The position numbers were made by a program, and so were the translations under genes. A stretch of DNA of 64,000 nucleotides from Acinetobacter sp. WCHAc010034 (lineage in GTDB: Bacteria > Pseudomonadota > Gammaproteobacteria > Pseudomonadales > Moraxellaceae). The number at the start of each line of letters is the position of its first letter. Position 1 is the stretch's first letter. Below, piece after piece: positions 1-64,000 of this stretch. The notes beneath the pieces are model-generated. The model searched no databases. It saw nothing but the letters and a program-made list of their open reading frames with translations, and was not told the DNA's origin. The stretch is taken from NCBI RefSeq assembly GCF_001696615.3, contig NZ_CP032279.1, positions 2,108,001 through 2,172,000 on the forward strand. Reading direction: 5' to 3'.

Positions 1-1134
1 AATATTTCTTCTCAAGTTATTTTCTTTAGTGACTTGGAAATTCAAAAATTAAGAGATCATTGTAAATTAACTACAAAAGCAGCACGAAGAAATTTGAGAA
101 ACCAAACAGAGCATCGAAGGAATGATCAAAATTTAAAAATTATATTTCCTATTAGAAGAATACCAGCAGCTACAGTGGAAAAGGAACACGCGATAAATAG
201 AATAACAATATTTGCTAATTTATTTGAATTTGTGGCAACTAATATTTTGAGAAATCAACCTTCTTTTTATAATTATCTAGATATTATTAAAAATACAAAA
301 GCTGAAATATTAAAACAAAAAGATAGGTGTGGTGATTCTAAGACTAGAAATTCTGACCCTAATAAGAAAGCCCCTCACCCAGATATTTTCAAACATGTCA
401 TGGAAATAGCAGAACCCTCGCATGTTTATAATCCTTATACAAAATCTGTAAGGCAAAGAAATTATTTACTTCTATGGATTCTTTATGAAACTGGTATGAG
501 GGCAGGAGAAGTTTTACAATTAAAAGTTTCAGATATTGATTTTGCACGAAATGTAGTTCAGATCCAATCTCGGCATGATGATCCAGAAGATAAATTTAGA
601 ACTGATGAACCGAATGCTAAAACTTTAGAAAGAGATTTGCCTATAAATCAGGATTTAAGCAATCAGCTTCGTAAGTATGTTTTAGAAGAGCGTCGTTTTA
701 TCCCAAATGCTCATACTCACAAATTCTTATTCATATCTCATAAGGGGGTTAGTAAAGGACGTCCTCTCTCTTTAATTCAATTTTCAAGAATTGTTGAAAA
801 AATTTCTGGAAATGAAGAGTTAGCTTCTTTCATTAAGAAGAATGGGTTTGTGGTTAAAAAGAGAGTAACAAGGCATGGCTTTAGACATGATTTCAATAAT
901 AGATTTTCAAATAATATTGATGAACATAATCATAAAGCATCTCAGGATGGCCGTATTGATGAAGTGATTTCTGAGAAAAAAGAAATTCAGCAAAGAATGT
1001 ATATTAATGGTCATAAAAGTGAAAATTCTGCCCAAGTTTATAATCTTCGTCATACCAAAGAGCAAGCAGAAAAGTTATTGAAACGTGAACTTGAAAAAAT
1101 GGATTCCCTTATTAAGAAGGGGCAAGAAAAATGA
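1..1134 (+). CDS. Tyrosine recombinase, first gene of a multi-recombinase module (5' end outside window)
   Basis: This is a DNA breaking-rejoining enzyme of the phage-integrase family. Counting from a TTG at 34, box I is TGMRAGEVLQLKVSDI (about residue 154), the HxxR box is TRHGFRHDF (about 280), and the late histidine and nucleophile tyrosine lie in GHKSENSAQVYNLRH (about 327-341), so the catalytic set looks complete. The frame is open from the TTG back to base 1, so the gene probably starts upstream of the window. Its stop overlaps the next gene's ATG by four bases (ATGA), which suggests translational coupling. The size and order recall TnpA of Tn554-type elements or the recombinase of Gamma-Mobile-Trio islands. 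The exact family is inference. Confidence 0.85.
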   Translation, partial: NISSQVIFFSDLEIQKLRDHCKLTTKAARRNLRNQTEHRRNDQNLKIIFPIRRIPAATVEKEHAINRITIFANLFEFVATNILRNQPSFYNYLDIIKNTKAEILKQKDRCGDSKTRNSDPNKKAPHPDIFKHVMEIAEPSHVYNPYTKSVRQRNYLLLWILYETGMRAGEVLQLKVSDIDFARNVVQIQSRHDDPEDKFRTDEPNAKTLERDLPINQDLSNQLRKYVLEERRFIPNAHTHKFLFISHKGVSKGRPLSLIQFSRIVEKISGNEELASFIKKNGFVVKKRVTRHGFRHDFNNRFSNNIDEHNHKASQDGRIDEVISEKKEIQQRMYINGHKSENSAQVYNLRHTKEQAEKLLKRELEKMDSLIKKGQEK

Positions 1135-2150
1135 TGCCAGAACATAGCTTTTCTCAAACAGAACAGACATATTCGACGAGATACTCAAAGGCAGGATATG
1201 CATTTAATTTAAATGATGATATATGGGTTTTAGATAAAAATAGAACTATTAATTGGAGACTAGCCAATCAAGAGATTGATAAAGTAGTTTATGCAGGTTT
1301 TAAATTAACAATCGCAAGGCTTGCAGAAGAAGTCTCTTCTCACCATACATACAATTGTTGGAGTTATACAAAAACATATTTGTTATCGTCTGATATGTAT
1401 CAAGAAGGATTGATTACATCAAAATTAATTTTGACTCTCAAAGCAACTTTGACTCAAGAGAATGAGTACAAACTTGGAACAATTCGCGCATTATTAAGAT
1501 GTTGGATGGAGTGGGACTTCAAAGGATTAGAAAAGGGATTGGAAAATACTTTAGATCGTCTAATTCTAAGCGGTAATATCAAGGGAAAAGCAGTTTTACA
1601 AAATTGTCCTTATACAGGTCCATATACTTTAACTGAACAACAATTCTTATTAGTGTGGGCTGGAAATGCTTTTAATACTGGAAAACTCACTTTAGAAGAG
1701 TTTGCGTGGTTTTATACCATATACGCTACAGCTCGTAGACCTATACAAATCTTAGCATTGAGAATATGTGATTTAACTATTCAAAATAATTTAGATGGAA
1801 TGAAGTACGAGTTAAACATTCCACGCGCAAAGCAACGAGGAGGTATATTCAGAGGAGAAATGCGCAGTCTAAGTATTACAGAAGATATGTATTTAATTTT
1901 AATGAATTTAATTAATGATGTAAAAATTAAAGTTAAAAGATATTTACCCGATATTGAGTCAGAAGATTTAGATCAAATCCCTATTTTCTTGAATAATAAG
2001 AATTTAAATAGTGTTAATTCAGTTGAGGATCTTAGAGATAAGTTAAAAACTATTCCTGATTATTTGCATGGAGGAGCTAGTAAACATAACTCTCTAAGTA
2101 ATAGTGTGTCGAAAAAATGTGAAGCTATTTCTGAACGGACTGGAGAATAT
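1131..2150 (+). pseudogene. Tyrosine recombinase 2, 5' fragment (split by an IS3-family element)
   Basis: These 340 codons are the N-terminal two thirds of a second tyrosine recombinase. The start ATG overlaps the stop of the preceding gene as ATGA. Box I is visible as ATARRPIQILALRICDL (about residue 200), with the catalytic Arg. Translation now ends at a TGA formed by the first bases of the inserted IS. The other catalytic boxes are on the far side of the IS. Removing the IS and one copy of the 3-bp duplication restores one continuous frame of 517 residues (340 + 177). The damage is therefore insertional, with no other lesion seen. Confidence 0.85.
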
Positions 2151-2214
2151 TGAATAGCCACCGATTTTGTAGACACCTTTTAGTTAGATAAAATGGCTAA
2201 TTAACGAGGTGCTT

Positions 2215-2496
2215 ATGAGCAGTAGCAAACGATACCCTGAAGAATTCAAAATTGAAGCAGTAAAGCAAGTGACTGAAAAAGGTCATAGCGTGGCTGAAGT
2301 TGCCGCACGTTTAGGTACAACCACGCATAGTCTTTATGCTTGGATCAAGCGTTATGCTCCTCAAGAACCTAAAATCACAGACTCTAGGGATGCAGTTTCA
2401 GAATTGGCAAAGCTAAAAAAGGAGTTGCAAAGAGTTACTGAAGAAAGGGACATATTAAAAAAAGCCGCGGTGTACTTCGCAAGCCAGTCCAAATGA
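2215..2496 (+). CDS. IS3-family transposase OrfA
   Basis: This 93-aa protein is the DNA-binding half of an IS3-type transposase. The N-terminus YPEEFKIEAVKQV starts a helix-turn-helix (residues about 7-50). A leucine-rich coiled coil (LKKELQRVTEERDILKKAA) follows near the C-terminus. The ATG at 2215 was chosen because GAGG lies seven bases upstream; a GTG six bases earlier is in frame but less likely. The gene overlaps orfB by four bases (ATGA), and an A7 run just before the end fits a -1 frameshift. Confidence 0.9.
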   Translation: MSSSKRYPEEFKIEAVKQVTEKGHSVAEVAARLGTTTHSLYAWIKRYAPQEPKITDSRDAVSELAKLKKELQRVTEERDILKKAAVYFASQSK

Positions 2497-3365
2497 GGTA
2501 TGCCTTTATTCAGGACAATCAGCACATATGGTCTGTTCGTCGTTTATGTTCGACTCTAGATGTTCATCACAGTGGTTATTACGCATGGTTGAAACAACCC
2601 ACTAGTAAAACTGCGAGGAAACGACAACAGCTTTCAGGATTGATTAAACAGTTCTGGCTGGAATCTGGCGGAGTCTACGGCTATCGCAAGATTCACTGTG
2701 ATTTGAAAGATGTTGGCGAAAATTGCGGTATCAACCGGGTGCATAGGTTAATGAAAGCGAATGGGCTTAAATCACAGCGCGGCTATCGCAAGCCTAGATC
2801 TTATGCAGGTACGCCAAGTATTGTTTCCGCAAACACCTTAGAACGACAGTTTAATCCAACTCAGCCTAATCGGAAGTGGGTAACAGACATTACGTATATT
2901 CGTACACATGAAGGTTGGTTATATCTTGCTGTTGTAATTGATCTATTTTCACGCCTTGTTGTTGGGTGGTCTATGAAATCAAGAATGACTACAGATCTTG
3001 TGCTAGATGCGTTATTGATGGCTTTATGGCGGAGAAAACCAAAGAACAAGGTTTTGATTCATTCTGACCAAGGCAGCCAATATACCAGTCATGAATGGCA
3101 AGCATTCCTTAAACAACATAATTTGGAATGCAGTATGAGTCGTAGAGGCAATTGCCATGATAATGCTGTTGCAGAAAGCTTTTTCCAGCTATTAAAACGG
3201 GAACGAGTTAAGAAGAGAAACTATGCATCAAGAACTGAAGCGAGGTCAGATATCTTTGAATATATTGAAATGTTTTATAACTCAAAAAGAAGACATGGTT
3301 CCAATGGACAACGTTCTCCATTAGATTATGAAAAGTCCCATCAAAAGATGGTTATGTGTGTCTAG
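2493..3365 (+). CDS. IS3-family transposase OrfB (DDE integrase)
   Basis: This 290-aa catalytic half of the IS3 transposase has an HTH_21-like N-terminal segment (GVYGYRKIHCDL) followed by an rve integrase core. The DDE residues are visible in WVTDITYI, HSDQGSQY and the NAVAESFF segment that carries the final Glu. Length and motifs match full-length OrfB proteins. It is normally made as an OrfAB fusion by frameshifting, although an ATG at the overlap also permits separate synthesis. Confidence 0.93.
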   Translation: MRYAFIQDNQHIWSVRRLCSTLDVHHSGYYAWLKQPTSKTARKRQQLSGLIKQFWLESGGVYGYRKIHCDLKDVGENCGINRVHRLMKANGLKSQRGYRKPRSYAGTPSIVSANTLERQFNPTQPNRKWVTDITYIRTHEGWLYLAVVIDLFSRLVVGWSMKSRMTTDLVLDALLMALWRRKPKNKVLIHSDQGSQYTSHEWQAFLKQHNLECSMSRRGNCHDNAVAESFFQLLKRERVKKRNYASRTEARSDIFEYIEMFYNSKRRHGSNGQRSPLDYEKSHQKMVMCV

Positions 3366-3383
3366 AGTTTTGGTGGCTATTCA

Positions 3384-3920
3384 TATATTCATTTTACTCC
3401 AATAAGATGCAGAAGAACGCGAGCGACTAATTTGGTACGCCATGGCATTACTGGTGTCCAATTGGCTTATCTAATGGACCATTCAGATACACAACAATTA
3501 AAAGTTTACACTGCATATACTGCTGAATTAGCTGCCCGTATCTTTGACAAAATGAAAGATGCTATGGCCTTTTTAGCAGCTCAATTTGAAGGAAGATTAA
3601 TAGAAAATGAAAATGAAGCTATAAGAGGAAATGACCCTAGTAGTAGGGTTTATAAATCTAATAATGAGCACATTGGTAACTGTGGTGGCTCTCCTTCTTG
3701 TCAAGCTGGAATTAAAGCATGTTTATTGTGCAATAAATTCCAGCCACTTTTACATGCGCCTTGGGATGAGCTGTTTTTAGAATTATTAGAAGAGATGGAA
3801 CAGCGAGAAAAAGATGGAGCCAGTGAATTGATTTTAAAGTCATTTGACCTACAGTTAGCTCATGTGAAGGCCATTTTAGATGCATGTGATAAGCGAATTA
3901 CAATGGAAGAAATAGCATGA
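3384..3920 (+). pseudogene. Tyrosine recombinase 2, 3' fragment
   Basis: This is the C-terminal part of the recombinase split at 2150. In the restored frame it begins IHFTPIRCRRTRATNLVRHG, which supplies the box II arginines, and continues to LMDHSDTQQLKVYTAYT with the late His and nucleophile Tyr. A Cys cluster (NCGGSPSCQAGIKACLLCNKF, spacing C-x5-C-x6-C-x2-C) near 3679-3741 looks like a small zinc-binding element. A TTG at 3432 could restart translation, but the product would lack box I. The stop overlaps the next gene as ATGA, so the operon order is unchanged. Confidence 0.85.
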
Positions 3921-6064
3921 GTAATTTTGTTCAATTTGTACCAAAACATGCATTAGATTGTCAGAAAAATTTAAATGATTTCATTTTACGTGCTAAGAAT
4001 GATTTAAGTATCTATGAAGACCAGGGAGGATTTGAAAGTTCAAATTGGAAACATAGACTAGATAATGGTCGTTCAAATTCAATGGAATTCACAGGTTTGG
4101 CCCCTAAAGGGAAAAAAACTGGTGCACCTATGCAACAACCGTTCCTTGATTTTGCAAAAGCTTATGTACGTGATAATCAGACATGGAAAGCTACTAACCC
4201 TGGCAACATGATGATGGTATTAAAAGCTAGTCACGATGCTTTGCTTCAAATTTACTTGAAAGCTGATGTTCTATTAATTGATGGGATTGTTGTAAGAAGG
4301 GTATTGGAATTAATTTATGAGCGTAGTTCTGAAGCTTCAAGATATCGTTATGGTCAAATGCTGCAAGCTTTTCTAGAGGATTTAAAAAAATTTAAAATTA
4401 ATATCACTATCCCTCCTCAAGAAAATCTATGGAAAAGACCGGGGAACAAAGCGCAAGGGACTTCTAAAGAAGATAGACAATGGCAACAAGAACGTTTGCT
4501 CAGTTCTTTTGAGATAGGTGCTTTAGCAGATGCATTTAGATTAGCAAAAACTCCTTATCAAAAATTTTATTCAGCACAATCTGCATTGCTTTTGGCAGCC
4601 CCTAGCCGAGGAGGTGAACTTAGTTTTCTTACAGTAGATTGTTTATCAAGTGAGGAGCTAAGTGAAATAGAAAAGAAAAACACAGGTCTGGATCAATTAT
4701 GGAATATAGCGTGGAAGGCTGAAAAGGGAGGAGGATTAATTAAGAAGCCCATTCACCCTTATATTGTTCCAACAATTCAACTAGCAATTGAAAGGCTAAA
4801 AGAAATAGGAGAGCCAGCTCGAAAAGCTGCTCAATGGGCCATAGAGCATCCAGATGAATTCTATCGTCATGAAGAATGCACTACTTCTCCTGATCATGGA
4901 GAAGATGAACCTTTGACTGTTGAACAGTTTTCAGGAGCAATGTGTATACAAACCCTTCCTTCGAATACTAAAGCATGGAGATTGACTGATACTGAAGTAT
5001 TCGCTCAGGTATTTCCACAAAAATGGATTCATAAGCTAATTCAAGGCAAAAAATATATAACTTACAGAGATTTAGCTAAATATACAATTGATAAATATAA
5101 AGAAAAATTTCCCAATTGGCCATTTGTCCCTGAAACAGGTAAACCTGTATCTGAATTATTATGTTTAGTACGTGAAAATGAATTTCATGCGGTATTTGCA
5201 CCTAAATTATACAGTTTTGAATGCCCCAATCTAAATTTGTTAAATGATGCACTAGGTGCTATTCATGAAAGAATATCAGGGAAAGATTCGCTTTTTAGCC
5301 AATTAGGTTTAGTTAATGAAGATGGCACAAATTTAGTAATCACTTCCCATCAAATACGTGTATGGCTCTCTACAGAAGCCGAACGTGGAGAAATGAACTC
5401 ATTAGATCTCGCAATGTATGCTGGTCGAAGCCGTGTTGAAGATAACTTAGCATATGATTTGAGAACACTTGAGGAAAAAACAGAAGAATCAAGAAAATTA
5501 CTAACTAAGTTAGGATTAGAAAGTTTAGACGGTACGAAATCTTTAACAGCGGTGAAATTAAACGTACCTGTAACGTTTAAGATGTTAGGTCATAAAGATC
5601 GTGTAGGTACTGTTCAGGTGTCTGGTTATGGATATTGTGAACATGATTGGACAATGACTCCTTGTACAAAGGCAGGCGAATGTATTAGTTGTAAAGAACA
5701 TGCATGTGTGAAAGGTCTTCCAAAAAATCTTGAAAAACTCAAGGAACTAGAGGTTGTTTATCAAGATGAACTGAATAGAGCAGCCGCTGCAACTAATGAT
5801 GGATTTGCTGGGGCAAATTCATGGTTAATCTATCATGGAAAAAAATTAGCAATCATTAAGACCTTAATAAAATATTTAGAAAATGATCAATTACCTGATG
5901 GTTTAATATTACGTATTCCTGAAGAGTTAGATATCAGTTTGACCAAAATAGCTTTAGGTGAGCAAAAACTAGTGAATGCAGTTAATGAAAAAAATCCAAT
6001 TTCTGCACAAATAATCAAGGAGTCAAGTACTTCGTTTTTGGCTTTATTAACAGGTGAATTATGA
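3917..6064 (+). CDS. Large tyrosine recombinase-like protein (third of the module)
   Basis: This 715-aa protein has a C-terminal tyrosine recombinase domain preceded by a long N-terminal region. Box I is LLAAPSRGGELSFL (about residue 230), the HxxR box is SHQIRVWL (about 477), and the tyrosine lies in MYAGRSRVEDNLAYD (about 500-514). After the catalytic core there is a Cys/His-rich segment (YCEHDWTMTPC...CISC...HAC, about 574-595), likely zinc-binding. The length suits TnpB of Tn554-like elements or the large Gamma-Mobile-Trio integrase. It is coupled by ATGA overlaps on both sides. The residue before the catalytic Tyr is not the usual His, so the active site may be divergent. Confidence 0.8.
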   Translation: MSNFVQFVPKHALDCQKNLNDFILRAKNDLSIYEDQGGFESSNWKHRLDNGRSNSMEFTGLAPKGKKTGAPMQQPFLDFAKAYVRDNQTWKATNPGNMMMVLKASHDALLQIYLKADVLLIDGIVVRRVLELIYERSSEASRYRYGQMLQAFLEDLKKFKINITIPPQENLWKRPGNKAQGTSKEDRQWQQERLLSSFEIGALADAFRLAKTPYQKFYSAQSALLLAAPSRGGELSFLTVDCLSSEELSEIEKKNTGLDQLWNIAWKAEKGGGLIKKPIHPYIVPTIQLAIERLKEIGEPARKAAQWAIEHPDEFYRHEECTTSPDHGEDEPLTVEQFSGAMCIQTLPSNTKAWRLTDTEVFAQVFPQKWIHKLIQGKKYITYRDLAKYTIDKYKEKFPNWPFVPETGKPVSELLCLVRENEFHAVFAPKLYSFECPNLNLLNDALGAIHERISGKDSLFSQLGLVNEDGTNLVITSHQIRVWLSTEAERGEMNSLDLAMYAGRSRVEDNLAYDLRTLEEKTEESRKLLTKLGLESLDGTKSLTAVKLNVPVTFKMLGHKDRVGTVQVSGYGYCEHDWTMTPCTKAGECISCKEHACVKGLPKNLEKLKELEVVYQDELNRAAAATNDGFAGANSWLIYHGKKLAIIKTLIKYLENDQLPDGLILRIPEELDISLTKIALGEQKLVNAVNEKNPISAQIIKESSTSFLALLTGEL

Positions 6065-6495
6065 AACCCAAGCTGATTGATGTAAATGAAATGAAAATTA
6101 TCGAGTCCATTTTAAATAAATGGTCTGGAAAGTTAACTTGGGATAATTTTGCAATATCGGTCGCTAGTGCATTGAATAGACCTTCTATTTCTAAATTCAC
6201 TTTAATGAGTTATGAACCTGTAAAGCAGGCTTTTAATTTTCGAAAGAAAACATTAAGAGAAGCAAAATCGCAGACTATTACATCGGCGAATGATGTAACT
6301 ATTGATATGTTGATTAAAGAAAACGAAGATCTAAGAAACCAAATAAAACACTTAGAGGAATTACTGAAAGATCGAGAAAACGTGTGGGTTGAGCAATATA
6401 GAAGATGGCAATACAACTTATCTCAAATACCAAATGTAGATCTAGCCACTTTAGATCTCCCATTGGTGAAAAAAATAAACTTCATCAATACTTAA
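6061..6495 (+). CDS. Small coiled-coil protein ending the recombinase operon
   Basis: This 144-aa protein overlaps the large recombinase by ATGA. Residues about 85-110 (LIKENEDLRNQIKHLEELL) form a clear coiled coil, and the N-terminal half is predicted helical without a motif I recognise. In size, position and coiled coil it parallels TnpC of Tn554-type transposons, which influences the orientation and efficiency of transposition. By position it could also be an accessory protein of a Gamma-Mobile-Trio-like module. Both assignments are inference from context. Confidence 0.65.
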   Translation: MKPKLIDVNEMKIIESILNKWSGKLTWDNFAISVASALNRPSISKFTLMSYEPVKQAFNFRKKTLREAKSQTITSANDVTIDMLIKENEDLRNQIKHLEELLKDRENVWVEQYRRWQYNLSQIPNVDLATLDLPLVKKINFINT

Positions 6496-6579
6496 TACTA
6501 TGAATTTTAAAGTATATTGAATTTCTAAATATATTGTTATTATTGCTTTATTTAGTTTAAATAGAAGAAAAGGTAACTT

Positions 6580-8136
6580 ATGTCTTATCAATTGAGCGAC
6601 TTAATAGAAGATAGTCGCCTACAAAGATTATTCTTATTTAAAAGCAAACCTTGCGCTTTACAACTGTGGATATTACAAATAAAAAAAGATAATCTTGTAG
6701 AGAACCGAATAGTATACGGGCGTTTGGTTCCATACAGTTTTTTTAATAACAGTTGGTCCTTTAGTGACAAGGATACTTCTCAAAGCGTCGAGAATTTTCG
6801 TGCTAGTGTTACCCAATTGAATTTATATATAGATAGCTCTCTGTGTAGTGATCTTTTTAGGATGATTTGTACAGGTCAATCTATTAATTCTATTAGCGAA
6901 GCTTTAAATTTAAAGATCCCCCAAAAGTTGAGTAAACAATACGGAAATACAATTCTAATAAACAAGAATCCAATTTTTAGACCTGTGAGTTATCTGGTCA
7001 ATCGTGACTCGTATCTCCCTAATTTACTGCTCAGTCCACACGGTAGTGCAGGAGCTTTAAGTGCTGCTGTAAGTAATAATGGTAAAAGTTTATTATTCTA
7101 TTTTGATGATAGTTATAGCCGTGATCTTGCTTCAGTAGTTCTAAAGAGACTTAAAGAAGATACAGGTATGGACTTTGATGGTGTTGATATCCCTAGATTA
7201 GGTGAAATCGAATTTTTGGTATTTCCAACATTAGATGATAAAGACAAAAATTTACTTACTATAGAAAGAACTAAATATAAAGGGTTAAGTATTAAGTTCA
7301 ATTCAAGTCAGATTCCTAATTTTGATAAATTTCAGTTCCATTTAAGCTGTGAGAATAATAACCAAGTTTATTTTTCAAAAATTGTTTTAGCTCAATCTAT
7401 TGGAAGTGGGATATTCCAATACTATTTTGATTTAGACGAAAAAACATTCAAAATTACTGATGCTACAAAAATTGATATTTTTGGTTTTAAGGAGAATGAT
7501 TTTACCGAAGGATACTTATGTTGCAGTTGGAGAATTACATACGTTAAAGAAATTAATTTACGGATGCATGTTATTGGTAATCAATCGAATTCTGTAAAAT
7601 TTGATTGGCTTGAAAAAACGGTTAACTCAAAAAAGAGTGACCGTTTAGTGGCAGTGCTAAATCCAGTAAAGAGTGCAGATATCTCAGAAAGCCGAATTAG
7701 GGAGGATGTAATTGATTTATGGATAGAAGAAAATCAGAAGTTGAAATCAATATTTCAAAAGCTCAATCCTCCTAAATCAAGTGGGAGATTTTTTCTTCAG
7801 TGGGGAAAAAGTGACGGTGAGGGGAGATTACAATTTGTTGAATGGTTTAAAGAATTAATAGCGAAACATAATAGTAAACATATTACTATTTTTGATCCTT
7901 ATTTTGAGGATGTTGGGTTAGGTTTGTTAACTTTGTATGCCTCAAAAAATGCTGAATATTCAATTTTTCGTAGTCTTCCAAAGTTATCGGATCCTAATAC
8001 ACCCAAGCGTAGAAAAACAGATAATGTTGTAAAAATAGGGGTTGATAATTTAATAGCAAACTGTGAGCAAAATAGAAAAAGACTGCAAAATAAAAAAATT
8101 AAAATTTACGGGTTAAAAGATGGTTATTTACATGAC
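6580..8136 (+). pseudogene. VPA1262-like PLD-fold protein, 5' half (split by IS3-family element)
   Basis: These 519 codons are the N-terminal half of a protein that was 1104 residues long before insertion. The first part is not recognisable beyond resemblance to the VPA1262 family, which is known from Vibrio island cargo. At about 400-450 the phrase ITIFDPYFEDVGL marks the start of a phospholipase D-like domain. The half ends at KIYGLKDGYLHD, and the Asp codon GAC is itself the duplicated target of the IS. A ribosome-binding site (AAAGG) precedes the ATG. The gene sits just downstream of the recombinase module, so it is probable island cargo with a defence or effector role (inferred). Confidence 0.75.
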
Positions 8137-8178
8137 TGATGTGTGCTGAATTAGCAGGAGACTTTCACTTGGGAGATT

Positions 8179-9048
8179 CTAGGCAGCTAACCGATAAAAG
8201 TCTTCTGCCATTTGATTTGGTGTCTTAAAATCCAAGCCTTTTTGAATTCTTCGCTGATTATAAAATAACTCTATATATTTTGTAATATCCGCTTTGGCTT
8301 CTTCCCTTGTTTTGTAGTTGCGATGATGGACTAGTTCATTTTTGAGTATGCCCCAGAAACTCTCTATCGGTGCATTATCAAAGCAGTCGCCTTTTTTGCT
8401 CATTGAACCCTGAAAATCAAATTTCTCAAGTAAGTTTCGATATTCATTACTGCAATATTGGCTGCCTCTATCTGAATGTACAATGAGATCTTTAGCAGGT
8501 TTCTGATTGCGAATAGCCATATTCAATGCATCACAAACAAGCTTGGCTGTCATGCGCTCATTTAAGCTATAGCCAACAACCTGTTTCGTGTAAAGATCTT
8601 TGACAGCTGCCAAGTACAACCAGCCCTCAGCCGTCCAAATGTAGGTAATGTCACTCGACCACGCAAGATTAGGCTTCGTCATTGAAAACTGTTGCTTGAG
8701 TAAATTGTCATAAATAGAACGGTTGTGATCACTGTTCGTGGTTCTTTTGAAACGCTTATGGCGCTTACAATACAACTGATTTGATTTTTTTATTTGGCGC
8801 ACAGCATACGTACTTATTTTGATACCTTGCGCTTGTAAATGCTTGGTTAATCGAACATAGCCATAGCTTTGTTTGGTTTCTTCATGGGCTATTTTGACCA
8901 AAATTGTCTGCTGATTTCGCTGAATTGATCTTTTACTCATGCCTCGCTTTAGCCAATCATAAAAGCGAGAAACGGATACACGAAGTAATCGAGCCATTAA
9001 AATAATCGGAAATAAGTGGCTTTGCGATTTCATATAGGCGTACCTCAC
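8179..9048 (-). CDS. IS3-family transposase OrfB (DDE integrase)
   Basis: This 289-aa integrase-core transposase contains an HTH_21-type segment (QSYGYVRLTKHLQAQG), then rve-domain motifs WSSDITYIW, HSDRGSQYCS and the Glu-containing NAPIESFWGILKNEL, giving a complete DDE triad. It overlaps orfA by four bases on the minus strand. Its sequence is clearly different from the OrfB at 2493-3365, so it belongs to another IS3 subgroup. Confidence 0.93.
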   Translation of the reverse strand: MRYAYMKSQSHLFPIILMARLLRVSVSRFYDWLKRGMSKRSIQRNQQTILVKIAHEETKQSYGYVRLTKHLQAQGIKISTYAVRQIKKSNQLYCKRHKRFKRTTNSDHNRSIYDNLLKQQFSMTKPNLAWSSDITYIWTAEGWLYLAAVKDLYTKQVVGYSLNERMTAKLVCDALNMAIRNQKPAKDLIVHSDRGSQYCSNEYRNLLEKFDFQGSMSKKGDCFDNAPIESFWGILKNELVHHRNYKTREEAKADITKYIELFYNQRRIQKGLDFKTPNQMAEDFYRLAA

Positions 9049-9344
9049 TGACTTTCTTTGGCAAAGTACGCTGCTGCCTTTTTTAAAAATTCACGTTCCA
9101 TTTCAGCTGTTTTGAGCTGTTGTTTAAGCTTCTTATTTTCTTCGAGTAAGGCGTTTAGATCGGGCGAATACTGTTTTGTGCCTGCTAAAGTTCCAGCCTT
9201 TGCTTTGTTATTCCAGTTCGAAAGGGTTTGCATTGAAATGCCAAGTTGTCTAGCGGATTCCGATACATTACCTTGGTTCTCTTCAATGGCTTTTATGGCT
9301 TCAGCTTTAAATTCTGCGGTGTAAGTCTTCTGTTTCTTGCTCAT
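9045..9344 (-). CDS. IS3-family transposase OrfA
   Basis: This 99-aa protein has an N-terminal helix-turn-helix (YTAEFKAEAIKAIEE...SESARQLGISMQTLSNW, residues about 8-45) and a C-terminal leucine-rich coiled coil (LLEENKKLKQQLKTAEMERE). It forms the DNA-binding part of the transposase whose catalytic part is encoded by the overlapping orfB. Confidence 0.9.
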   Translation of the reverse strand: MSKKQKTYTAEFKAEAIKAIEENQGNVSESARQLGISMQTLSNWNNKAKAGTLAGTKQYSPDLNALLEENKKLKQQLKTAEMEREFLKKAAAYFAKESQ

Positions 9345-9410
9345 GGTAAACTCCTAATGAGTATGTATAGTTTACCAAGTTAAACCCTCCTGTTTTTTAA
9401 GCACACATCA

Positions 9411-11171
9411 GACAGATATATTTTGGTTATGAACGATAATGGACTACCAGTCGAAGGCTATCATTTGTCAAATTCCTTTCAGAAGGCGACGGAAAATTAT
9501 CCATTATTGGTTACTCCTATTCCAACGGATGTTCTTTATGAAACTAATCAATATACTTTTGATCTCATAAAAAGATTAAATAATTCATCAGATTTAGAAG
9601 ATGATAATAGTCCTATTATTATGCTTTTTGATTCAAAAAATATATCTAGAAATACAAGAATATATGATCCCTTAGCTTTCTTGAATAATGAGTTGGCTGG
9701 AAAGATATTAAGTGTATGGCTACAGAAACCGGTGTTAAAATGTTTGGTTGGAGATAACTTAATAAAAAAAATGAATGAATTGGGTGTGATACAGAATGAA
9801 TCATTCCATGATTTACCAGATGAAGGACTATTTCTTTGTTTAAATCAAATTGATGGTGAACTTGCTGATTTTATGGAGGCATGGAAAGTTATAGGAGAAA
9901 TATTAGCCCGTACAACAACTGGTGATTCTAGTTTAGAAAAGTTGAAGACTGAAAGTAAGTTTTTATTATTCCTTTCGAAATTTTTGTCAAATTCATTTCA
10001 AAGGAATCATCTTAATGATGATAACGAAGTTTCAGTAATTGACCCAACTTACTTTAGAAAAACACTAGTAGAGTTAATTCAAAGTTCAATATGGGTACGA
10101 AATTTTTTCCAATCTACAAAGTATAGTGCTTTAACTTGGGCCGAATTTTATACAATCAAATATCTATGGCAATACGAACCGAAGTTACTCATTGATATAG
10201 CAGAGAGAGAGTTAGTCACAGATTTTAATTCAACCAAGATAGTTGAATTATCTTTGCTTGGTCAGATAGTTAGTGAAATTTCATTAAATCTTGAATTTAA
10301 TTCTATATCAAATGAACAATTACAGATATTACTTGCGAGCAAAATCGCATTTTTAAGGTGGTTGGGTTGGAATGCTTTGGAACAGAGTGTAATTTCATCT
10401 TCTGACCTTGCTAAAATTAATAAATCTTTAGCTAATTTTGAATATACTGAAAAAATTCAGTTTATTGCATGGATTCTTAATAGAAATCATGAGAGCACTG
10501 ATTTTGCTGATATTTATAAAAATATATTGGATGTGTTATGGATTGTATTTCCAGAGCATATTGCTTATGAAGATTTAGAAACTTTTATTGATGCTGCAAG
10601 AGGCCACATGCATAAGCTTACGTGGAGTGGTCTGTGGCTATTTAAGGATATTATTCAGCCATTATTGGATAATAAGCGTATTGGTTTTGATGATGCTTGT
10701 AAGATTTGGCTTAAAGATTTTATTGCAATATTAGAGTTGAAAGAGCCTCATAGATCATTAATTTTTTCTTCAGAAAGAGAAGGAAATCTAATCAATATTA
10801 GTGCATATTTATGGGCAAATAGTGGCTTTTCATTCCAGTTATCTTCATTGAATGATGTTAAAGTTATTTTTGAGAATCAAAGAAGAATTGTTCAACGACC
10901 ACTTGCTAGCACTTCTAATTGGTCTAGTTGGGATGAAGCTCTTAAAATTTCAATGTGGATTTCAGTATTTACTAAATTATGTAGGTACTATCTAAATCAA
11001 ATTAATATTGAAAAACATGAGCAACTTGATAATTTATTGGAACTTTCATATGGGCTTGTCACAATTCGATCATTAGATGAATGGAATAGTGAAAGTGATT
11101 TAATAAAATTTGCTGAGTGGAGTGAAAATTTATTAAGTAATCACGAGTCAATTTCTAATTCTGCTTTATAG
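9411..11171 (+). pseudogene. VPA1262-like PLD-fold protein, 3' half
   Basis: This is the continuation of the gene split at 8136. With the IS and one GAC removed, the junction reads YLHDRYILVMND, an HxK/HDR-type PLD motif, followed by GYHLSNSFQKA, which resembles the Ser-containing stretch after PLD motifs. The remaining 500-odd residues are a helical C-terminal region with no motif I recognise. The TTG at 9423 could start a product only by chance. No frameshift or stop is seen in either half apart from the IS, so precise excision would restore the gene. Confidence 0.75.
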
Positions 11172-11183
11172 CATTTGTTTGTC

Positions 11184-11209
11184 TCCTAACCTCTACAGCG
11201 AGGTTAGGA
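11184..11209. terminator. 10-bp hairpin between convergent genes
   Basis: TCCTAACCTC and GAGGTTAGGA form a perfect stem around TACAGC, between the PLD-like gene and the convergent wHTH gene, and the stem overlaps the latter's stop codon. No strong T-run follows on either side, so terminator activity is only likely. Confidence 0.5.
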
Positions 11210-11684
11210 TGCAATTTAAAGCCGTACTATATGCATTGAGATTAGTTAACTCCTCAAAACATTTATTTTTTTCAGTATTGATTCTAATAGCTAAATTTGG
11301 AAATTTTTTTTCTAATAAAAAGAAGCTTTCTAGTTGTTTTTCTAACATTGAAATTTTCTTTTGAGTTTCTTCCTTGTAGTGTCTCATTTTTATAAAGTCT
11401 AAAGATACGCCTGTAGTTTCACGCAATTGATCAAGTTTACTTGTTTCCGAAAAAGTTGAAAAACGAGGGTTAACCAAATTGGTTTCTTTGATTAGAAAAC
11501 CATCTTCTACTAGTTTTCTCAGTAATCGATACATACGTTGTTGATTAAAGCGATTACGTTCTTTTTTACTAAGTTTTAAGTGTTTCCAAAACTCATTTGC
11601 TGTCCATTGTTCAATTTTCTTACTTTTAAAAAGTGGTGGAAAAAGTTCAAACATCGGCATATTGCTTAAAGACATGACAATCAC
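11193..11684 (-). CDS. Winged-helix / coiled-coil protein of unknown function
   Basis: This 163-aa protein has a helical N-terminal half that reads as a winged helix (ANEFWKHLKLSKKERNR, then RMYRLLRKLVEDGFLIKE, residues about 28-68). A coiled coil (EETQKKISMLEKQLESFFLLEKKF, about 103-128) follows. It is divergent from the controller gene at 11772, and its start lies about 20 bp from the C-box pair, so that regulator may also control it. ATGs at codons 4 and 9 are alternative starts. I do not recognise a named family. It could be a regulator or accessory DNA-binding protein of the island. Confidence 0.7.
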   Translation of the reverse strand: MIVMSLSNMPMFELFPPLFKSKKIEQWTANEFWKHLKLSKKERNRFNQQRMYRLLRKLVEDGFLIKETNLVNPRFSTFSETSKLDQLRETTGVSLDFIKMRHYKEETQKKISMLEKQLESFFLLEKKFPNLAIRINTEKNKCFEELTNLNAYSTALNCILTSL

Positions 11685-11703
11685 AGCATAAAAAATAAAA
11701 AGA

Positions 11704-11729
11704 GGATTATAGTCCGTGGATATATAGTC
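11704..11729 (+). promoter_or_regulatory. Tandem C-box operator pair
   Basis: GGATTATAGTC-CGTG-GATATATAGTC consists of two imperfect palindromic 11-mers separated by CGTG. This matches the architecture known for controller (C) proteins of restriction-modification systems, notably the C.Esp1396I operator with TATAGTC half-sites and a CGTG spacer. It lies 42 bp upstream of the C-like gene, in the space shared with the divergent wHTH gene. In known systems a C dimer at the distal site activates its own promoter, and occupancy of both sites represses it. Confidence 0.8.
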
Positions 11730-11771
11730 CTCAAATAGTGATAGTTCTGTTTTTTGATCAATTGAATTGAA

Positions 11772-11990
11772 ATGTCAGAACTTAGTATCGCTTTTGGACA
11801 ATTAGTTCGGAAACATAGAAAAGAGAAAAATATATCTCAGGAGCAGCTTGCTTTACTTTGTAATATAGATCGTAGCTATCTAGGTCGTATTGAGCGTGGA
11901 GAAGTCAATATCACACTTGAAAAACTGTACCATTTGGCGAAAGCTCTTGAAACAGATTTGTCTGATTTGCTACCTAGAACTTCTGATTGA
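11772..11990 (+). CDS. Controller (C-protein-like) XRE transcription regulator
   Basis: This 72-aa protein is a single HTH_3 domain. FGQLVRKHRKEKNISQEQLA, LCNIDRSYLGRIERGE and VNITLEKLYHLAKALETD show the five-helix fold, with the recognition helix at about 36-46. Size and sequence resemble C proteins that time restriction enzyme expression, and a matching C-box pair lies directly upstream. No methyltransferase or restriction gene is nearby. The next gene downstream on the same strand is the NERD-kinase-helicase gene, 451 bp away. I infer that the protein autoregulates and may time expression of that defence operon. Confidence 0.85.
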   Translation: MSELSIAFGQLVRKHRKEKNISQEQLALLCNIDRSYLGRIERGEVNITLEKLYHLAKALETDLSDLLPRTSD

Positions 11991-12441
11991 GTGTTATGTT
12001 AAATTTAATTAATTGGTTTTTATGAATAATTAAGTAAATATAAAAAATTAACATTTTGAAAATAACCCTTTACTTATTTATCTGTTGCGGTTAGTGTTTG
12101 TACATAAATTATTGTTGGCTAAAAATGCTAAGGAAAGATAACCAAAAAAACCTACCTAAATTTGAGCTTATGCAAAATTGTATTTGCCCATAACTGTATT
12201 ACTGAATTTTATAAAAGTCGCAAATCTAAAAAATTATAGATTCTATTTTTACGTCTATTATTTTTATGGGTTTGTTTTTTAATCTATTTTTTTATATGGC
12301 GTATTTCTATGTTTTTTTCTTATGTATATGTTTTTATTAGTTTAATTCCAAAGATTTATTACTTTTTTGATTTAATTATTGATATCTATTTTTTTATCGA
12401 ATTGATTTTCAATATCTACATTTTATGGATTTAATTTTTTT
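11991..12441. other. AT-rich intergenic region before the helicase operon
   Basis: No gene is visible here. The stretch is extremely T-rich on the plus strand and probably holds the operon promoter, but I cannot single out one promoter and see no second C-box. Its end contains a tandem 16-bp repeat with period 17 (from 12421 and 12438) that duplicates the ATGGATTTAATT start context. The first ATG (12425) opens an 8-codon ORF that overlaps the true start at 12442. Confidence 0.6.
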
Positions 12442-15400
12442 ATGGATTTAATTATCAAAACCCAAGCCAATGGACTTCATCAGCATGAAACCAAAGCGCT
12501 TTCCAGAATTCAAGAAGCATTTAGTGCTGATGATGAAATGCGAAAAAATAATCCTTGGTATGGTTATGCAGGCTATACCTTAGTTGATACGATTTCAAAA
12601 AAAGAGGGGGAATTTGACTTAATCTTAGTGACTAACAGTGTCCTGATTGTTATTGAATTGAAAGATTGGAATGGGAAATCGATTAAGTCTGCCAATGGTA
12701 ATTGGTACATGGATGAGCGCGATATGGGGGTATCACCTGTTGCATTGACACGACAAAAACAATTCATCCTTGTAAATAAGCTAAATGGTCTTAAAAATAA
12801 ATTTAAGGGCAATCCCGGTTTTGTTCCAAGAGTATATTTCTTTGTTGTAATGTGTGGCAAGGTAAGTTTTTCAAATTTACCTGATGATGAACAAAAGCAT
12901 GTCATTAGCCTTGATAAATTCTTAAAATTCGCCAATAAAAATTCATTTAATAAAGAGTTTAAGCCACATCCAAATGCTCAGCACCTTTATAAGGATTTTG
13001 ACCTAATAGACAAGATTTTTGTGCAGAAAAGTACGCCACCTAAAAGAATCATTGTTCAAAAATATAAACAAGATGAAGAGCTTCTAAGTCATCCTAAAAA
13101 GTTATATACCGAATACGAAGCTACCTCGACTATTTCACGCTCTGACAAGGCAATCATAAGACAATGGATGTTCTCAAATTTTCAGGAATTGAGTATTCAA
13201 TCTTCTAAAAAGAGAGCAGAGTTATTAAACCATGAGCGAGTTATTACTGCTGAATTTAAGCAAAGTAGCCATTTGTATAATACGGCACTAGTTCCATTAA
13301 TCATGCCTGATGAAGATCAAATCACTCAGCAGTACAATGAATTGGTTGAGTATCGTCAAAGTCATCTTAGGTTTAATGATTTTATTACAACGATCTGTCC
13401 GAATTTGAATGAAGAAGATAAGTTAAATCTAATTCAGATTTTACTCAGTAAGTTTTCTGAAATGCATAATCTTGGTATATCACATGGAGATATTAATTCG
13501 CATTGTATTTGGATATCAGCTCAAAAAGATGTAGCTATTTCACATTTCCTGACATCGAACTCAAATAATATAGATAATAATATTAGTGATTTACAGCCTG
13601 ATTTAGTATTTATTGCTAATGGGCAACAATCAAAAATTGCTAATGTACAAGCGTTTAAAAAAGACGTTTATATGTTAGCGGTTATTGCATGGCATTTGTG
13701 GTCTAATATTCGTTTAACCCCAAAAGCTCTTAATAATATATGTGTGAATAGCGACCATTGGTTAGCAAACTTATTAAGAAAGGCTATCAATCTTGAAATC
13801 GAAGATGCTAGCCAATTACTTAGAGAATTCAATACAAAACGACCTGTTCAAGCAGTAGAGTTTATAGCGGATACCTCATTTTTAAATGAATATATCACGT
13901 CAGAAAAGCTGAATAGATTATATCCAGAAGATGATGAAATTTATGAAGATGCTGAGAGAGATATTATCTTATATCGTTCAGGTGACTTATGTGTCAAAGA
14001 ATGGTCTGATGTCCATGTAAATGAATTTTCATCTAGCGATATTTTAAAATACCAGCACTTTTTTGAACGTATTAAGGAAGCTAACTCCCAAAATTTATCA
14101 TATTTACCAAGCATAGAAAGATTTGGTATTTCATCAAAATCAAGATCTTTATTTCTAGTTAACAAGTTTGTTGAAGGTATAACTATTGATCAATTTGAAA
14201 CTACGAAAGAATCAAGATTATTGTTGGCAGCTAACTTGATTGAAGCCATCGTCCATCTACACAAGTTAGGTTTGCCAATCGGAAGAATTAACCAGAAAAG
14301 CGTCTTATTCAATTTGGACGATAACAGTTTTATTTTTAATGACATCATTGATATTAAGGAATATCTAGATTACGAAAGTGCGTATTATCCATCCTATATT
14401 GATAATCCGACAAGTGAACAGTGTCAAAATTATGCAATTATGAGACTGGTGTGTGAAATTCTTGGATTTGAAATAGGAAATGATAGTTCAGAATTCAAAT
14501 GGGTTAGCGATGCTGTAAATATAGAACTTAAAGAATCAGAATATCCTTTAGGCGATCTAAACCGTTTGTTAGAAAGTATTGAAACTGAACAAATTCATGG
14601 TGATACTCCAACGCTTCATATTCCTGTACCTAATAAGTTTACAGAGCTTAAAATTTTTGCAGACAATAAACGTATCTATGTAGCATTAGAAAAGGGACGT
14701 AACGCAAATGACATTATTGTTAAGATGCAAGGTATTGGGGGTTCAATACAGTTTATTTTAGATCCAAATGGTAAGACTATACGCTTTGTAACAGGAGTAC
14801 GTGAGTCAGATGTAGTTCCACATTACGTAATAGATCAGGCCATGCTTGAAATAAATGTGGCTCTTGATATTAGGTATTCTGTAGGTAAACCTGAATATAC
14901 CGAACTAGCGGAATTTCTTTTTAAAATTGATGAGTTTTCAACAGCTATTAATGATGTCCTTCAAGAGCAAATTAACGATCAAGATGGAAGTATTGATGTA
15001 AGTAACAATTGGGAGTCATCTGAAGACCAGATGGCAGATCAACAATTACTTACACAAGAAAATCAGCTTCCAGTAGAAAACTCTTCAATATCTATAGAGA
15101 TTGATAGCTTAAGTAATGATACTCAGAAACTAGCTGCTCTAAATATTGATACTAAGAAGCTATGGAAAGCAATTTTAGAGACTGAGACTGAGGCATTACC
15201 ATATATCGTCTTGTCACAACCATTACATTTGGTTGATAGCAAAATCTACATTGCAAGATATGAAGATGACAATGATGTATTAGATAAATTTCCTAAAGAT
15301 TCGCTTATCAGTCTCATACATAAGACAGTTGATTTTAATGGTGAAGATAGAGAGTTCCGAGTAGGTGATATTGATATTCAGAACTCGCTCGCAGGTGAGT

Positions 15401-17490
15401 TAAGGGTTAAAGGTGTTAAACACGCTGATAAAATTAAGGTTGGTGAGGTTCTATATTTAAGAACGAAGGCTGATAAATCTTCATTCTTGAAACGAAAAAA
15501 TGCTTTAGAGCAAATTCTAAGACGACAATCTGATATTCCGAACTTGGTTGAATATTTCGAGCCTAATTCAGAAATTAATCCGATCCACTATGACATTACT
15601 GTTACTGATAGAGACTTTGAACGATATGATCAATATGATCAGCAAGGCGAGGTCATTGTTAGTCTAAACAATCTTCAACGAGAAGCTTTCCGAAAATTAA
15701 TAAACTGCGGGCCTGTTTCAATTTTACAAGGTCCTCCAGGAACAGGTAAAACTGAATTCATTGCGGCATTTGTGCACTTTCTTTTTGAAAAACAGAACGT
15801 CAATAATGTATTGATGGTCAGTCAATCCCATGAAGCTGTTAATACTGCTGCTGAACGCATAAGAAAACACTCGCACCGACTAAATACGCCTTTGGAGATT
15901 GTACGTTTCAGTAACAGGGAGAATGCAGTATCGAATAATCTAAAAGATGTATTTTCTGATTCCATCATATCGACACATCGCAATTTATTCTTAACGGAAA
16001 TGGAAGATCGAGTTCTTTCTTTGAGTCAGTCGATAGGCGTTGATAGAGATTATTTGGCATGTGCTTTGTTTTTAAAAGTACATCTGTTTGGCCACTTATC
16101 TAGAATGTGGGTATCAACAGAATCAGAAGAGAATAAATTAATCACCAAGGCTGAATGGAATAAGCTGTCAACGAATATTATCGAAAGACTTAGGTATTAT
16201 TCAAAGGAATTGCATACGTCATTATTAGGATGGACTAGTCATCAGATCTTAGATCGAGAAAATCAAATATGGGAGATGCTGGACGAGGTTTTCGAGGTTC
16301 AGGGTAAGGCTGCTAATAATGCTAAAGCCTTGGTACAAATTGCTTTCGACTATGATCAACTGATTGATAGTCCACATGCTAATTACGAAACATACCTTTC
16401 GAAGACTAGACAATTTATTTGCGGTACTTGTGTAGGTATAGGACACCACTCAATTGATATTGCTAATCAATCATTCGATTGGGTCATTATTGATGAATCA
16501 GCGAGGTCAATTTCTTCAGAGTTAGCTATTGCGATGCAATCTGCTAAACGCATTTTATTGGTTGGGGATCATAAACAATTACCTCCACTGTATTCACCTG
16601 AACATGCTAAAGCTCTTGGTCGAAAGTTAGGATTTACAAAAAACCGTATAGAAGCGAACTTAAAAAGTGATTTTGAACGATTATTTAATTCACCATATGG
16701 TAAGGCTGTACAGGGTAAGTTATTAGTTCAATATCGGATGGCTCCAGCAATCGGAGAAATGGTTTCTTCGTGTTTCTATGATAAGGAATTAGTAACAGGT
16801 GTTATTGAGCCTTTAGGTAAGCCTTATAAAGAGAAAATGGTTCGAGTCGTACCAAATATATACCAGCAGTGTTCAGTTCAAGAATTACGTTCTACTGTTA
16901 CATGGGTCGATACGTCTGAAAAATTTAGTGATGGTATTGGAACAACTTTCTTTAACAAGCATGAAGCTCGTAAGATTATTAGTTTGTTAGAAAGAATCCA
17001 TTCAGATGAGGAGTTATTAAAAGAGTTAAAAGAACGATCTAAGCCTAATGAGCCTCCGATTGGCATTATATGTATGTATGGTGAACAAAAGCGTTTTTTA
17101 CGCAAGCAGTTCAATTCTAAGTCTTGGAATGAGGATTTTAGATCATTAGTAAAAATTGATACTGTTGATAGCTATCAAGGGAAAGAGAATAGAATCATCA
17201 TTCTTTCTGTAACTCGAAACAGCCCAGATAACAAAATTGGATTCATGAACATGCCAAACCGAATTAATGTTGCATTATCTAGGGCAATGGATCGTTTAGT
17301 TATTTTTGGTGCCTCTCGTTTATGGAGTATGCCAAAATATCAAGAATCACCGCTTGGTGAAGTGCTTAACTATATTAAAGAGTATTCAGATGATAGGACA
17401 CGTTACCAATATATTGCTGATAGAAAAAATGAATCTAAACTAAACGCAAATATCCAAAAAAAGATAAGTCGAGGTATTAGTCATGAGTAA
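12442..17490 (+). CDS. NERD + kinase-like + SF1 helicase defence protein (Mokosh MkoA-like)
   Basis: This 1682-aa multidomain protein is probably a phage-defence helicase. An N-terminal NERD/PD-(D/E)XK nuclease-like domain has EFD at 57-59 and ELK at 72-74. Two kinase-like segments follow: LGISHGDINSHCIW (about 343) resembles the catalytic loop HxD, and a more degenerate copy, LGLPIGRINQKSVLFN, lies near 609. The C-terminal third is an SF1 helicase of the COG1112 type: Walker A GPPGTGKT (about 1097), Walker B VIIDESA (about 1349), GDHKQLPPL (about 1375), QYRMAPAIGEM, SYQGKENRIIILSVTR and NVALSRAMDRLVIFG. The kinase-plus-helicase architecture with a small partner gene matches what is known of Mokosh type I; that assignment is inference. 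It overlaps the next gene by 8 bp. Confidence 0.8.
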   Translation: MDLIIKTQANGLHQHETKALSRIQEAFSADDEMRKNNPWYGYAGYTLVDTISKKEGEFDLILVTNSVLIVIELKDWNGKSIKSANGNWYMDERDMGVSPVALTRQKQFILVNKLNGLKNKFKGNPGFVPRVYFFVVMCGKVSFSNLPDDEQKHVISLDKFLKFANKNSFNKEFKPHPNAQHLYKDFDLIDKIFVQKSTPPKRIIVQKYKQDEELLSHPKKLYTEYEATSTISRSDKAIIRQWMFSNFQELSIQSSKKRAELLNHERVITAEFKQSSHLYNTALVPLIMPDEDQITQQYNELVEYRQSHLRFNDFITTICPNLNEEDKLNLIQILLSKFSEMHNLGISHGDINSHCIWISAQKDVAISHFLTSNSNNIDNNISDLQPDLVFIANGQQSKIANVQAFKKDVYMLAVIAWHLWSNIRLTPKALNNICVNSDHWLANLLRKAINLEIEDASQLLREFNTKRPVQAVEFIADTSFLNEYITSEKLNRLYPEDDEIYEDAERDIILYRSGDLCVKEWSDVHVNEFSSSDILKYQHFFERIKEANSQNLSYLPSIERFGISSKSRSLFLVNKFVEGITIDQFETTKESRLLLAANLIEAIVHLHKLGLPIGRINQKSVLFNLDDNSFIFNDIIDIKEYLDYESAYYPSYIDNPTSEQCQNYAIMRLVCEILGFEIGNDSSEFKWVSDAVNIELKESEYPLGDLNRLLESIETEQIHGDTPTLHIPVPNKFTELKIFADNKRIYVALEKGRNANDIIVKMQGIGGSIQFILDPNGKTIRFVTGVRESDVVPHYVIDQAMLEINVALDIRYSVGKPEYTELAEFLFKIDEFSTAINDVLQEQINDQDGSIDVSNNWESSEDQMADQQLLTQENQLPVENSSISIEIDSLSNDTQKLAALNIDTKKLWKAILETETEALPYIVLSQPLHLVDSKIYIARYEDDNDVLDKFPKDSLISLIHKTVDFNGEDREFRVGDIDIQNSLAGELRVKGVKHADKIKVGEVLYLRTKADKSSFLKRKNALEQILRRQSDIPNLVEYFEPNSEINPIHYDITVTDRDFERYDQYDQQGEVIVSLNNLQREAFRKLINCGPVSILQGPPGTGKTEFIAAFVHFLFEKQNVNNVLMVSQSHEAVNTAAERIRKHSHRLNTPLEIVRFSNRENAVSNNLKDVFSDSIISTHRNLFLTEMEDRVLSLSQSIGVDRDYLACALFLKVHLFGHLSRMWVSTESEENKLITKAEWNKLSTNIIERLRYYSKELHTSLLGWTSHQILDRENQIWEMLDEVFEVQGKAANNAKALVQIAFDYDQLIDSPHANYETYLSKTRQFICGTCVGIGHHSIDIANQSFDWVIIDESARSISSELAIAMQSAKRILLVGDHKQLPPLYSPEHAKALGRKLGFTKNRIEANLKSDFERLFNSPYGKAVQGKLLVQYRMAPAIGEMVSSCFYDKELVTGVIEPLGKPYKEKMVRVVPNIYQQCSVQELRSTVTWVDTSEKFSDGIGTTFFNKHEARKIISLLERIHSDEELLKELKERSKPNEPPIGIICMYGEQKRFLRKQFNSKSWNEDFRSLVKIDTVDSYQGKENRIIILSVTRNSPDNKIGFMNMPNRINVALSRAMDRLVIFGASRLWSMPKYQESPLGEVLNYIKEYSDDRTRYQYIADRKNESKLNANIQKKISRGISHE

Positions 17491-18871
17491 CTACAGCATT
17501 CCATATCATGATGTTGATATTCTGATTCCGGCACAGAAGTTTGAAATAAAATTCAGTTATACATCAAGCCAAATGCCAAAATTTATTGATTCAATGATTA
17601 TGCGTTTACTGCGTATCAGCCCAATGTCAGTCAAAAATATTGCAAATTTTTTGGGTATGAATCAAAGAGAGTCACGGATAGTTTTAGATCAACTAATTAC
17701 AAATAATGAGATTGAACTTAGACAAGATGGGTTATTTCATTTAACGAACAAATCAATGAAATACTTTACAACTGTGGATTCTATACCTAAGGTTGCTTCG
17801 ATTTTGGAGCATACACATGGTCTAGTTTATGAGCTTACTAATTTTAATTACATAGCTCAGAATCCTGATAGTAATATGTACGGCTTAAAACTACTCGCTT
17901 CAAGCGAGCATGCAGCAAATAGTGAAAGTATTGTTCGAGATAGGTTTCAGAAGCAATTTTATCAACTCATTGAAGATGATATTATCACCCTAAAGAAAAT
18001 GGATGGTAGACCAGCCATCTACAAAATGGGAACTGTAAAGAAAGTTAGGGAATGCACTGTACGTAAGTCGCTAGACCTTAATATAGATGCTCAAGCGGAT
18101 CCACAACCTATAAAAGTTTTGGACTCTATTATGAGTGATGAGCTTAAAGATAAGACTTATCAGGCATTAGGACAGAGTAAGAAAGGGAATAATATTCGAG
18201 ATATCGTGAAGAATCTTGAAGGCTTTGAACAATTAAATCTGCATCAATATTTTAAAGATGGTCGCTTTTTGGCGCCAGTCGCATTATTTGATAGCTTAAA
18301 TCCTATAGAGAGCAAAGCAAATGATGGAAATCATCTCTTTATTGGACCTTGTTATAGCCAAGGTAATTCAAAACTAATATTGAACAAAATCAAAGATATT
18401 CTTGCTAAAAGTAGCCCTGTAAAGAATATTTACTGGTTAGCTCCTGATGATGCATTTTGGGGTAAATCTCTTAGATTCAATACATTTGTGGGTACTTTGG
18501 GGCAACTTAAAAATAAACAAAACGATGAAATACAGCTAAAGTGTTTCTTACCGATGGCAGATGAGCGAGATCGAGTTTCCATACAAAAATACCGAAAAAT
18601 TATTGGAAAAGATCATCAAAAATATTTTTATGGTATTAAAGATGGTTTACTCGATGGTAATTTTGAATTGATTGTAGTTGAAAACGAATTTGCTGTGATA
18701 CTTCTACATGTATTAGATTCTGAAGCAGATTATTTAACATCATTCCCAATCGGTTCAATTAGTTACGATAAGACTCTGGTCAATAGTTTGGTTAGTTTAT
18801 TTGATGCATGGGAACGACCAAAAGATGAAAATGGAATTAGCTTTGGTCCAATGTTTAAGAAAAATCGTTAA
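17483..18871 (+). CDS. Winged-helix partner of the helicase, possible degenerate PLD (MkoB-like)
   Basis: This 462-aa protein starts 8 bp inside the helicase gene, so the two are translationally coupled. Residues about 30-95 form a winged helix (MIMRLLRISPMSVKNIANFL...ESRIVLDQLITNNEIELR), and a second similar segment occurs near 130-180. The C-terminal part (about 285-440) has a pattern resembling a PLD fold: NHLFIGPCYSQGNSKLILNK, ELIVVENEFAVILLHV and SFPIGSISYDKTLVN. I do not find an HxKx4D motif, so it is either inactive or a different fold. In Mokosh type I the second gene encodes a PLD-family protein, which would fit; function unproven. Confidence 0.7.
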   Translation: MSNYSIPYHDVDILIPAQKFEIKFSYTSSQMPKFIDSMIMRLLRISPMSVKNIANFLGMNQRESRIVLDQLITNNEIELRQDGLFHLTNKSMKYFTTVDSIPKVASILEHTHGLVYELTNFNYIAQNPDSNMYGLKLLASSEHAANSESIVRDRFQKQFYQLIEDDIITLKKMDGRPAIYKMGTVKKVRECTVRKSLDLNIDAQADPQPIKVLDSIMSDELKDKTYQALGQSKKGNNIRDIVKNLEGFEQLNLHQYFKDGRFLAPVALFDSLNPIESKANDGNHLFIGPCYSQGNSKLILNKIKDILAKSSPVKNIYWLAPDDAFWGKSLRFNTFVGTLGQLKNKQNDEIQLKCFLPMADERDRVSIQKYRKIIGKDHQKYFYGIKDGLLDGNFELIVVENEFAVILLHVLDSEADYLTSFPIGSISYDKTLVNSLVSLFDAWERPKDENGISFGPMFKKNR

Positions 18872-18920
18872 ATATTAATTATATTGTTTTCTTACTTATC
18901 CAGAACTGTATTTTTCGAGA

Positions 18921-18951
18921 AAGAGCTAGTTTTTACTAGTTCTTTTTTTTA
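18921..18951 (+). terminator. Rho-independent terminator of the helicase operon
   Basis: AAGAGCTAGT-TTTT-ACTAGTTCTT forms a stem with one G-T pair, followed by eight T residues, about 50 bp after the operon's last stop codon. Confidence 0.85.
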
Positions 18952-19316
18952 TTGTATTTATAGGTAAATTTAAGAGAAAAAGCATATAAATTAAATTTTA
19001 AAAATAAAAATTTGATTTTTAATTAATTAAACTATTGAATTTTATTAAAAAATAATATATAAATGTTAATTATTGTATAGTTAACCGTTTTAATTGGAAC
19101 GGCAGCCCGTCATGATGAAAAACCCTCTGCCAAGAGGGTTTTTTATTGCCTGAATATTGGCTTTGCGCAGAAACCCGCATGCCGGCTGCCGCAGAAATAT
19201 AAAATCTAATAATCCGATTGTTTTTATAAAAAATCACAGTTTTACTAATTATGATGATTTGGGTATTCTGGCTTCAACAGATAAACAGCCGCATCAACCA
19301 GCGAGAGGAATATCCC
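18952..19316. other. Right end of the AT-rich island and ahpC upstream region
   Basis: No gene is seen. Composition changes from very AT-rich to the GC-richer core near 19080-19090, which I take as the approximate right boundary of the island. A second hairpin, AACCCTCT-GCCA-AGAGGGTT followed by T residues (19121-19145), is a terminator with no gene on its left, probably the leftover end of a transcript that the island separated from its gene. The ahpC promoter should lie at about 19200-19300. Confidence 0.55.
19121..19145 (+). terminator. Orphan terminator at the island's right flank
   Basis: An 8-bp stem, AACCCTCT / AGAGGGTT, with loop GCCA is followed by a T-run. No coding region ends just upstream within the island, so it probably belonged to a core transcript. 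Confidence 0.75.
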
Positions 19317-19880
19317 ATGAGCCTGATCAATACCGCCGTCAAACCGTTCAACGCCACAGCCTATAAAAATGGCCAATTCATTGAAGTATCTGAAAAAGAT
19401 ATGCTCGGAAAATGGTCAGTCGTGTTCTTTTATCCTGCAGACTTCACTTTTGTCTGCCCGACAGAATTGGGCGATTTAGCCGACCACTATGCTGAATTTC
19501 AAAGCATGGGCGCAGAAATCTATTCGGTTTCCACCGATACGCATTTCACCCACAAAGCCTGGCATGACGCTTCTGAAGAAATCGGCAAAATCCAGTATCC
19601 GATGCTGGGCGACCCGGCATGGACTTTGGCGAAAAACTTTGAAGTGCTGATTGAAGCTGAAGGCATGGCCGACCGCGGCACCTTTGTGATTGACCCGGAA
19701 GGCAAAATCCAGATTGTGGAAATCAATGCCGGCGGCATCGGCCGCGACGCTTCCGAGCTGCTGCGCAAGCTGAAAGCAGCGCAGTATGTGCATGCGCATC
19801 CGGGTGAAGTCTGCCCGGCAAAATGGAAAGAAGGCGATGCCACTTTAGCGCCGTCGATTGATCTGGTCGGCAAAATCTAA
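19317..19880 (+). CDS. ahpC: Alkyl hydroperoxide reductase subunit C (peroxiredoxin)
   Basis: This 187-aa typical 2-Cys peroxiredoxin reduces H2O2 and organic peroxides in the cytoplasm, with AhpF or a similar disulfide reductase as partner. The peroxidatic Cys47 lies in [13 protein letters not shown] and the resolving Cys166 in [10 protein letters not shown]; the length is that of enterobacterial AhpC. The ATG at 19317 is preceded by GAGAGGAA, so it is preferred over an in-frame extension starting at 19251. ahpF is not adjacent. A terminator follows 25 bp after the stop, so the gene is monocistronic. Confidence 0.97.
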
Positions 19881-19904
19881 GCTGATTCAGCCGCAGCTGA
19901 AAAG

Positions 19905-19937
19905 AAAAATCCGGAACCGCTGTTCCGGATTTTTCTT
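19905..19937. terminator. Terminator between ahpC and the convergent LysR gene
   Basis: AAAAATCCGGAAC and GTTCCGGATTTTT form a stem around CGCT with A and T runs on both sides, so it can serve both convergent genes. Confidence 0.9.
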
Positions 19938-19940
19938 TAT

Positions 19941-20861
19941 TCAGGGCAAATAGCCGGCGCTTTGCGGCGCATGGCGCCGGATGCCTTCAACAAGGGATTC
20001 AATCAGCTTTTCCAGCACCAGGCGCTGCCCTTTGCGTGAGGCATAGACCAGCTGCACCGTGCCGATATTGGAGCACCATTCGGGCAGCAGGTGAATTAAG
20101 TGGCCGGACTGGAGATCCTTTTCCACCGTCAGATAGGGCAGGTCGGCAATGCCGAGTCCATCTAAAGCCGCGAAATAGGCGCCCATCAGGTCGCTGCTTT
20201 TAACCCGCGGCTGCAGCGGAATGCTGATTTCTTCCCGGTGCTTCAAGTTGTGCAGATGCCACTGCTGCTGCTTCTGCAGGCCCAGGGCAATGCTGGGAAA
20301 ATCCGCCAGCTCGGTGACATGCTCAAGGCTGCGGCCCTGCAGCAGCTCTGGGCTGGCGACCAGGCAGTGCGTGGTTTTAACCACATCGCGCACAATAATG
20401 CTGGAGTCCTCATTGGCTTGAAAGCTGGTGCGGATGGCCAGGTCAATATCGTCATGCAGCACATCGGCGCGCCGGCTGGACAGCTCCATTTCAATGCTGA
20501 CTTTCGGGTAGTCCTTTAAAAACCGGTGTAGCAGCGGCCGGATCTGGTGCTCCATCATCACCGGCGGGCAGCTGATTTTGATCAGGCCCTGCGGTTCAGC
20601 TTTCTGCTGCAGCAGCACATTCTGCGCATTGTCCGCCTGTTCAATGACTTTGCTGCATTCTGCAAAAAACTCCTGCCCCAAAGGGGTGACTTTAAAATGC
20701 CGCGTCGAGCGCTGAATCAGCGTGACATTGAACTGCTCTTCTAGGTCCAGAACCCGTCGGCTGAGCTTGGACTTGGTAATGCCTGAGGCTTCGCTGGCTG
20801 CGCTGAAGCCGCCGTGCTTTACCACCAGATAAAAATACAGATAGTCATCAAAAGAATGCAT
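19941..20861 (-). CDS. LysR-family transcription regulator
   Basis: This 306-aa protein has the N-terminal LysR winged helix (residues about 1-60, with GGFSAASEASGITKSKLSRR as the HTH) and the periplasmic-binding-type effector domain from about 90 onward. The start has YLYFYLVVKHGGFS, typical of the family. It is transcribed away from nothing obvious on its 5' side: the hydrolase at 21004-21633 lies upstream on the same strand, with a terminator between. By neighbourhood it could control that hydrolase or the pirin gene at 21925, as in other bacteria where such genes cluster. Its effector is unknown. Confidence 0.93.
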   Translation of the reverse strand: MHSFDDYLYFYLVVKHGGFSAASEASGITKSKLSRRVLDLEEQFNVTLIQRSTRHFKVTPLGQEFFAECSKVIEQADNAQNVLLQQKAEPQGLIKISCPPVMMEHQIRPLLHRFLKDYPKVSIEMELSSRRADVLHDDIDLAIRTSFQANEDSSIIVRDVVKTTHCLVASPELLQGRSLEHVTELADFPSIALGLQKQQQWHLHNLKHREEISIPLQPRVKSSDLMGAYFAALDGLGIADLPYLTVEKDLQSGHLIHLLPEWCSNIGTVQLVYASRKGQRLVLEKLIESLVEGIRRHAPQSAGYLP

Positions 20862-20960
20862 GAAGCCCCCGGCGGGTAATGCGGAATGTGCTTTTGATCA
20901 TAGCATTGGCGGGAAAATAACAGCACTGGAAAATTGGCAGCTACTCAGCCTGACTCAATG

Positions 20961-20986
20961 AAAAACCGGCGTTGAGGCCGGTTTTC
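20961..20986 (-). terminator. Terminator of the isochorismatase-family gene
   Basis: AAAACCGGC-GTTGA-GGCCGGTTTT is a near-perfect stem just downstream of the minus-strand hydrolase, and T residues follow it on that strand. Confidence 0.8.
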
Positions 20987-21003
20987 TGCGGTTTGCTATT
21001 CAG

Positions 21004-21633
21004 TTATTTCTGGCCGGCGCTATGCTGCGCATAGCTGTTGATCAGGTTGCGGTAGTCAGGAATATGGCTGCTGAACAGCGCGCCCAGGCCTTCAATATCA
21101 TTGCGCCAGTCGCGGTGCAGTTCACAGGCGGCGCCGAACCATGACATCAGTTGCGCGCCGGCGCTGCTCATGCGGTCCCATGCGGCGTCGCGGGTCAGGT
21201 GGTTGAATGTGCCGGAAGCGTCGGTAATGACAAACACATCAAAGTCTTCCTCCAGGGCGGACAGCGCAGGGAAAGCCACGCAGACTTCAGTCACCACGCC
21301 GGCAATGATCAGCTGCTTTTTGCCTGTGGCCTTGACCGCCTGCACAAAGTCGGCATTGTCCCATGCATTGATCTGGCCCGGGCGCGCAATATACGGCGCA
21401 TCCGGGAACATTTCCTTCAGTTCCGGCACCAGCGGGCCGTTCGGGCCCTGTTCAAAACTGGTGGTTAAAATAGTCGGCAGGTTGAAGTATTTGGCGGCTG
21501 CAGCCAGCGCCAGCACATTGTTCTTGAATTTATCCGGGTCAATATCGCGGACCAGTGAAAGCAGGCCGGTTTGATGGTCAACCAGCAGAACCGCTGCATT
21601 GTCTTTATCTAAGCGCACATAAGGCTTGCCCAT
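21004..21633 (-). CDS. Isochorismatase-superfamily hydrolase (YcaC-like)
   Basis: This 209-aa cysteine hydrolase of the YcaC type has the Asp of its catalytic triad in AVLLVDHQTGLLS and the nucleophile Cys in AGVVTEVCVAFPAL. The length matches YcaC (about 208 aa). The ATG at 21633 is preceded by AAGGAAT; a 29-residue upstream extension in frame lacks homology and is rejected. The substrate of this family is not established. It is divergent from pirin across about 290 bp, and the LysR gene follows on the same strand. Confidence 0.9.
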   Translation of the reverse strand: MGKPYVRLDKDNAAVLLVDHQTGLLSLVRDIDPDKFKNNVLALAAAAKYFNLPTILTTSFEQGPNGPLVPELKEMFPDAPYIARPGQINAWDNADFVQAVKATGKKQLIIAGVVTEVCVAFPALSALEEDFDVFVITDASGTFNHLTRDAAWDRMSSAGAQLMSWFGAACELHRDWRNDIEGLGALFSSHIPDYRNLINSYAQHSAGQK

Positions 21634-21924
21634 AATCTTATTCCTTTTAGCAGGTTGAAAAACTGTCCGGCCGGATGTCCGCGCCGGTCTGCAATTCATG
21701 CTAAACAGCTTGCCGGGCAAAATTAAGCCGCTAAATTGAGATAAATAATCTTAAAAATAAGACAGTCCTTAAATATTCAGATTTTTCTGCATCTTAAGAA
21801 AAATCCAAAAAGTGCGCAGTGATTGTCCTATTGCTGGGATGCAGTATGCCGGGGGCCGGCTTGGTTCAGCCCTTTAAAAAACTTAAGATGAGCGCATGTT
21901 AAGTCCTAGAGATAGGAGTTTGAG

Positions 21925-22806
21925 ATGAAAAAAATCATTGGCGTTTACCGCAATCAGAACATGCACTGGGTCGGCGACGGCTTTCCGGTCAAAAACCTGT
22001 TTTCCTATGACCGCCTGGGCCAAGCCATCAGCCCATTCCTGCTGCTGGACTATGCTGCCCCGTATCCTTTTGCGCCGACCGCGCAGCAGCACGGCGTCGG
22101 CTCGCATCCGCACCGCGGCTTTGAAACCGTGACCATTGCCTATCAGGGCGCGGTTACGCACAAAGACTCCGCCGGCGGCGGCGGCACCATTCAGGCGGGC
22201 GATGTGCAGTGGATGACTGCGGGCGCCGGCCTGGTGCACGAAGAGTTCCACTCCGCCGAGTTTGCCCAGTCCGGCGGCCTTTTTGAAATGGCGCAGCTGT
22301 GGGTGAATCTGCCGGCCAAGGACAAAATGACCGCGCCAAAATATCAGGCCATCGCCGCGCAGGATATTCCGGCCGTGCAGTTTGAGAATGATGCCGGCCA
22401 GATGCGGATCATCGCCGGGGAATATGCAGGGCGCCACGGCCCGGCCAGCACCTTCAGCCCGGTCAATGTCTGGGATGGCGTCCTGAAAGCCGGCCATGCC
22501 GAATTGATTCATGTGCCTGCGGACCACACGGTTCTGGTGACTGTGCTGGAAGGCGAAATGCTGCTGAACGGCGCGCAGCGGGTGCTGGACAGCTCGATTG
22601 TGATGTTCGCCAAAGACGGCGAGGCGGCCATTCAGCTGCAGGCGGTGCGCGACGCCAAGTTTCTGGTGCTGACCGGCAAGGCGCTGGATGAGCCGATTCA
22701 GGGCTATGGCCCCTTTGTAATGAACAGCAAAGCCGAAATTGCGCAGGCGGTCAGCGATTTCAACAGCGGCAAATTCGGTGAAATTCCGGTGCAGGCCGGG
22801 TCCTGA
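21925..22806 (+). CDS. Pirin-family bicupin protein
   Basis: This 293-aa pirin has two cupin domains. The metal ligands of the N-terminal cupin are visible: His61 and His63 in GVGSHPHRGFETVT, and His105 and Glu107 in GAGLVHEEFHS. The GC-rich glycine stretch DSAGGGGTIQAGDVQWMTAG is characteristic. Bacterial pirins of this group can act as quercetinases or modulate metabolic enzymes; which applies here is unknown. AGGAG precedes the ATG. It is monocistronic, with a terminator 30 bp downstream. Confidence 0.93.
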   Translation: MKKIIGVYRNQNMHWVGDGFPVKNLFSYDRLGQAISPFLLLDYAAPYPFAPTAQQHGVGSHPHRGFETVTIAYQGAVTHKDSAGGGGTIQAGDVQWMTAGAGLVHEEFHSAEFAQSGGLFEMAQLWVNLPAKDKMTAPKYQAIAAQDIPAVQFENDAGQMRIIAGEYAGRHGPASTFSPVNVWDGVLKAGHAELIHVPADHTVLVTVLEGEMLLNGAQRVLDSSIVMFAKDGEAAIQLQAVRDAKFLVLTGKALDEPIQGYGPFVMNSKAEIAQAVSDFNSGKFGEIPVQAGS

Positions 22807-22835
22807 GCTGAGCAGAACCGCCACTGCGGAGAGAA

Positions 22836-22866
22836 AAAAGCCCCTGAAGCAATTCAGGGGCTTTTC
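22836..22866 (+). terminator. Terminator after pirin
   Basis: AAAGCCCCTGAA-GCAA-TTCAGGGGCTTT is a perfect stem flanked by A and T runs. Confidence 0.92.
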
Positions 22867-23238
22867 CTTTTGCGCTGTACATCTTCTTGTTTTTGCTGCC
22901 CCGATGCGCCTGCCGGCGCCGCGGTTCAGTGATGCGGTTATCGTTTTTATGTGGCGCGCATATTAGCGCCAATTTTTCCATAAGTAAACCATTTGTTAAA
23001 AAATCGGTTAATTTAGTTAAATTGTTTTTAAAGGGTTTTTATTTTTATTTGGCTTTAATATGTATATTAAATGCAATTTTAAATCTAGGGAGACCCATGC
23101 GCCGCAGCCTGCGCGCCCGCGGTTTTATGCGGTTTTGCAGCCCGCACTGAAAAACCTGCAATCTGGTAGTTTTTAATAGCCTGTTTTCGGTTTGCATAGG
23201 TCATAATTTTATCAAACTTTTATAAACGGAATAGAAGA
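22867..23238 (+). other. Upstream region of the FAD oxidoreductase with a possible 17-codon leader ORF
   Basis: There is no full-length gene. The middle part (about 22980-23090) is AT-rich and promoter-like. At 23097-23150 a 17-codon ORF, MRRSLRARGFMRFCSPH, follows AGGGAG with good spacing; it is Arg-rich and ends 88 bp before the oxidoreductase start. Whether it is translated is unknown. Confidence 0.35.
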
Positions 23239-24537
23239 TTGGATATTGCAGTCATCGGCAGCGGCATGGCTGGGCTTGCTGCCGCAAGAATTCTGAAAGA
23301 CGCAGGGCATAACATTACCATTTTTGAGGCTTTGCCTGGACGCGGCATGGACAGTCACAGCACCGAATTTGAAGGCGGCCTGATTGACGCGCCGCTGCGC
23401 GTAATGAATCCGCATCTTTGGAACAATACCCTGAGCCTGGCGGCCTATTTAGGCATTAAAACCTTTCCAGTCCGCACCTATATGGCCTGCAGCTGGCTGT
23501 TTGAAGACCGGACCGAAACCTGGCTGACCACCACGCGCAGCCGGATCGGCAATTTTCCGATCATCAATAACCGCAAAGGCATACAGCAGTATGGCTGGCG
23601 CCTGGTGAAAGGCATGCTGCAGCTGAAAACCGCAATTGCCAAATTTTTCAAATCGCAGAATCAGGACATTACCCTGGCGGAATTCATCAACCGCAATGAG
23701 ATTGAAGAAGTGTTCTGGCATGGCGCGGTGATGCCGGTGCTGTATACCATTTGCACCTGCAACCCGAAAACCATCGGCGAATGGCCGGCCAAGCCGCTGC
23801 TGGTGTTCCTGCGCCAGCTCACCGACGGCGATGCACTGCTGCGCCTGCAGGGCGGCACGCCGGCGCTGGTCAATAAGCTGATTGAAGGCATTCCGATCAA
23901 CAGCGGCTCGGCGATCACTTCGGTCAAAGAGCAGGGCGATAAGGTGCTGGTTGCCAACAATGCAGGCCAAATGCTGGAGTTTGACCGCGTGGTTGTGGCC
24001 ACGCCGACCTCTAAAATTGAAGAATTTCTGGATGCTGAACAGTTTGCCGATGACATTGCGCTGCTGAAGAAATTCAAGTTTGAGCAGGGCGATCTGGTGA
24101 TTCATACCGATCAGAGCGTGATGCCGCCGAAGCGCAAAGACTGGGCGGTGCTCAGCTATATGATGGACCGCAAATTCACCCGCCAGCAGTTTACTGTTTG
24201 GCTGAACGCGGTAGAGCCGAGCCTGGTCGGCAAGGCGCCGGTGTTCCAGACCTGGCGACCGGTGACTCCGATTGACCCGAAAAAAGTCATTTCGACTGTC
24301 ACCCTGACCCGCGCGGTGGTGGATTCGGATACCGTGGCTTTAAATGCCGAGCTGCAGCAGCGCCATAAAGCGCCGAACCGCAAGGTGTTTTTCTGCGGTT
24401 CGTGGTCATGCGGCGGCCTGCCGATTTTAGAATCTGCGGTGACTTCCGCCATGCATATTGCGGAAATCTTCGGCGCGCCATTGCCGTTTGTGGGCTTAAA
24501 GCCCGAGGTTGAAGTGGCGCCGCAGCTCGGCTATTGA
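23239..24537 (+). CDS. FAD-dependent amine-oxidase-type oxidoreductase
   Basis: This 432-aa flavoprotein has the dinucleotide-binding Rossmann motif at its very N-terminus (IAVIGSGMAGLAAARIL, GxGxxG at residues 7-12, acidic end at FEALPG). The C-terminal FAD-contact motif is FFCGSWSCGGLPILESAVTSA. The start is TTG at 23239; GGAATAGAAGA supplies a plausible ribosome-binding site, and no earlier start fits the family. The gene is followed after 3 bp by a methyltransferase gene, so the two form an operon. Similar pairs act on lipids or other small molecules, but the substrate cannot be read from the sequence. Confidence 0.9.
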   Translation: MDIAVIGSGMAGLAAARILKDAGHNITIFEALPGRGMDSHSTEFEGGLIDAPLRVMNPHLWNNTLSLAAYLGIKTFPVRTYMACSWLFEDRTETWLTTTRSRIGNFPIINNRKGIQQYGWRLVKGMLQLKTAIAKFFKSQNQDITLAEFINRNEIEEVFWHGAVMPVLYTICTCNPKTIGEWPAKPLLVFLRQLTDGDALLRLQGGTPALVNKLIEGIPINSGSAITSVKEQGDKVLVANNAGQMLEFDRVVVATPTSKIEEFLDAEQFADDIALLKKFKFEQGDLVIHTDQSVMPPKRKDWAVLSYMMDRKFTRQQFTVWLNAVEPSLVGKAPVFQTWRPVTPIDPKKVISTVTLTRAVVDSDTVALNAELQQRHKAPNRKVFFCGSWSCGGLPILESAVTSAMHIAEIFGAPLPFVGLKPEVEVAPQLGY

Positions 24538-24540
24538 TGG

Positions 24541-25368
24541 ATGAAATGGCTGCAGGCCTTGCGCGGGCATCTGCCCGCCCATAAATATGCCATTAATGCC
24601 AAGCTGCTGGGCGATGATGCCGAACTGGCCTGGAGCAATCTGGGCTATTGGCAGGCCGATGCGCCATCGTATCCGGCAGCCTGCCGGGCGCTGGCCGACC
24701 ATCTGGCGCAAGCCGTTGGCCTGAACTCAAATGACCGCCTGCTGGATCTGGGCTGCGGCCAGGGCGCCAGCCTGCTGCATTGGCAGGCGCAGTATCAGGT
24801 ATGGCAGCTCAGCGCAGTGGAGCTGCAGCCGGCCTGCATTGCCAAAATCCAGCGCTGCGCGGCGCTGCAGGCCGACGTGCGCTGCGGCTCTTTTTTGGAT
24901 TTAAAGCGGATTTTCCCGCAGCCGGCATTTGACGCCGTGCTGTGCATTGACGCTGCCTATCACTGCAGCCTGAACGCCTTCCTGCCGTCCGTGCATCCGG
25001 TTTTGGCCGCCAATGGCCGCCTCGGCTTTCATTATTTAATGCTGTCGGAAAAATACCTGCATTTAAATGCGCTGCAGAGGCTCAGGTATCAGGCCCTGCT
25101 TAAAGCAGCTGATGTCAGCCTGCAGGATTTGCTGCTGCCATCCGCGCTGCATCAATGCCTGGAAAAATTTAAATTCACGGATATTCAGATTCAGGATATC
25201 AGCGCGCAGGTCTTTGCCGGCTTCGACGCTTATGAGGCTGGGCATTTACAGTCAAATGCTGCGGGCGTGGATCGGTTTAAAATTCAAGCCACGGCCAAGC
25301 TCTGCCGCATCTTGTATGAGGAAGGCATCGTCCGCTATGTGCAGATTGCTGCGCGGAAGGCCGGATAG
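24541..25368 (+). CDS. SAM-dependent methyltransferase
   Basis: This 275-aa class I methyltransferase has motif I, LLDLGCGQGASLLHW (about residues 66-80), with VLCIDAAYHC as motif IV. It overlaps the sphere of the upstream FAD oxidoreductase (3-bp gap) and is probably made from the same mRNA. The fold resembles small-molecule or fatty-acid-type methyltransferases (the UbiE / cyclopropane-synthase neighbourhood). The substrate is unknown. Confidence 0.85.
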   Translation: MKWLQALRGHLPAHKYAINAKLLGDDAELAWSNLGYWQADAPSYPAACRALADHLAQAVGLNSNDRLLDLGCGQGASLLHWQAQYQVWQLSAVELQPACIAKIQRCAALQADVRCGSFLDLKRIFPQPAFDAVLCIDAAYHCSLNAFLPSVHPVLAANGRLGFHYLMLSEKYLHLNALQRLRYQALLKAADVSLQDLLLPSALHQCLEKFKFTDIQIQDISAQVFAGFDAYEAGHLQSNAAGVDRFKIQATAKLCRILYEEGIVRYVQIAARKAG

Positions 25369-25424
25369 GCCAAAATGCAAGGCCCGGAAACATCAAAGCC
25401 CCGCGGTAAGGCGAGGCTAAGAAA

Positions 25425-25500
<76 letters not shown>

Positions 25501-25636
25501 ATTGTGCAGTGAATTGTACAGAATTTCTGTTCAGGCGCAAGCCAAAAAATGAGCGGTTGAATCTGCGGCGCAAAGCGATGCGGGCGCAGCCGGCGGCGCG
25601 CTGGCTGTGCCCTTGAAAGGTTTAAGAAAACAGCGC

Positions 25637-25864
25637 TTATTTGCTGCGCAATATGCGGTCCAGATCCTGAGCGCATTCTTCCAGCGTAAATGCGGTGTCC
25701 AGCTGCAGCTGCGGCTTCAGCTCATTGGCCAGCACCCTCCATTCCTCTATCAGTTTAAGGGCTTTTTGAATTTTGTGCTTATTGATGTCCTTGGCAATGG
25801 TGGGCGTGTAGCCGCCGCGTTTCGCATTCTTGATCTGTTTGACATAGTTTTGGCTGTTATTCAT
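25637..25864 (-). CDS. Small conserved-type hypothetical protein
   Basis: This 75-aa soluble, mainly helical protein (KHKIQKALKLIEEWRVLANEL in the middle, ending LEECAQDLDRILRSK) has a clear GGGAG ribosome-binding site before its ATG. There are no signal peptide, membrane segment or known motif. It stands alone between tRNA-Thr and an AT-rich segment. Function unknown. Confidence 0.65.
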   Translation of the reverse strand: MNNSQNYVKQIKNAKRGGYTPTIAKDINKHKIQKALKLIEEWRVLANELKPQLQLDTAFTLEECAQDLDRILRSK

Positions 25865-26694
25865 GTTCGCTCCCGAATAGCAGTTTTTTATGCTGAATGG
25901 ACTGTGACGCTTTTAATTTACCGGTGGATCAAGTGGAATATGGGTTTAAAGATTGAACGCTGAGTTTTCCTGCTGTGCAATGCCCTGAAAAAATTGCATT
26001 AATCCATTTTTAGCACAGCCTTAAGCAATTGTCTTTATGCTGCAAATTTTCAAATTGTAATAAAAAGTGTCTGCCCTGCATGCGCGGGGCTAGGCAGGAA
26101 TGAAGCCTTGAACTGGCGTTCAGCAGGTTGTTTCAGCTGAGGTTTTTCTGAATTTTTCCTTCAGGGGAAGCGGCAGCCGCTGCGCGGGCAGGGCTTCGGG
26201 GCGCGCAGAATTTGACATAAAGCTGCAGCGTGGGAAGTTGCGGGCTGTGTTTGGTGCGGGAGACGGTTTGGCGTGTTGCGCTGATTGAGTGGCGGGATGG
26301 TGTGCTGCTCAATTAGGCTTCTGGAGCTGTTGCTTTAGGTTGTAGAGCTTTAGACTCTGGTTGAGAGGGAGTTTGTGATAGGTTTGCTATTCACCAAGCA
26401 TTAGCCGTGTGAAATTTTATGAAATGATTAACGTTGATTCAAAGTAGTATGATTTTTTTTCCAAAACCTGTACGTTTGAGTGAATCGCGTATTGGTCGGG
26501 TCGATTGGGCAGTACATTAGTGGATTGAGAGTAAGTTGAAAAGTCGAGCATAAGTTGGGAGAAAAAGTTCCCTTATTATTTTCTATATAATAATAAAATA
26601 AGTTTTGAATTGTGAGAATATTTCTGATTTCATTAGATTTTTATTTTAAATTGAATTTCAAGAATTATTAAATTAATTTGTTTAAGGGGACTTT
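25865..26694. other. Non-coding stretch with a change from core to AT-rich composition
   Basis: I see no supported gene, RNA or repeat. The first half has core composition with small hairpins. From about 26340 the DNA becomes AT-rich, and from 26560 it clearly resembles the upstream region of the HNH gene, with AAGGGGA just before that gene's GTG. It may include degraded remains of transferred DNA. Confidence 0.45.
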
Positions 26695-27516
26695 GTGTTA
26701 TTGAAAAATAAAGATGTATCTTTACCGTCACAAGGGGTATGGAGTAGGGAACAGACGGTATTAGCATTATTCTGGTATTATCAACTGCCATTTGGGCGTT
26801 TGCATGCTAAAAATCCATTAATTATTAAATGGTCAGAAATAATTAATCGAAATGCTAATGCAGTTGTCATGAAATTAATGAATTTTGCAAGTCTTGACCC
26901 TGTAATAATTGCAAGTGGTCGTAAAGGTATGGGAAACACTTCAGCTTTAGATAGAGAAATATGGGAGTTCTATAACAATAAACTGGAGTTATTAACTAAT
27001 GATGCAGAAATTATTTTAAAACAGATAGTGGGAACAGATGGGGAGGCATTTGATAGCTTATTACCTCAATTAGAAATGGCAGAGACTAATAAAAATTATT
27101 ATGGCGCAGAGCGTACAGTCACAATCAGCCAACGTATCCGTCAAAATTTTTTCAGATCAACCATACTCAGTAATTTTGATGAGCGATGTTGTATTAGTGG
27201 GCTGGCTGAGCCACGTTTATTAGTTGCAAGTCATATTGTCAGTTGGGTTCAAGCACCTGATAAACGTTTGAGCCCTCATAACGGTCTTTGTCTTTCGGCA
27301 CTCTATGATCGTGCTTTTGATAGACATTTGTTGACATTAAATACTCAATTAGAGGTAATGCTTTCTCCAAAGCTTAGGAAAATTAGCGAGACTACACGAT
27401 TTAGTATTGGGCTATTAGAAATAGAGGGACAACCTATTACTTCGCCGATTAGATTTGGAATAGATATGGGGCTGTTAAAACAACATCGTGATCACTTTGT
27501 GAAATTGCAGAAATAA
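26695..27516 (+). CDS. HNH endonuclease domain protein
   Basis: This 273-aa protein has a C-terminal HNH nuclease of the putative-restriction-endonuclease type: DERCCISGLAEPRLLVASHI, then SPHNGLCLSALYDRAFD (about residues 167-218), containing the Cys, His, Asn and His ligands. The N-terminal 150 residues are helical (WSREQTVLALFWYYQLPFG) and may recognise DNA. The GTG start at 26695 follows AAGGGGA. The gene is markedly AT-rich compared with its neighbours and sits between two tRNA genes, which suggests horizontal transfer. No methyltransferase accompanies it, so a role as a solitary defence or modification-dependent nuclease is only inference. Confidence 0.85.
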   Translation: MLLKNKDVSLPSQGVWSREQTVLALFWYYQLPFGRLHAKNPLIIKWSEIINRNANAVVMKLMNFASLDPVIIASGRKGMGNTSALDREIWEFYNNKLELLTNDAEIILKQIVGTDGEAFDSLLPQLEMAETNKNYYGAERTVTISQRIRQNFFRSTILSNFDERCCISGLAEPRLLVASHIVSWVQAPDKRLSPHNGLCLSALYDRAFDRHLLTLNTQLEVMLSPKLRKISETTRFSIGLLEIEGQPITSPIRFGIDMGLLKQHRDHFVKLQK

Positions 27517-27619
27517 TTAAATTTTGCCAGGCATAAATTTATGTAGTACTAGCACCCAGTTATACCCTCAGCTGGAACAGTATTTCAACAGATGCTGCCG
27601 GCTAGCATCAGGCAACAAA

Positions 27620-27650
27620 AAAGGCTTAAACCATTCTAGTTTAAGCCTTT
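27620..27650 (-). terminator. Terminator after tRNA-Ser
   Basis: AAAGGCTTAAAC-CATTCTA-GTTTAAGCCTTT is a perfect 12-bp stem. On the minus strand it ends in a T-run downstream of the tRNA. Confidence 0.85.
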
Positions 27651-27683
27651 CAGGATTCCATGAATCATCATGAGAATAGAATA

Positions 27684-27773
27684 TGGCGGTGAGAGAGGGA
27701 TTCGAACCCTCGATACGCGCAAACGTATACACACTTTCCAGGCGTGCTCCTTCAGCCACTCGGACACCTCACC
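27684..27773 (-). tRNA. tRNA-Ser (GGA)
   Basis: This 90-nt minus-strand tRNA has the long variable arm of class II tRNAs, the anticodon GGA in CCTGGAAAG, the GGTTCGAATCC T-arm and encoded CCA. Confidence 0.96.
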
Positions 27774-27895
27774 GTATAGGCCGAAGATCATACCCAAAAA
27801 AAGCCCGGCTGCCAAGCTGAAACAATTGATTTAGAGAAAAAATTTTGACGTGATGCTATGATTCGCAAAAATTCTGTCTAAATTGAAGCCAATAT

Positions 27896-29776
27896 ATGCA
27901 AAGTACTGCACAAAAAGCCGCACTGCCTGCTATTACCCTAGCAGCGCTGGGTGTGGTATTCGGAGACATTGGCACCAGCCCGCTGTATGCGCTGCGCCAA
28001 TGCTTCCTGACTGCGCATCTCGCCATATCGGAAGCCTCTGTCTTAGGCATTCTGTCGCTGATCTTCTGGTGCATGATGCTGACCATCAGCTTTAAATACG
28101 TGACCATCATCATGCGCGCCGACAACAACGGCGAAGGCGGGATCATGTCCCTGCTGGCGCTGAACCTGCGCACCACGCGCATCAGCGACAAGAAAAAGAT
28201 CTATCTGATTGCCCTTGGCTTTATCGGCGCATCGCTGTTCTTTGGCGACGGCATCATCACGCCGGCCATTTCAGTGCTGTCCGCAATTGAAGGCCTGAGC
28301 ATTGCCACGCCGGTTTTCAACCAATGGCTGGAGCCACTGTCCATCGGCATTCTGACCGGGCTGTTTTTGGTGCAGCGCCACGGCACCGGCACTATGGGGA
28401 AATTCTTCGGGCCGCTTACCCTGCTGTGGTTTCTGGCGATTGGCGGTTTTGGCCTCTGGAGCATCCTGCAGACGCCGCATGTGCTGCTGATGGTGAATCC
28501 CTACTGGGCGCTGAGCTTTGTCTTTAACCAGCCCTATGTGGCTTTTCTGACCATGGGCGCGGTGATTCTGACCATGACCGGCGGCGAAGCGCTGTATGCC
28601 GATATGGGGCATTTCGGCCGCCTGCCGATCCGCCTGGCATGGTTTATTGTGGTGCTGCCGTGCCTGCTGCTGAACTATGCCGGCCAAGGCGCGCTGCTGC
28701 TGCGCGACGCGGAAGCGCTGGCCAATCCGTTCTATATGCTGATCCCGGAATGGGCGCTGTATCCAATGATCGGGCTGGCCACCGCGGCTGCCGTGATTGC
28801 ATCGCAGGCGGTGATTACCGGGGTCTTCTCCATGGTCAATCAGGCGGTGCAGCTGCGCTATCTGCCGCGCCTGACGGTGCGCCACACTTCCGATGTTGAG
28901 CGCGGCCAGATCTATCTGCCGTTCATTAACTGGGCGCTGTACATCTCCGTGCTGATTCTGATCCTGCTGTTTGAAAACAGCGCCAATCTGGCCAGCGCAT
29001 ACGGCGTGGCGGTGACCATGACCATGCTCTGCGGCACCATCCTGATTTCGGTTCTGGCTTACGGCTTCTGGCGCTGGCCAATCTGGAAAGTGGCGCTGTT
29101 CGCTGCGCCGTTCCTGCTGCTGGATCTGGTCTTTGTCGCCTCGACATCGCTGAAGATTATTGCCGGCGGCTGGGTGCCGATCCTGATCGGCGCAGTGCTG
29201 TTTACAATTTTGATGACCTGGAAAGACGGGCGCGCCCTGGTGCTGAAGCGCCTGGAAAAAGACGCCTTGCCTATCGACCTGTTTATCAAAAGCATCAGCA
29301 TGGGCAGTGAAGCCAAGTCCGTTCCGGGCGATGCGGTATTCCTGACCGGCACGCCGAATATTGTGCCGCATGCCATGCTGCACAATATCAAGCACAATAA
29401 AGTGCTGCATGCGCGCAATGTGATGGTGACGGTGATGACCCGCGACATTCCCTATGTGGCGCCGGAGGAGCGCAGCAGCGTGGAAAAGCTGGATGAGCGC
29501 TTTTACCGGATTACCCTGCATTACGGCTTCAAGGATCAGCCGGATATTCCGCAGGCGCTGCAGTCCGCATATGAAGAACTCGGTTTTGAATATGACCTGA
29601 TGCAGATCAGCTTCTTTATTTCCCGCGACCGGATTATCCATACGGTGGGCGAGGGCATGGCGCCGTGGCGCGAAAAGCTGTTTATTTCCATGCAGCGCAA
29701 CACCAGCCCGGTCAGCGATTTCTATCAGATCCCAACCAACCGCGTGGTTGAGCTGGGCAGCCAAATTGAAATTTAG
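27896..29776 (+). CDS. kup: Low-affinity potassium transporter Kup
   Basis: This 626-aa inner-membrane K+/H+ symporter of the KUP/HAK family has the N-terminal signature [19 protein letters not shown] and then [13 protein letters not shown] (about residues 80-92). Multiple hydrophobic helices follow up to about residue 440, then a cytoplasmic C-terminal domain. Length matches E. coli Kup (622 aa). It is monocistronic, with a strong terminator 28 bp after the stop. The divergent tRNA-Ser gene lies about 120 bp upstream. Confidence 0.97.
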
Positions 29777-29803
29777 CTGCAGGCCGCGCTGATGCGCAGA
29801 TCA

Positions 29804-29834
29804 GAAAAGCCGGAGCTCAGCTCCGGCTTTTTTT
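29804..29834 (+). terminator. Terminator after kup
   Basis: AAAGCCGGAGCT / AGCTCCGGCTTT form a stem followed by seven T residues. Confidence 0.93.
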
Positions 29835-30102
29835 ATGCGGTCTTTAAAAGGATTTTGGCTTAAGCGGCAGCCGGGCCTAAGGCTTCCGGTGCCTGGCGCA
29901 GGCGCAAGGAAAGCTGCGCGGATGCATCCATCCTGCCGCTAACGCGCTGTACAGGCGCGGCATTTTGTTACATCAATTGCTGCAGATTTTGGCGGTTTTT
30001 GCGCATTTGTTGAGCGAAATCCGGCGTGCTCCATGTACTTCGGGCGACGCGCTTGCTAAGCTCCCGGAAAATAGCCCTTTTTAGAAGTTAATATTGCAAG
30101 CG

Positions 30103-31197
30103 ATGGCAAAAAACAAACGCAGCTCAGGCAATGCCCTGGCCCGGCTGTTCAATCAGAATGGCGTCAAAATGATTTTAGGCCTGGTGGCTGCCGGAAGCTT
30201 TGCCTTTGCCTTCGGGCAGGAAAAAATCCAGCAGCTGGTTGCCGGCGCTGCGCCATCCAATTCGGCCTGCCTGGACCAGTTCTACCGCGACGTGCCGCCG
30301 TATTTGATGAAGGACAGCCTGAATAAGCACAGCTATCCTTTATGCTTCAACGGCTTCAATGTCATGTATTCAGGGGTCTCCAAAACTCCGCTGTGGGTGG
30401 CCGAGGCGCTGACGCCAAGCCGCCTGAGCCAGAAAATTCCGCGCGAAGACAGCTTTCATGAAGAAACCCGGGTCAAGGCTGAGCACCGCGCGCTGCTGTC
30501 GGATTACCGCGCTTCGGGCTATGACCGCGGCCATATGGCGCCGAATGCCGACATGCCGAATAAAGAGGCGCAGTTTGACAGTTTTTCCCTCGCCAATATG
30601 GTGCCGCAGGCGCCGAAGAATAATCAGCAGGTCTGGCGCGAGCTGGAAGAGGCCACCCGCGCTATTGCGACCCGGCAAAAGCAGGATGTGTATGTGGTGA
30701 CCGGCCCGGTATTTGCGGCCAAAAAGCTGAAGACCATCGGCAAAGGCGTGATTGTGCCGACCGCGGTGTTTAAGGCGCTTTACCTGCCGAAAACCGGCGC
30801 TGCCGGCGCCTATTACGCGCCGAATGACAATTCGCAGCAGGTGAAAATTGTCAGCATCTGCTATCTGGAAGAGCAGCTGGGCATCAACCTGTTTCCGCAG
30901 CTGAGCGAAGAGCAGAAGCGCAACACCTATCATCTGCCCTTAAAGGCCACTGCGGTCAAAGCCGGCAAGCCGATTGAATATTCAAACTGGGATGCGGAAA
31001 GCCAGTGCGCGGAAGACGTCAGCAGCAGCCAGCTGCAGGCCATGCAGAAGCAGTTTTCTTCTGCCGGCGGTGCATCGTCCGCAGCCGCGCCTGCTCAGGG
31101 CGGTTCGGCTTCAGGCATTGACGCCGATGCGCAGAATGCCATTGTGAAGCAGCTGATTGAGTCGCTGCTGCAGTACATTCTGCAGTTGTTGAAATAA
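30103..31197 (+). CDS. DNA/RNA non-specific endonuclease (NUC1 family)
   Basis: This 364-aa protein has a near-N-terminal hydrophobic segment (MILGLVAAGSFAFAFG, about residues 24-39) that probably anchors or exports it. It then has the NUC1 nuclease domain with the catalytic DRGH motif in GYDRGHMAPNADM (about 145-157) and the metal-binding Asn region FSLANMVPQ. The C-terminal tail from about 320 is Ala/Ser/Gly-rich and low-complexity. The ATG at 30103 is preferred to a TTG nine bases upstream. Such enzymes degrade extracellular or incoming nucleic acid. The role here is inferred from family. Confidence 0.92.
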   Translation: MAKNKRSSGNALARLFNQNGVKMILGLVAAGSFAFAFGQEKIQQLVAGAAPSNSACLDQFYRDVPPYLMKDSLNKHSYPLCFNGFNVMYSGVSKTPLWVAEALTPSRLSQKIPREDSFHEETRVKAEHRALLSDYRASGYDRGHMAPNADMPNKEAQFDSFSLANMVPQAPKNNQQVWRELEEATRAIATRQKQDVYVVTGPVFAAKKLKTIGKGVIVPTAVFKALYLPKTGAAGAYYAPNDNSQQVKIVSICYLEEQLGINLFPQLSEEQKRNTYHLPLKATAVKAGKPIEYSNWDAESQCAEDVSSSQLQAMQKQFSSAGGASSAAAPAQGGSASGIDADAQNAIVKQLIESLLQYILQLLK

Positions 31198-31264
31198 TTT
31201 TCCTGGATTAGGATGGCTCAGGCATCCTGCGAATTTTTATAACAACAAGACCCGCGAGAAGATT

Positions 31265-31510
31265 ATGTTCAAGCCTTATGAAAATGGCGCCGAGTCGCAT
31301 GCCATTCATGATTTAACCTTGGAAAATGACCTGGACTGCGTCAGCCTGTACGGCAACCTGCAGCTGACCAAGGATCAGGCCGGGCTGCGCGCCGCCAAGG
31401 CGCTGCAGGCGGCGCTGAATGAGGTGGTCAGCGCGCTGGAAAATACCGCTGACCTGCCGGAAAACATCAGCCGCCGGCAGGGCGGGGAAATTGAAAACCC
31501 ATTCCTTTAA
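31265..31510 (+). CDS. Small hypothetical protein
   Basis: This 81-aa acidic protein (NGAESHAIHDLTLENDLDCVSLYGNLQLTKD in its first half, here cited in outline) has a helical middle rich in Ala and Leu. It follows the NUC1 gene by 67 bp and could be co-transcribed with it. The gene lies downstream of a GAGAAG ribosome-binding site. No domain is recognised, and function is unknown. Confidence 0.7.
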   Translation: MFKPYENGAESHAIHDLTLENDLDCVSLYGNLQLTKDQAGLRAAKALQAALNEVVSALENTADLPENISRRQGGEIENPFL

Positions 31511-31560
31511 GCTGCCGGCATCTTGTCCTCCGGCGCCTTTGCGCACTGAAAGCCTGAAAT

Positions 31561-32568
31561 TCAGCGCGCCGGCAGGTTCTGCCGGCGCCACTGCTGCGGC
31601 GTCAGCTGCAGCCAGCGCTTGAATGCGCGCTGAAAGGCGCTTTGCTCGGAATAGCCCAGCAGCAGCGCAATTTCCTGCAGGCTTAAATGCGGGTCGCGCA
31701 GGTATTCTTCCGCCAGCATGCAGCGGACTTCCTGCATGCGCTGCTGATAGCTGGCCCCCTGCTGCTGTAGGTGGCGCTGCAGCTGGCGCACAGGAATATT
31801 CAGCTGGCCGGCAATATGCTCAATTTGAAACTGGTTTTTCTGCAGGCCGGTTAAAATCGCCTGCTGCAGGCGCTGATCGGTCTGGGTGCTGTGCGGCAGC
31901 TTCTGCAGCAGCGACTGGGCCTGCTGCGTCAGCAGCTGCTGCAGGGTCTGGTCGCCCTGCAGGAAGGGCGCGGACAGCTCCTGCACCGGCAGCAGCACCT
32001 CTGAACAGGGCTGTGAAAAGCACACTTTGCAGCCGAAATACTGCGCATACAGCACCGCATGCTTGGGGGCTGCAGAATGAAAATGCACGGCGTGCAGGCG
32101 GATGTGCTTGAAATCCAGAAAATGCTTTAAAAAGCCGACCATCAGCGCGATGGCGGTTTCATCGGTAATCTGCGCGGTCATATTCTGCGGCAGCTCAGAC
32201 CAGCGGATGGACAGCAGGCCGTCCTGCGCAGTGACCTGCAGCGGGCTGCCGTCATAAATCAGGCGGTGGAAGTCATGGTAGCGCTGCAGGGCCTCGCCGA
32301 GGTTTGCGCAGGACATGGCGATATAGGCGATAATGCCCAAATGCTTGGGCTGCACCAGTTCCGCAATTTCCAGGCCCAGCGCCGGGCGCCGCAGCTGCGC
32401 GTCCAGCTCCATCAGCAGCTCGCGCCACAGGCTGTAGTCAAAGCGTTCCAGATTTTGAATCCGCTGCAGTTTTTCAGGAATGGCGAGTCCCTGCGCCTGA
32501 TAATAGGCATACAGCAGCTGTCCGAGCCCGCCATAGACTGAGCCGGTATAGTCCTTGAGCTGACGCAT
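31561..32568 (-). CDS. AraC-family transcription regulator
   Basis: This 335-aa regulator has an AraC-binding-like N-terminal domain (arabinose_bd type, about 20-200) and a C-terminal double HTH: IEHIAGQLNIPVRQLQRHL and then LSLQEIALLLGYSEQSAFQR, followed by AFKRWLQLTPQQWRR. It is divergent from the membrane hydroxylase gene at 32678 across 109 bp, an arrangement usual when the regulator controls its neighbour. The ligand is unknown. Confidence 0.93.
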   Translation of the reverse strand: MRQLKDYTGSVYGGLGQLLYAYYQAQGLAIPEKLQRIQNLERFDYSLWRELLMELDAQLRRPALGLEIAELVQPKHLGIIAYIAMSCANLGEALQRYHDFHRLIYDGSPLQVTAQDGLLSIRWSELPQNMTAQITDETAIALMVGFLKHFLDFKHIRLHAVHFHSAAPKHAVLYAQYFGCKVCFSQPCSEVLLPVQELSAPFLQGDQTLQQLLTQQAQSLLQKLPHSTQTDQRLQQAILTGLQKNQFQIEHIAGQLNIPVRQLQRHLQQQGASYQQRMQEVRCMLAEEYLRDPHLSLQEIALLLGYSEQSAFQRAFKRWLQLTPQQWRRQNLPAR

Positions 32569-32677
32569 TTTTTATTCTTAAGTTCTGTCGCAATTTGTCA
32601 ATGATATTGAAAAAGCCGGTCAATATCCAGCCCGGCGCATCGGCTATAGTTGCAGCAGGACATGGAGGAGTTGGCAT

Positions 32678-33295
32678 ATGTGGAAAGGTTTTTTAGCAGG
32701 CCTGGTCGTGGCGAACGGCTTTGAGTGGGTTGCGCATAAATATATCCTGCACGGCACGCACCGCGCAGGCAAGCCGCGCTACAGCCCGGTGCCGGACAGC
32801 ATGAAGTCCCATTGGGAGCATCACCGCGAAGTGCGCAAAACGGACTTTCATGATCAGGGCTATGTTGAAGGCATCAGCAACTGGCGCACCAAAAATGAAA
32901 TTATTTCTCTGGCTGTGGTGGCCGGAGTGTTCGGCACCGCCTTTTATCCGGTGTCCAAAGGCATGAGCCTGGCAGTGCTGTACTGCGCCGGAAATTACTA
33001 CTATATTCACCGCCGCGCGCATCTGGAGCCGGAATGGGCGATGAAGCGCATTCCGTGGCATTATGACCATCATATGAACTCCAATCAGGACGCCAACTGG
33101 TGCGTGACCAAGCCGTGGTTTGACTATATTTTAGGAACCCGGGTGATTTCGGCGCCTGAACTGCAGGAGGCGAATCCGCTGGGCATTGCTTTGCCGCAAG
33201 TGCTGTCTGACAGTTTAAATTGGGCAGTCAGCCGTATCCGCCCGGCAAAATGGGTCGAAAAGAAAGCGGAAAGGCTTGAAAATGCCGCGGCTTAA
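32678..33295 (+). CDS. Fatty-acid-hydroxylase-superfamily membrane di-iron protein
   Basis: This 205-aa integral membrane protein has the clustered histidines of the superfamily: HKYILHGTH (about residues 21-29), HWEHHREVRK (about 47-56), YIHRRAH (about 109-115) and HYDHHM (about 127-132). These bind a di-iron centre used for hydroxylation or desaturation of lipids or carotenoids. GGAGG precedes the ATG closely. It is divergent from an AraC regulator that is likely to control it. The substrate is not predictable from sequence. Confidence 0.88.
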   Translation: MWKGFLAGLVVANGFEWVAHKYILHGTHRAGKPRYSPVPDSMKSHWEHHREVRKTDFHDQGYVEGISNWRTKNEIISLAVVAGVFGTAFYPVSKGMSLAVLYCAGNYYYIHRRAHLEPEWAMKRIPWHYDHHMNSNQDANWCVTKPWFDYILGTRVISAPELQEANPLGIALPQVLSDSLNWAVSRIRPAKWVEKKAERLENAAA

Positions 33296-33375
33296 ATGAT
33301 CCCTGTTAGGCGGAGCAGTGAGGCAGGAAGAGTTGCCGCTTTAGATAACCGGGCGCTGTAATTTTCTTGGTTTGC

Positions 33376-33400
33376 AGGAGTCTGAGGACTCCTTTTTTTT
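33376..33400 (+). terminator. Terminator after the membrane hydroxylase gene
   Basis: AGGAGTC-TGA-GGACTCCT is followed by eight T residues, 80 bp downstream of the stop codon. Confidence 0.88.
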
Positions 33401-34143
33401 TAGCTGCTGTTTTTCAGCGGCTCAGCTCAGGCTTGCTTCTTTAAAGCCGCTTTCAAGAATGAATCCGCGGACGGCCATAAATTCAGCTGCCGCCGGTTTT
33501 TAAACTGGAATGCGCGCCCATATCTTTTTTCCGGCCTTTATGGAATTTGCTCTGCCAATATTTTCAAATGCAAAATAGCCTTCTGCGCGAAATGCTGCCT
33601 ATTTGCCTTGGGACGCAGCATGTTTCGCTGCCATCAGCTTCATTTATCTGCAATATTTAACTGCGCGGTTTTTTAGCGCTGAAGCTTAGTGAGTAAAAAG
33701 AATCCATTTCTGTCTTTGAATTTTGGTGAATATTGAAAACAGACTGGCTGATGAGGCTGCAGCAAGGCCAATTCCGGCAATTCAGCCGCAATGTGGCGGC
33801 TGCAGGAAAAGCTGAAGGATTCACCCTGCGTATTTTTAAAATTGTAAATAGGTTCAATGGCATCTGACCGGCCAAATTGACTATGCGCAATTTCTGTCCG
33901 GTTAATAAATTCACCGCAATGCCGGACTTGCAGATCAGACTGTACAGCTTGCCGGTATTTCTAGCCATGATAGAAGGATACGCTGCTGAAAAGCGCCCAG
34001 CCGATGACGGCAAGAATCAAAAATTCAAATATTTTTTTGGGAGCAGCCTGCATTTTAAGAATACTGTCTTGAAATAATTGATTTTAAGTTTTGATTATAG
34101 AAGATTATTTTTAGAAATGGCTTTATGGCGCGAAGTTGAATTT
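33401..34143. other. Intergenic region without a supported gene
   Basis: Short ORFs are present on both strands, but none has a ribosome-binding site, a recognisable motif or core-like codon use. The longest, about 118 codons on the minus strand at 33657-34013, reads as random sequence. Composition is mixed, with A/T-rich patches. It may be a decayed gene, but I cannot name one. Confidence 0.5.
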
Positions 34144-34187
34144 GGCAGATTGAAAAATAGCGCCGAAGCGCTATTTTTCAATCTGCC
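34144..34187 (-). terminator. Perfect 20-bp hairpin downstream of hisF
   Basis: The arms 34144-34163 and 34168-34187 are perfectly complementary around CGAA. The stem includes A5 and T5 runs, giving a strong bidirectional terminator at the end of the minus-strand hisF. Confidence 0.88.
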
Positions 34188-34204
34188 TTCACCGGCACAG
34201 CCAA

Positions 34205-34963
34205 TTACAGGCGCATTTCAATGCCTTGCGCTGCCAGGTATTTTTTCGCTTCAGGAATAGTGTACTGGCCAAAGTGGAAAATTGAAGCCGCCAGAACCGC
34301 ATCGGCGCCGCCTTTTAAAATGCCGTCCGCCAAATGCTGCAGATTGCCCACGCCGCCGGAAGCGATGGTTGGAATGCTGACCCGGTCATTGATGCTGCGC
34401 ATCAGCGCCAAGTCATAGCCGGCTTTGGTGCCGTCGGCGTCCATCGAGGTGATCAGCAGCTCGCCGGCGCCGAAATCGGCCATTTTCACCGCCCATTCAA
34501 TCGCGTCAATGCCGGTCGGCTTGCGCCCGCCGTGGGTGAAGATTTCCCATTTATTGTCGCCGGTTTTTTTCGCGTCAATCGCCACCACAATGCACTGCGC
34601 GCCGAAACGCTGCGAGGCTTCCTGCACAAACTCCGGGTTAACCACCGCTGCCGAGTTGATGCTGACTTTGTCTGCGCCGGCATTCAGCAGCAGGCGGATA
34701 TCTTCCACTTTGCGCACGCCGCCGCCGACGGTCAGCGGCACAAACACCGACTCCGCCATGCGTTCTACCGTGCGGTAGGTGGTGTCGCGGCCGCCGGATG
34801 TCGCGGTAATGTCAAGGAAGGTGATTTCATCGGCGCCCTGCTCATTGTAGCGGCGCGCCACTTCAACCGGATCGCCTGCATCACGGATATCAAGGAATTG
34901 CACGCCTTTCACCACGCGGCCATTGTCGACGTCCAGGCAAGGAATAATACGTTTAGCAAGCAT
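34205..34963 (-). CDS. hisF: Imidazole glycerol phosphate synthase, cyclase subunit HisF
   Basis: This 252-aa TIM barrel joins ammonia from HisH to PRFAR, giving IGP and AICAR in histidine synthesis. Catalytic Asp11 lies in [15 protein letters not shown] and the second Asp in VVAIDAKK (about 130). The phosphate-binding loops VGGGVR and ASGGVG are intact. The partner hisH is about 9 kb away with hisB, and hisA is 5.6 kb away, all on the same strand. It is divergent from thrB across 113 bp. Confidence 0.97.
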
Positions 34964-35076
34964 AATTTTTTCCAGTAATTACAGCCGATTATGAAACTCA
35001 CCCGCACAAGCGCTACACCTTGGCAGATTGAAACGGTATTCTATCAAACTTATGTAAGATTTTTCGCAGGTTTTCT

Positions 35077-36027
35077 ATGTCGGTTTATACCACTTTGACT
35101 TTACAGGAAGTTCAGGACTTCGCAGCGCCTTACGGCTTGAAGGCCGCTGACCTGATTCCAATTCAAGGAGGGATTCAGAATACCAACTATTTCATGGTCT
35201 GCGAAAATGGCCAGCAGTTTGTCCTGACTATTTTTGAAGAAATGGATGAGCGGGGCGCAGCCGAGCTGGTGCCTGTGCTGGAGCATCTGGGGAAAAGCGG
35301 CCTGGCGGTGCCGGTGCCGCTGCAGCATCACGGCAAGGCCATTCACAGCCTGAAAGGCAAGCCTGCGCAGATTGCGCCGCGCATGCAGGGGGAGCATCCC
35401 ATGCCGTCGACCGTGGGGCAGGTGCAGGCCATCGCCGCCGCGCAGGCGAAAATGCATGTGGCGCTGCAGGGCTTCCCTTTAGAGCGCGCGGCATACCGCA
35501 ACCACGCCTATTGGCGCCAGGTCTCGCGTGAAATCAAGCCGGCGCTGGATGCCGCCGATACTGCATTATTGAATAACCTGCTCGGCCTGTACGATGCGCT
35601 GAGCGCCATGTACCCGGACCGCCCGAAAGGCTTTATCCACTCGGACTTATTCCGCGACAATACCCTGTTTGAGGGCGATGCGCTGCAGGGCATTTTAGAC
35701 TTTTACGAGCTGAATAAAGACGAGCTGCTGTTTGATATCGCCATCACCCTGAATGACTTCTGCACGGACTATCCCGCAGTTACGCTGAATGAGGAAAAAG
35801 CCGTGGCCTTCTTAAAGGCTTATGAAAGCGTGCGCCCTTTGACGGCGGATGAAAAGGCCTGCCTTGAGCTGTATCTGGCCATGGCGGCCGGGCGCTTCTG
35901 GATGATGCGCCTGCAGGTCGCGCAGAAAAATGCCGCCGAAGGCCGCACTGGCGGCGATATTCTGCAGAAAAATCCGAATGAAATGCGTAATATGCTGATT
36001 GAACGCTTAAAGTTTGTAACGGCTTAA
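35077..36027 (+). CDS. thrB: Homoserine kinase (APH-fold ThrB)
   Basis: This 316-aa kinase phosphorylates L-homoserine with ATP in threonine synthesis. It belongs to the aminoglycoside-phosphotransferase fold used by Pseudomonas and Acinetobacter, not the GHMP type. The start YTTLTLQEVQDFAAPYGL and the phrase GGIQNTNYF (residues about 30-38) are typical, and the catalytic loop is FIHSDLFRDNTLF (about 191-203) with ILDFYE after it. A cold-shock/DUF1294 gene follows after 22 bp, probably in the same transcript. Confidence 0.95.
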   Translation: MSVYTTLTLQEVQDFAAPYGLKAADLIPIQGGIQNTNYFMVCENGQQFVLTIFEEMDERGAAELVPVLEHLGKSGLAVPVPLQHHGKAIHSLKGKPAQIAPRMQGEHPMPSTVGQVQAIAAAQAKMHVALQGFPLERAAYRNHAYWRQVSREIKPALDAADTALLNNLLGLYDALSAMYPDRPKGFIHSDLFRDNTLFEGDALQGILDFYELNKDELLFDIAITLNDFCTDYPAVTLNEEKAVAFLKAYESVRPLTADEKACLELYLAMAAGRFWMMRLQVAQKNAAEGRTGGDILQKNPNEMRNMLIERLKFVTA

Positions 36028-36049
36028 CTGGACATGAAAAGGAGCTGCA

Positions 36050-36676
36050 ATGCGCGATCAAGGGCGTCTGGTAGAATGGTTTGATGATAAAGGCTATGGC
36101 TTTATTCAGCCCAGCGACAGCGCCAAAGACCGCGTCTTCCTGCACATTAAGGACTTTGCCCGGCCCGGCCCGCGGCCGATAGTCGGCTGCGCTTTGGAAT
36201 ACCTGGTGATTTTGGATGAGCGCGGGCGCTGCCGCGCGCAGCAGGTGAGCTATTTAAAGGCCTCGCAAATTCAGGCGGCGAAGAAGCCGGCCAAGGACAA
36301 TATCGTCAAGCTTCCAAAAAAAGCCTCGGCCATGCAGATGCTGTGCATCGCCTATATTTTAGCGCTGGCGGCGCTGGGCCTTGCCGGCCTTCTGCCCGGC
36401 ATGGCGGTGCTGGGCATCAGCCTGATCAATACTGTAACTTACTGGCTGTATGCGCAGGACAAAGAGGCCGCGCAGCTGGGCAACCGGCGCGTGCCGGAAA
36501 ATACCCTGCATATCGTATCCTTTCTGGGCGGATGGCCGGCAGCCTGGCTGGCGCAGCAGCGCCTGCGCCATAAAACACAAAAGCAGCCGTTCCGCCAAAT
36601 TTATTTCTGTACAATCGCTTTTAATATACTTTTGATTTCATGGCTGATTTCCCCGCTTAACCCATTCGGGGGCTAA
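36050..36676 (+). CDS. Cold-shock domain + DUF1294 membrane protein
   Basis: This 208-aa protein has two parts. Residues 1-65 form a cold-shock nucleic-acid-binding domain (GRLVEWFDDKGYGFIQPSD with RNP1-like KGYGFI, and VFLHIKDF as RNP2). A linker and a DUF1294 segment with about three membrane helices follow (IAYILALAALGLAGLLPG, ISLINTVTYWLYAQDK, ILLISWLISPLNPFG). AAGGAG precedes the ATG. This fusion is common in gammaproteobacteria, and its function is unknown. Confidence 0.9.
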   Translation: MRDQGRLVEWFDDKGYGFIQPSDSAKDRVFLHIKDFARPGPRPIVGCALEYLVILDERGRCRAQQVSYLKASQIQAAKKPAKDNIVKLPKKASAMQMLCIAYILALAALGLAGLLPGMAVLGISLINTVTYWLYAQDKEAAQLGNRRVPENTLHIVSFLGGWPAAWLAQQRLRHKTQKQPFRQIYFCTIAFNILLISWLISPLNPFGG

Positions 36677-36705
36677 GCGCGGAACAGGACTGAGAGGGGG
36701 CATGC

Positions 36706-37098
36706 ATGAATTATCCGACTGATCAGGGTTCGAACCGGACCTTAACCATTGCCTTGTACCTGCTGTATATCACGGCGATTTTTTCCGGCGGCCTGCTGGC
36801 GCTGATTGCGCTGATCATCAATTACGTCAAGCGCAGCGCCGTGCAGGGCACTATTTTTGAAAGCCACTTCACTTGGCAGATCCGCACTTTCTGGTGGTAT
36901 CTGTTCTGGAACATTCTGGCCTTTGTGCCGTTTACTTTCCTGTTCTTTACCGGCGAAAATCCGGACGCTTTTGCCGGCGTAGCTTTCGGCGCATCGGCGT
37001 TCTGCCTGGCGGCGGTCGGGCTGTCATGGATCTGGATTGTGTACCGCGCCATCCGCGGCATTATTACCGTGAATGACAATCAGCCGATGTACCGCTGA
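36706..37098 (+). CDS. DUF4870-like small membrane protein
   Basis: This 130-aa protein has three or four predicted membrane helices (LLYITAIFSGGLLALIALI, WYLFWNILAFVPFTFLFF, GASAFCLAAVGLSWIWIVY). The phrase YVKRSAVQGTIFESHFTWQIRTFWW resembles DUF4870-family proteins in outline. It follows the cold-shock/DUF1294 gene by 29 bp with GAGAGGGGG before the ATG, so it is probably in the thrB transcript. Function unknown. Confidence 0.82.
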   Translation: MNYPTDQGSNRTLTIALYLLYITAIFSGGLLALIALIINYVKRSAVQGTIFESHFTWQIRTFWWYLFWNILAFVPFTFLFFTGENPDAFAGVAFGASAFCLAAVGLSWIWIVYRAIRGIITVNDNQPMYR

Positions 37099-37143
37099 GC
37101 CGCTGCGGCTTTTCAAGGCGCGGAAGCGCGCCGTAAGCGCCGC

Positions 37144-38046
37144 TCAGGATGAAGCCGAAGCCGTGTTTTTCCGCCTTAAAAACTTCGGGCGCCATTCGCT
37201 GACAATCACGCCGATGACCACCAGCAGGCCGCCCATTAAAGCCAGAGGCGCCAAGCGCTCTCCGGCAAGACGGCCGGCTAAGGCGGCCCAGACCGGTTCA
37301 CCGGCATAAATGATGGCGGCCTGCGACGGGTCAACCATGCGCTGCGCCCAGTTCATGACCAGCTGAATCACCGCGCTGGCCAAGCCTAAACCGCACAGCA
37401 CGGCCAAAAGCGGCCACTGCAAGGCGGGAAGCTGCGTTTCGCCGTTTAAGGGCGCAGCGATAAAGCACAGTGCAGAGGCGAAGGCCAGCTGCAGCAGGGT
37501 GACGCGGCGCAGATTGACTTTTCCGGCAAAATAGCTGATCAAGATAATTTCAAAGGCGATGGCGATTGAGCCGAGCAGGGTAATGATCTGGCCGGAATTC
37601 AGTTGAATTGCGCCAAAGCCGTTGCCGGTTAAAAACACCAGGCCGCTGAACGCGAACAGCGCGCCGAGCCAGGTCATCAGATGCGGGCGGTTTTTAAAGC
37701 ACAGCCACATAAAAAAAGGCACTAAGGGCACATACAGGGCGGTCAGGAATGCGGATTCGCTGCTGCTGATGCTTTGCAGGCCGATGGTTTGCGCAGCATA
37801 GCCGGCAGCAATCACCGCGCCGATGCAGAAGCCCGCCAGCACTTCATAGGCGCGGAATCCGGTTAAATCTTTCCAGGACAGCAGGCTGACCGCAATGGCT
37901 GCCGCTGCAAAGCGCAAGCCGACCAGCATGATCGGGCTGCTGAAATTCAGGCCGTATTGCACGGTCAGGAAGCTGCCTCCCCAGATGACAGTAATGATAA
38001 TCAGCGCGATGACCGGGGCTTTAGCGCTTAAAGAGCGGTTGAACAT
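37144..38046 (-). CDS. EamA/DMT-family transporter
   Basis: This 300-aa inner-membrane permease has two EamA repeats and about ten hydrophobic helices. VIWGGSFLTVQYGL begins the first repeat, and the second ends with YAGEPVWAALAGRLAGERL. The ATG at 38046 gives the normal family length; an upstream in-frame start adds 24 residues without homology. It is divergent from an XRE-cupin regulator, with paired palindromes between. It is probably an exporter of an amino acid or other metabolite under that regulator's control. Confidence 0.92.
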   Translation of the reverse strand: MFNRSLSAKAPVIALIIITVIWGGSFLTVQYGLNFSSPIMLVGLRFAAAAIAVSLLSWKDLTGFRAYEVLAGFCIGAVIAAGYAAQTIGLQSISSSESAFLTALYVPLVPFFMWLCFKNRPHLMTWLGALFAFSGLVFLTGNGFGAIQLNSGQIITLLGSIAIAFEIILISYFAGKVNLRRVTLLQLAFASALCFIAAPLNGETQLPALQWPLLAVLCGLGLASAVIQLVMNWAQRMVDPSQAAIIYAGEPVWAALAGRLAGERLAPLALMGGLLVVIGVIVSEWRPKFLRRKNTASASS

Positions 38047-38059
38047 GGATGCTGGTATT

Positions 38060-38116
38060 GTGCAGTATATTGCACACAGCTTGTCACAGATTATTTTTAT
38101 GTGCAATATACTGCTC
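38060..38116. promoter_or_regulatory. Two inverted operator-like palindromes between eamA-type exporter and XRE-cupin gene
   Basis: GTGCAGTATATTGCAC (38060-38075) and GTGCAATATACTGCTC (38101-38116) are near-palindromic and are inverted copies of each other (GTGCARTATAYTGCAC consensus). They lie in the 90-bp divergent promoter region and contain promoter-like TATA elements. They are probable binding sites of the adjacent XRE-cupin regulator. Confidence 0.7.
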
Positions 38117-38137
38117 AATATTTTTTGATGATGCCCT

Positions 38138-38686
38138 ATGAAGCCTGCTGCCGTACTGGAATATGTGAGCCAAAATGTCCGGGCCTACCGCAGCCTGAAA
38201 GGCCTGAGCCAGCAGCAGCTGGCTGACTTGGCGGGCTTAAGCCGGCGCATGATTGCCGGGGTTGAATCCGGGCAGGACAATATCAGCCTGGCTAAGCTGA
38301 GCCTGATTGCCGATGCGCTGGGCGTTGATTTTGCGCAAATTATTGCAGCCCCTGAACAGCAGGGGCAGGCGGTGGTGAATGCTTTGGCCTGGCGGGGCGC
38401 GCAGGCGCAGAGCGTGGCCAAGCTGCTGGCCTCTGTACCTGCTGCGCAAAAGGTTGAATTATGGGCATGGTCGCTCGCGCCCGGTGAGCAGTACTGCGCT
38501 GAGCCTGACCCTGAAGGCTGGCGTGAAATGCTGTATGTGACCGAAGGCGAGCTGACTTTGGATTTGGCGGGCAAGCTTCAGGCCATGCAGGCGGGCGAAT
38601 CCGCCGTGTTTTCCAGCACGGCCGAATACCGCTATATCAACCGCAGCCGGCAGCCGGTGAAATTTATCCGCAATGTGGTGTATTAG
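38138..38686 (+). CDS. XRE-cupin transcription regulator
   Basis: This 182-aa protein has an N-terminal HTH_3 domain (LKGLSQQQLADLAGLSRRMIAGVESGQDNISL, residues about 19-50, cited by outline) and a C-terminal cupin (about 110-180; SLAPGEQYCAEPDPEGWREMLYV, then GESAVFSSTAEYRYIN). Such proteins sense small metabolites with the cupin and often control a neighbouring transporter. The divergent EamA-family gene and the paired palindromes support that here. Confidence 0.92.
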   Translation: MKPAAVLEYVSQNVRAYRSLKGLSQQQLADLAGLSRRMIAGVESGQDNISLAKLSLIADALGVDFAQIIAAPEQQGQAVVNALAWRGAQAQSVAKLLASVPAAQKVELWAWSLAPGEQYCAEPDPEGWREMLYVTEGELTLDLAGKLQAMQAGESAVFSSTAEYRYINRSRQPVKFIRNVVY

Positions 38687-38790
38687 GCGCTGAGGGCGGC
38701 GCGCAGAATAAAGCGCGGCAGCGCGGAATGGACAGCGCCGGTCAGAATACGTACAGTAGGGGCAAATTACCAAACAGTGCAGTGCGGATA

Positions 38791-40515
38791 ATGAAACTGA
38801 TCGGCCATCTTGAAGCGGTGAAGAACTATATTTTTATCTGGCGGCGTTCGGCAGAGCGTTATAAAAATCAAAAACTGCATTTTATGATCATGTTTTTGCT
38901 GGTGGTTTTGACTGCTGCTTTTGCAACCTTATTTCCTTATTTAATGAAGCTGATCATCGATCAGGTCGAGCAATCCCGCGCGTCAGCGCTGCCAGCCGTT
39001 TTCAGCCTGGAGCATCTGTACCTGCTGGTGATCGCTTATGCCTGCGCATGGCTGATGTCGCAGCTGCTCATATGGCTGCAGAATGTATTCAGCGCGGTTT
39101 TGTCGGTCAACTTTGAAACCGCCCTGCTGCATTCGGGCATAGAAAACTTTCTGGGGCTGAAAAAGCAGCAGCAGGATGCGGTTCAGGCCGCGTCGCTGAA
39201 GGCGGATCTGCAGCGCGGCTGTTCGGCGTTTTTTGAAATCAACTACAGCCTGTTCCTGCTGCTTGGGCCGCTGGTGCTGCAGCTGCTGTTCATTTTTATC
39301 GTGCTCTTTAAAAACATCAATGCATGGTTCGGCTTGTTCTTTGTCAGCGCCGCCGTGCTGATTTTCCTGATTTCTTTTTATGTCAGCAGAAAGAGCGGGA
39401 TCTATTTCAGCCAGCTGTATCAGGGGCATAATAAAATTGATGATTCGGTGCTGGAAAAGCTGCTGAACAGCTACGAAATTAAAATCAAGCATGCCGGCGC
39501 CTATGAGCTGCAGCGGCTGGAGCGGCAGCTGGCAGACTACGCCGGCGTGACGAAAAGAAGCCATTTGAAGATCGGCCTGCTGATGATGGCGCAGATCGCG
39601 TTTATTTTCTGCTTCCTCTTATGCTTCATGCTGTACACCGCCTATATGTCGCAGCGCCTGCAGATCAGTTCCGGCGATTTTGTGCTGATCAGCAGCTACA
39701 TCATTCAATTGACCACGCCATTTCTGATGGTGTCGCAGAGCTTAATGCGGGTAAACGGCAATATCGTCGCCTTGGCAAGCTACCGGGATTATTTTGATTT
39801 GGAGCGGGATCATTATTCAGAGGAAAAGATTCAGCCGCGGCCGTTTCTATATCAGTTCAGCAATGCCGAACTGCAGCTGGGCAAAGTGAAAATCCGGAAT
39901 TTCAATTACCGCTTCCTGCCGCAGAAAACCTATGCGGTTGTCGGGTAGACCGGGCGGGGCAAAACTACGCTGTTGCATTACCTGATGGGGATCTGCCAGC
40001 TGGAATCGGGGCAGCTGCATTATAAGTCGGCGGATATTTCCAGGCAGTTCGCCCGCGATATTTTTAAAGAGGTGAGTTTTGTCGGGCAGCATCCGGTGGT
40101 GTTTGCTGGCACGCTGCGGGAAAATTTAGTCTACAGCAGCGCTCATCAATATGAGGATGCTGAACTGCTGGCCTGGCTGCGGCGGTTTAATTTATCGGCG
40201 CTTTTAGACAAAAACCAGATCGGGCTTGATGATGATTTGGGCGATTTATACAAGAAGTTTTCAGGCGGCGAAAAGCAGCGCATCGGCATTCTCTGGGCGC
40301 TGCTGGCGCAGCCCAAAGTCCTGATTCTGGATGAGCCTACGGCAGCTTTAGATGCGGAAACCGCCAGCCGCGTGCTTCGACTGATTCAGCAGCAGGTTGA
40401 TTCAGTGATTTTCATTACCCATGCGCAGGGCTGCATGCAGCTTGCTGACGAAATTCTGGATTTAGACCAGCTTGTTGCGCGCCAAGGGGCGCCACTGCAG
40501 CCAGCTTCTTCATAA
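38791..40515 (+). pseudogene. ABC transporter (permease-ATPase fusion) interrupted by an amber codon in Walker A
   Basis: The reading frame is continuous apart from one TAG at 39946-39948. The first part (from ATG 38791) is a six-helix ABC exporter membrane domain ending YAVVG. After the TAG comes TGRGKTTLLHYLMG, so the stop replaces the second residue of the Walker A loop (G-stop-TGRGKT). The rest keeps the signature FSGGEKQRIGILWALLAQPK, Walker B VLILDEPTAALD and the switch FITHAQG. Glu or Gln codons differ from TAG by one base, so this is a single nonsense mutation or a sequencing error. A TTG at 39973 could only start a protein without Walker A. Confidence 0.88.
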
Positions 40516-40542
40516 AAAAAGAGGCCAATGGGCCTCTTTTTC
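40516..40542 (+). terminator. Terminator after the ABC transporter gene
   Basis: AAAAGAGGCC-AATG-GGCCTCTTTTT lies immediately after the stop codon, with A and T runs so it can also serve hisA on the other strand. Confidence 0.9.
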
Positions 40543-40558
40543 CTGTTATATCTGTGGC

Positions 40559-41290
40559 TTACAGCGCCTGATCATCCAGCAGCAGCTGCGCTTCGCGCAG
40601 ATTCAGTGTGCCTTCATAAATCGCGCGGCCGGTAATCGCGCCTAAAATGCCCGGCTGGCCTTTCAGCTGGCGGATGTCATCCATATTGGTCACGCCGCCG
40701 GATGCAATCACCGGCAGGCCGGAATACTGCGCAAGATTGACCGTCTGCTCAATGTTGACGCCCTGCATCATGCCGTCGCGGGCGATGTCGGTATACACAA
40801 TGCTGGACACGCCGGCATCGGCAAAGCGCTTGGCCAGATCGACCGCTTTCACCTCAGTGACATTGGCCCAGCCGTCTGTGGCGACCATGCCGTTGATGGC
40901 GTCAATGCCGACAATGATGCGCCCGGCGAATTTTTTGCAGGCTTCTTCAACAAATTCAGGCTCTTTTACCGCTTTGGTGCCAATGATGACAAAGGACACG
41001 CCGGCATCTAAATAATGCTCAATGGTTTCCAGCGAGCGGATGCCGCCGCCAATCTGAATCGGCAGCTCAGGCTGCGCTTTGGCAATCGCTTCGACCACCG
41101 GCTTATGAATAGGCGTGCCTGCGAAAGCGCCGTTCAAATCCACTAAATGCAAGCGGCGCGCGCCTTCATTCACCCAATGCTGCGCGGTCGCCGCCGGATC
41201 GTCAGAAAATACGGTATCGTCTTCCATACGGCCTTGTTTCAGGCGCACGCATTTGCCGTCTTTCAGGTCAATTGCAGGGATGATCAGCAT
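40559..41290 (-). CDS. hisA: Phosphoribosylformimino-5-aminoimidazole carboxamide ribotide isomerase HisA
   Basis: This 243-aa TIM barrel catalyses the ProFAR to PRFAR Amadori rearrangement in histidine synthesis. Catalytic Asp8 lies in [19 protein letters not shown] (about residues 2-20) and the second Asp in [13 protein letters not shown] (about 166-178). The phosphate loops IGGGIRS and ASGGVTN are intact. The start ATG follows AGGAGC. It is a monocistronic copy between an ABC transporter pseudogene and an RNase D-like gene. Confidence 0.97.
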
Positions 41291-41359
41291 GCTTTCGCTC
41301 CTTGCTTAATCTTAAAGTGAATTGATTGGCAGCCATCTTAGCAAAATATTGGCAAATTT

Positions 41360-42040
41360 CTAAGCATCTGATGCGGGTTTTGTTTGACTTGGCAGCCCGC
41401 GCAAGTTCCGGGCGCTGTTCAGAATTTCCTGCGGCAGCAGGCCCAGCCGGCGCAGCTCTTCAAACACCAGCACCGGCGCATAGGCGTCGGCAGCCGCGTA
41501 GGCGATCTGCTGCGGGCTTAAATGCTTTTTTGACCAGTTCGAGGTGCTGACGCTTTTGCTTTTCGGAAAATTCACCCGGAACAGCAGCGCCATGGCGTTT
41601 TTCAGGCCCACAGGATTGTCCAGGCCAAAGGCTTTAAAGCATTTTGACAGCTCAACGGCGCTGTTCAGCTCCAGGCCTTTTTTGCGGAACAGATGCGCGT
41701 CATTTTTCAGGCCAAATCCGGCTTTAATCTGCTGGCGGCTGGCGAAAACCGGCTTTAAAAATTCCAGAATTTCCGGGCTGACCTGAAACAGATAGGCGCA
41801 GTCCTGCGTGGCGAGCTGGATTAAATGCGGGCCGGTGGCGGCCTCGCCTTTACTGAAGGTCGGCTTGGACTCGGAATCAAAACCCAGCAGGGCTGCGCTT
41901 TTCAGCTCCGGCTCAATCCGGCGGCAGTGTTCAAGGGTTTGAATCAAGTATATTTTTTCGGCAGGCAGGCTTTGAAACAGCGGCAAGGCCTGAATGTGCT
42001 CTTTGGCGGGCAAAACATGATGAAGGTTGGAGTGATTCAT
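41360..42040 (-). CDS. RNase D-like 3'-5' exonuclease
   Basis: This 226-aa protein is a DEDD-type exonuclease domain without the HRDC domains of full RNase D. The acidic residues are visible in LLGFDSESKP (motif I), GFGLKNDAHLF (motif II) and YAAADAYAPVLVFEEL (motif III). The ATG at 42040 gives a normal start; a longer TTG-started frame adds 19 residues without support. It acts on RNA or DNA ends in the cytoplasm; the substrate is unknown. Confidence 0.88.
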   Translation of the reverse strand: MNHSNLHHVLPAKEHIQALPLFQSLPAEKIYLIQTLEHCRRIEPELKSAALLGFDSESKPTFSKGEAATGPHLIQLATQDCAYLFQVSPEILEFLKPVFASRQQIKAGFGLKNDAHLFRKKGLELNSAVELSKCFKAFGLDNPVGLKNAMALLFRVNFPKSKSVSTSNWSKKHLSPQQIAYAAADAYAPVLVFEELRRLGLLPQEILNSARNLRGLPSQTKPASDA

Positions 42041-42101
42041 TGCAGATAAAAAGTGCGCATTTTTTTGCAGACTAGCGCGTTTTAGCCGGAAAGGCAAAAT
42101 A

Positions 42102-42125
42102 AAGCCCGCAGGGCGCGGGCTTTAA
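42102..42125. terminator. Terminator after the first DUF805 gene
   Basis: AAAGCCCGC-AGGGC-GCGGGCTTT lies just beyond the minus-strand stop. The same hairpin recurs at 43848. Confidence 0.85.
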
Positions 42126-42135
42126 AGGCTTGGGC

Positions 42136-42654
42136 TTATTCCGCCGGCTGCTGCAGTTCAGCCTGCGCCTGCTGCGCGCGCTGCGCATAGTCGTGATAGG
42201 CCGGTATCGCAATCGCCGCCGTAATCCCGATTGGGAAAATCAGCACGTAAATCCAGCCTAAGACTTTTTCCCATGTCTGGGCGGCTCTCGGCGGGCCAAA
42301 CTGGTTTGCATGCGCATCGCCTTTGGCGAAAATCAAATACAGCGCCAGAATGGCGTTGGCAAAGGGCACCAGCATCAGCAGCGACAGCCAGCCGCTGTGG
42401 TTGCGGTCATGCAGGCGGCGGATGGTGAAAATAAAGGTGAAGTACAGCATGGCGGCGTACGCCGCGCCCAAAATAATCAGGGCGGGCATGGAGAGGCTTT
42501 TGGTTTCGCCTGGGGAAACCGCCTGCAGCAGCAGGGCGCAGAGGAAGCCCAGCAGCATCACTGCAATCAGCAAGAGGCCATTCCAGCCGAGATAAGACAG
42601 GCGGCTGAAGCGTCCGGCGGCGCTTAAAGCCGAATTATTCGCAGAGCTGTTCAT
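42136..42654 (-). CDS. DUF805 membrane protein, copy 1
   Basis: This 172-aa inner-membrane protein has the DUF805 pattern: AGRFSRLSYLGWNGLL at the N-terminus, four hydrophobic helices, and the conserved IRRLHDRNHSGWLSLLMLVPFANAI (cited by its position, about residues 82-106). It is a paralogue of the gene at 43277-43741, with nearly identical core motifs. DUF805 proteins are widespread, with unknown function. Confidence 0.9.
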   Translation of the reverse strand: MNSSANNSALSAAGRFSRLSYLGWNGLLLIAVMLLGFLCALLLQAVSPGETKSLSMPALIILGAAYAAMLYFTFIFTIRRLHDRNHSGWLSLLMLVPFANAILALYLIFAKGDAHANQFGPPRAAQTWEKVLGWIYVLIFPIGITAAIAIPAYHDYAQRAQQAQAELQQPAE

Positions 42655-43205
42655 TATAATCTTCCCCGTATTTTTTAGTTAGTATGCTTAAGAATAAGCC
42701 GAATCATAATCAGTTTTGATCAAAGATTAAAGAAAGAATCTTGATGGAATAAGAAAAGCCCGCATGGGGCGTAATGCTGATCAGTTAGGGGGTTTCACTA
42801 TAAATTCCTTAAATTGGGACTATTCAGGGCGGAGTCTTGCTGTTTTTAAATCCGGTATTTGGAGCTATTGTTGGTCGCATATTTGAGTAAAACAAACTTT
42901 GGATACGCGCGTGCGGCATGGATGCCGCATGTTGCCCATCCTTGCGCTGCATTTTAAAGCAGTGCTTAAAACTGGCTCAGGATGCCGTGTATGGGCAACG
43001 AAAGACTTTTGCCTCCTTTGGGTCTTTCCAAAGGAGGGCCCCGCCTGCGCAAAGGCGTTTAAACTTTTAAAGCAAAAGTGAGGCAGTGCAGGCGCTGAAA
43101 TTTAAGAGTACATAAATTGTCTGATTTTTTGCTAAAACCATAAGCTATGTAATTGTTTTTAAAATATATTAATTATATTTAAGAAGCGCTGGAACTTAAA
43201 AAGAA
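42655..43205. other. Intergenic region between DUF805 paralogues with a possible dispersed repeat
   Basis: No supported gene. The segment 42905-43080 is unlike its surroundings: GC-richer with CTCCTTTGG / CCAAAGGAG complementary arms (about 43014-43038). It looks like a decayed or dispersed repeat of the kind often found between Acinetobacter genes. A short ORF at 42899-43081 has no coding support. Confidence 0.4.
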
Positions 43206-43237
43206 AATGCCAGTCAATTTATTAACTGACTGGCATT
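43206..43237 (-). terminator. Terminator after the second DUF805 gene
   Basis: AATGCCAGTCA / TGACTGGCATT is a perfect 11-bp stem. On the minus strand it is followed by TTCTTTTT. Confidence 0.8.
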
Positions 43238-43276
43238 GGCATCAGGCGGGTTTTATCCTGCTGTCTTAAAGCGGAA

Positions 43277-43741
43277 TCAGCTCATAACACCGGCTGCGAT
43301 GCCGCCGATGATGGTCAGCGCCATCAGCGCAATGTAAATCCATGCCAGCACGCTTTCCCAGCCCGCAGTTGCGCGCGGCGCGCCGTAGGCATTGCTTTGC
43401 GCATCGCCGGGCGCGAACAGCAGGTACAGCGCAATGCCGATATTGGCCAGCGGCACCAGCAGCAGCAGCGACAGCCAGCCGCTGTGATTGCGGTCATGCA
43501 GGCGGCGGATGGTGAAAATAAAGGTGAAATAAAGCACGGCCAGATACAGAATGCCGAAAATAATCATCGCTAAGGCCGGCAAGCCGTCGGCTGCGCCTTG
43601 CAGGAGCGAAGGGAAAATCACGGCAATCACGGCGATAAAGAGAAGCATGACGATTGCCAGCAGGCAGTTCCACGCAAGGTAGGAAAAGCGTCCGAAGCGT
43701 CCGGCGGCGTTCAGGCCTGAGTCATTTGCATAGCTGTTCAT
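43277..43741 (-). CDS. DUF805 membrane protein, copy 2
   Basis: This 154-aa paralogue of copy 1 has the same N-terminal AAGRFGRFSYLAWNCLL and central IRRLHDRNHSGWLSLLLLVP blocks, and ends with a membrane helix. The ATG at 43741 was chosen by alignment with copy 1; an extension of 56 residues upstream in frame is not homologous. The pair probably arose by local duplication. Confidence 0.9.
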   Translation of the reverse strand: MNSYANDSGLNAAGRFGRFSYLAWNCLLAIVMLLFIAVIAVIFPSLLQGAADGLPALAMIIFGILYLAVLYFTFIFTIRRLHDRNHSGWLSLLLLVPLANIGIALYLLFAPGDAQSNAYGAPRATAGWESVLAWIYIALMALTIIGGIAAGVMS

Positions 43742-43847
43742 TATTATGTTCCTGTTGTTTTTAGATTGGGTGTTTAATAATTGTTCGAAACTGAATAATA
43801 ATCGGTTTCCGCTGCAGATTAAAGCAGGATTGCTGCATGCATAAGAA

Positions 43848-43871
43848 AGCCCGCAGGGCGCGGGCTTTTTG
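43848..43871. terminator. Terminator after hisH
   Basis: AAAGCCCGC-AGGGC-GCGGGCTTT has the same sequence as the hairpin at 42102-42125 and lies 18 bp beyond the hisH stop. Confidence 0.85.
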
Positions 43872-43889
43872 GCAGCGGAAATGGCGGAA

Positions 43890-44507
43890 TCAGATATCCC
43901 ATTCCACAAAGTTTTTCAGCAGCTGCAGGCCGGCGGTGTGGCTTTTTTCCGGATGGAACTGGGTTGCAAACAGGTTTTCCTGATGCAGCGCTGTGCAGAA
44001 CTGCAGGCCGTAGTCGCAGGTGGCTGCCACAATGCTGGCGTCTTCCGGTTCTACATAGTAGCTGTGCACGAAGTAGAAGCGCGCATCCTGCTCAATGTTT
44101 CTCCACATCGGATGGCTCGGGTCAGCCTGATGCACCTGATTCCAGCCCATGTGCGGCACTTTCAGGCCGCCCATGTCGGCAAAGCGCTTGACTGAGCCTT
44201 TGAAAATGCCCAGCGCATCGGTGCCGCCATTTTCTTCAGAGCGCTGCATCAGGGCCTGCATGCCGACGCAGATCGCCAAAACCGGCTTGTTGAATGCAGC
44301 CTTGCGCACCACCTCATCAATGCCCGCCTCATGCATGCCCTGCATGCAGTCGCGCATTGCGCCTACGCCGGGAAAGACAATTTTGTCCGCCTGCGCAATC
44401 AGTTTTGGATCATTGGTGACATCTACAGCGGCGCCGACATGCTCTAAAGCCTTGGCAGCCGAGTGCAGATTCCCCATGCCATAGTCAAGCAGGGCAATAC
44501 GGGTCAT
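43890..44507 (-). CDS. hisH: Imidazole glycerol phosphate synthase, glutaminase subunit HisH
   Basis: This 205-aa class I glutamine amidotransferase supplies ammonia to HisF. The nucleophile Cys80 lies in [12 protein letters not shown] and the His/Glu of the triad in [10 protein letters not shown] near the C-terminus. Its ATG overlaps the stop of hisB by one base (TAATG), so hisB-hisH is translationally coupled. The partner HisF is encoded 9 kb away. Confidence 0.97.
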
Positions 44508-45100
44508 TACAGTGTTCCTTTGGTTGAAGCCACTTTGCCTTCGGCGCGCGGGTCAACTTCGCAGGCCATGCGCAGCGCGCGGGCAAATGCCTTAAATACG
44601 CTTTCAATCTGGTGATGGCTGTTTTTGCCCTTTAGATTGTCAATGTGCAGCGTCATCAGCGCGTGGTTGACAAAGCCCTGGAAAAATTCAGAGAACAGGT
44701 CTACATCAAAAGTGCCGATCAGCGAGCGGGTAAATGGAATGTCCATCCACAGGCCCGGGCGGCCGGACAGATCCACCACCACGCGGCTTAAAGATTCATC
44801 CAATGGCGCATAGAAATGGCCATAGCGCTTTAAGCCTTTTTTATCGCCCAGCGCCTGCGCAAAAGCCTGCCCCAGGGTAATGCCGCAGTCTTCCACGGTA
44901 TGATGGTCATCAATTTCGAGGTCGCCGTCACAGTGAATATCAATATCAAATAAGCCGTGCCGCTTGATTTGATCAATCATATGATCTAAAAATGGAACAC
45001 CAGTGTTTAAAGTGCCTTGACCAGAACCATCAAGATTCACGCGAACGCGGATTTTGGTTTCGTTGGTGTTTCTTACCACTTCACTGATACGATCGGTCAT
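44507..45100 (-). CDS. hisB: Imidazoleglycerol-phosphate dehydratase HisB
   Basis: This 197-aa monofunctional IGP dehydratase makes imidazole acetol phosphate. The signature [20 protein letters not shown] (about residues 38-57) and the metal-binding HHTVEDCGI and [15 protein letters not shown] motifs are present. The ATG at 45100 matches the usual N-terminus ([17 protein letters not shown]); a start eight codons earlier is less likely. It is the first gene of the hisBH operon. Confidence 0.97.
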
Positions 45101-45196
45101 AGACACGTTCCTCAAATACGTCAAAATGATTGATGTAAAATTTTTTCGCTGTGACGAAAAGTCACCGCATATTAGATTGCTCAGGAGGGTTTATCA

Positions 45197-45574
45197 ATGC
45201 CTATCACCGTACATGCCTATACTTCTTTAGAAAATGATGAAGTGCGCGGCCAGCTTGAGCGGCTGTATGATACCAGCCCGGAATTCAGCGACGGTGCGGA
45301 TGCCATTGAGCAATTAGAGCAAAACTTAGCCCAGTATACCTCAGTTTATACCGCAGAATTTAATACCCGGCTGATTGGCGCGATCTGGTGCACCGGCCAG
45401 GGCGAAAGCAAAACTTTGGAATATATTGTGGTGCATCCGGCCAACCGCGGGCGCGGGGTGGCGGAGCGGCTGGTGAGCGAGGTGACGCGGATTGAAGAGG
45501 AAAAAGGCGTGAAAAATTTTGAGCCGGGCTGCGGCGCGATTCACCGCTGCCTTGCGCATCTGGATAAAATCTAA
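45197..45574 (+). CDS. GNAT-fold acetyltransferase-like protein, PanZ-type
   Basis: This 125-aa GNAT protein has the acetyl-CoA-binding loop in VVHPANRGRGVAERLVSEV (Q/RxxGxA-like, residues about 77-95). Short length and sequence resemble the PanZ/PanM family, which senses acetyl-CoA and promotes PanD maturation or feedback in pantothenate synthesis. I cannot confirm this without alignment. It is divergent from hisB, with AGGAGG before the ATG. Confidence 0.8.
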   Translation: MPITVHAYTSLENDEVRGQLERLYDTSPEFSDGADAIEQLEQNLAQYTSVYTAEFNTRLIGAIWCTGQGESKTLEYIVVHPANRGRGVAERLVSEVTRIEEEKGVKNFEPGCGAIHRCLAHLDKI

Positions 45575-45704
45575 GCCCGGCGCTGCATTTTCAGCAAAGA
45601 ACCGGGAAATCTGCGCTGATTTGCTGTAAAAATAAGCAATTGGCGCAAAAAGCAAAATCCGGCGCTTGACGCCATGCCGCTTAAACTGTTTAATACGCGA
45701 CATC

Positions 45705-45780
45705 GGCGTGATAGCTCAGTAGGTAGAGCAACGGATTGAAAATCCGTGTGTCCCCAGTTCGATCCTGGGTCTCGCCACCA
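45705..45780 (+). tRNA. tRNA-Phe (GAA), copy 1
   Basis: This is a 76-nt tRNA with anticodon stem-loop CGGATTGAAAATCCG (anticodon GAA), T-arm CAGTTCGATCCTG and encoded CCA. The acceptor has a T-T mismatch at pair 5, identical in both copies, so it is probably genuine. Confidence 0.95.
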
Positions 45781-45804
45781 TATTCAAAACTTATTTCAAG
45801 TTTC

Positions 45805-45833
45805 AATCCCTGATCCCATCAGGGATTTTTTTT
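45805..45833 (+). terminator. Terminator after tRNA-Phe copy 1
   Basis: AATCCCTGAT-CCC-ATCAGGGATT is followed by a T-run, so the two tRNA genes are probably separate transcripts. Confidence 0.88.
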
Positions 45834-45914
45834 GCATAAAAAATATCCGTTCAGTAAAAATATTCAGGATTTTGATTGACTAATGCAGCCGGATACGGCT
45901 TAATACACCGCATC

Positions 45915-45990
45915 GGCGTGATAGCTCAGTAGGTAGAGCAACGGATTGAAAATCCGTGTGTCCCCAGTTCGATCCTGGGTCTCGCCACCA
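45915..45990 (+). tRNA. tRNA-Phe (GAA), copy 2
   Basis: It is identical in sequence to the copy at 45705-45780, 210 bp downstream, with encoded CCA and its own upstream region (TTAATACACCGCATC, similar to the first copy's TTAATACGCGACATC). Confidence 0.95.
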
Positions 45991-45997
45991 TATTCAA

Positions 45998-46028
45998 AAA
46001 AGCCTCAAACAGTGTTTGGGGCTTTTTT
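45998..46028 (+). terminator. Terminator after tRNA-Phe copy 2
   Basis: AAAGCCTCAAAC-AGT-GTTTGGGGCTTT with one G-T pair is followed by T residues. Confidence 0.85.
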
Positions 46029-46190
46029 TCGCCTGTGCTTTGCTTTTCCTGCCTTTCAGGCATCTGGCAGCCTGAAGCTGCGCGCCAGCCTGCAGCTAAA
46101 AAAACCGTGCCGTGCGCGGAATGCCATGCCTGAGCAGCGCAGCTTTCAGTTATGCTGAAAGCTTCCCGGCATGAAGGATGCATACGCTGT

Positions 46191-46922
46191 ATGAAAGACC
46201 TGTTTTCTGAGCATAGCGCGCTGTACCGGCAGGCGCGCCCCGGCTATTCGGCCGCCATTATTGAAGAAATTTTAAAGCATGCGCCGGCGCGTGAGCTGGC
46301 ATGGGAATGCGGCGCCGGTTCCGGGCAATTCACCCAATGGCTGGCGCCGCATTTTCAGCAGGTGCTGGCCATCGACATCAGCGCTTCTCAATTGGCGCAG
46401 GCGCCGCAGCTGGAGAATGTCACCTGCCGCGCTGCGCCGGCAGAACAGTCCGGGCTTCCCGCTCAAAGCGCCGATTTGGTGACGGTGGCACAGGCCATTC
46501 ACTGGTTTGATTTCGATACTTTCTATGCCGAAGCGCGCCGTGTGCTGAAGCCGGATGGATGCCTGGCGGTCGTTGGCTATGGCCTGATTGAAGCGGAAAA
46601 TCCTGACTTGAACCGGCTGATCCGGCAGCTGTATTTTGAAACGCTCAAAGGCTGCTGGGATGCAGAGCGCCGCTATGTGGATGAGCTGTACCGGACAATT
46701 CCATTCCCTTTTCAGGAACAGGCTGCGCCCGCGCTGCAGCTGCAGTACCGCTGGACAGGCGGGCAGCTGCTGAACTATTTCAATACCTGGTCGGGCCTCA
46801 GGCATTATGCGCAGCAGGGCGGGCAGAATCCGCTTGCAGCCTTGGCCGGTTTTTTTGCGCAGGAGCGCGCAGCGCAGCATTCAGTCCGTTTTCCTGTGCT
46901 GCTCAGGATTGGAAAGCTGTGA
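46191..46922 (+). CDS. Class I SAM-dependent methyltransferase
   Basis: This 243-aa methyltransferase of the Methyltransf_11 type has the N-terminus MKDLFSEHSALYRQARPGY, typical for its subfamily. Motif I is ELAWECGAGSGQFTQWL (about residues 36-52), and QAIHWFDFDTFYAEARRVLKP follows the core (about 101-121). The ATG at 46191 starts at the conserved block; a 13-codon upstream extension is rejected. Substrate unknown. Confidence 0.88.
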   Translation: MKDLFSEHSALYRQARPGYSAAIIEEILKHAPARELAWECGAGSGQFTQWLAPHFQQVLAIDISASQLAQAPQLENVTCRAAPAEQSGLPAQSADLVTVAQAIHWFDFDTFYAEARRVLKPDGCLAVVGYGLIEAENPDLNRLIRQLYFETLKGCWDAERRYVDELYRTIPFPFQEQAAPALQLQYRWTGGQLLNYFNTWSGLRHYAQQGGQNPLAALAGFFAQERAAQHSVRFPVLLRIGKL

Positions 46923-47072
46923 TGGAAAATGCGCCGGATGCAGGGCCAGCCTGCTTCGGGGGCGCTGCGCCGTTTATCTGACAAAAACTGAGCCTGCGGC
47001 GGTTTATTGTACAATTAAGGCAGTTGCAAAGATGCGTTCATCTTTCAGTATTTGACCATTGAGTACAATAAA

Positions 47073-47567
47073 ATGAATCTCCCTAAACAGCTTGCCTATG
47101 CGGCCGCCGCGCTTGCCTGCGCAGCCTCCATTCCCGCTTTCGCGCAGGAGCAGCAGGAGGCCGTGCGCCTGCCTGCGCTGACGGTTATGGCGGAACCGGA
47201 ATTGCGCCGGGAAACCGGCGCAGTTCCTTATCAGCAGGAAACCGCGCGGCGCAAAGCCCTGCAGCACCGCGTAATGCAGATTGAAAATGACGCGCAGTCC
47301 TTTATTGTCGACCCTGAAGTGGTGGCCAATCTGGATATCCTGCCGATGGAGCCGGCGCCGAACCTGTCCAGCCTGCCGCCTTCGCTGCAGCAGCATGTCT
47401 TGAATATCGCCAATGGCCTGCAGTCTTCAGACCCGCGCAACGGCCTGTATATCATGCTGCAGCCGTTCGGCATAGACCGCAATGCGGTGAATGTGCAGAT
47501 CAGCCGGGAGCAGATTAATATCGGCAGCATTGACCGCGCCTTGCCGGCTGTTCCGCCGCGCCAGTAA
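47073..47567 (+). CDS. Exported hypothetical protein
   Basis: This 164-aa protein has an N-terminal signal peptide (LAYAAAALACAASIPAFAQ, cleavage likely after AFA near residue 23). The mature part begins with a TonB-receptor-like phrase (RLPALTVMAEPELRRETG), but the protein is far too short for a receptor. No catalytic motif is seen. The ATG at 47073 gives a good signal peptide; a start seven codons upstream is less likely. Function unknown. Confidence 0.8.
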   Translation: MNLPKQLAYAAAALACAASIPAFAQEQQEAVRLPALTVMAEPELRRETGAVPYQQETARRKALQHRVMQIENDAQSFIVDPEVVANLDILPMEPAPNLSSLPPSLQQHVLNIANGLQSSDPRNGLYIMLQPFGIDRNAVNVQISREQINIGSIDRALPAVPPRQ

Positions 47568-47592
47568 GCTGCGCACAGCTTTAAATTCAAAA

Positions 47593-47620
47593 AACTCATG
47601 GCCGGCTCATGGGTTTTTTT
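47593..47620 (+). terminator. Terminator after the exported protein gene
   Basis: AACTCATG-GCCGGCT-CATGGGTT with G-T pairing is followed by a run of T residues. Confidence 0.8.
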
Positions 47621-47832
47621 ATGGCCTGAACGTGCCGGAGTTATCCGCAGAATCCGCGCAGGCGCATTTTGAATTCAAAAGTTTTTGATCTGAAATTTTT
47701 AAAATTTAAAAATGAATTCAAAGTCCGGCAATGCTTTGAATTTAAAAATTCCGCCTCTATATGTGCTGTACAAATATTCATCATTAAGCTGTTTTGAAGC
47801 TAAACTGTAAGAAACAGGATTCGGAGCGTTGT

Positions 47833-48582
47833 ATGCCGCGTATCTTTATTATTTTAGCCGCCGCTACTGCGGTTATTTTCGGCGCGATGTTTTACCAGTA
47901 CCGTGCGCAGCAGCAGGAACTGGGCCAGCTGCAGGCCTATCAGGCGGTTCTGCTGGAAAAAACTGAGCAGATTTTTCAGCAGGCCAAAGACCCTTCGCGG
48001 CCGATTAAAGTGGATACCGCCGACCCGCGCCTGCAGGGCGACTATCAGGTGATGGCGGATTTTGTGCTGAGCCAGATGATCCAGAGCGCGGAGGCGCGCA
48101 ATCAGTATATCCGCGAGCTGAAAGCGCTGGACTGGGACCGCTTTCTGGATATTGAGCGCCTGGCTGCCGATAAAAAGCAGAACTATCAAGCCACGCAGCA
48201 GATGCTGGAGCATGTGCACGCGGTGACCGATGCCTATGACATGAAAACCGCGGAGCTGGAGCGGAACAGCCTGAAGCGGGCGGAAAGCCTGCCGATTAAA
48301 AGCCGCTACCGCCAGCAGCTGGCGCAAAGCCTCAGGGACAGCCAGCGCAGCGATGAAGCGCATGCGCTGTTTGAGCTGGAAAAGCAGAGCCTGAGCAAGG
48401 CTGATGCCATCTTTGCCGTGCTGAAAAATAACCGCTGGGAAAAGCGCGGCAAGCTGTTCATGTTCTATGAAGATGAGCCGCTGAAGCAGTTCAATGCGCT
48501 GTATCAGGAAATTCTGGCGCTGAATAAGCAGATGAAGCGGGTGGCTGTGCAGAACCGGCAGGAGATTGCAGAAAAGCTGTAA
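47833..48582 (+). CDS. Single-pass membrane hypothetical protein with coiled-coil regions
   Basis: This 249-aa protein begins MPRIFIILAAATAVIFGAMF, a hydrophobic anchor or uncleaved signal. The rest is charged, helical and Gln-rich (QQQELGQLQAYQAVLLEKTE, KKQNYQATQQMLEHVHAV) with coiled-coil character. GGAG precedes the ATG at 47833; an in-frame start 13 codons earlier would place charged residues before the anchor. No domain recognised. It is probably anchored in the inner membrane with a periplasmic body. Confidence 0.8.
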   Translation: MPRIFIILAAATAVIFGAMFYQYRAQQQELGQLQAYQAVLLEKTEQIFQQAKDPSRPIKVDTADPRLQGDYQVMADFVLSQMIQSAEARNQYIRELKALDWDRFLDIERLAADKKQNYQATQQMLEHVHAVTDAYDMKTAELERNSLKRAESLPIKSRYRQQLAQSLRDSQRSDEAHALFELEKQSLSKADAIFAVLKNNRWEKRGKLFMFYEDEPLKQFNALYQEILALNKQMKRVAVQNRQEIAEKL

Positions 48583-48679
48583 AAGCGCGGAAAGGCCGGG
48601 ACTGTCATCAAGCTTTCAAAATTGCCTTTTAGAGTGGAGCTGCTGGGCAAATATCCGCTTCAATTGAGCAGGTGAAGTT

Positions 48680-48964
48680 ATGAAAGCAGTTCATGTCATA
48701 GATGATATTCAACGCGTATATGCGGAATTTTTAGAAAATAAGCATTACCCGAAACTGGAAAGCCTGAGCAATTGGGGCAAAAACCGGTTTTTCTTCAGTT
48801 CGTATTTCCGCCTGATTGAAGACTGGCACTATACCGAGCAGATTGTAATTGAGTTCAATCAGCATTTTTACAGCCTGGATACCGGCAGCGCGCCGGATTT
48901 CATGGACCGGGAAAAATATATGGCGTGGCTGCAGCATGAACTGCTGCATCAGTATGCCTGCTGA
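48680..48964 (+). CDS. Small hypothetical protein
   Basis: This 94-aa soluble protein is rich in aromatic residues (WGKNRFFFSSYFRLIEDWHY in the middle) with no motif I know. AGGTGA precedes the ATG. It ends at a bidirectional terminator shared with the Ala-rich protein gene. Function unknown. Confidence 0.7.
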   Translation: MKAVHVIDDIQRVYAEFLENKHYPKLESLSNWGKNRFFFSSYFRLIEDWHYTEQIVIEFNQHFYSLDTGSAPDFMDREKYMAWLQHELLHQYAC

Positions 48965-48979
48965 GCCGGCTGCAGATGC

Positions 48980-49010
48980 AAAAAAAGATGCCGGGAAAGG
49001 CATCTTTTTT
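48980..49010. terminator. Bidirectional terminator
   Basis: AAAAAAGATGCC-GGGAAA-GGCATCTTTTTT separates the convergent genes ending at 48964 and 49028. Confidence 0.92.
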
Positions 49011-49027
49011 ATGGCGCTTAGCCGGCA

Positions 49028-49465
49028 TTAAGCGGCTTTTTTCTTGAACCAGGAGAAGAAGGATTTTTTCTCAGCTTTCACTTCAGCTTCAGCCGCTTGC
49101 GCTTTTTCAGCGGCTGCGTCTTTTAGCGTTTCTGCATTTTCAGCCGCAGCGTCCATTGCTACTTCAGTTTTTTCAGCAGCCGCATCCACTGCAGCCTCAG
49201 TTTTTGCAGCGGCAGCATCCACAGCTTCCGAAGCTTGAGCGGCAGCTGCGTCTTTAGCTTCTGCAGTTTGAGCCGCAGCGGTTTTGGCAGCAGCGGCCGT
49301 TTGGCCTTTGGCTGCTTCAGCCGTTTTTACCGCATCAGCTTTTACCAGTTTGGCCTGCGCTTTTACAGCTTGCGCTTTAACCGCAGGCGCTGCCTGTTCA
49401 GCCGCCATAGCGGAAGCGGAGCCGGCAACTAAAGCAATGGATAAAGCTGTTTTCAGAGCGTTCAT
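49028..49465 (-). CDS. Exported Ala/Lys/Glu-rich LEA-like repeat protein
   Basis: This 145-aa low-complexity protein has a signal peptide (ALSIALVAGSASAMA, cleavage near residue 22). A long helical region follows, built of repeated AAAxKTEAAVDAAAEKTE-type units (about residues 40-125), like group 3 LEA proteins or apolipoprotein-like helices. It ends in a basic aromatic tail, SFFSWFKKKAA. AGGAT precedes the ATG. It may bind membranes or protect under stress; this is inference from composition. Gene has its own terminator and is monocistronic. Confidence 0.82.
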   Translation of the reverse strand: MNALKTALSIALVAGSASAMAAEQAAPAVKAQAVKAQAKLVKADAVKTAEAAKGQTAAAAKTAAAQTAEAKDAAAAQASEAVDAAAAKTEAAVDAAAEKTEVAMDAAAENAETLKDAAAEKAQAAEAEVKAEKKSFFSWFKKKAA

Positions 49466-49691
49466 GGATAAAATCCTAATATGTTGATAAAGAGAGGGAA
49501 TTGCTGTTTTATTTTAGTCTTTATTGGCAGCGTATTTTTGGCGGCGGCGGTTTATTGAACTGATATTGTGTGAATATTCCACCAAAATTACAGAGTGATA
49601 ACAGGATGTTGCGGGGTGTTACATTGGCTTCTTTGCGCTTTTTCCTAGGTGTTCTGCCCGCGCAGCTGCATGCGGGATGGATGGGCAGGCA

Positions 49692-49716
49692 TAAAAATCC
49701 CCGCATGCCGCGGGGA
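49692..49716 (-). terminator. Terminator after the lipoprotein gene
   Basis: ATCCCCGC-ATGCC-GCGGGGA is followed on the minus strand by TTTTTAT, 30 bp beyond the lipoprotein stop. Confidence 0.83.
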
Positions 49717-49745
49717 AATATTCAGGCATTGGATGCCAAAGGGCA

Positions 49746-50444
49746 TCAGTCAAAAATTTTATCGGCAGCCTGGAAAGGCAGGCTCACCACATCAATGGCG
49801 ACCGCAAACGGCAGCAGCACCAGCTTTTCCAAAGGGTTCATGCCGGATTTGGACTTATAGCTTTCTTCCTGATGGGTGTAAATGCTGACTTGATAAGGCT
49901 TGCTTAAGGCCTTCAATGAGGTCAGGTTGCTGGCCGCAGGGTAAACCACGCCGGCAAGCGGCACTTCAAAGCAGAAGCGCTGCGCCAGCATGCGTTCATC
50001 GCTGGAGCTTGAGCATTCCTTCGCGCCGTTTTCGATAAAGAATTCAAGGTCTTTCTTGCTGATGTCTTCTTTGAGCTTCACGTAGGACAGGGGAAGCGTG
50101 CCGGTGAAGTGGCCGTCATTTTTTTCCGAATAGAAGCTCAGGCGTTTGGTGACTTGAATGTTTTTCGGGTCCAGCTTGCCGATCAGGGTGACAAATTGAG
50201 CGCCGCCTTGAGTCAATACATAGCTTTTCTGCTGGCCAGCAATGACCAGGCTGTCTTTGGGCAAATTCGCCAAGGCTTGCGCCGGCTTGCCAAAGGCGAC
50301 CACCTGATCTTCAATCAAAGTGACCTGGCTGGTGCGGGTATAGGTTTTATTGTCTTTGGTCATCAGGGTTTTGGTGGCGCAGCCTGTGAATAGTGTCCCC
50401 ATGATCCCTAAGCAGATGATTGTTTTTAAAGGTGATGCAAACAT
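49746..50444 (-). CDS. Hypothetical outer-membrane-type lipoprotein
   Basis: This 232-aa protein has a lipobox, GTLFTGCATK, with the acylated Cys at residue 22. The residue after Cys is not Asp, so sorting to the outer membrane is expected. The C-terminus NPLEKLVLLPFAVAIDVVSL recalls small YceK-like lipoproteins, but the rest is not recognised. GGAG precedes the ATG. Function unknown. Confidence 0.85.
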   Translation of the reverse strand: MFASPLKTIICLGIMGTLFTGCATKTLMTKDNKTYTRTSQVTLIEDQVVAFGKPAQALANLPKDSLVIAGQQKSYVLTQGGAQFVTLIGKLDPKNIQVTKRLSFYSEKNDGHFTGTLPLSYVKLKEDISKKDLEFFIENGAKECSSSSDERMLAQRFCFEVPLAGVVYPAASNLTSLKALSKPYQVSIYTHQEESYKSKSGMNPLEKLVLLPFAVAIDVVSLPFQAADKIFD

Positions 50445-50714
50445 CGATTAACTCCGAATGATTTGAAATTTAGGCAAACTGAATTTTTATTGTCTTCAAG
50501 ACTAGCATTAAAATGTGCAAAAAGGCGTCAAAACCTGAAAGTTTAAAAAAGATGAAAAAGCGGCTTTTATGCATAGCGCTTTCCCCGTATCTGCTATTCC
50601 AAGAGATTGAATGAATGGATGTTCATTTGAGCGTGAACTGGCTATGATCATAAAAGCGCTTGATAAAAAAGTATGGACTGGCGGATACGCCGCAGCATGG
50701 TGGGAAATAGGCTG

Positions 50715-51581
50715 ATGCAAGACTTGATTTGTTATAAAGAACTTCCAGTGTGGACAGCGCAGAGCATTCCGCAAGGGTTTAAAAATCAGCACAATACCAA
50801 AGCGGGCACTTGGGCTAAGCTAAAGATTTATCAAGGGGAGCTGCATTTTGCCATGCTGGAAGAATCGGGCGACCTAAAATCTGAGCATATCTTTAGCCTT
50901 GAGCAGCAGCCACCGTTTATTCAGCCTCAAGCATGGCACAAGATTGTTTCGGCCAGCGATGACATAGAATGCCAGCTGCAATTTTACTGCACCCCGCAGG
51001 ATTATTTTTATAAGAAATATCAGCTTTCACCTACGCACTCGGAAATCTTGGCTGCTGCGCCGTATTTGCAAGGCGGCCGGGCTTTAGATGTCGGCTGCGG
51101 GCAGGGGCGTAATGCACTGTATTTAAATCAGCAGGGTTTTGAGGTCGATGCTTGGGATGTCAACGCAAACAGTTTGCAAAAGCTGCAGCAGATTATAGAT
51201 GCCGAAGGCATTGAAAAGATTCATCTGCAGCAGCGTGACCTCAATGCTGACCCAAGCATTACAGGCACATACGACTTTATTTGCTGTACGGTCGTGATGA
51301 TGTTTTTAGAAGCCCCAACGGTGAAGCCTTTGATTGCGCAGATGCAGCAAGCCACAAATGTAAATGGGTTTAACTTGATTGTCTGTGCGATGGATACCGA
51401 TGATATTCCTGCGCAGCCTGACTTTCCATTTGCTTTTAAAACAGGAGAGCTAAGCGCGCTGTACGAGGGCTGGAACATTGTGAAATACAATGAAGATGTC
51501 GGGGAGCTGCATCGGGTGGATGCAGAAGGAAAGCGGATTAAACAGCATTTTGCGACCTTGTTGGCGCAGCGGGTTTTATAA
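50715..51581 (+). CDS. tehB: SAM-dependent methyltransferase TehB with N-terminal DUF1971 domain
   Basis: This 288-aa protein has an N-terminal DUF1971/TehB-specific domain (LPVWTAQSIPQGFKNQHNTK, residues about 10-90) and a C-terminal class I methyltransferase with motif I GGRALDVGCGQGRNALYL (about 121-138). TehB confers tellurite resistance by methylation and may act on other oxyanions. ATG 50715 gives the family start; a frame open 14 codons earlier is rejected. The retron region begins just downstream, convergent. Confidence 0.9.
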   Translation: MQDLICYKELPVWTAQSIPQGFKNQHNTKAGTWAKLKIYQGELHFAMLEESGDLKSEHIFSLEQQPPFIQPQAWHKIVSASDDIECQLQFYCTPQDYFYKKYQLSPTHSEILAAAPYLQGGRALDVGCGQGRNALYLNQQGFEVDAWDVNANSLQKLQQIIDAEGIEKIHLQQRDLNADPSITGTYDFICCTVVMMFLEAPTVKPLIAQMQQATNVNGFNLIVCAMDTDDIPAQPDFPFAFKTGELSALYEGWNIVKYNEDVGELHRVDAEGKRIKQHFATLLAQRVL

Positions 51582-51598
51582 TTGTATGACTAGGTTAG

Positions 51599-52385
51599 TT
51601 ATTTTTTTAAATTTTTAGCTATTTGATAGAAGCTAAAACAAAGATATCTAAATTTACCTAAATATATTTTGTTGCCTAATGGTTTAATAATTCTGTGAAA
51701 GAAAATAAATTTTCCGTACTCACTTTTAGATTCTATCCCATCATTTGAAATGTTGAAGATCTTTCCATCAATTTTTTCATCGAGTAGATGTGATGAATAA
51801 AGATATTCAATTCCAGGGTAATGCCCTATGAGCTGAACCAAATACAGGTTTTTATACACATGTGCAGTTCTTATAGTATTTTTTAATAATTTTTTCTCTT
51901 TGTAATCTTTGGAATTTTTATTTGCACAATTAAAAACATTGTTTCCAGCTGGATCATTGTCCACAAAAATAATTGTTGGATATCTTGGGATATCTACTGA
52001 CTTATATATTTCTAAATAAATTTTAATAAAATGACATAAATCACCAGTACCTCCTGAAATTTTCAAAGGTTGGGAAAATGATTTTAAATGTTTTTCAAAG
52101 CTAATTAATTCAAAATTATCTTTTTTAAATAGTGTCGTATTTCTTAAGTAGTTGTAAATGTGTTGTGGGTCGGTTTTTCCCTCACAGATAATTTTAATTT
52201 TGGAGTGATGTACAAAATGAATGTGAAATAATAGCTCTATGTATGATTTACTAAAACCTTTTAAATTTTTGTAAATTTGTAATGGTTCTAAATCTTTATC
52301 AATTGCGTTAGTGTGGGAATAGTCAAGTTGCTTAATATTTTTAATATGATTCGCTATTCCAATTAATGATTTTTCACTAAAATCA
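51599..52385 (-). pseudogene. Retron RT-TOPRIM protein, C-terminal TOPRIM fragment
   Basis: This is the 3' part of the reverse transcriptase gene split by the IS at 52395-53432. The restored frame enters at IDFSEKSLIGIANHI. It contains a TOPRIM domain with the conserved Glu in KIICEGKTDPQHIYNYL and the DxD in TIIFVDNDPAGNNVF. TOPRIM domains cleave or bind nucleic acid with metal ions. In Ec67-type retrons this domain is fused to the RT and is thought to be the toxic effector. Without its N-terminal half and promoter it is probably silent. Confidence 0.88.
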
Positions 52386-52394
52386 ATACCCAAG

Positions 52395-53432
52395 GGCTTT
52401 GTTGCACAAACCTATCTGTAAAGGCTTTTTCAGCGATATAATTTTCAAATGAAGAAGCCTATACACAAAATCTATCGCACAACCAATTGGCCCGCATATA
52501 ACCGAGCACTCATGAGTCGCGGAAATATTGCCATTTGGTTTGATCCTGCTACGCAATGGTATGCTCCATCAAAAGGCAAACAAGGGCGAAATCAAACCTA
52601 CTCCGACGCAGCTATCCAATGCTGCTTAATGATTAAATCCTTATTCCGTCTATCTTTACGTATGGTCACTGGCTTTGTGCAAAGTCTGATTAAACTTTGT
52701 GGATTAAATTGGACCGCACCAGATTACAGTACGCTTTGCAGAAGACAAAAACATATTGATATTGCGATTAATTATCAAAAAAGCAGTGGTGGGCTTAACT
52801 TGCTGGTAGACTCTACCGGTCTAAAGTTTTTAGGTGAAGGTGAATGGAAAAGGAAGAAACATGGACCTGAATATCGTCGCCAATGGCGTAAACTTCATAT
52901 TGGTATAGATGCTGAAACCCTTCAAATACGCGCCATTCAACTCACTACAAATAATGTGAGTGATTCACAAGTGCTTGGTGATTTACTCGATCAGATTCCA
53001 CAAGATGAGCAGATTGACTCTGTTTATACCGATGGAGCTTATGACACCAAGCAATGCCGTCAGGTCATTGCAGATCGGCAAGCGCATGCGGTGATTCCAC
53101 CTAGAAAAAATGCGAAACCATGGAAAGATACAAAGATCAGCTCGCTAGCGCGAAATGAATTACTTCGAACAGTTAAACGTTTAGGCAGGACATTATGGAA
53201 AAAATGGTCCGGCTATCATTGCCGAAGTTTGGTCGAAACTAAGATGCATTGCATCAAATTATTGGGGGATAAACTCAGTGCAAGAAAATTTGATAGCCAA
53301 GTCAATGAAATTCATGCACGTGTAGCAGTCCTCAACAGATTTACGGAATTAGGTCGACCACTTACCCAAGTTACGCCTTAAATTTGGCTCAATTAGGGGG
53401 CTTTGTATTTCAAATCTTTGTGCAACAAAGCC
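52395..53432 (+). mobile_element. IS5-family (IS903-group-like) element, 1038 bp, with 9-bp target duplication
   Basis: The terminal inverted repeats are GGCTTTGTTGCACAAA and its complement TTTGTGCAACAAAGCC. The 9-bp direct repeat ATACCCAAG occurs at 52386-52394 and 53433-53441, the duplication length known for the IS903 group. One intact transposase gene fills the element. The match of the duplication is perfect, so the insertion is probably recent. Confidence 0.95.
52449..53381 (+). CDS. IS5-family transposase
   Basis: This 310-aa DDE transposase has the catalytic Asp residues in LLVDSTGLKF (about residue 118) and VYTDGAYDTKQC (about 195), and the Glu in SLVETKMHCIKLLG (about 271). The N-terminus KIYRTTNWPAYNRALMSRG is typical for the IS903/IS1031-like branch. 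It fills the IS, in the opposite direction to the retron gene it interrupts. Confidence 0.95.
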   Translation: MKKPIHKIYRTTNWPAYNRALMSRGNIAIWFDPATQWYAPSKGKQGRNQTYSDAAIQCCLMIKSLFRLSLRMVTGFVQSLIKLCGLNWTAPDYSTLCRRQKHIDIAINYQKSSGGLNLLVDSTGLKFLGEGEWKRKKHGPEYRRQWRKLHIGIDAETLQIRAIQLTTNNVSDSQVLGDLLDQIPQDEQIDSVYTDGAYDTKQCRQVIADRQAHAVIPPRKNAKPWKDTKISSLARNELLRTVKRLGRTLWKKWSGYHCRSLVETKMHCIKLLGDKLSARKFDSQVNEIHARVAVLNRFTELGRPLTQVTP

Positions 53433-54343
53433 ATACCCAAGGAATGATAGGCAGATCTTTCATATAACCCTGATTTACAATATTTATCTATCATTGCTCT
53501 TGTGTATTTATAATAGTTTTTATTAATGTTTGCCTTTTTATTAACTGTTAAGCCAGTAACTTGTTGCCTTTGGTATTGATCTCTAATTATAATTTTATCT
53601 TTGTTTATTTTAAATTGACATGAATTTATAGTGTTTATAAGAGTTTTATTTAGAGTCCAGATATTTCCATTTTTTTGAGCAATATCTTGTGGAATTGAAT
53701 TTGTAGTAAACGAAAAAGTTAGATCGTCAGAATATCTTGAGTAAATAAATTTTTTTCTTTTGGAAAGTTTGAATAAACGTTCATCTAAGATAGTACCTAA
53801 AAAGTTTGATATTATAGGTGAACAAGGACTACCTTGTGGAAGATAGCTATCATTTGTATTAGGATCTCTATAACAAGCGATCTGAGCGATAGCAATACAA
53901 ATATCATAATTTATTTTTAAGTTTTTGTTCTTATGAAAAAAACCTACAATTCGACTAAATGTTATGTTTGTAAAGAAATCTTCTAAATCTATATTGATGA
54001 CTAATTTTGATTTTGTATGTAATTTTGCATTTTCATGAAAACCATATTTTTGGTCGGAATCTTTTCGGTAACTATAACAAAGCTGAGTTTTTCGAAAGTT
54101 TATTTCATCAAATATATCATTTAATAACAAAGCTAATTTTTGCTGTATAAATTTTAATTGTTTATTTGGTGCTAAAATTTCTCTAGGGGAACCATTCTTT
54201 TTATATATAATTGCCTTCTTATAATTGTTATGAATTGGCTGAGAGTATAGTGTGAAACAGAGTAATTTATAATCAAGAATTAGTAAGTTAGCTAAATCCT
54301 GTCTATTTTGGCATTGTTTTAATAGTTGTAAATTTGAAGACAT
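53433..54343 (-). pseudogene. Retron reverse transcriptase, N-terminal RT fragment
   Basis: This fragment carries nearly the whole RT domain. INIDLEDFFTNI (about residues 117-128) holds the first catalytic Asp, LPQGSPCSP is at 168-176, YSRYSDDLTF has the YxDD box at 204-207, and VTGLTVNKKANI (about 264) matches the VTG motif characteristic of retron RTs. Translation now ends 40 bp inside the IS, giving 316 residues. With the IS removed the frame runs into the TOPRIM fragment for a 565-aa protein, close to the Ec67 RT (586 aa). A retron RNA-like region lies immediately upstream. The RT may still be made, without its effector domain. Confidence 0.9.
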
Positions 54344-54346
54344 ATT

Positions 54347-54541
54347 AATAAGCTATCTGTGAAAACTCTTATGGCGTATAACCTAAGCAATCTCCAAGAA
54401 AAGAAGAAAGCCTCAAATAAGTATAAAAAATTTCTATTAAGAAAAAATCTAAGAAGATAATAAATTTTAGCTCATTACCTGACCCTTAGAAATCAGATTG
54501 CGAAACACAATCCATGAATCTATTCACAGATAGCCTATTGA
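54347..54541 (-). ncRNA. Retron msr-msd template RNA (Ec67-like), upstream of the RT
   Basis: On the minus strand the segment opens with AGGCTATCTGTGAA (54536-54523) and closes with its complement TTCACAGATAGCTT (54363-54350) just before the RT start; 13 of 14 positions pair. This is the a1/a2 inverted repeat that bounds retron ncRNAs. Inside, GATTGTG-TTT-CGCAATC (about 54511-54495) is a stem with a TTT loop, similar to the GGTTGTG-AAT-CGCAACC stem of the Ec67 msr. The msd hairpin and the branching G are not certain from eye inspection. Confidence 0.75.
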
Positions 54542-54550
54542 AAATAATAT

Positions 54551-54582
54551 AAAAAATCCTCGCATAAAGCGAGGATTTTTTT
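54551..54582 (-). terminator. Terminator of the fadA 3'-end fragment
   Basis: AAATCCTCGC-ATAAA-GCGAGGATTT with flanking A and T runs. It is the diverged counterpart of the fadA terminator at 55560-55586. Confidence 0.88.
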
Positions 54583-54598
54583 ATATCTTAGTGTTTAA

Positions 54599-55442
<844 letters not shown>

Positions 55443-55559
55443 GATGAAACCTTATTGTTCTGTAGAAATCGGATCGTAGTTTGCTATGGCGCCTATTTCC
55501 GGCAAAGCGTTTTGCCGTTTGAATTTGTAATAAAATATTATGCAGCCGCCAGCTAATAA

Positions 55560-55586
55560 AAAATCCCCGCCAAAGCAGGGATTTTT
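55560..55586 (-). terminator. Terminator of fadBA
   Basis: AAATCCCCGC-CAAA-GCAGGGATTT with one mismatch is followed on the minus strand by T residues; it lies 22 bp beyond the fadA stop. Confidence 0.88.
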
Positions 55587-55607
55587 ATCTATCTCAGTGC
55601 TTAATCA

Positions 55608-56780
<1,173 letters not shown>

Positions 56781-56792
56781 TCACGTTGCTCC

Positions 56793-58946
56793 TTAACCGT
56801 AGAATTTTTTGTTGTTAGCAGCCATGTCACGCAACATTTGCGGCGCTTCATAAGCCTTACCTAAGTGTGCGTATTTGTCGCAAAGTGCAACGTATTCAGC
56901 CACACCTGTTTGGTCGATGTAACGGCATGGACCACCACGGAATGGAGGGAAACCTACACCCATAATCATCGCCATGTCTGCTTCAGAAGCAGTCGCTACG
57001 ATGTTGTCTTCTAGGCAGCGAACAGTTTCGTTACAGAAAGCCAGCATCATACGGTCAATGATTTCTTGAGCATCAAACTCGCGTTTTTCAGCAGTTGCCA
57101 CAGTAGCAACAAGCTCATACGCAGTTGGATCAACCACTTTGGCTTTTTTGCCTTTACGGTCAAGTTCGTATTTGTAGAAACCAACGTCGTTCTTTTGACC
57201 CAAACGTTTGTTTTCGTACATGATTTCGATTGAACCTTTGAAGTCTGGCTTCATGCGGTCAGGGAAACCTTCAGCCATGACTTCTGCACCGTGAACGCCC
57301 GTGTCGATACCCACCACGTCGATCAAGTAAGCAGGACCCATAGGCCAGCCGAATTTTTCCATGACTTTGTCGACTTGTTGGAAGTCAGCACCGTCTTTCA
57401 ATAGAAGGTCAAATGCACCGAAGTAAGGGAACAATACGCGGTTTACAAGGAAACCTGGGCAGTCATTCACAACGATTGGTGTTTTACCCATTTTCTGAGC
57501 AAGAACTACAGTGGTCGCAATCGCTTCAGCAGAAGTCTTTTCACCACGAATCACTTCTACCAATGGCATCATGTGTACTGGGTTAAAGAAGTGCATACCG
57601 ACAAAGTTTTCAGGACGCTGCAGGTTTTCAGCCAAACGTGTGATTGAAATTGTTGAAGTATTTGAAGCAATGATCGTGTTGTCACGAACATTCTTCTCAG
57701 TTTCAGCAAGTACAATGCCTTTTACTTTTGGATTTTCAGTCACCGCTTCAATCACGATGTCCACTTCTTTAAACTCGTCATAGCTTAAAGTAGGACGGAT
57801 GCGCGCAAGAGTTTCACCCATTTGAGCAGGTTTCATCTTCTTACGTTCAACTTGTTTGGTCAGTAAGCCATTTGCTTCTTTCATACCCAAAGCAAGTTGT
57901 GGATTACCAATGTCTTTCATGATGATTGGTGTGCCTTTGCTTGCCGCTTGGTAAGCAATACCGCCACCCATGATACCCGCGCCTAATACAGCCGCTTGGT
58001 TTACAGGGTGCGCACCTTTTTCATATTTCTTCGAAGTTTTCTTCACCACTTGGTCATTGATGAATAGACCAATTAACGCACCTGCTTGTGGTGTAATCGC
58101 TGCTTTTGCAAAACCAGCTGCTTCAGCTTGTAGTGCTTCATTACGTGGAAGGCTTGCACCGGCTTGTAATGAGTCAAGAAGAAGTTTAGGCGCAGGGTAT
58201 TGAGCAGGATTTGCTTTTGCAAGTACTGCACCTTTCGCCGAGTTGAACGCCATCATTTGTTCGATTGGGTTCAATTTAACTTGGTCAAGTTTTTCCTGAC
58301 GTTTTGCTTTCCAGTCTACACGGCCAGCAAGGGCTTGTTTAACCAAGTCAATTGCAGCGTCTTGCAGTTTATCAGCAGCAACAACCGCATCAACCGCACC
58401 GTCTTTCAGTGCAGCAGCTGGTTTTTTAGGATTAGCCATTGCCATCCATTCAACTGCATTGTCGATACCAATTAGACGGCTTAAACGAACCGTACCGCCG
58501 AAACCAGGGAAGATGCCCAGTTTGATTTCAGGAAGACCGACTTGAGCCGCTTCTGACATCACACGATAGTCACACACGAGGCACATTTCAAAGCCGCCGC
58601 CCAATGCCATGCCATTGATCGCTGCAACTTTAGGAATCTCTAAATCTTCAAACGCGTTGAAGATGCCGTGAACAGGCAATGCCCAATCCACAATCGCTTG
58701 TTCGCCTTGAGCGAAGTTTGCGCCAAATTCAGTAATATCTGCGCCAACGATAAATGTAGATTTAGCCGAAGTAACGATTAAGCCTTTGATGTCAGCGTTT
58801 GCTTTAACAGCGTCAATTGCAGCTTTAAAATCTTCAATCGTTGCACGGTTAAATTTGTTGACCGACTCACCTTGTAAGTCAAAGCGGAATTCTGCAATTC
58901 CGTCCGAAAGCATTTGGACGGTAATGGCATTGCCAGCGTGGATCAT
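56793..58946 (-). CDS. fadB: Fatty-acid oxidation complex subunit alpha FadB
   Basis: This 717-aa multifunctional enzyme has an N-terminal enoyl-CoA hydratase/isomerase domain ([20 protein letters not shown], about residues 108-127, and [18 protein letters not shown]). The 3-hydroxyacyl-CoA dehydrogenase domain follows, with [19 protein letters not shown] (about 319-337) for NAD and [20 protein letters not shown] as its signature. It pairs with FadA in an alpha2beta2 complex that carries out beta-oxidation. The operon probably responds to a fatty-acid regulator, but I could not identify an operator. Confidence 0.97.
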
Positions 58947-59442
58947 GCCTGATCTCCTTTATTTTGGAGGACTTCTAAGTTGATGTTGTGAAGCGAGTAC
59001 GTCATTCCTGCGTACATCTATGCCTCGCCAATCTTACGATAACTATATCTAAAAAGAACATAACAAGTTGTATCAAGCCGTGACGCAAGGGTCATCAATT
59101 TTTCCGGGCCGGATTCGGTGCATGGCGCGCCACGGCCGGCATTCGGCAGGCTGCTGCAGGCTGAAACTTTTGTTTCAGTTCATATTTTTAACTACATGGC
59201 GCACTGGCGCAGAGGCGCTGGCCGGATTTTTTCAGGCTTTCAGCGCGCGCCTTTTTGGGCAGAAAGGTCAATCGGCTTTATTCTTCCTGATTTTTGTGCG
59301 CCCATATTTATTTTAATAGTGAAATAACGATTGAAAAAATACGTTCTTTGGGATGTTTTTTATTCGCTTTAAAATTAATCCGCAAAGTTACATGCCAATA
59401 GAAAAATCTTGTATAGAATGAAAATAATAGATGGGGGATGCA
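58947..59442. other. fadBA upstream region
   Basis: No gene supported. The first 100 bp next to fadB are promoter-like. The stretch 59085-59290 is GC-rich, and its open frames (up to 82 codons) lack a ribosome-binding site and homology, so I regard them as non-coding. The final 150 bp are AT-rich and form the promoter region of the small PH-domain gene. Confidence 0.5.
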
Positions 59443-59853
59443 ATGTACACGTTTAGTTCTAAAAAAGATTGGTGGGTGGTCGCATTTATTATTTGTATGA
59501 GTGGTTTGCTCATTCAATTATTACTGACGATGCAAGCTAAAGGCACTATGCAGCAATATCCTGTTCATACGGCGGTGTATATTTTGACGGTGCTGCTGCT
59601 TTGGTGGCCAATACTCAATACACGTTATATCGTGAAAAATGATGAACTTACGATTCATAGCTTGCTATTTAAATGGGTAATTCCCATAGCCAATATTCAA
59701 AAAGCAAGTCTGACCGATCATTTGGATGCATCGCCTGCATTGTCATTAAAACGTGTGAAAATTGAATATTTACAAGATGGGGAAATGAAGCAGATATTAG
59801 TATCGCCAAGAGATCAGCAGGCTTTTTTGAAGGCCTTAGGCATGCATAAATAG
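59443..59853 (+). CDS. Small membrane-anchored PH-domain protein
   Basis: This 136-aa protein has two membrane helices (WVVAFIICMSGLLIQLLL and VYILTVLLLWWPILNT) followed by a bPH-like domain (RYIVKNDELTIHSLLFKWVIPIANIQKASL). GGGGG is spaced correctly before the ATG at 59443; an ATG four codons earlier is in frame but has no site. It precedes the WG-repeat gene by 47 bp, probably in one transcript. Function unknown. Confidence 0.85.
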   Translation: MYTFSSKKDWWVVAFIICMSGLLIQLLLTMQAKGTMQQYPVHTAVYILTVLLLWWPILNTRYIVKNDELTIHSLLFKWVIPIANIQKASLTDHLDASPALSLKRVKIEYLQDGEMKQILVSPRDQQAFLKALGMHK

Positions 59854-59900
59854 ATTGAATTAATTTGATATGAAAATATTTGAAATACAAGGGAATAAAA

Positions 59901-61151
59901 ATGACTCCAATAATTCCTTATCATAAAAACCAAAAATTTGGCATTGTTGATGTTGAGCTGAATTTTCTTATTGAATGTAAATATTTCCAAATACTCAAAC
60001 CTTTCAAATTCAATCAAGGCTGGCTGTGTTTTACGTTGAATGAGCGTAAACGCTATGGGTGGATCTATTATGAAAATGGTCAAATTGTTGAAATAGAACC
60101 GCAATATTCAGCAGTAAATTATGACAGTCAAGAACTCATTGGCGTGCAGTCTGATGATGGAAGCTGGGGGTTTGTAGATCACTCAAATCAGCAGCTGATT
60201 TCTATGCAGTTTTCAAAAATTTACCCATTCAGTAATCATCGTGCAATTGTGAGTATTGCCCGAAAAAATTTAGGTTCAGTCTGGGGCGTGATAGATATCA
60301 ATGGACATTGGACTATTCATGCACAATATCAATATCTTGGTGAAGAACAGTCAGGCTTGCGGTGTTTTAAACGTTATGTTCCAAATCAAGGTAATCTTTA
60401 TGGTTTTGTTTCGGATGAAACCGGGCAAGAAGTGATTTCTGCGCAGTTTAGCAATGCCAGTCATTTTTGTGATGGCATTGCAGTCGTGAGCTTCGGGCAG
60501 GGTAAACAGCAATATTTTTCTGTGATTAATTCAATGGGAGAAATCATTGCTGATCAGCTCAAACATGCGGAGCTTTGTGCATTTGGCTATAGCTTGATTC
60601 AGCGGAATAGGTACCTGGAATTTATTAATAAAAAGGGTCAAGCTGTTTTAAAGACCAAAGAAACTAAAGTTCATCAGCTGAACTTTTTGAGTAATGAAAA
60701 TCTCAATCTTATCCGTACAGGCAGGCGGGAATTAATTGCGACTCAATATAAAAAGAAATGGGGCTTTTATAAAGTTGATGATTCAGGCGTTAAATTGCAG
60801 ATTGAACATCAATTCGATGAGTTGAGCGATTACGGATTTCGGCAACAGCGTTGCGCAGTATCCATAGATCAGCAAGCAGCATATATAGATGAAAATGGAG
60901 TAATGAAAGCTCCTTTGGGCTGTACAGATGTATTTATGGATTATCACGGAGCACTATGCACTTTAGTTAAATATAGCTTAGAAAAGCCTTATGCTTTTAT
61001 GGATCAAGAAGGGCAGCGCGTAATTGATTTTAAATATGCGATGCATTTTGGGAATTTTGATGAATCAGGTTTACTTTATGTTTTTAAAGAGAAAGGAACT
61101 GATATTAATTCAGGATTTATAGACCAGCATGGCGTGGAATATTGGCAATAA
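59901..61151 (+). CDS. WG-repeat-containing protein
   Basis: This 416-aa protein is built from WG beta repeats, for example KFGIVDVELNFLIECKY, SWGFVDHSNQQLISMQFSKI, VWGVIDINGHWTIHAQYQ, LYGFVSDETGQEVISAQF and KWGFYKVDDSGV. Such repeats mediate protein contacts. AAGGGA precedes the ATG; an upstream TTG at 59880 is less likely. There is no signal peptide, so it should be cytoplasmic. AT-rich relative to the neighbours at uvrC. Function unknown. Confidence 0.88.
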   Translation: MTPIIPYHKNQKFGIVDVELNFLIECKYFQILKPFKFNQGWLCFTLNERKRYGWIYYENGQIVEIEPQYSAVNYDSQELIGVQSDDGSWGFVDHSNQQLISMQFSKIYPFSNHRAIVSIARKNLGSVWGVIDINGHWTIHAQYQYLGEEQSGLRCFKRYVPNQGNLYGFVSDETGQEVISAQFSNASHFCDGIAVVSFGQGKQQYFSVINSMGEIIADQLKHAELCAFGYSLIQRNRYLEFINKKGQAVLKTKETKVHQLNFLSNENLNLIRTGRRELIATQYKKKWGFYKVDDSGVKLQIEHQFDELSDYGFRQQRCAVSIDQQAAYIDENGVMKAPLGCTDVFMDYHGALCTLVKYSLEKPYAFMDQEGQRVIDFKYAMHFGNFDESGLLYVFKEKGTDINSGFIDQHGVEYWQ

Positions 61152-61275
61152 ATCCTGAGGCATGGTCTTAGAAAAATTTATGCGATGAGCATAAATTTTT
61201 GGATTTTGAAAATCCAATTGGAGGCTATTTTTCTCAGGATAATTCAAAAATATACGGCCACAATTGGCTCAAGTT

Positions 61276-61440
61276 CTACCCGTATTTTTCTTGCCCAATA
61301 ATGCGCTCTCGTAAGTGCTGCATCATCTCTTGAGGTTCAAAATGAAAACGCGGTTTGCCCATCCAGCGGTTTTTTTCGGCACTGCTATGCGTCGAGGCTG
61401 CCGGCTGTACGATATGGATGGCGGGATTGGCATGCGTCAT
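61276..61440 (-). pseudogene. Truncated N-terminal remnant of an AAA+ ATPase-like gene
   Basis: A 54-codon minus-strand frame ends PRFHFEPQEMMQHLRERIIG followed by QEKYG and a stop. This is typical for the start of AAA+ ATPases of the ClpA/ClpB type, in which a Walker A sequence would follow within 40 residues. Here nothing follows. The codon use matches core genes. I consider it a remnant after deletion or insertion; a genuine mini-protein is possible. The remainder of 61152-61618 holds only AT-rich DNA and the uvrC upstream region. Confidence 0.5.
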
Positions 61441-61618
61441 TCATTGTGTTCCAAAAGCAGGATAGTTTGAGCATGGCAAAAAACCAATTTCCCATTAATA
61501 GCTTTTAGCAATCAGCTTATTGCTATGAGAAACAATAAATTCAGCGGATTGCTTGAAAATAGTTAAATAGCTATCACATCATGTTAAAGAGCAATCACGA
61601 TGATGGAAAACGGCAGCA

Positions 61619-63418
61619 GTGAACGAAAACGCGCGCGAACATATCGAAAAAATTCTGGCCAATATGACCGCTTTGCCGGGTGTGTACCGCATGCTGGGCA
61701 AGGACGGCGAGCTGCTGTATGTCGGCAAGGCCAAGAATTTGAAAAACCGCGTTTCCAGCTATTTCGTCAAAACCCTTGAGCACCCGAAAACACAGGCTTT
61801 GGTGGCGCGGATTTATGATATTGAAACGCTGGTGGTGCGCTCGGAAACCGAAGCGCTGCTGCTGGAACAGAACCTGATCAAGCTGCACCGCCCGCCGTAC
61901 AACATCATGCTGCGCGACGATAAATCCTATGTCTATATTTTCATCTCGGCAGACCAGCCTTATCCGCGCATCGCCAGCGGGCGCGGCAAAGGCCGGCATC
62001 AGGCCGGCAAGTTTTTCGGCCCTTATCCCAGCGCCTACAATGCCCGCGATACGCTGGTAATCCTGCAGAAGCTGTTCAATGTGCGCCAGTGCGAAAACAG
62101 CTATTTTTCGCAGCGCCAGCGCCCCTGCCTGCAGTATCAGATCAAGCGCTGCTCCGCGCCCTGCGTCGGCCTGATCTCGCCGCAAGACTATCAGCAGGAT
62201 GTGAATAACTCGATCCGCTTCCTGCAGGGCGATACTAAAGAACTGAATCAGGAACTGATTGAGAAAATGGAAGCGGCGGCGGAAGCGCTGGAATTTGAAA
62301 AGGCGGTGTTTTACCGTGACCGCATGGCGCTGCTGCGCGATGTGCAGGCGCAGCAGGCGATTTACACCGTCAAAGGCGAAGCCGACATCATCGCCATCGC
62401 CTATCATGCCGGCGTGACCTGCGTGCAGATCATGCATGTGCGCAGCGGCAAGATGCTGGGCGGCAAGAGCTATTTTCCCGACATACAGGGCGATGATCTG
62501 GCGCAGCTGCTGTCAGATTTCATCGCCAATTTCTATTTTCAGGTGGCGGATGAAGTACCGGCGGAATTAATCGTGAATGTTGAGCCGGCCAACCGCAGGG
62601 AGCTGGAACAGGCGCTGCAGCAGCATTTTGACAAGAAAATCCAGATCAAGCATAAGGTGCGTGAAACCCGCGCGGAATGGCTGGAGCTGGCGCAGATGAA
62701 TGTGCAGCACGCGATTAAAGGCAAGCTGACCAATCATTTTGAGCTGAATGAGCGCTTCCATCAGCTTGAGCAGGTTGCGGGACGTCCAATAGACCGGATT
62801 GAATGCTTTGATATTTCCCATACCATGGGCGAGGCGACCGTGGCCTCCTGCGTGGTGTTTGATGCCGGCGGCGCGCGCAAGCGCGATTACCGCCAGTTCT
62901 CCATCGATGACATTACGGCGGGCGATGACTACGCCGCCATGCGCCAGGCGCTGACCCGGCGCTATCAGAAGCATATGCTGCCCGACCTGCTGCTGATTGA
63001 CGGCGGCAAAGGCCAGCTGCATATGGCGATGGAAGTGATGAATGATTTAGGGCTGGATGCCTTCATGATCGGGGTGTCGAAAGGTGAAGGGCGCAAGCCG
63101 GGGCTGGAAACCCTGCACTTTACCGATGGCAGCAAAATCCAGCTGCCGGAAGACCACAAGGCGCTGCATCTGATTCAGCAGGTGCGGGATGAGGCGCACC
63201 GCTTTGCCATTACCAAGCACCGCGCCAAGCGCGACAAAAAGCGCGGCTCATCCATTCTGGAAGTGATTCCGGGCTTGGGGCCGAAACGGCGCCGTGACCT
63301 GCTGACGCATTTCGGCGGCATTCAGGGTGTGCTGAAAGCCTCGGAAAATGAGCTGAAGCTGGTGCAGGGGCTGGGGGATGTCATGGCGCGCACGGTCTAT
63401 AAAATCCTGCATGAATAA
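61619..63418 (+). CDS. uvrC: UvrABC excinuclease subunit C
   Basis: This 599-aa nucleotide-excision-repair nuclease makes both incisions around a UvrB-bound lesion. The N-terminal GIY-YIG domain is visible ([19 protein letters not shown], residues about 20-38). A Cys cluster and UVR motif ([18 protein letters not shown], about 223-240), the RNase H-like endonuclease domain with [14 protein letters not shown] and [10 protein letters not shown], and C-terminal helix-hairpin-helix motifs ([18 protein letters not shown]) follow. It starts with GTG at 61619. Length matches E. coli UvrC (610 aa). Confidence 0.96.
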
Positions 63419-63530
63419 GCCGGCTGAATAAGCTTTGGCGGAAACGCTCAATGACGCGCGGGTCACTGATCATTCACAGCGCCGCCGAATGCGCCAAAGA
63501 TATGCTTAACGGAATTCAGGAACAATTTGC

Positions 63531-64000
63531 ATGTCATTAGCGGCGCTTTATCAGCGGATTGACCAGTCAGCATGGGTCGATATTCCCGAAGGCTGGCTGC
63601 AGGGGCGCACTATTTACGGCGGCCTGGTCGCCGCCATGCTGATGCATAAGGCCGCGGCGGCGGCTGCCGATGCCGGCAAGCGCCTGCTCAGCGCCAGTGT
63701 CACGTTTGCCGGACCGGTGCAGCTCGGCCAGGCAAAATTGACTGCGGAAGTTCTGCGCCAAGGCAAGTCGGTGACTACGGTGGAAGTCCGCTTATGGCAG
63801 GATGGCGCGGTGCAGAGCATTTTGCTGGCCAGCTTCGGCGCGCCGCGGGAATCATCTATTCAAGTCAGCCATGAGCGCCAAGCGCCGGATTATCCTCCGG
63901 CGGAGCAGCTGCAGCTTGCGCAGCATCATCCTTTGGCGCCGGAGTGCTTTCAGCAGATGCAGATGGCATGGGCGGAAGGGCAGTATCCCTGTACTGCGGC
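63531..64000 (+). CDS. Acyl-CoA thioesterase (TesB-like), 3' end outside window
   Basis: The 156 codons seen from ATG 63531 read as the N-terminal hotdog domain of a TesB-type thioesterase-family protein: WLQGRTIYGGLVAAMLMHKA (about residues 23-42) and ASVTFAGPVQLGQAKL (about 57-72), then SVTTVEVRLWQDG. Such enzymes hydrolyse acyl-CoA to free acid and CoA. A second hotdog domain would be expected beyond the window edge. It follows uvrC by 112 bp on the same strand. Confidence 0.82.
   Translation, partial: MSLAALYQRIDQSAWVDIPEGWLQGRTIYGGLVAAMLMHKAAAAAADAGKRLLSASVTFAGPVQLGQAKLTAEVLRQGKSVTTVEVRLWQDGAVQSILLASFGAPRESSIQVSHERQAPDYPPAEQLQLAQHHPLAPECFQQMQMAWAEGQYPCTA

What the first reader, a model, noticed from the sequence alone, without database searches (positions are those of the whole stretch)
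51599..54541. Ec67-type retron (RT fused to TOPRIM) disabled by an IS5-family insertion between its two domains
The RT half (YSDD, VTGLTVN) and the TOPRIM half (EGKTD, DNDPAG) lie on either side of a complete IS with perfect ends and a 9-bp duplication. Removing the IS and one duplicate joins both halves in frame as a 565-aa protein. The insertion leaves the RNA and RT intact but cuts off the presumed toxic domain. This may be selection against an effector, or simply chance.
Basis: partly seen in the sequence, partly recalled or inferred. Interest (0 to 1): 0.85.

Follow-up and report, generated by a model that had tools for sequence, protein, structure and literature searches.

The report
Antiphage retron broken by insertion sequence
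A known kind of bacterial anti-virus system, a reverse transcriptase fused to a self-poisoning enzyme, has been cut in two in this Acinetobacter chromosome by a jumping gene and is probably dead; the cut seems to lie inside the reverse transcriptase rather than neatly between its two parts.

Summary
Window 51599-54541 (minus strand) carries a retron RNA and an RT-TOPRIM gene of the Ec67/Eco2 kind, split by a complete 1038-bp IS5-family element with perfect 16-bp ends and a 9-bp duplication. Tested apart, the halves match consecutive stretches of the same PADLOC models and of Eco2. Their lengths add up to 565 aa, the length of intact relatives: Acinetobacter kookii at the same chromosomal site, and P0009, 96-97% identical to both halves. 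All 40 residues invariant in 69 aligned relatives are kept, so the insertion is probably recent. Two points need changing. First, the IS is not between two domains: in a model of the A. kookii protein it falls in a thumb loop, and 8 of 12 stand-alone retron RT structures align to residue 357-365, so about 57 RT residues are cut off. 'RT intact' is not supported. The detached piece nearly equals a toxic Eco2 fragment (S300-S586), but has only a TTG start and no clear ribosome site. Second, selection against the effector is not shown: the retron is AT-rich, like the surroundings of all six identical IS copies here, and a relative has a related IS in another gene of the same slot. Ordinary decay is likeliest.

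The parts
54347..54539 (-). retron non-coding RNA (msr-msd) with a1/a2 inverted repeats at its ends (arms 54512-54539 and 54347-54374)
   Evidence: I1; z -7.0; a1, msr and a2 nearly identical in A. kookii
54496..54512 (-). msr hairpin GATTGTG-TTT-CGCAATC
   Evidence: sequence; identical in A. kookii; similar hairpins upstream of the four more distant genus homologues L011-L014
53433..54343 (-). 5' piece of the RT-TOPRIM gene: 303 codons plus 2 bases; its ORF runs 13 codons into the IS and ends at 53393
52395..53432 (+). IS5-family insertion sequence (IS17-like), 1038 bp, 16-bp perfect inverted ends
52449..53381 (+). transposase ORF, 310 aa
52386..52394 (.). target-site duplication, copy 1 (ATACCCAAG)
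53433..53441 (.). target-site duplication, copy 2 (ATACCCAAG)
51599..52385 (-). 3' piece of the gene: last RT thumb helices and the TOPRIM effector; 261 whole codons; only start upstream of the TOPRIM core is TTG at 52391-52393 in the duplication
54551..54581 (.). terminator-like hairpin between the fadA fragment and the retron RNA
   Evidence: also in A. kookii
54598..54802 (-). duplicate of the 3' end of fadA (91% identical to 55607-55811)
54819..55442 (-). bacterial PH-domain gene (bPH_1) between fadA and the retron
55608..56780 (-). fadA, edge of the variable slot
50673..51581 (+). TehB-like gene, other edge of the slot

Best explanation
This is a type I-C (Ec67/Eco2-like) anti-phage retron broken by transposition, probably recent, of an IS5-family, IS17-like element that has six identical copies in this genome. 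Before the insertion (inferred from relatives and from Eco2 work) the RT copied the RNA into msDNA, RT-TOPRIM and msDNA formed an inactive complex, and phage infection released the TOPRIM RNase. Now the first piece codes for RT residues 1-303 plus 13 IS residues and lacks the last ~57 RT residues (thumb helices) and the effector; the second piece has no ATG or GTG start before the TOPRIM core and no clear Shine-Dalgarno site. Defence is therefore most likely lost; whether any msDNA is still made is open. Shown: anatomy, homology, intact relatives. Shown in a model only: position in the thumb. Inferred: loss of function. The insertion most likely reflects AT-rich target DNA plus dispensability of an accessory defence gene in a variable slot behind fadA.
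For: Anatomy. Family. Intact copies: A. kookii 565 aa, same site between fadA and the TehB gene; P0009, RT 291/303 and TOPRIM 253/261 identical; P0127, a 282-aa piece with the uninterrupted junction of this allele. Six full-length 100% identical IS copies, 4 of 6 with 9-bp duplications. Thumb position. In-frame stop 7 codons upstream of the TTG. AT-rich target: halves 26.0 and 26.1% G+C, window 45.1%; 500-bp flanks of the six IS copies 26.4-37.0%. Related IS (84%) with perfect 9-bp duplication in a different slot gene of G115. Eco2 mechanism: PMC12405507, Results section read.
Against: No expression, msDNA or phage data. The thumb assignment rests on a model of the A. kookii protein (mean pLDDT 88, pTM 0.56; block means 70 at residues 301-310, 60-69 at 321-340). 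The 8 structure rows that reach residue 357-365 have rmsd 7.8-9.5 A, the range gives only first and last aligned residue, and 4 of 12 stand-alone retron RT rows stop at 268-270. A 303-residue RT might keep some activity, and TTG can start translation. AT-richness was compared with the window only, not with the whole genome. Raw reads were not available.
Confidence: 0.87

Rival explanations
1. Effector shedding by selection: the insertion was favoured because it separates the costly RNase domain, leaving RNA and RT to make msDNA without a toxin.
For: The detached piece nearly equals Eco2 S300-S586, toxic in E. coli while the full fusion is not. RT-only relatives exist, e.g. P0058 (339 aa, Acinetobacter sp. 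YH16038) and P0125 (306 aa, A. nosocomialis).
Against: The cut removes thumb helices of the RT too, so it is not an effector-only lesion. One event carries no statistic. AT-rich DNA explains the site as well. Some short relatives may be cut by contig ends; TOPRIM-side pieces also exist (P0127-P0129). In the genus the five other genomes with this retron kind have it in one open frame.
Confidence: 0.15
2. Split but working: truncated RT with msDNA and a TTG-started TOPRIM protein act in trans, as in retrons with separate effectors.
For: Second piece is open, keeps all 8 TOPRIM-side invariant residues, and starts with TTG at the right place.
Against: No clear ribosome site near the TTG (read by eye); thumb helices lie on the wrong piece; the equivalent free Eco2 fragment is toxic, so strong expression in a living strain is unlikely; promoter-like sites in the region are not above chance (12 found, 16.5 expected).
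Confidence: 0.03
3. Assembly artefact: the IS was placed here wrongly because six identical copies exist.
For: Six identical copies in the assembly.
Against: Perfect 9-bp duplication specific to this site, contig of 3.63 Mb, halves in frame with intact relatives.
Confidence: 0.02

Closest known systems
Retron Ec67 / Eco2 (type I-C RT-TOPRIM), PDB 9lm3, 9i2f, 9s1f
   Same: Domain order, RT and TOPRIM signature residues, upstream RNA with a1/a2 and a short msr hairpin; 30-33% identity of the A. kookii homologue over the whole chain
   Different: 565 instead of about 586 aa; here split by an IS in the thumb; chromosomal slot behind fadA
Intact homologue of Acinetobacter kookii ANC 4667 (NZ_FMYO01000016.1)
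   Same: Same site, orientation and RNA; RT 225/303 and TOPRIM 186/260 identical
   Different: Uninterrupted; no bPH gene or fadA fragment between fadA and retron
IS17-like elements of the IS5 family
   Same: Transposase family and size; among the 15 listed of 547 plasmid records, up to 97.9% identical to an unnamed IS5-family element and 93.6-94.5% to those annotated IS17 family
   Different: Not identical to any listed record

Membership tests
Type I-C retron (RT-TOPRIM, Ec67/Eco2 kind) | RT with retron signature (NAxxH, YxDD, VTG; motif names as in PMC12405507) | tested here: met
   NAKLH, YSDD, VTGLTVN; 32 of 32 invariant RT-side residues kept; PADLOC
Type I-C retron (RT-TOPRIM, Ec67/Eco2 kind) | TOPRIM effector of this family with its acidic residues | tested here: met
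   EGKTD, DND, GIE; 8 of 8 invariant residues kept; PADLOC and Eco2 matches
Type I-C retron (RT-TOPRIM, Ec67/Eco2 kind) | RT and TOPRIM in one uninterrupted protein | tested here: not met
   Split by the IS. It is filed as the broken remnant of such a retron, not as a complete member; A. kookii and P0009 meet the feature
Type I-C retron (RT-TOPRIM, Ec67/Eco2 kind) | msr-msd RNA with a1/a2 repeats upstream of the RT | tested here: met
   no Rfam family matched
Type I-C retron (RT-TOPRIM, Ec67/Eco2 kind) | makes msDNA; protects against phage | not testable with these tools
   needs the strain or a clone
IS5 family | DDE transposase of the family | tested here: met
   Pfam DDE_Tnp_1_5 E=3e-40; similar plasmid records annotated IS5 family
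IS5 family | terminal inverted repeats and short target duplication | tested here: met
   16-bp perfect ends, 9-bp duplication
IS17 (one named element) | near-identity to the named element | tested here: inconclusive
   93.6-94.5% to the listed records annotated 'IS17 family'; the reference sequence itself was not at hand

The most novel reading that the evidence does not exclude
The stretch at the RT thumb just before TOPRIM is a natural breaking and exchange point of these retrons: effectors are swapped there between relatives (P0006, P0007 and P0011 combine an RT of one type with a TOPRIM of the window's type, changing over around residues 270-320) or shed there (P0058), and the IS landed in the same seam, leaving a shortened RT that may still make msDNA as an orphan element.
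Probability: 0.12. Interest if true: 0.5.

Novelty: new member of a known kind. Interest (0 to 1): 0.3.

Why it matters
It is a clean natural break of an RT-TOPRIM retron, with an uninterrupted homologue at the same chromosomal site in A. kookii and a 96-97% identical one in the databases. The cut falls within a few residues of where Eco2 researchers cut to make a toxic free TOPRIM fragment, so it poses a testable question: does a retron RT without its last thumb helices still make msDNA, and is the free effector piece silent? It also shows that the site behind fadA in Acinetobacter takes in varied genes, several of defence families, and that these are themselves hit by IS elements.

Tried and rejected
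Pfam has no model that catches the TOPRIM half; PADLOC and PDB sequence comparison did. Rfam at gathering scores found only four tRNAs in the window, so the retron RNA rests on folding and comparison. A scan of viral contigs with alignment A1 used a single pattern and confirmed no relative; of 39 phage records with a match, one covered over 80% of the query, at 31% identity. One genome-contig scan found only A. kookii.

A class sample was less telling than hoped: 28 of 369 genomes match the RT-Toprim model; besides the window, seven matches exceed 235 bits, in open frames of 515-645 aa, but only one of them (G343) matches over TOPRIM as well, and two (G343, G210) show one in-frame TAA. None was followed up, so this sample gives no break rate.

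dN/dS against A. kookii is about 0.09 for each half, but dS is saturated (1.8 and 2.3) and covers time before the insertion, so it says nothing about relaxed constraint after it. The chimeric relatives P0006, P0007, P0011 may be assembly chimeras; their DNA could not be read; and P0002 departs from the A. kookii type only after about residue 360, so a changeover near 300 is not general. P0127 is listed without sources, as the tool does for proteins the window encodes; its letters differ from the window's at a few places and it is only the C-terminal 282 residues. A promoter scan gave nothing above chance. 20 slot proteins were scanned against PADLOC: 7 from 6 loci matched a model at E <= 1e-70; the other 13 had weak or no match, among them the HD-CE, SLFN/AlbA_2, PLD and C17 proteins and one transposase.

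Errors of mine, corrected: the TOPRIM query was in the wrong frame, so its TOPRIM rows are void; one search stopped on a script error and its identity lines are void (its coordinate list was used); the protein identities used gapped rows and are replaced. In one search the starts of L011-L013 were taken too far downstream; one search corrects them. Entry 1 of the notebook gives loose PADLOC positions; those in this report are.

Papers: PMC12405507 outline and the whole Results section read; PMC10568477, PMC12421847, PMC8867640 passages only; others search listings only. A paper on Acinetobacter defence hotspots (Yi et al. 2025, known from a reference list) and Mestre et al. 2020 are not held, so I make no claim that the fadA slot or such a broken retron is unreported.

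Full report
What is there. On the minus strand, from 54539 to 51599, lie a retron RNA, the first piece of an RT-TOPRIM gene, a complete insertion sequence and the second piece of the gene. The IS is 52395-53432, with 16-bp perfect ends and the duplication ATACCCAAG on both sides. Its transposase is an IS5-family DDE enzyme; among the 15 listed of 547 plasmid records the closest is 97.9% identical and annotated IS5 family, and those annotated IS17 family are 93.6-94.5% identical. The genome (3.84 Mb, 13 contigs) holds six full-length copies 100% identical to it (this one included), two more nearly full-length at 91-93%, and further fragments, 18 matches in all; 4 of the 6 identical copies have 9-bp duplications.

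The halves, tested apart. The first piece matches PADLOC RT-Toprim_I-C models PDLC02966 at positions 6-294 (E=6e-109) and PDLC02963 at 2-289; the second matches the same two, PDLC02963 at 298-549 (E=4e-39) and PDLC02966 at 304-552 (E=2e-38). Both match Eco2 chains, RT with E=7e-52 and TOPRIM with E=1e-18. The lengths 911 and 787 nt give 566 codons with stop. Alignment A3 holds A. kookii and 68 of the 120 listed homologues; all 40 of its invariant residues are present in the two pieces, 32 in the first and 8 in the second.

Uninterrupted relatives. A. kookii ANC 4667 carries a 565-aa gene (225/303 and 186/260 identical to the pieces) at the same site, between fadA and the TehB-like gene. P0009, a database cluster of 22 sequences, is 565 aa and 291/303 and 253/261 identical. 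P0127 (282 aa, C-terminal part only, sources not shown) has the uninterrupted junction with the same letters as the window. In the genus, 27 of 175 genomes have some match to the RT half. Five besides the window score above 198 bits; each has the gene in one frame of 565-623 residues that matches RT-Toprim_I-C models from end to end. The weaker RT matches of the other genomes were not typed.

The RNA. The 193-nt region has a1/a2 arms pairing at its ends and folds far better than shuffles (-60.4 against -36.2 kcal/mol, z -7.0). Its a1, msr hairpin and a2 are almost unchanged in A. kookii while the middle varies, and an msr hairpin of similar make with flanking complementary arms precedes the four more distant genus genes. 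The IS leaves it untouched.

Where the cut falls. In an AlphaFold2 model of the A. kookii protein (mean pLDDT 88, pTM 0.56) the site, residue 303/304, lies in the loop 292-307 between helix 275-291 and helix 308-322; TOPRIM's first strand starts at 367. Of the 12 listed stand-alone retron RTs, 8 align up to model residue 357-365 (Ec86 13-311 to 1-363; Eco7 2-309 to 16-357; 9n69 2-308 to 12-363; also 9vhe, 9l7p and three Eco8 rows) with rmsd 7.8-9.5 A; the other 4 stop at 268-270 with rmsd 2.4-2.8 A. The Eco2 paper sets the RT domain at 1-368, with Q329 touching the msr hairpin and R332A abolishing defence; in the alignment residue 304 stands over Eco2 303. So the first piece has most likely lost about 57 RT residues as well as TOPRIM.

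What the second piece could do. In the Eco2 paper free TOPRIM fragments N267-, S300- and N337-S586 inhibit growth of E. coli, while the whole fusion does not. The window's second piece corresponds to Eco2 from about 302. Its frame is closed by a stop 7 codons upstream of its first start, a TTG inside the duplication, with no clear ribosome site nearby. I infer that it is silent.

Why there. Retron halves have 26% G+C, the window 45%; the six identical IS copies lie in DNA of 26.4-37.0% G+C per 500-bp flank; I did not measure the genome as a whole. In G115, whose FadA protein is 99% identical, a gene of the same slot is cut by a related IS (84% identical) with a perfect 9-bp duplication. The stretch behind fadA is variable: of 61 loci (59 hand-picked regions of other genomes, A. 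kookii, the window; the second fadA copy of the own genome left out) 43 have a non-flank ORF of at least 130 aa before the first common flank gene, in 35 clusters; 16 of these ORFs are the bPH gene. Seven of 20 slot proteins scanned match known or candidate defence models at E <= 1e-70: Drt2, AbiU, PD-Lambda-2 B and C, NsnA, HEC-01A, PDC-M03A. A dispensable, AT-rich defence gene in such a slot, hit by an IS with several identical copies, needs no special selection.

Verdict. A real, probably recent, naturally broken type I-C retron; known kind, probably without function.

Noticed in passing
window 54598-54802 and 55607-55811: The 3' end of fadA is duplicated (91%), with a bPH_1 gene between the copies; fadA fragments behind bPH also occur in L042 (G165) and L080 (G021). 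It looks like insertion of a fadA-bPH segment into the fadA end, leaving the old end beside the retron.
   Followed up: partly
L039, L041-L099 (behind fadA): The slot 3' of fadA in Acinetobacter holds varied genes, several of known or candidate defence families.
   Followed up: partly
L058:2017-3055: In G115 an unknown slot gene (cluster C17, about 380 aa in relatives) is cut by a related IS with a perfect 9-bp duplication CTAAAGCTT.
   Followed up: partly
L040 (G000:C13:3120215-3121384): The genome has a second fadBA pair (fadB 99.4%, fadA 98.2% identical at protein level) about 1 Mb away with other neighbours.
   Followed up: no
P0006, P0007, P0011: RT-TOPRIM relatives that look like chimeras of two types, changing over near residues 270-320; real exchange or assembly chimera.
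   Followed up: partly
P0058, P0125, P0126, P0121: RT-only relatives of this retron family, 278-339 aa, ending near or before the thumb; some may be cut by contig ends.
   Followed up: partly
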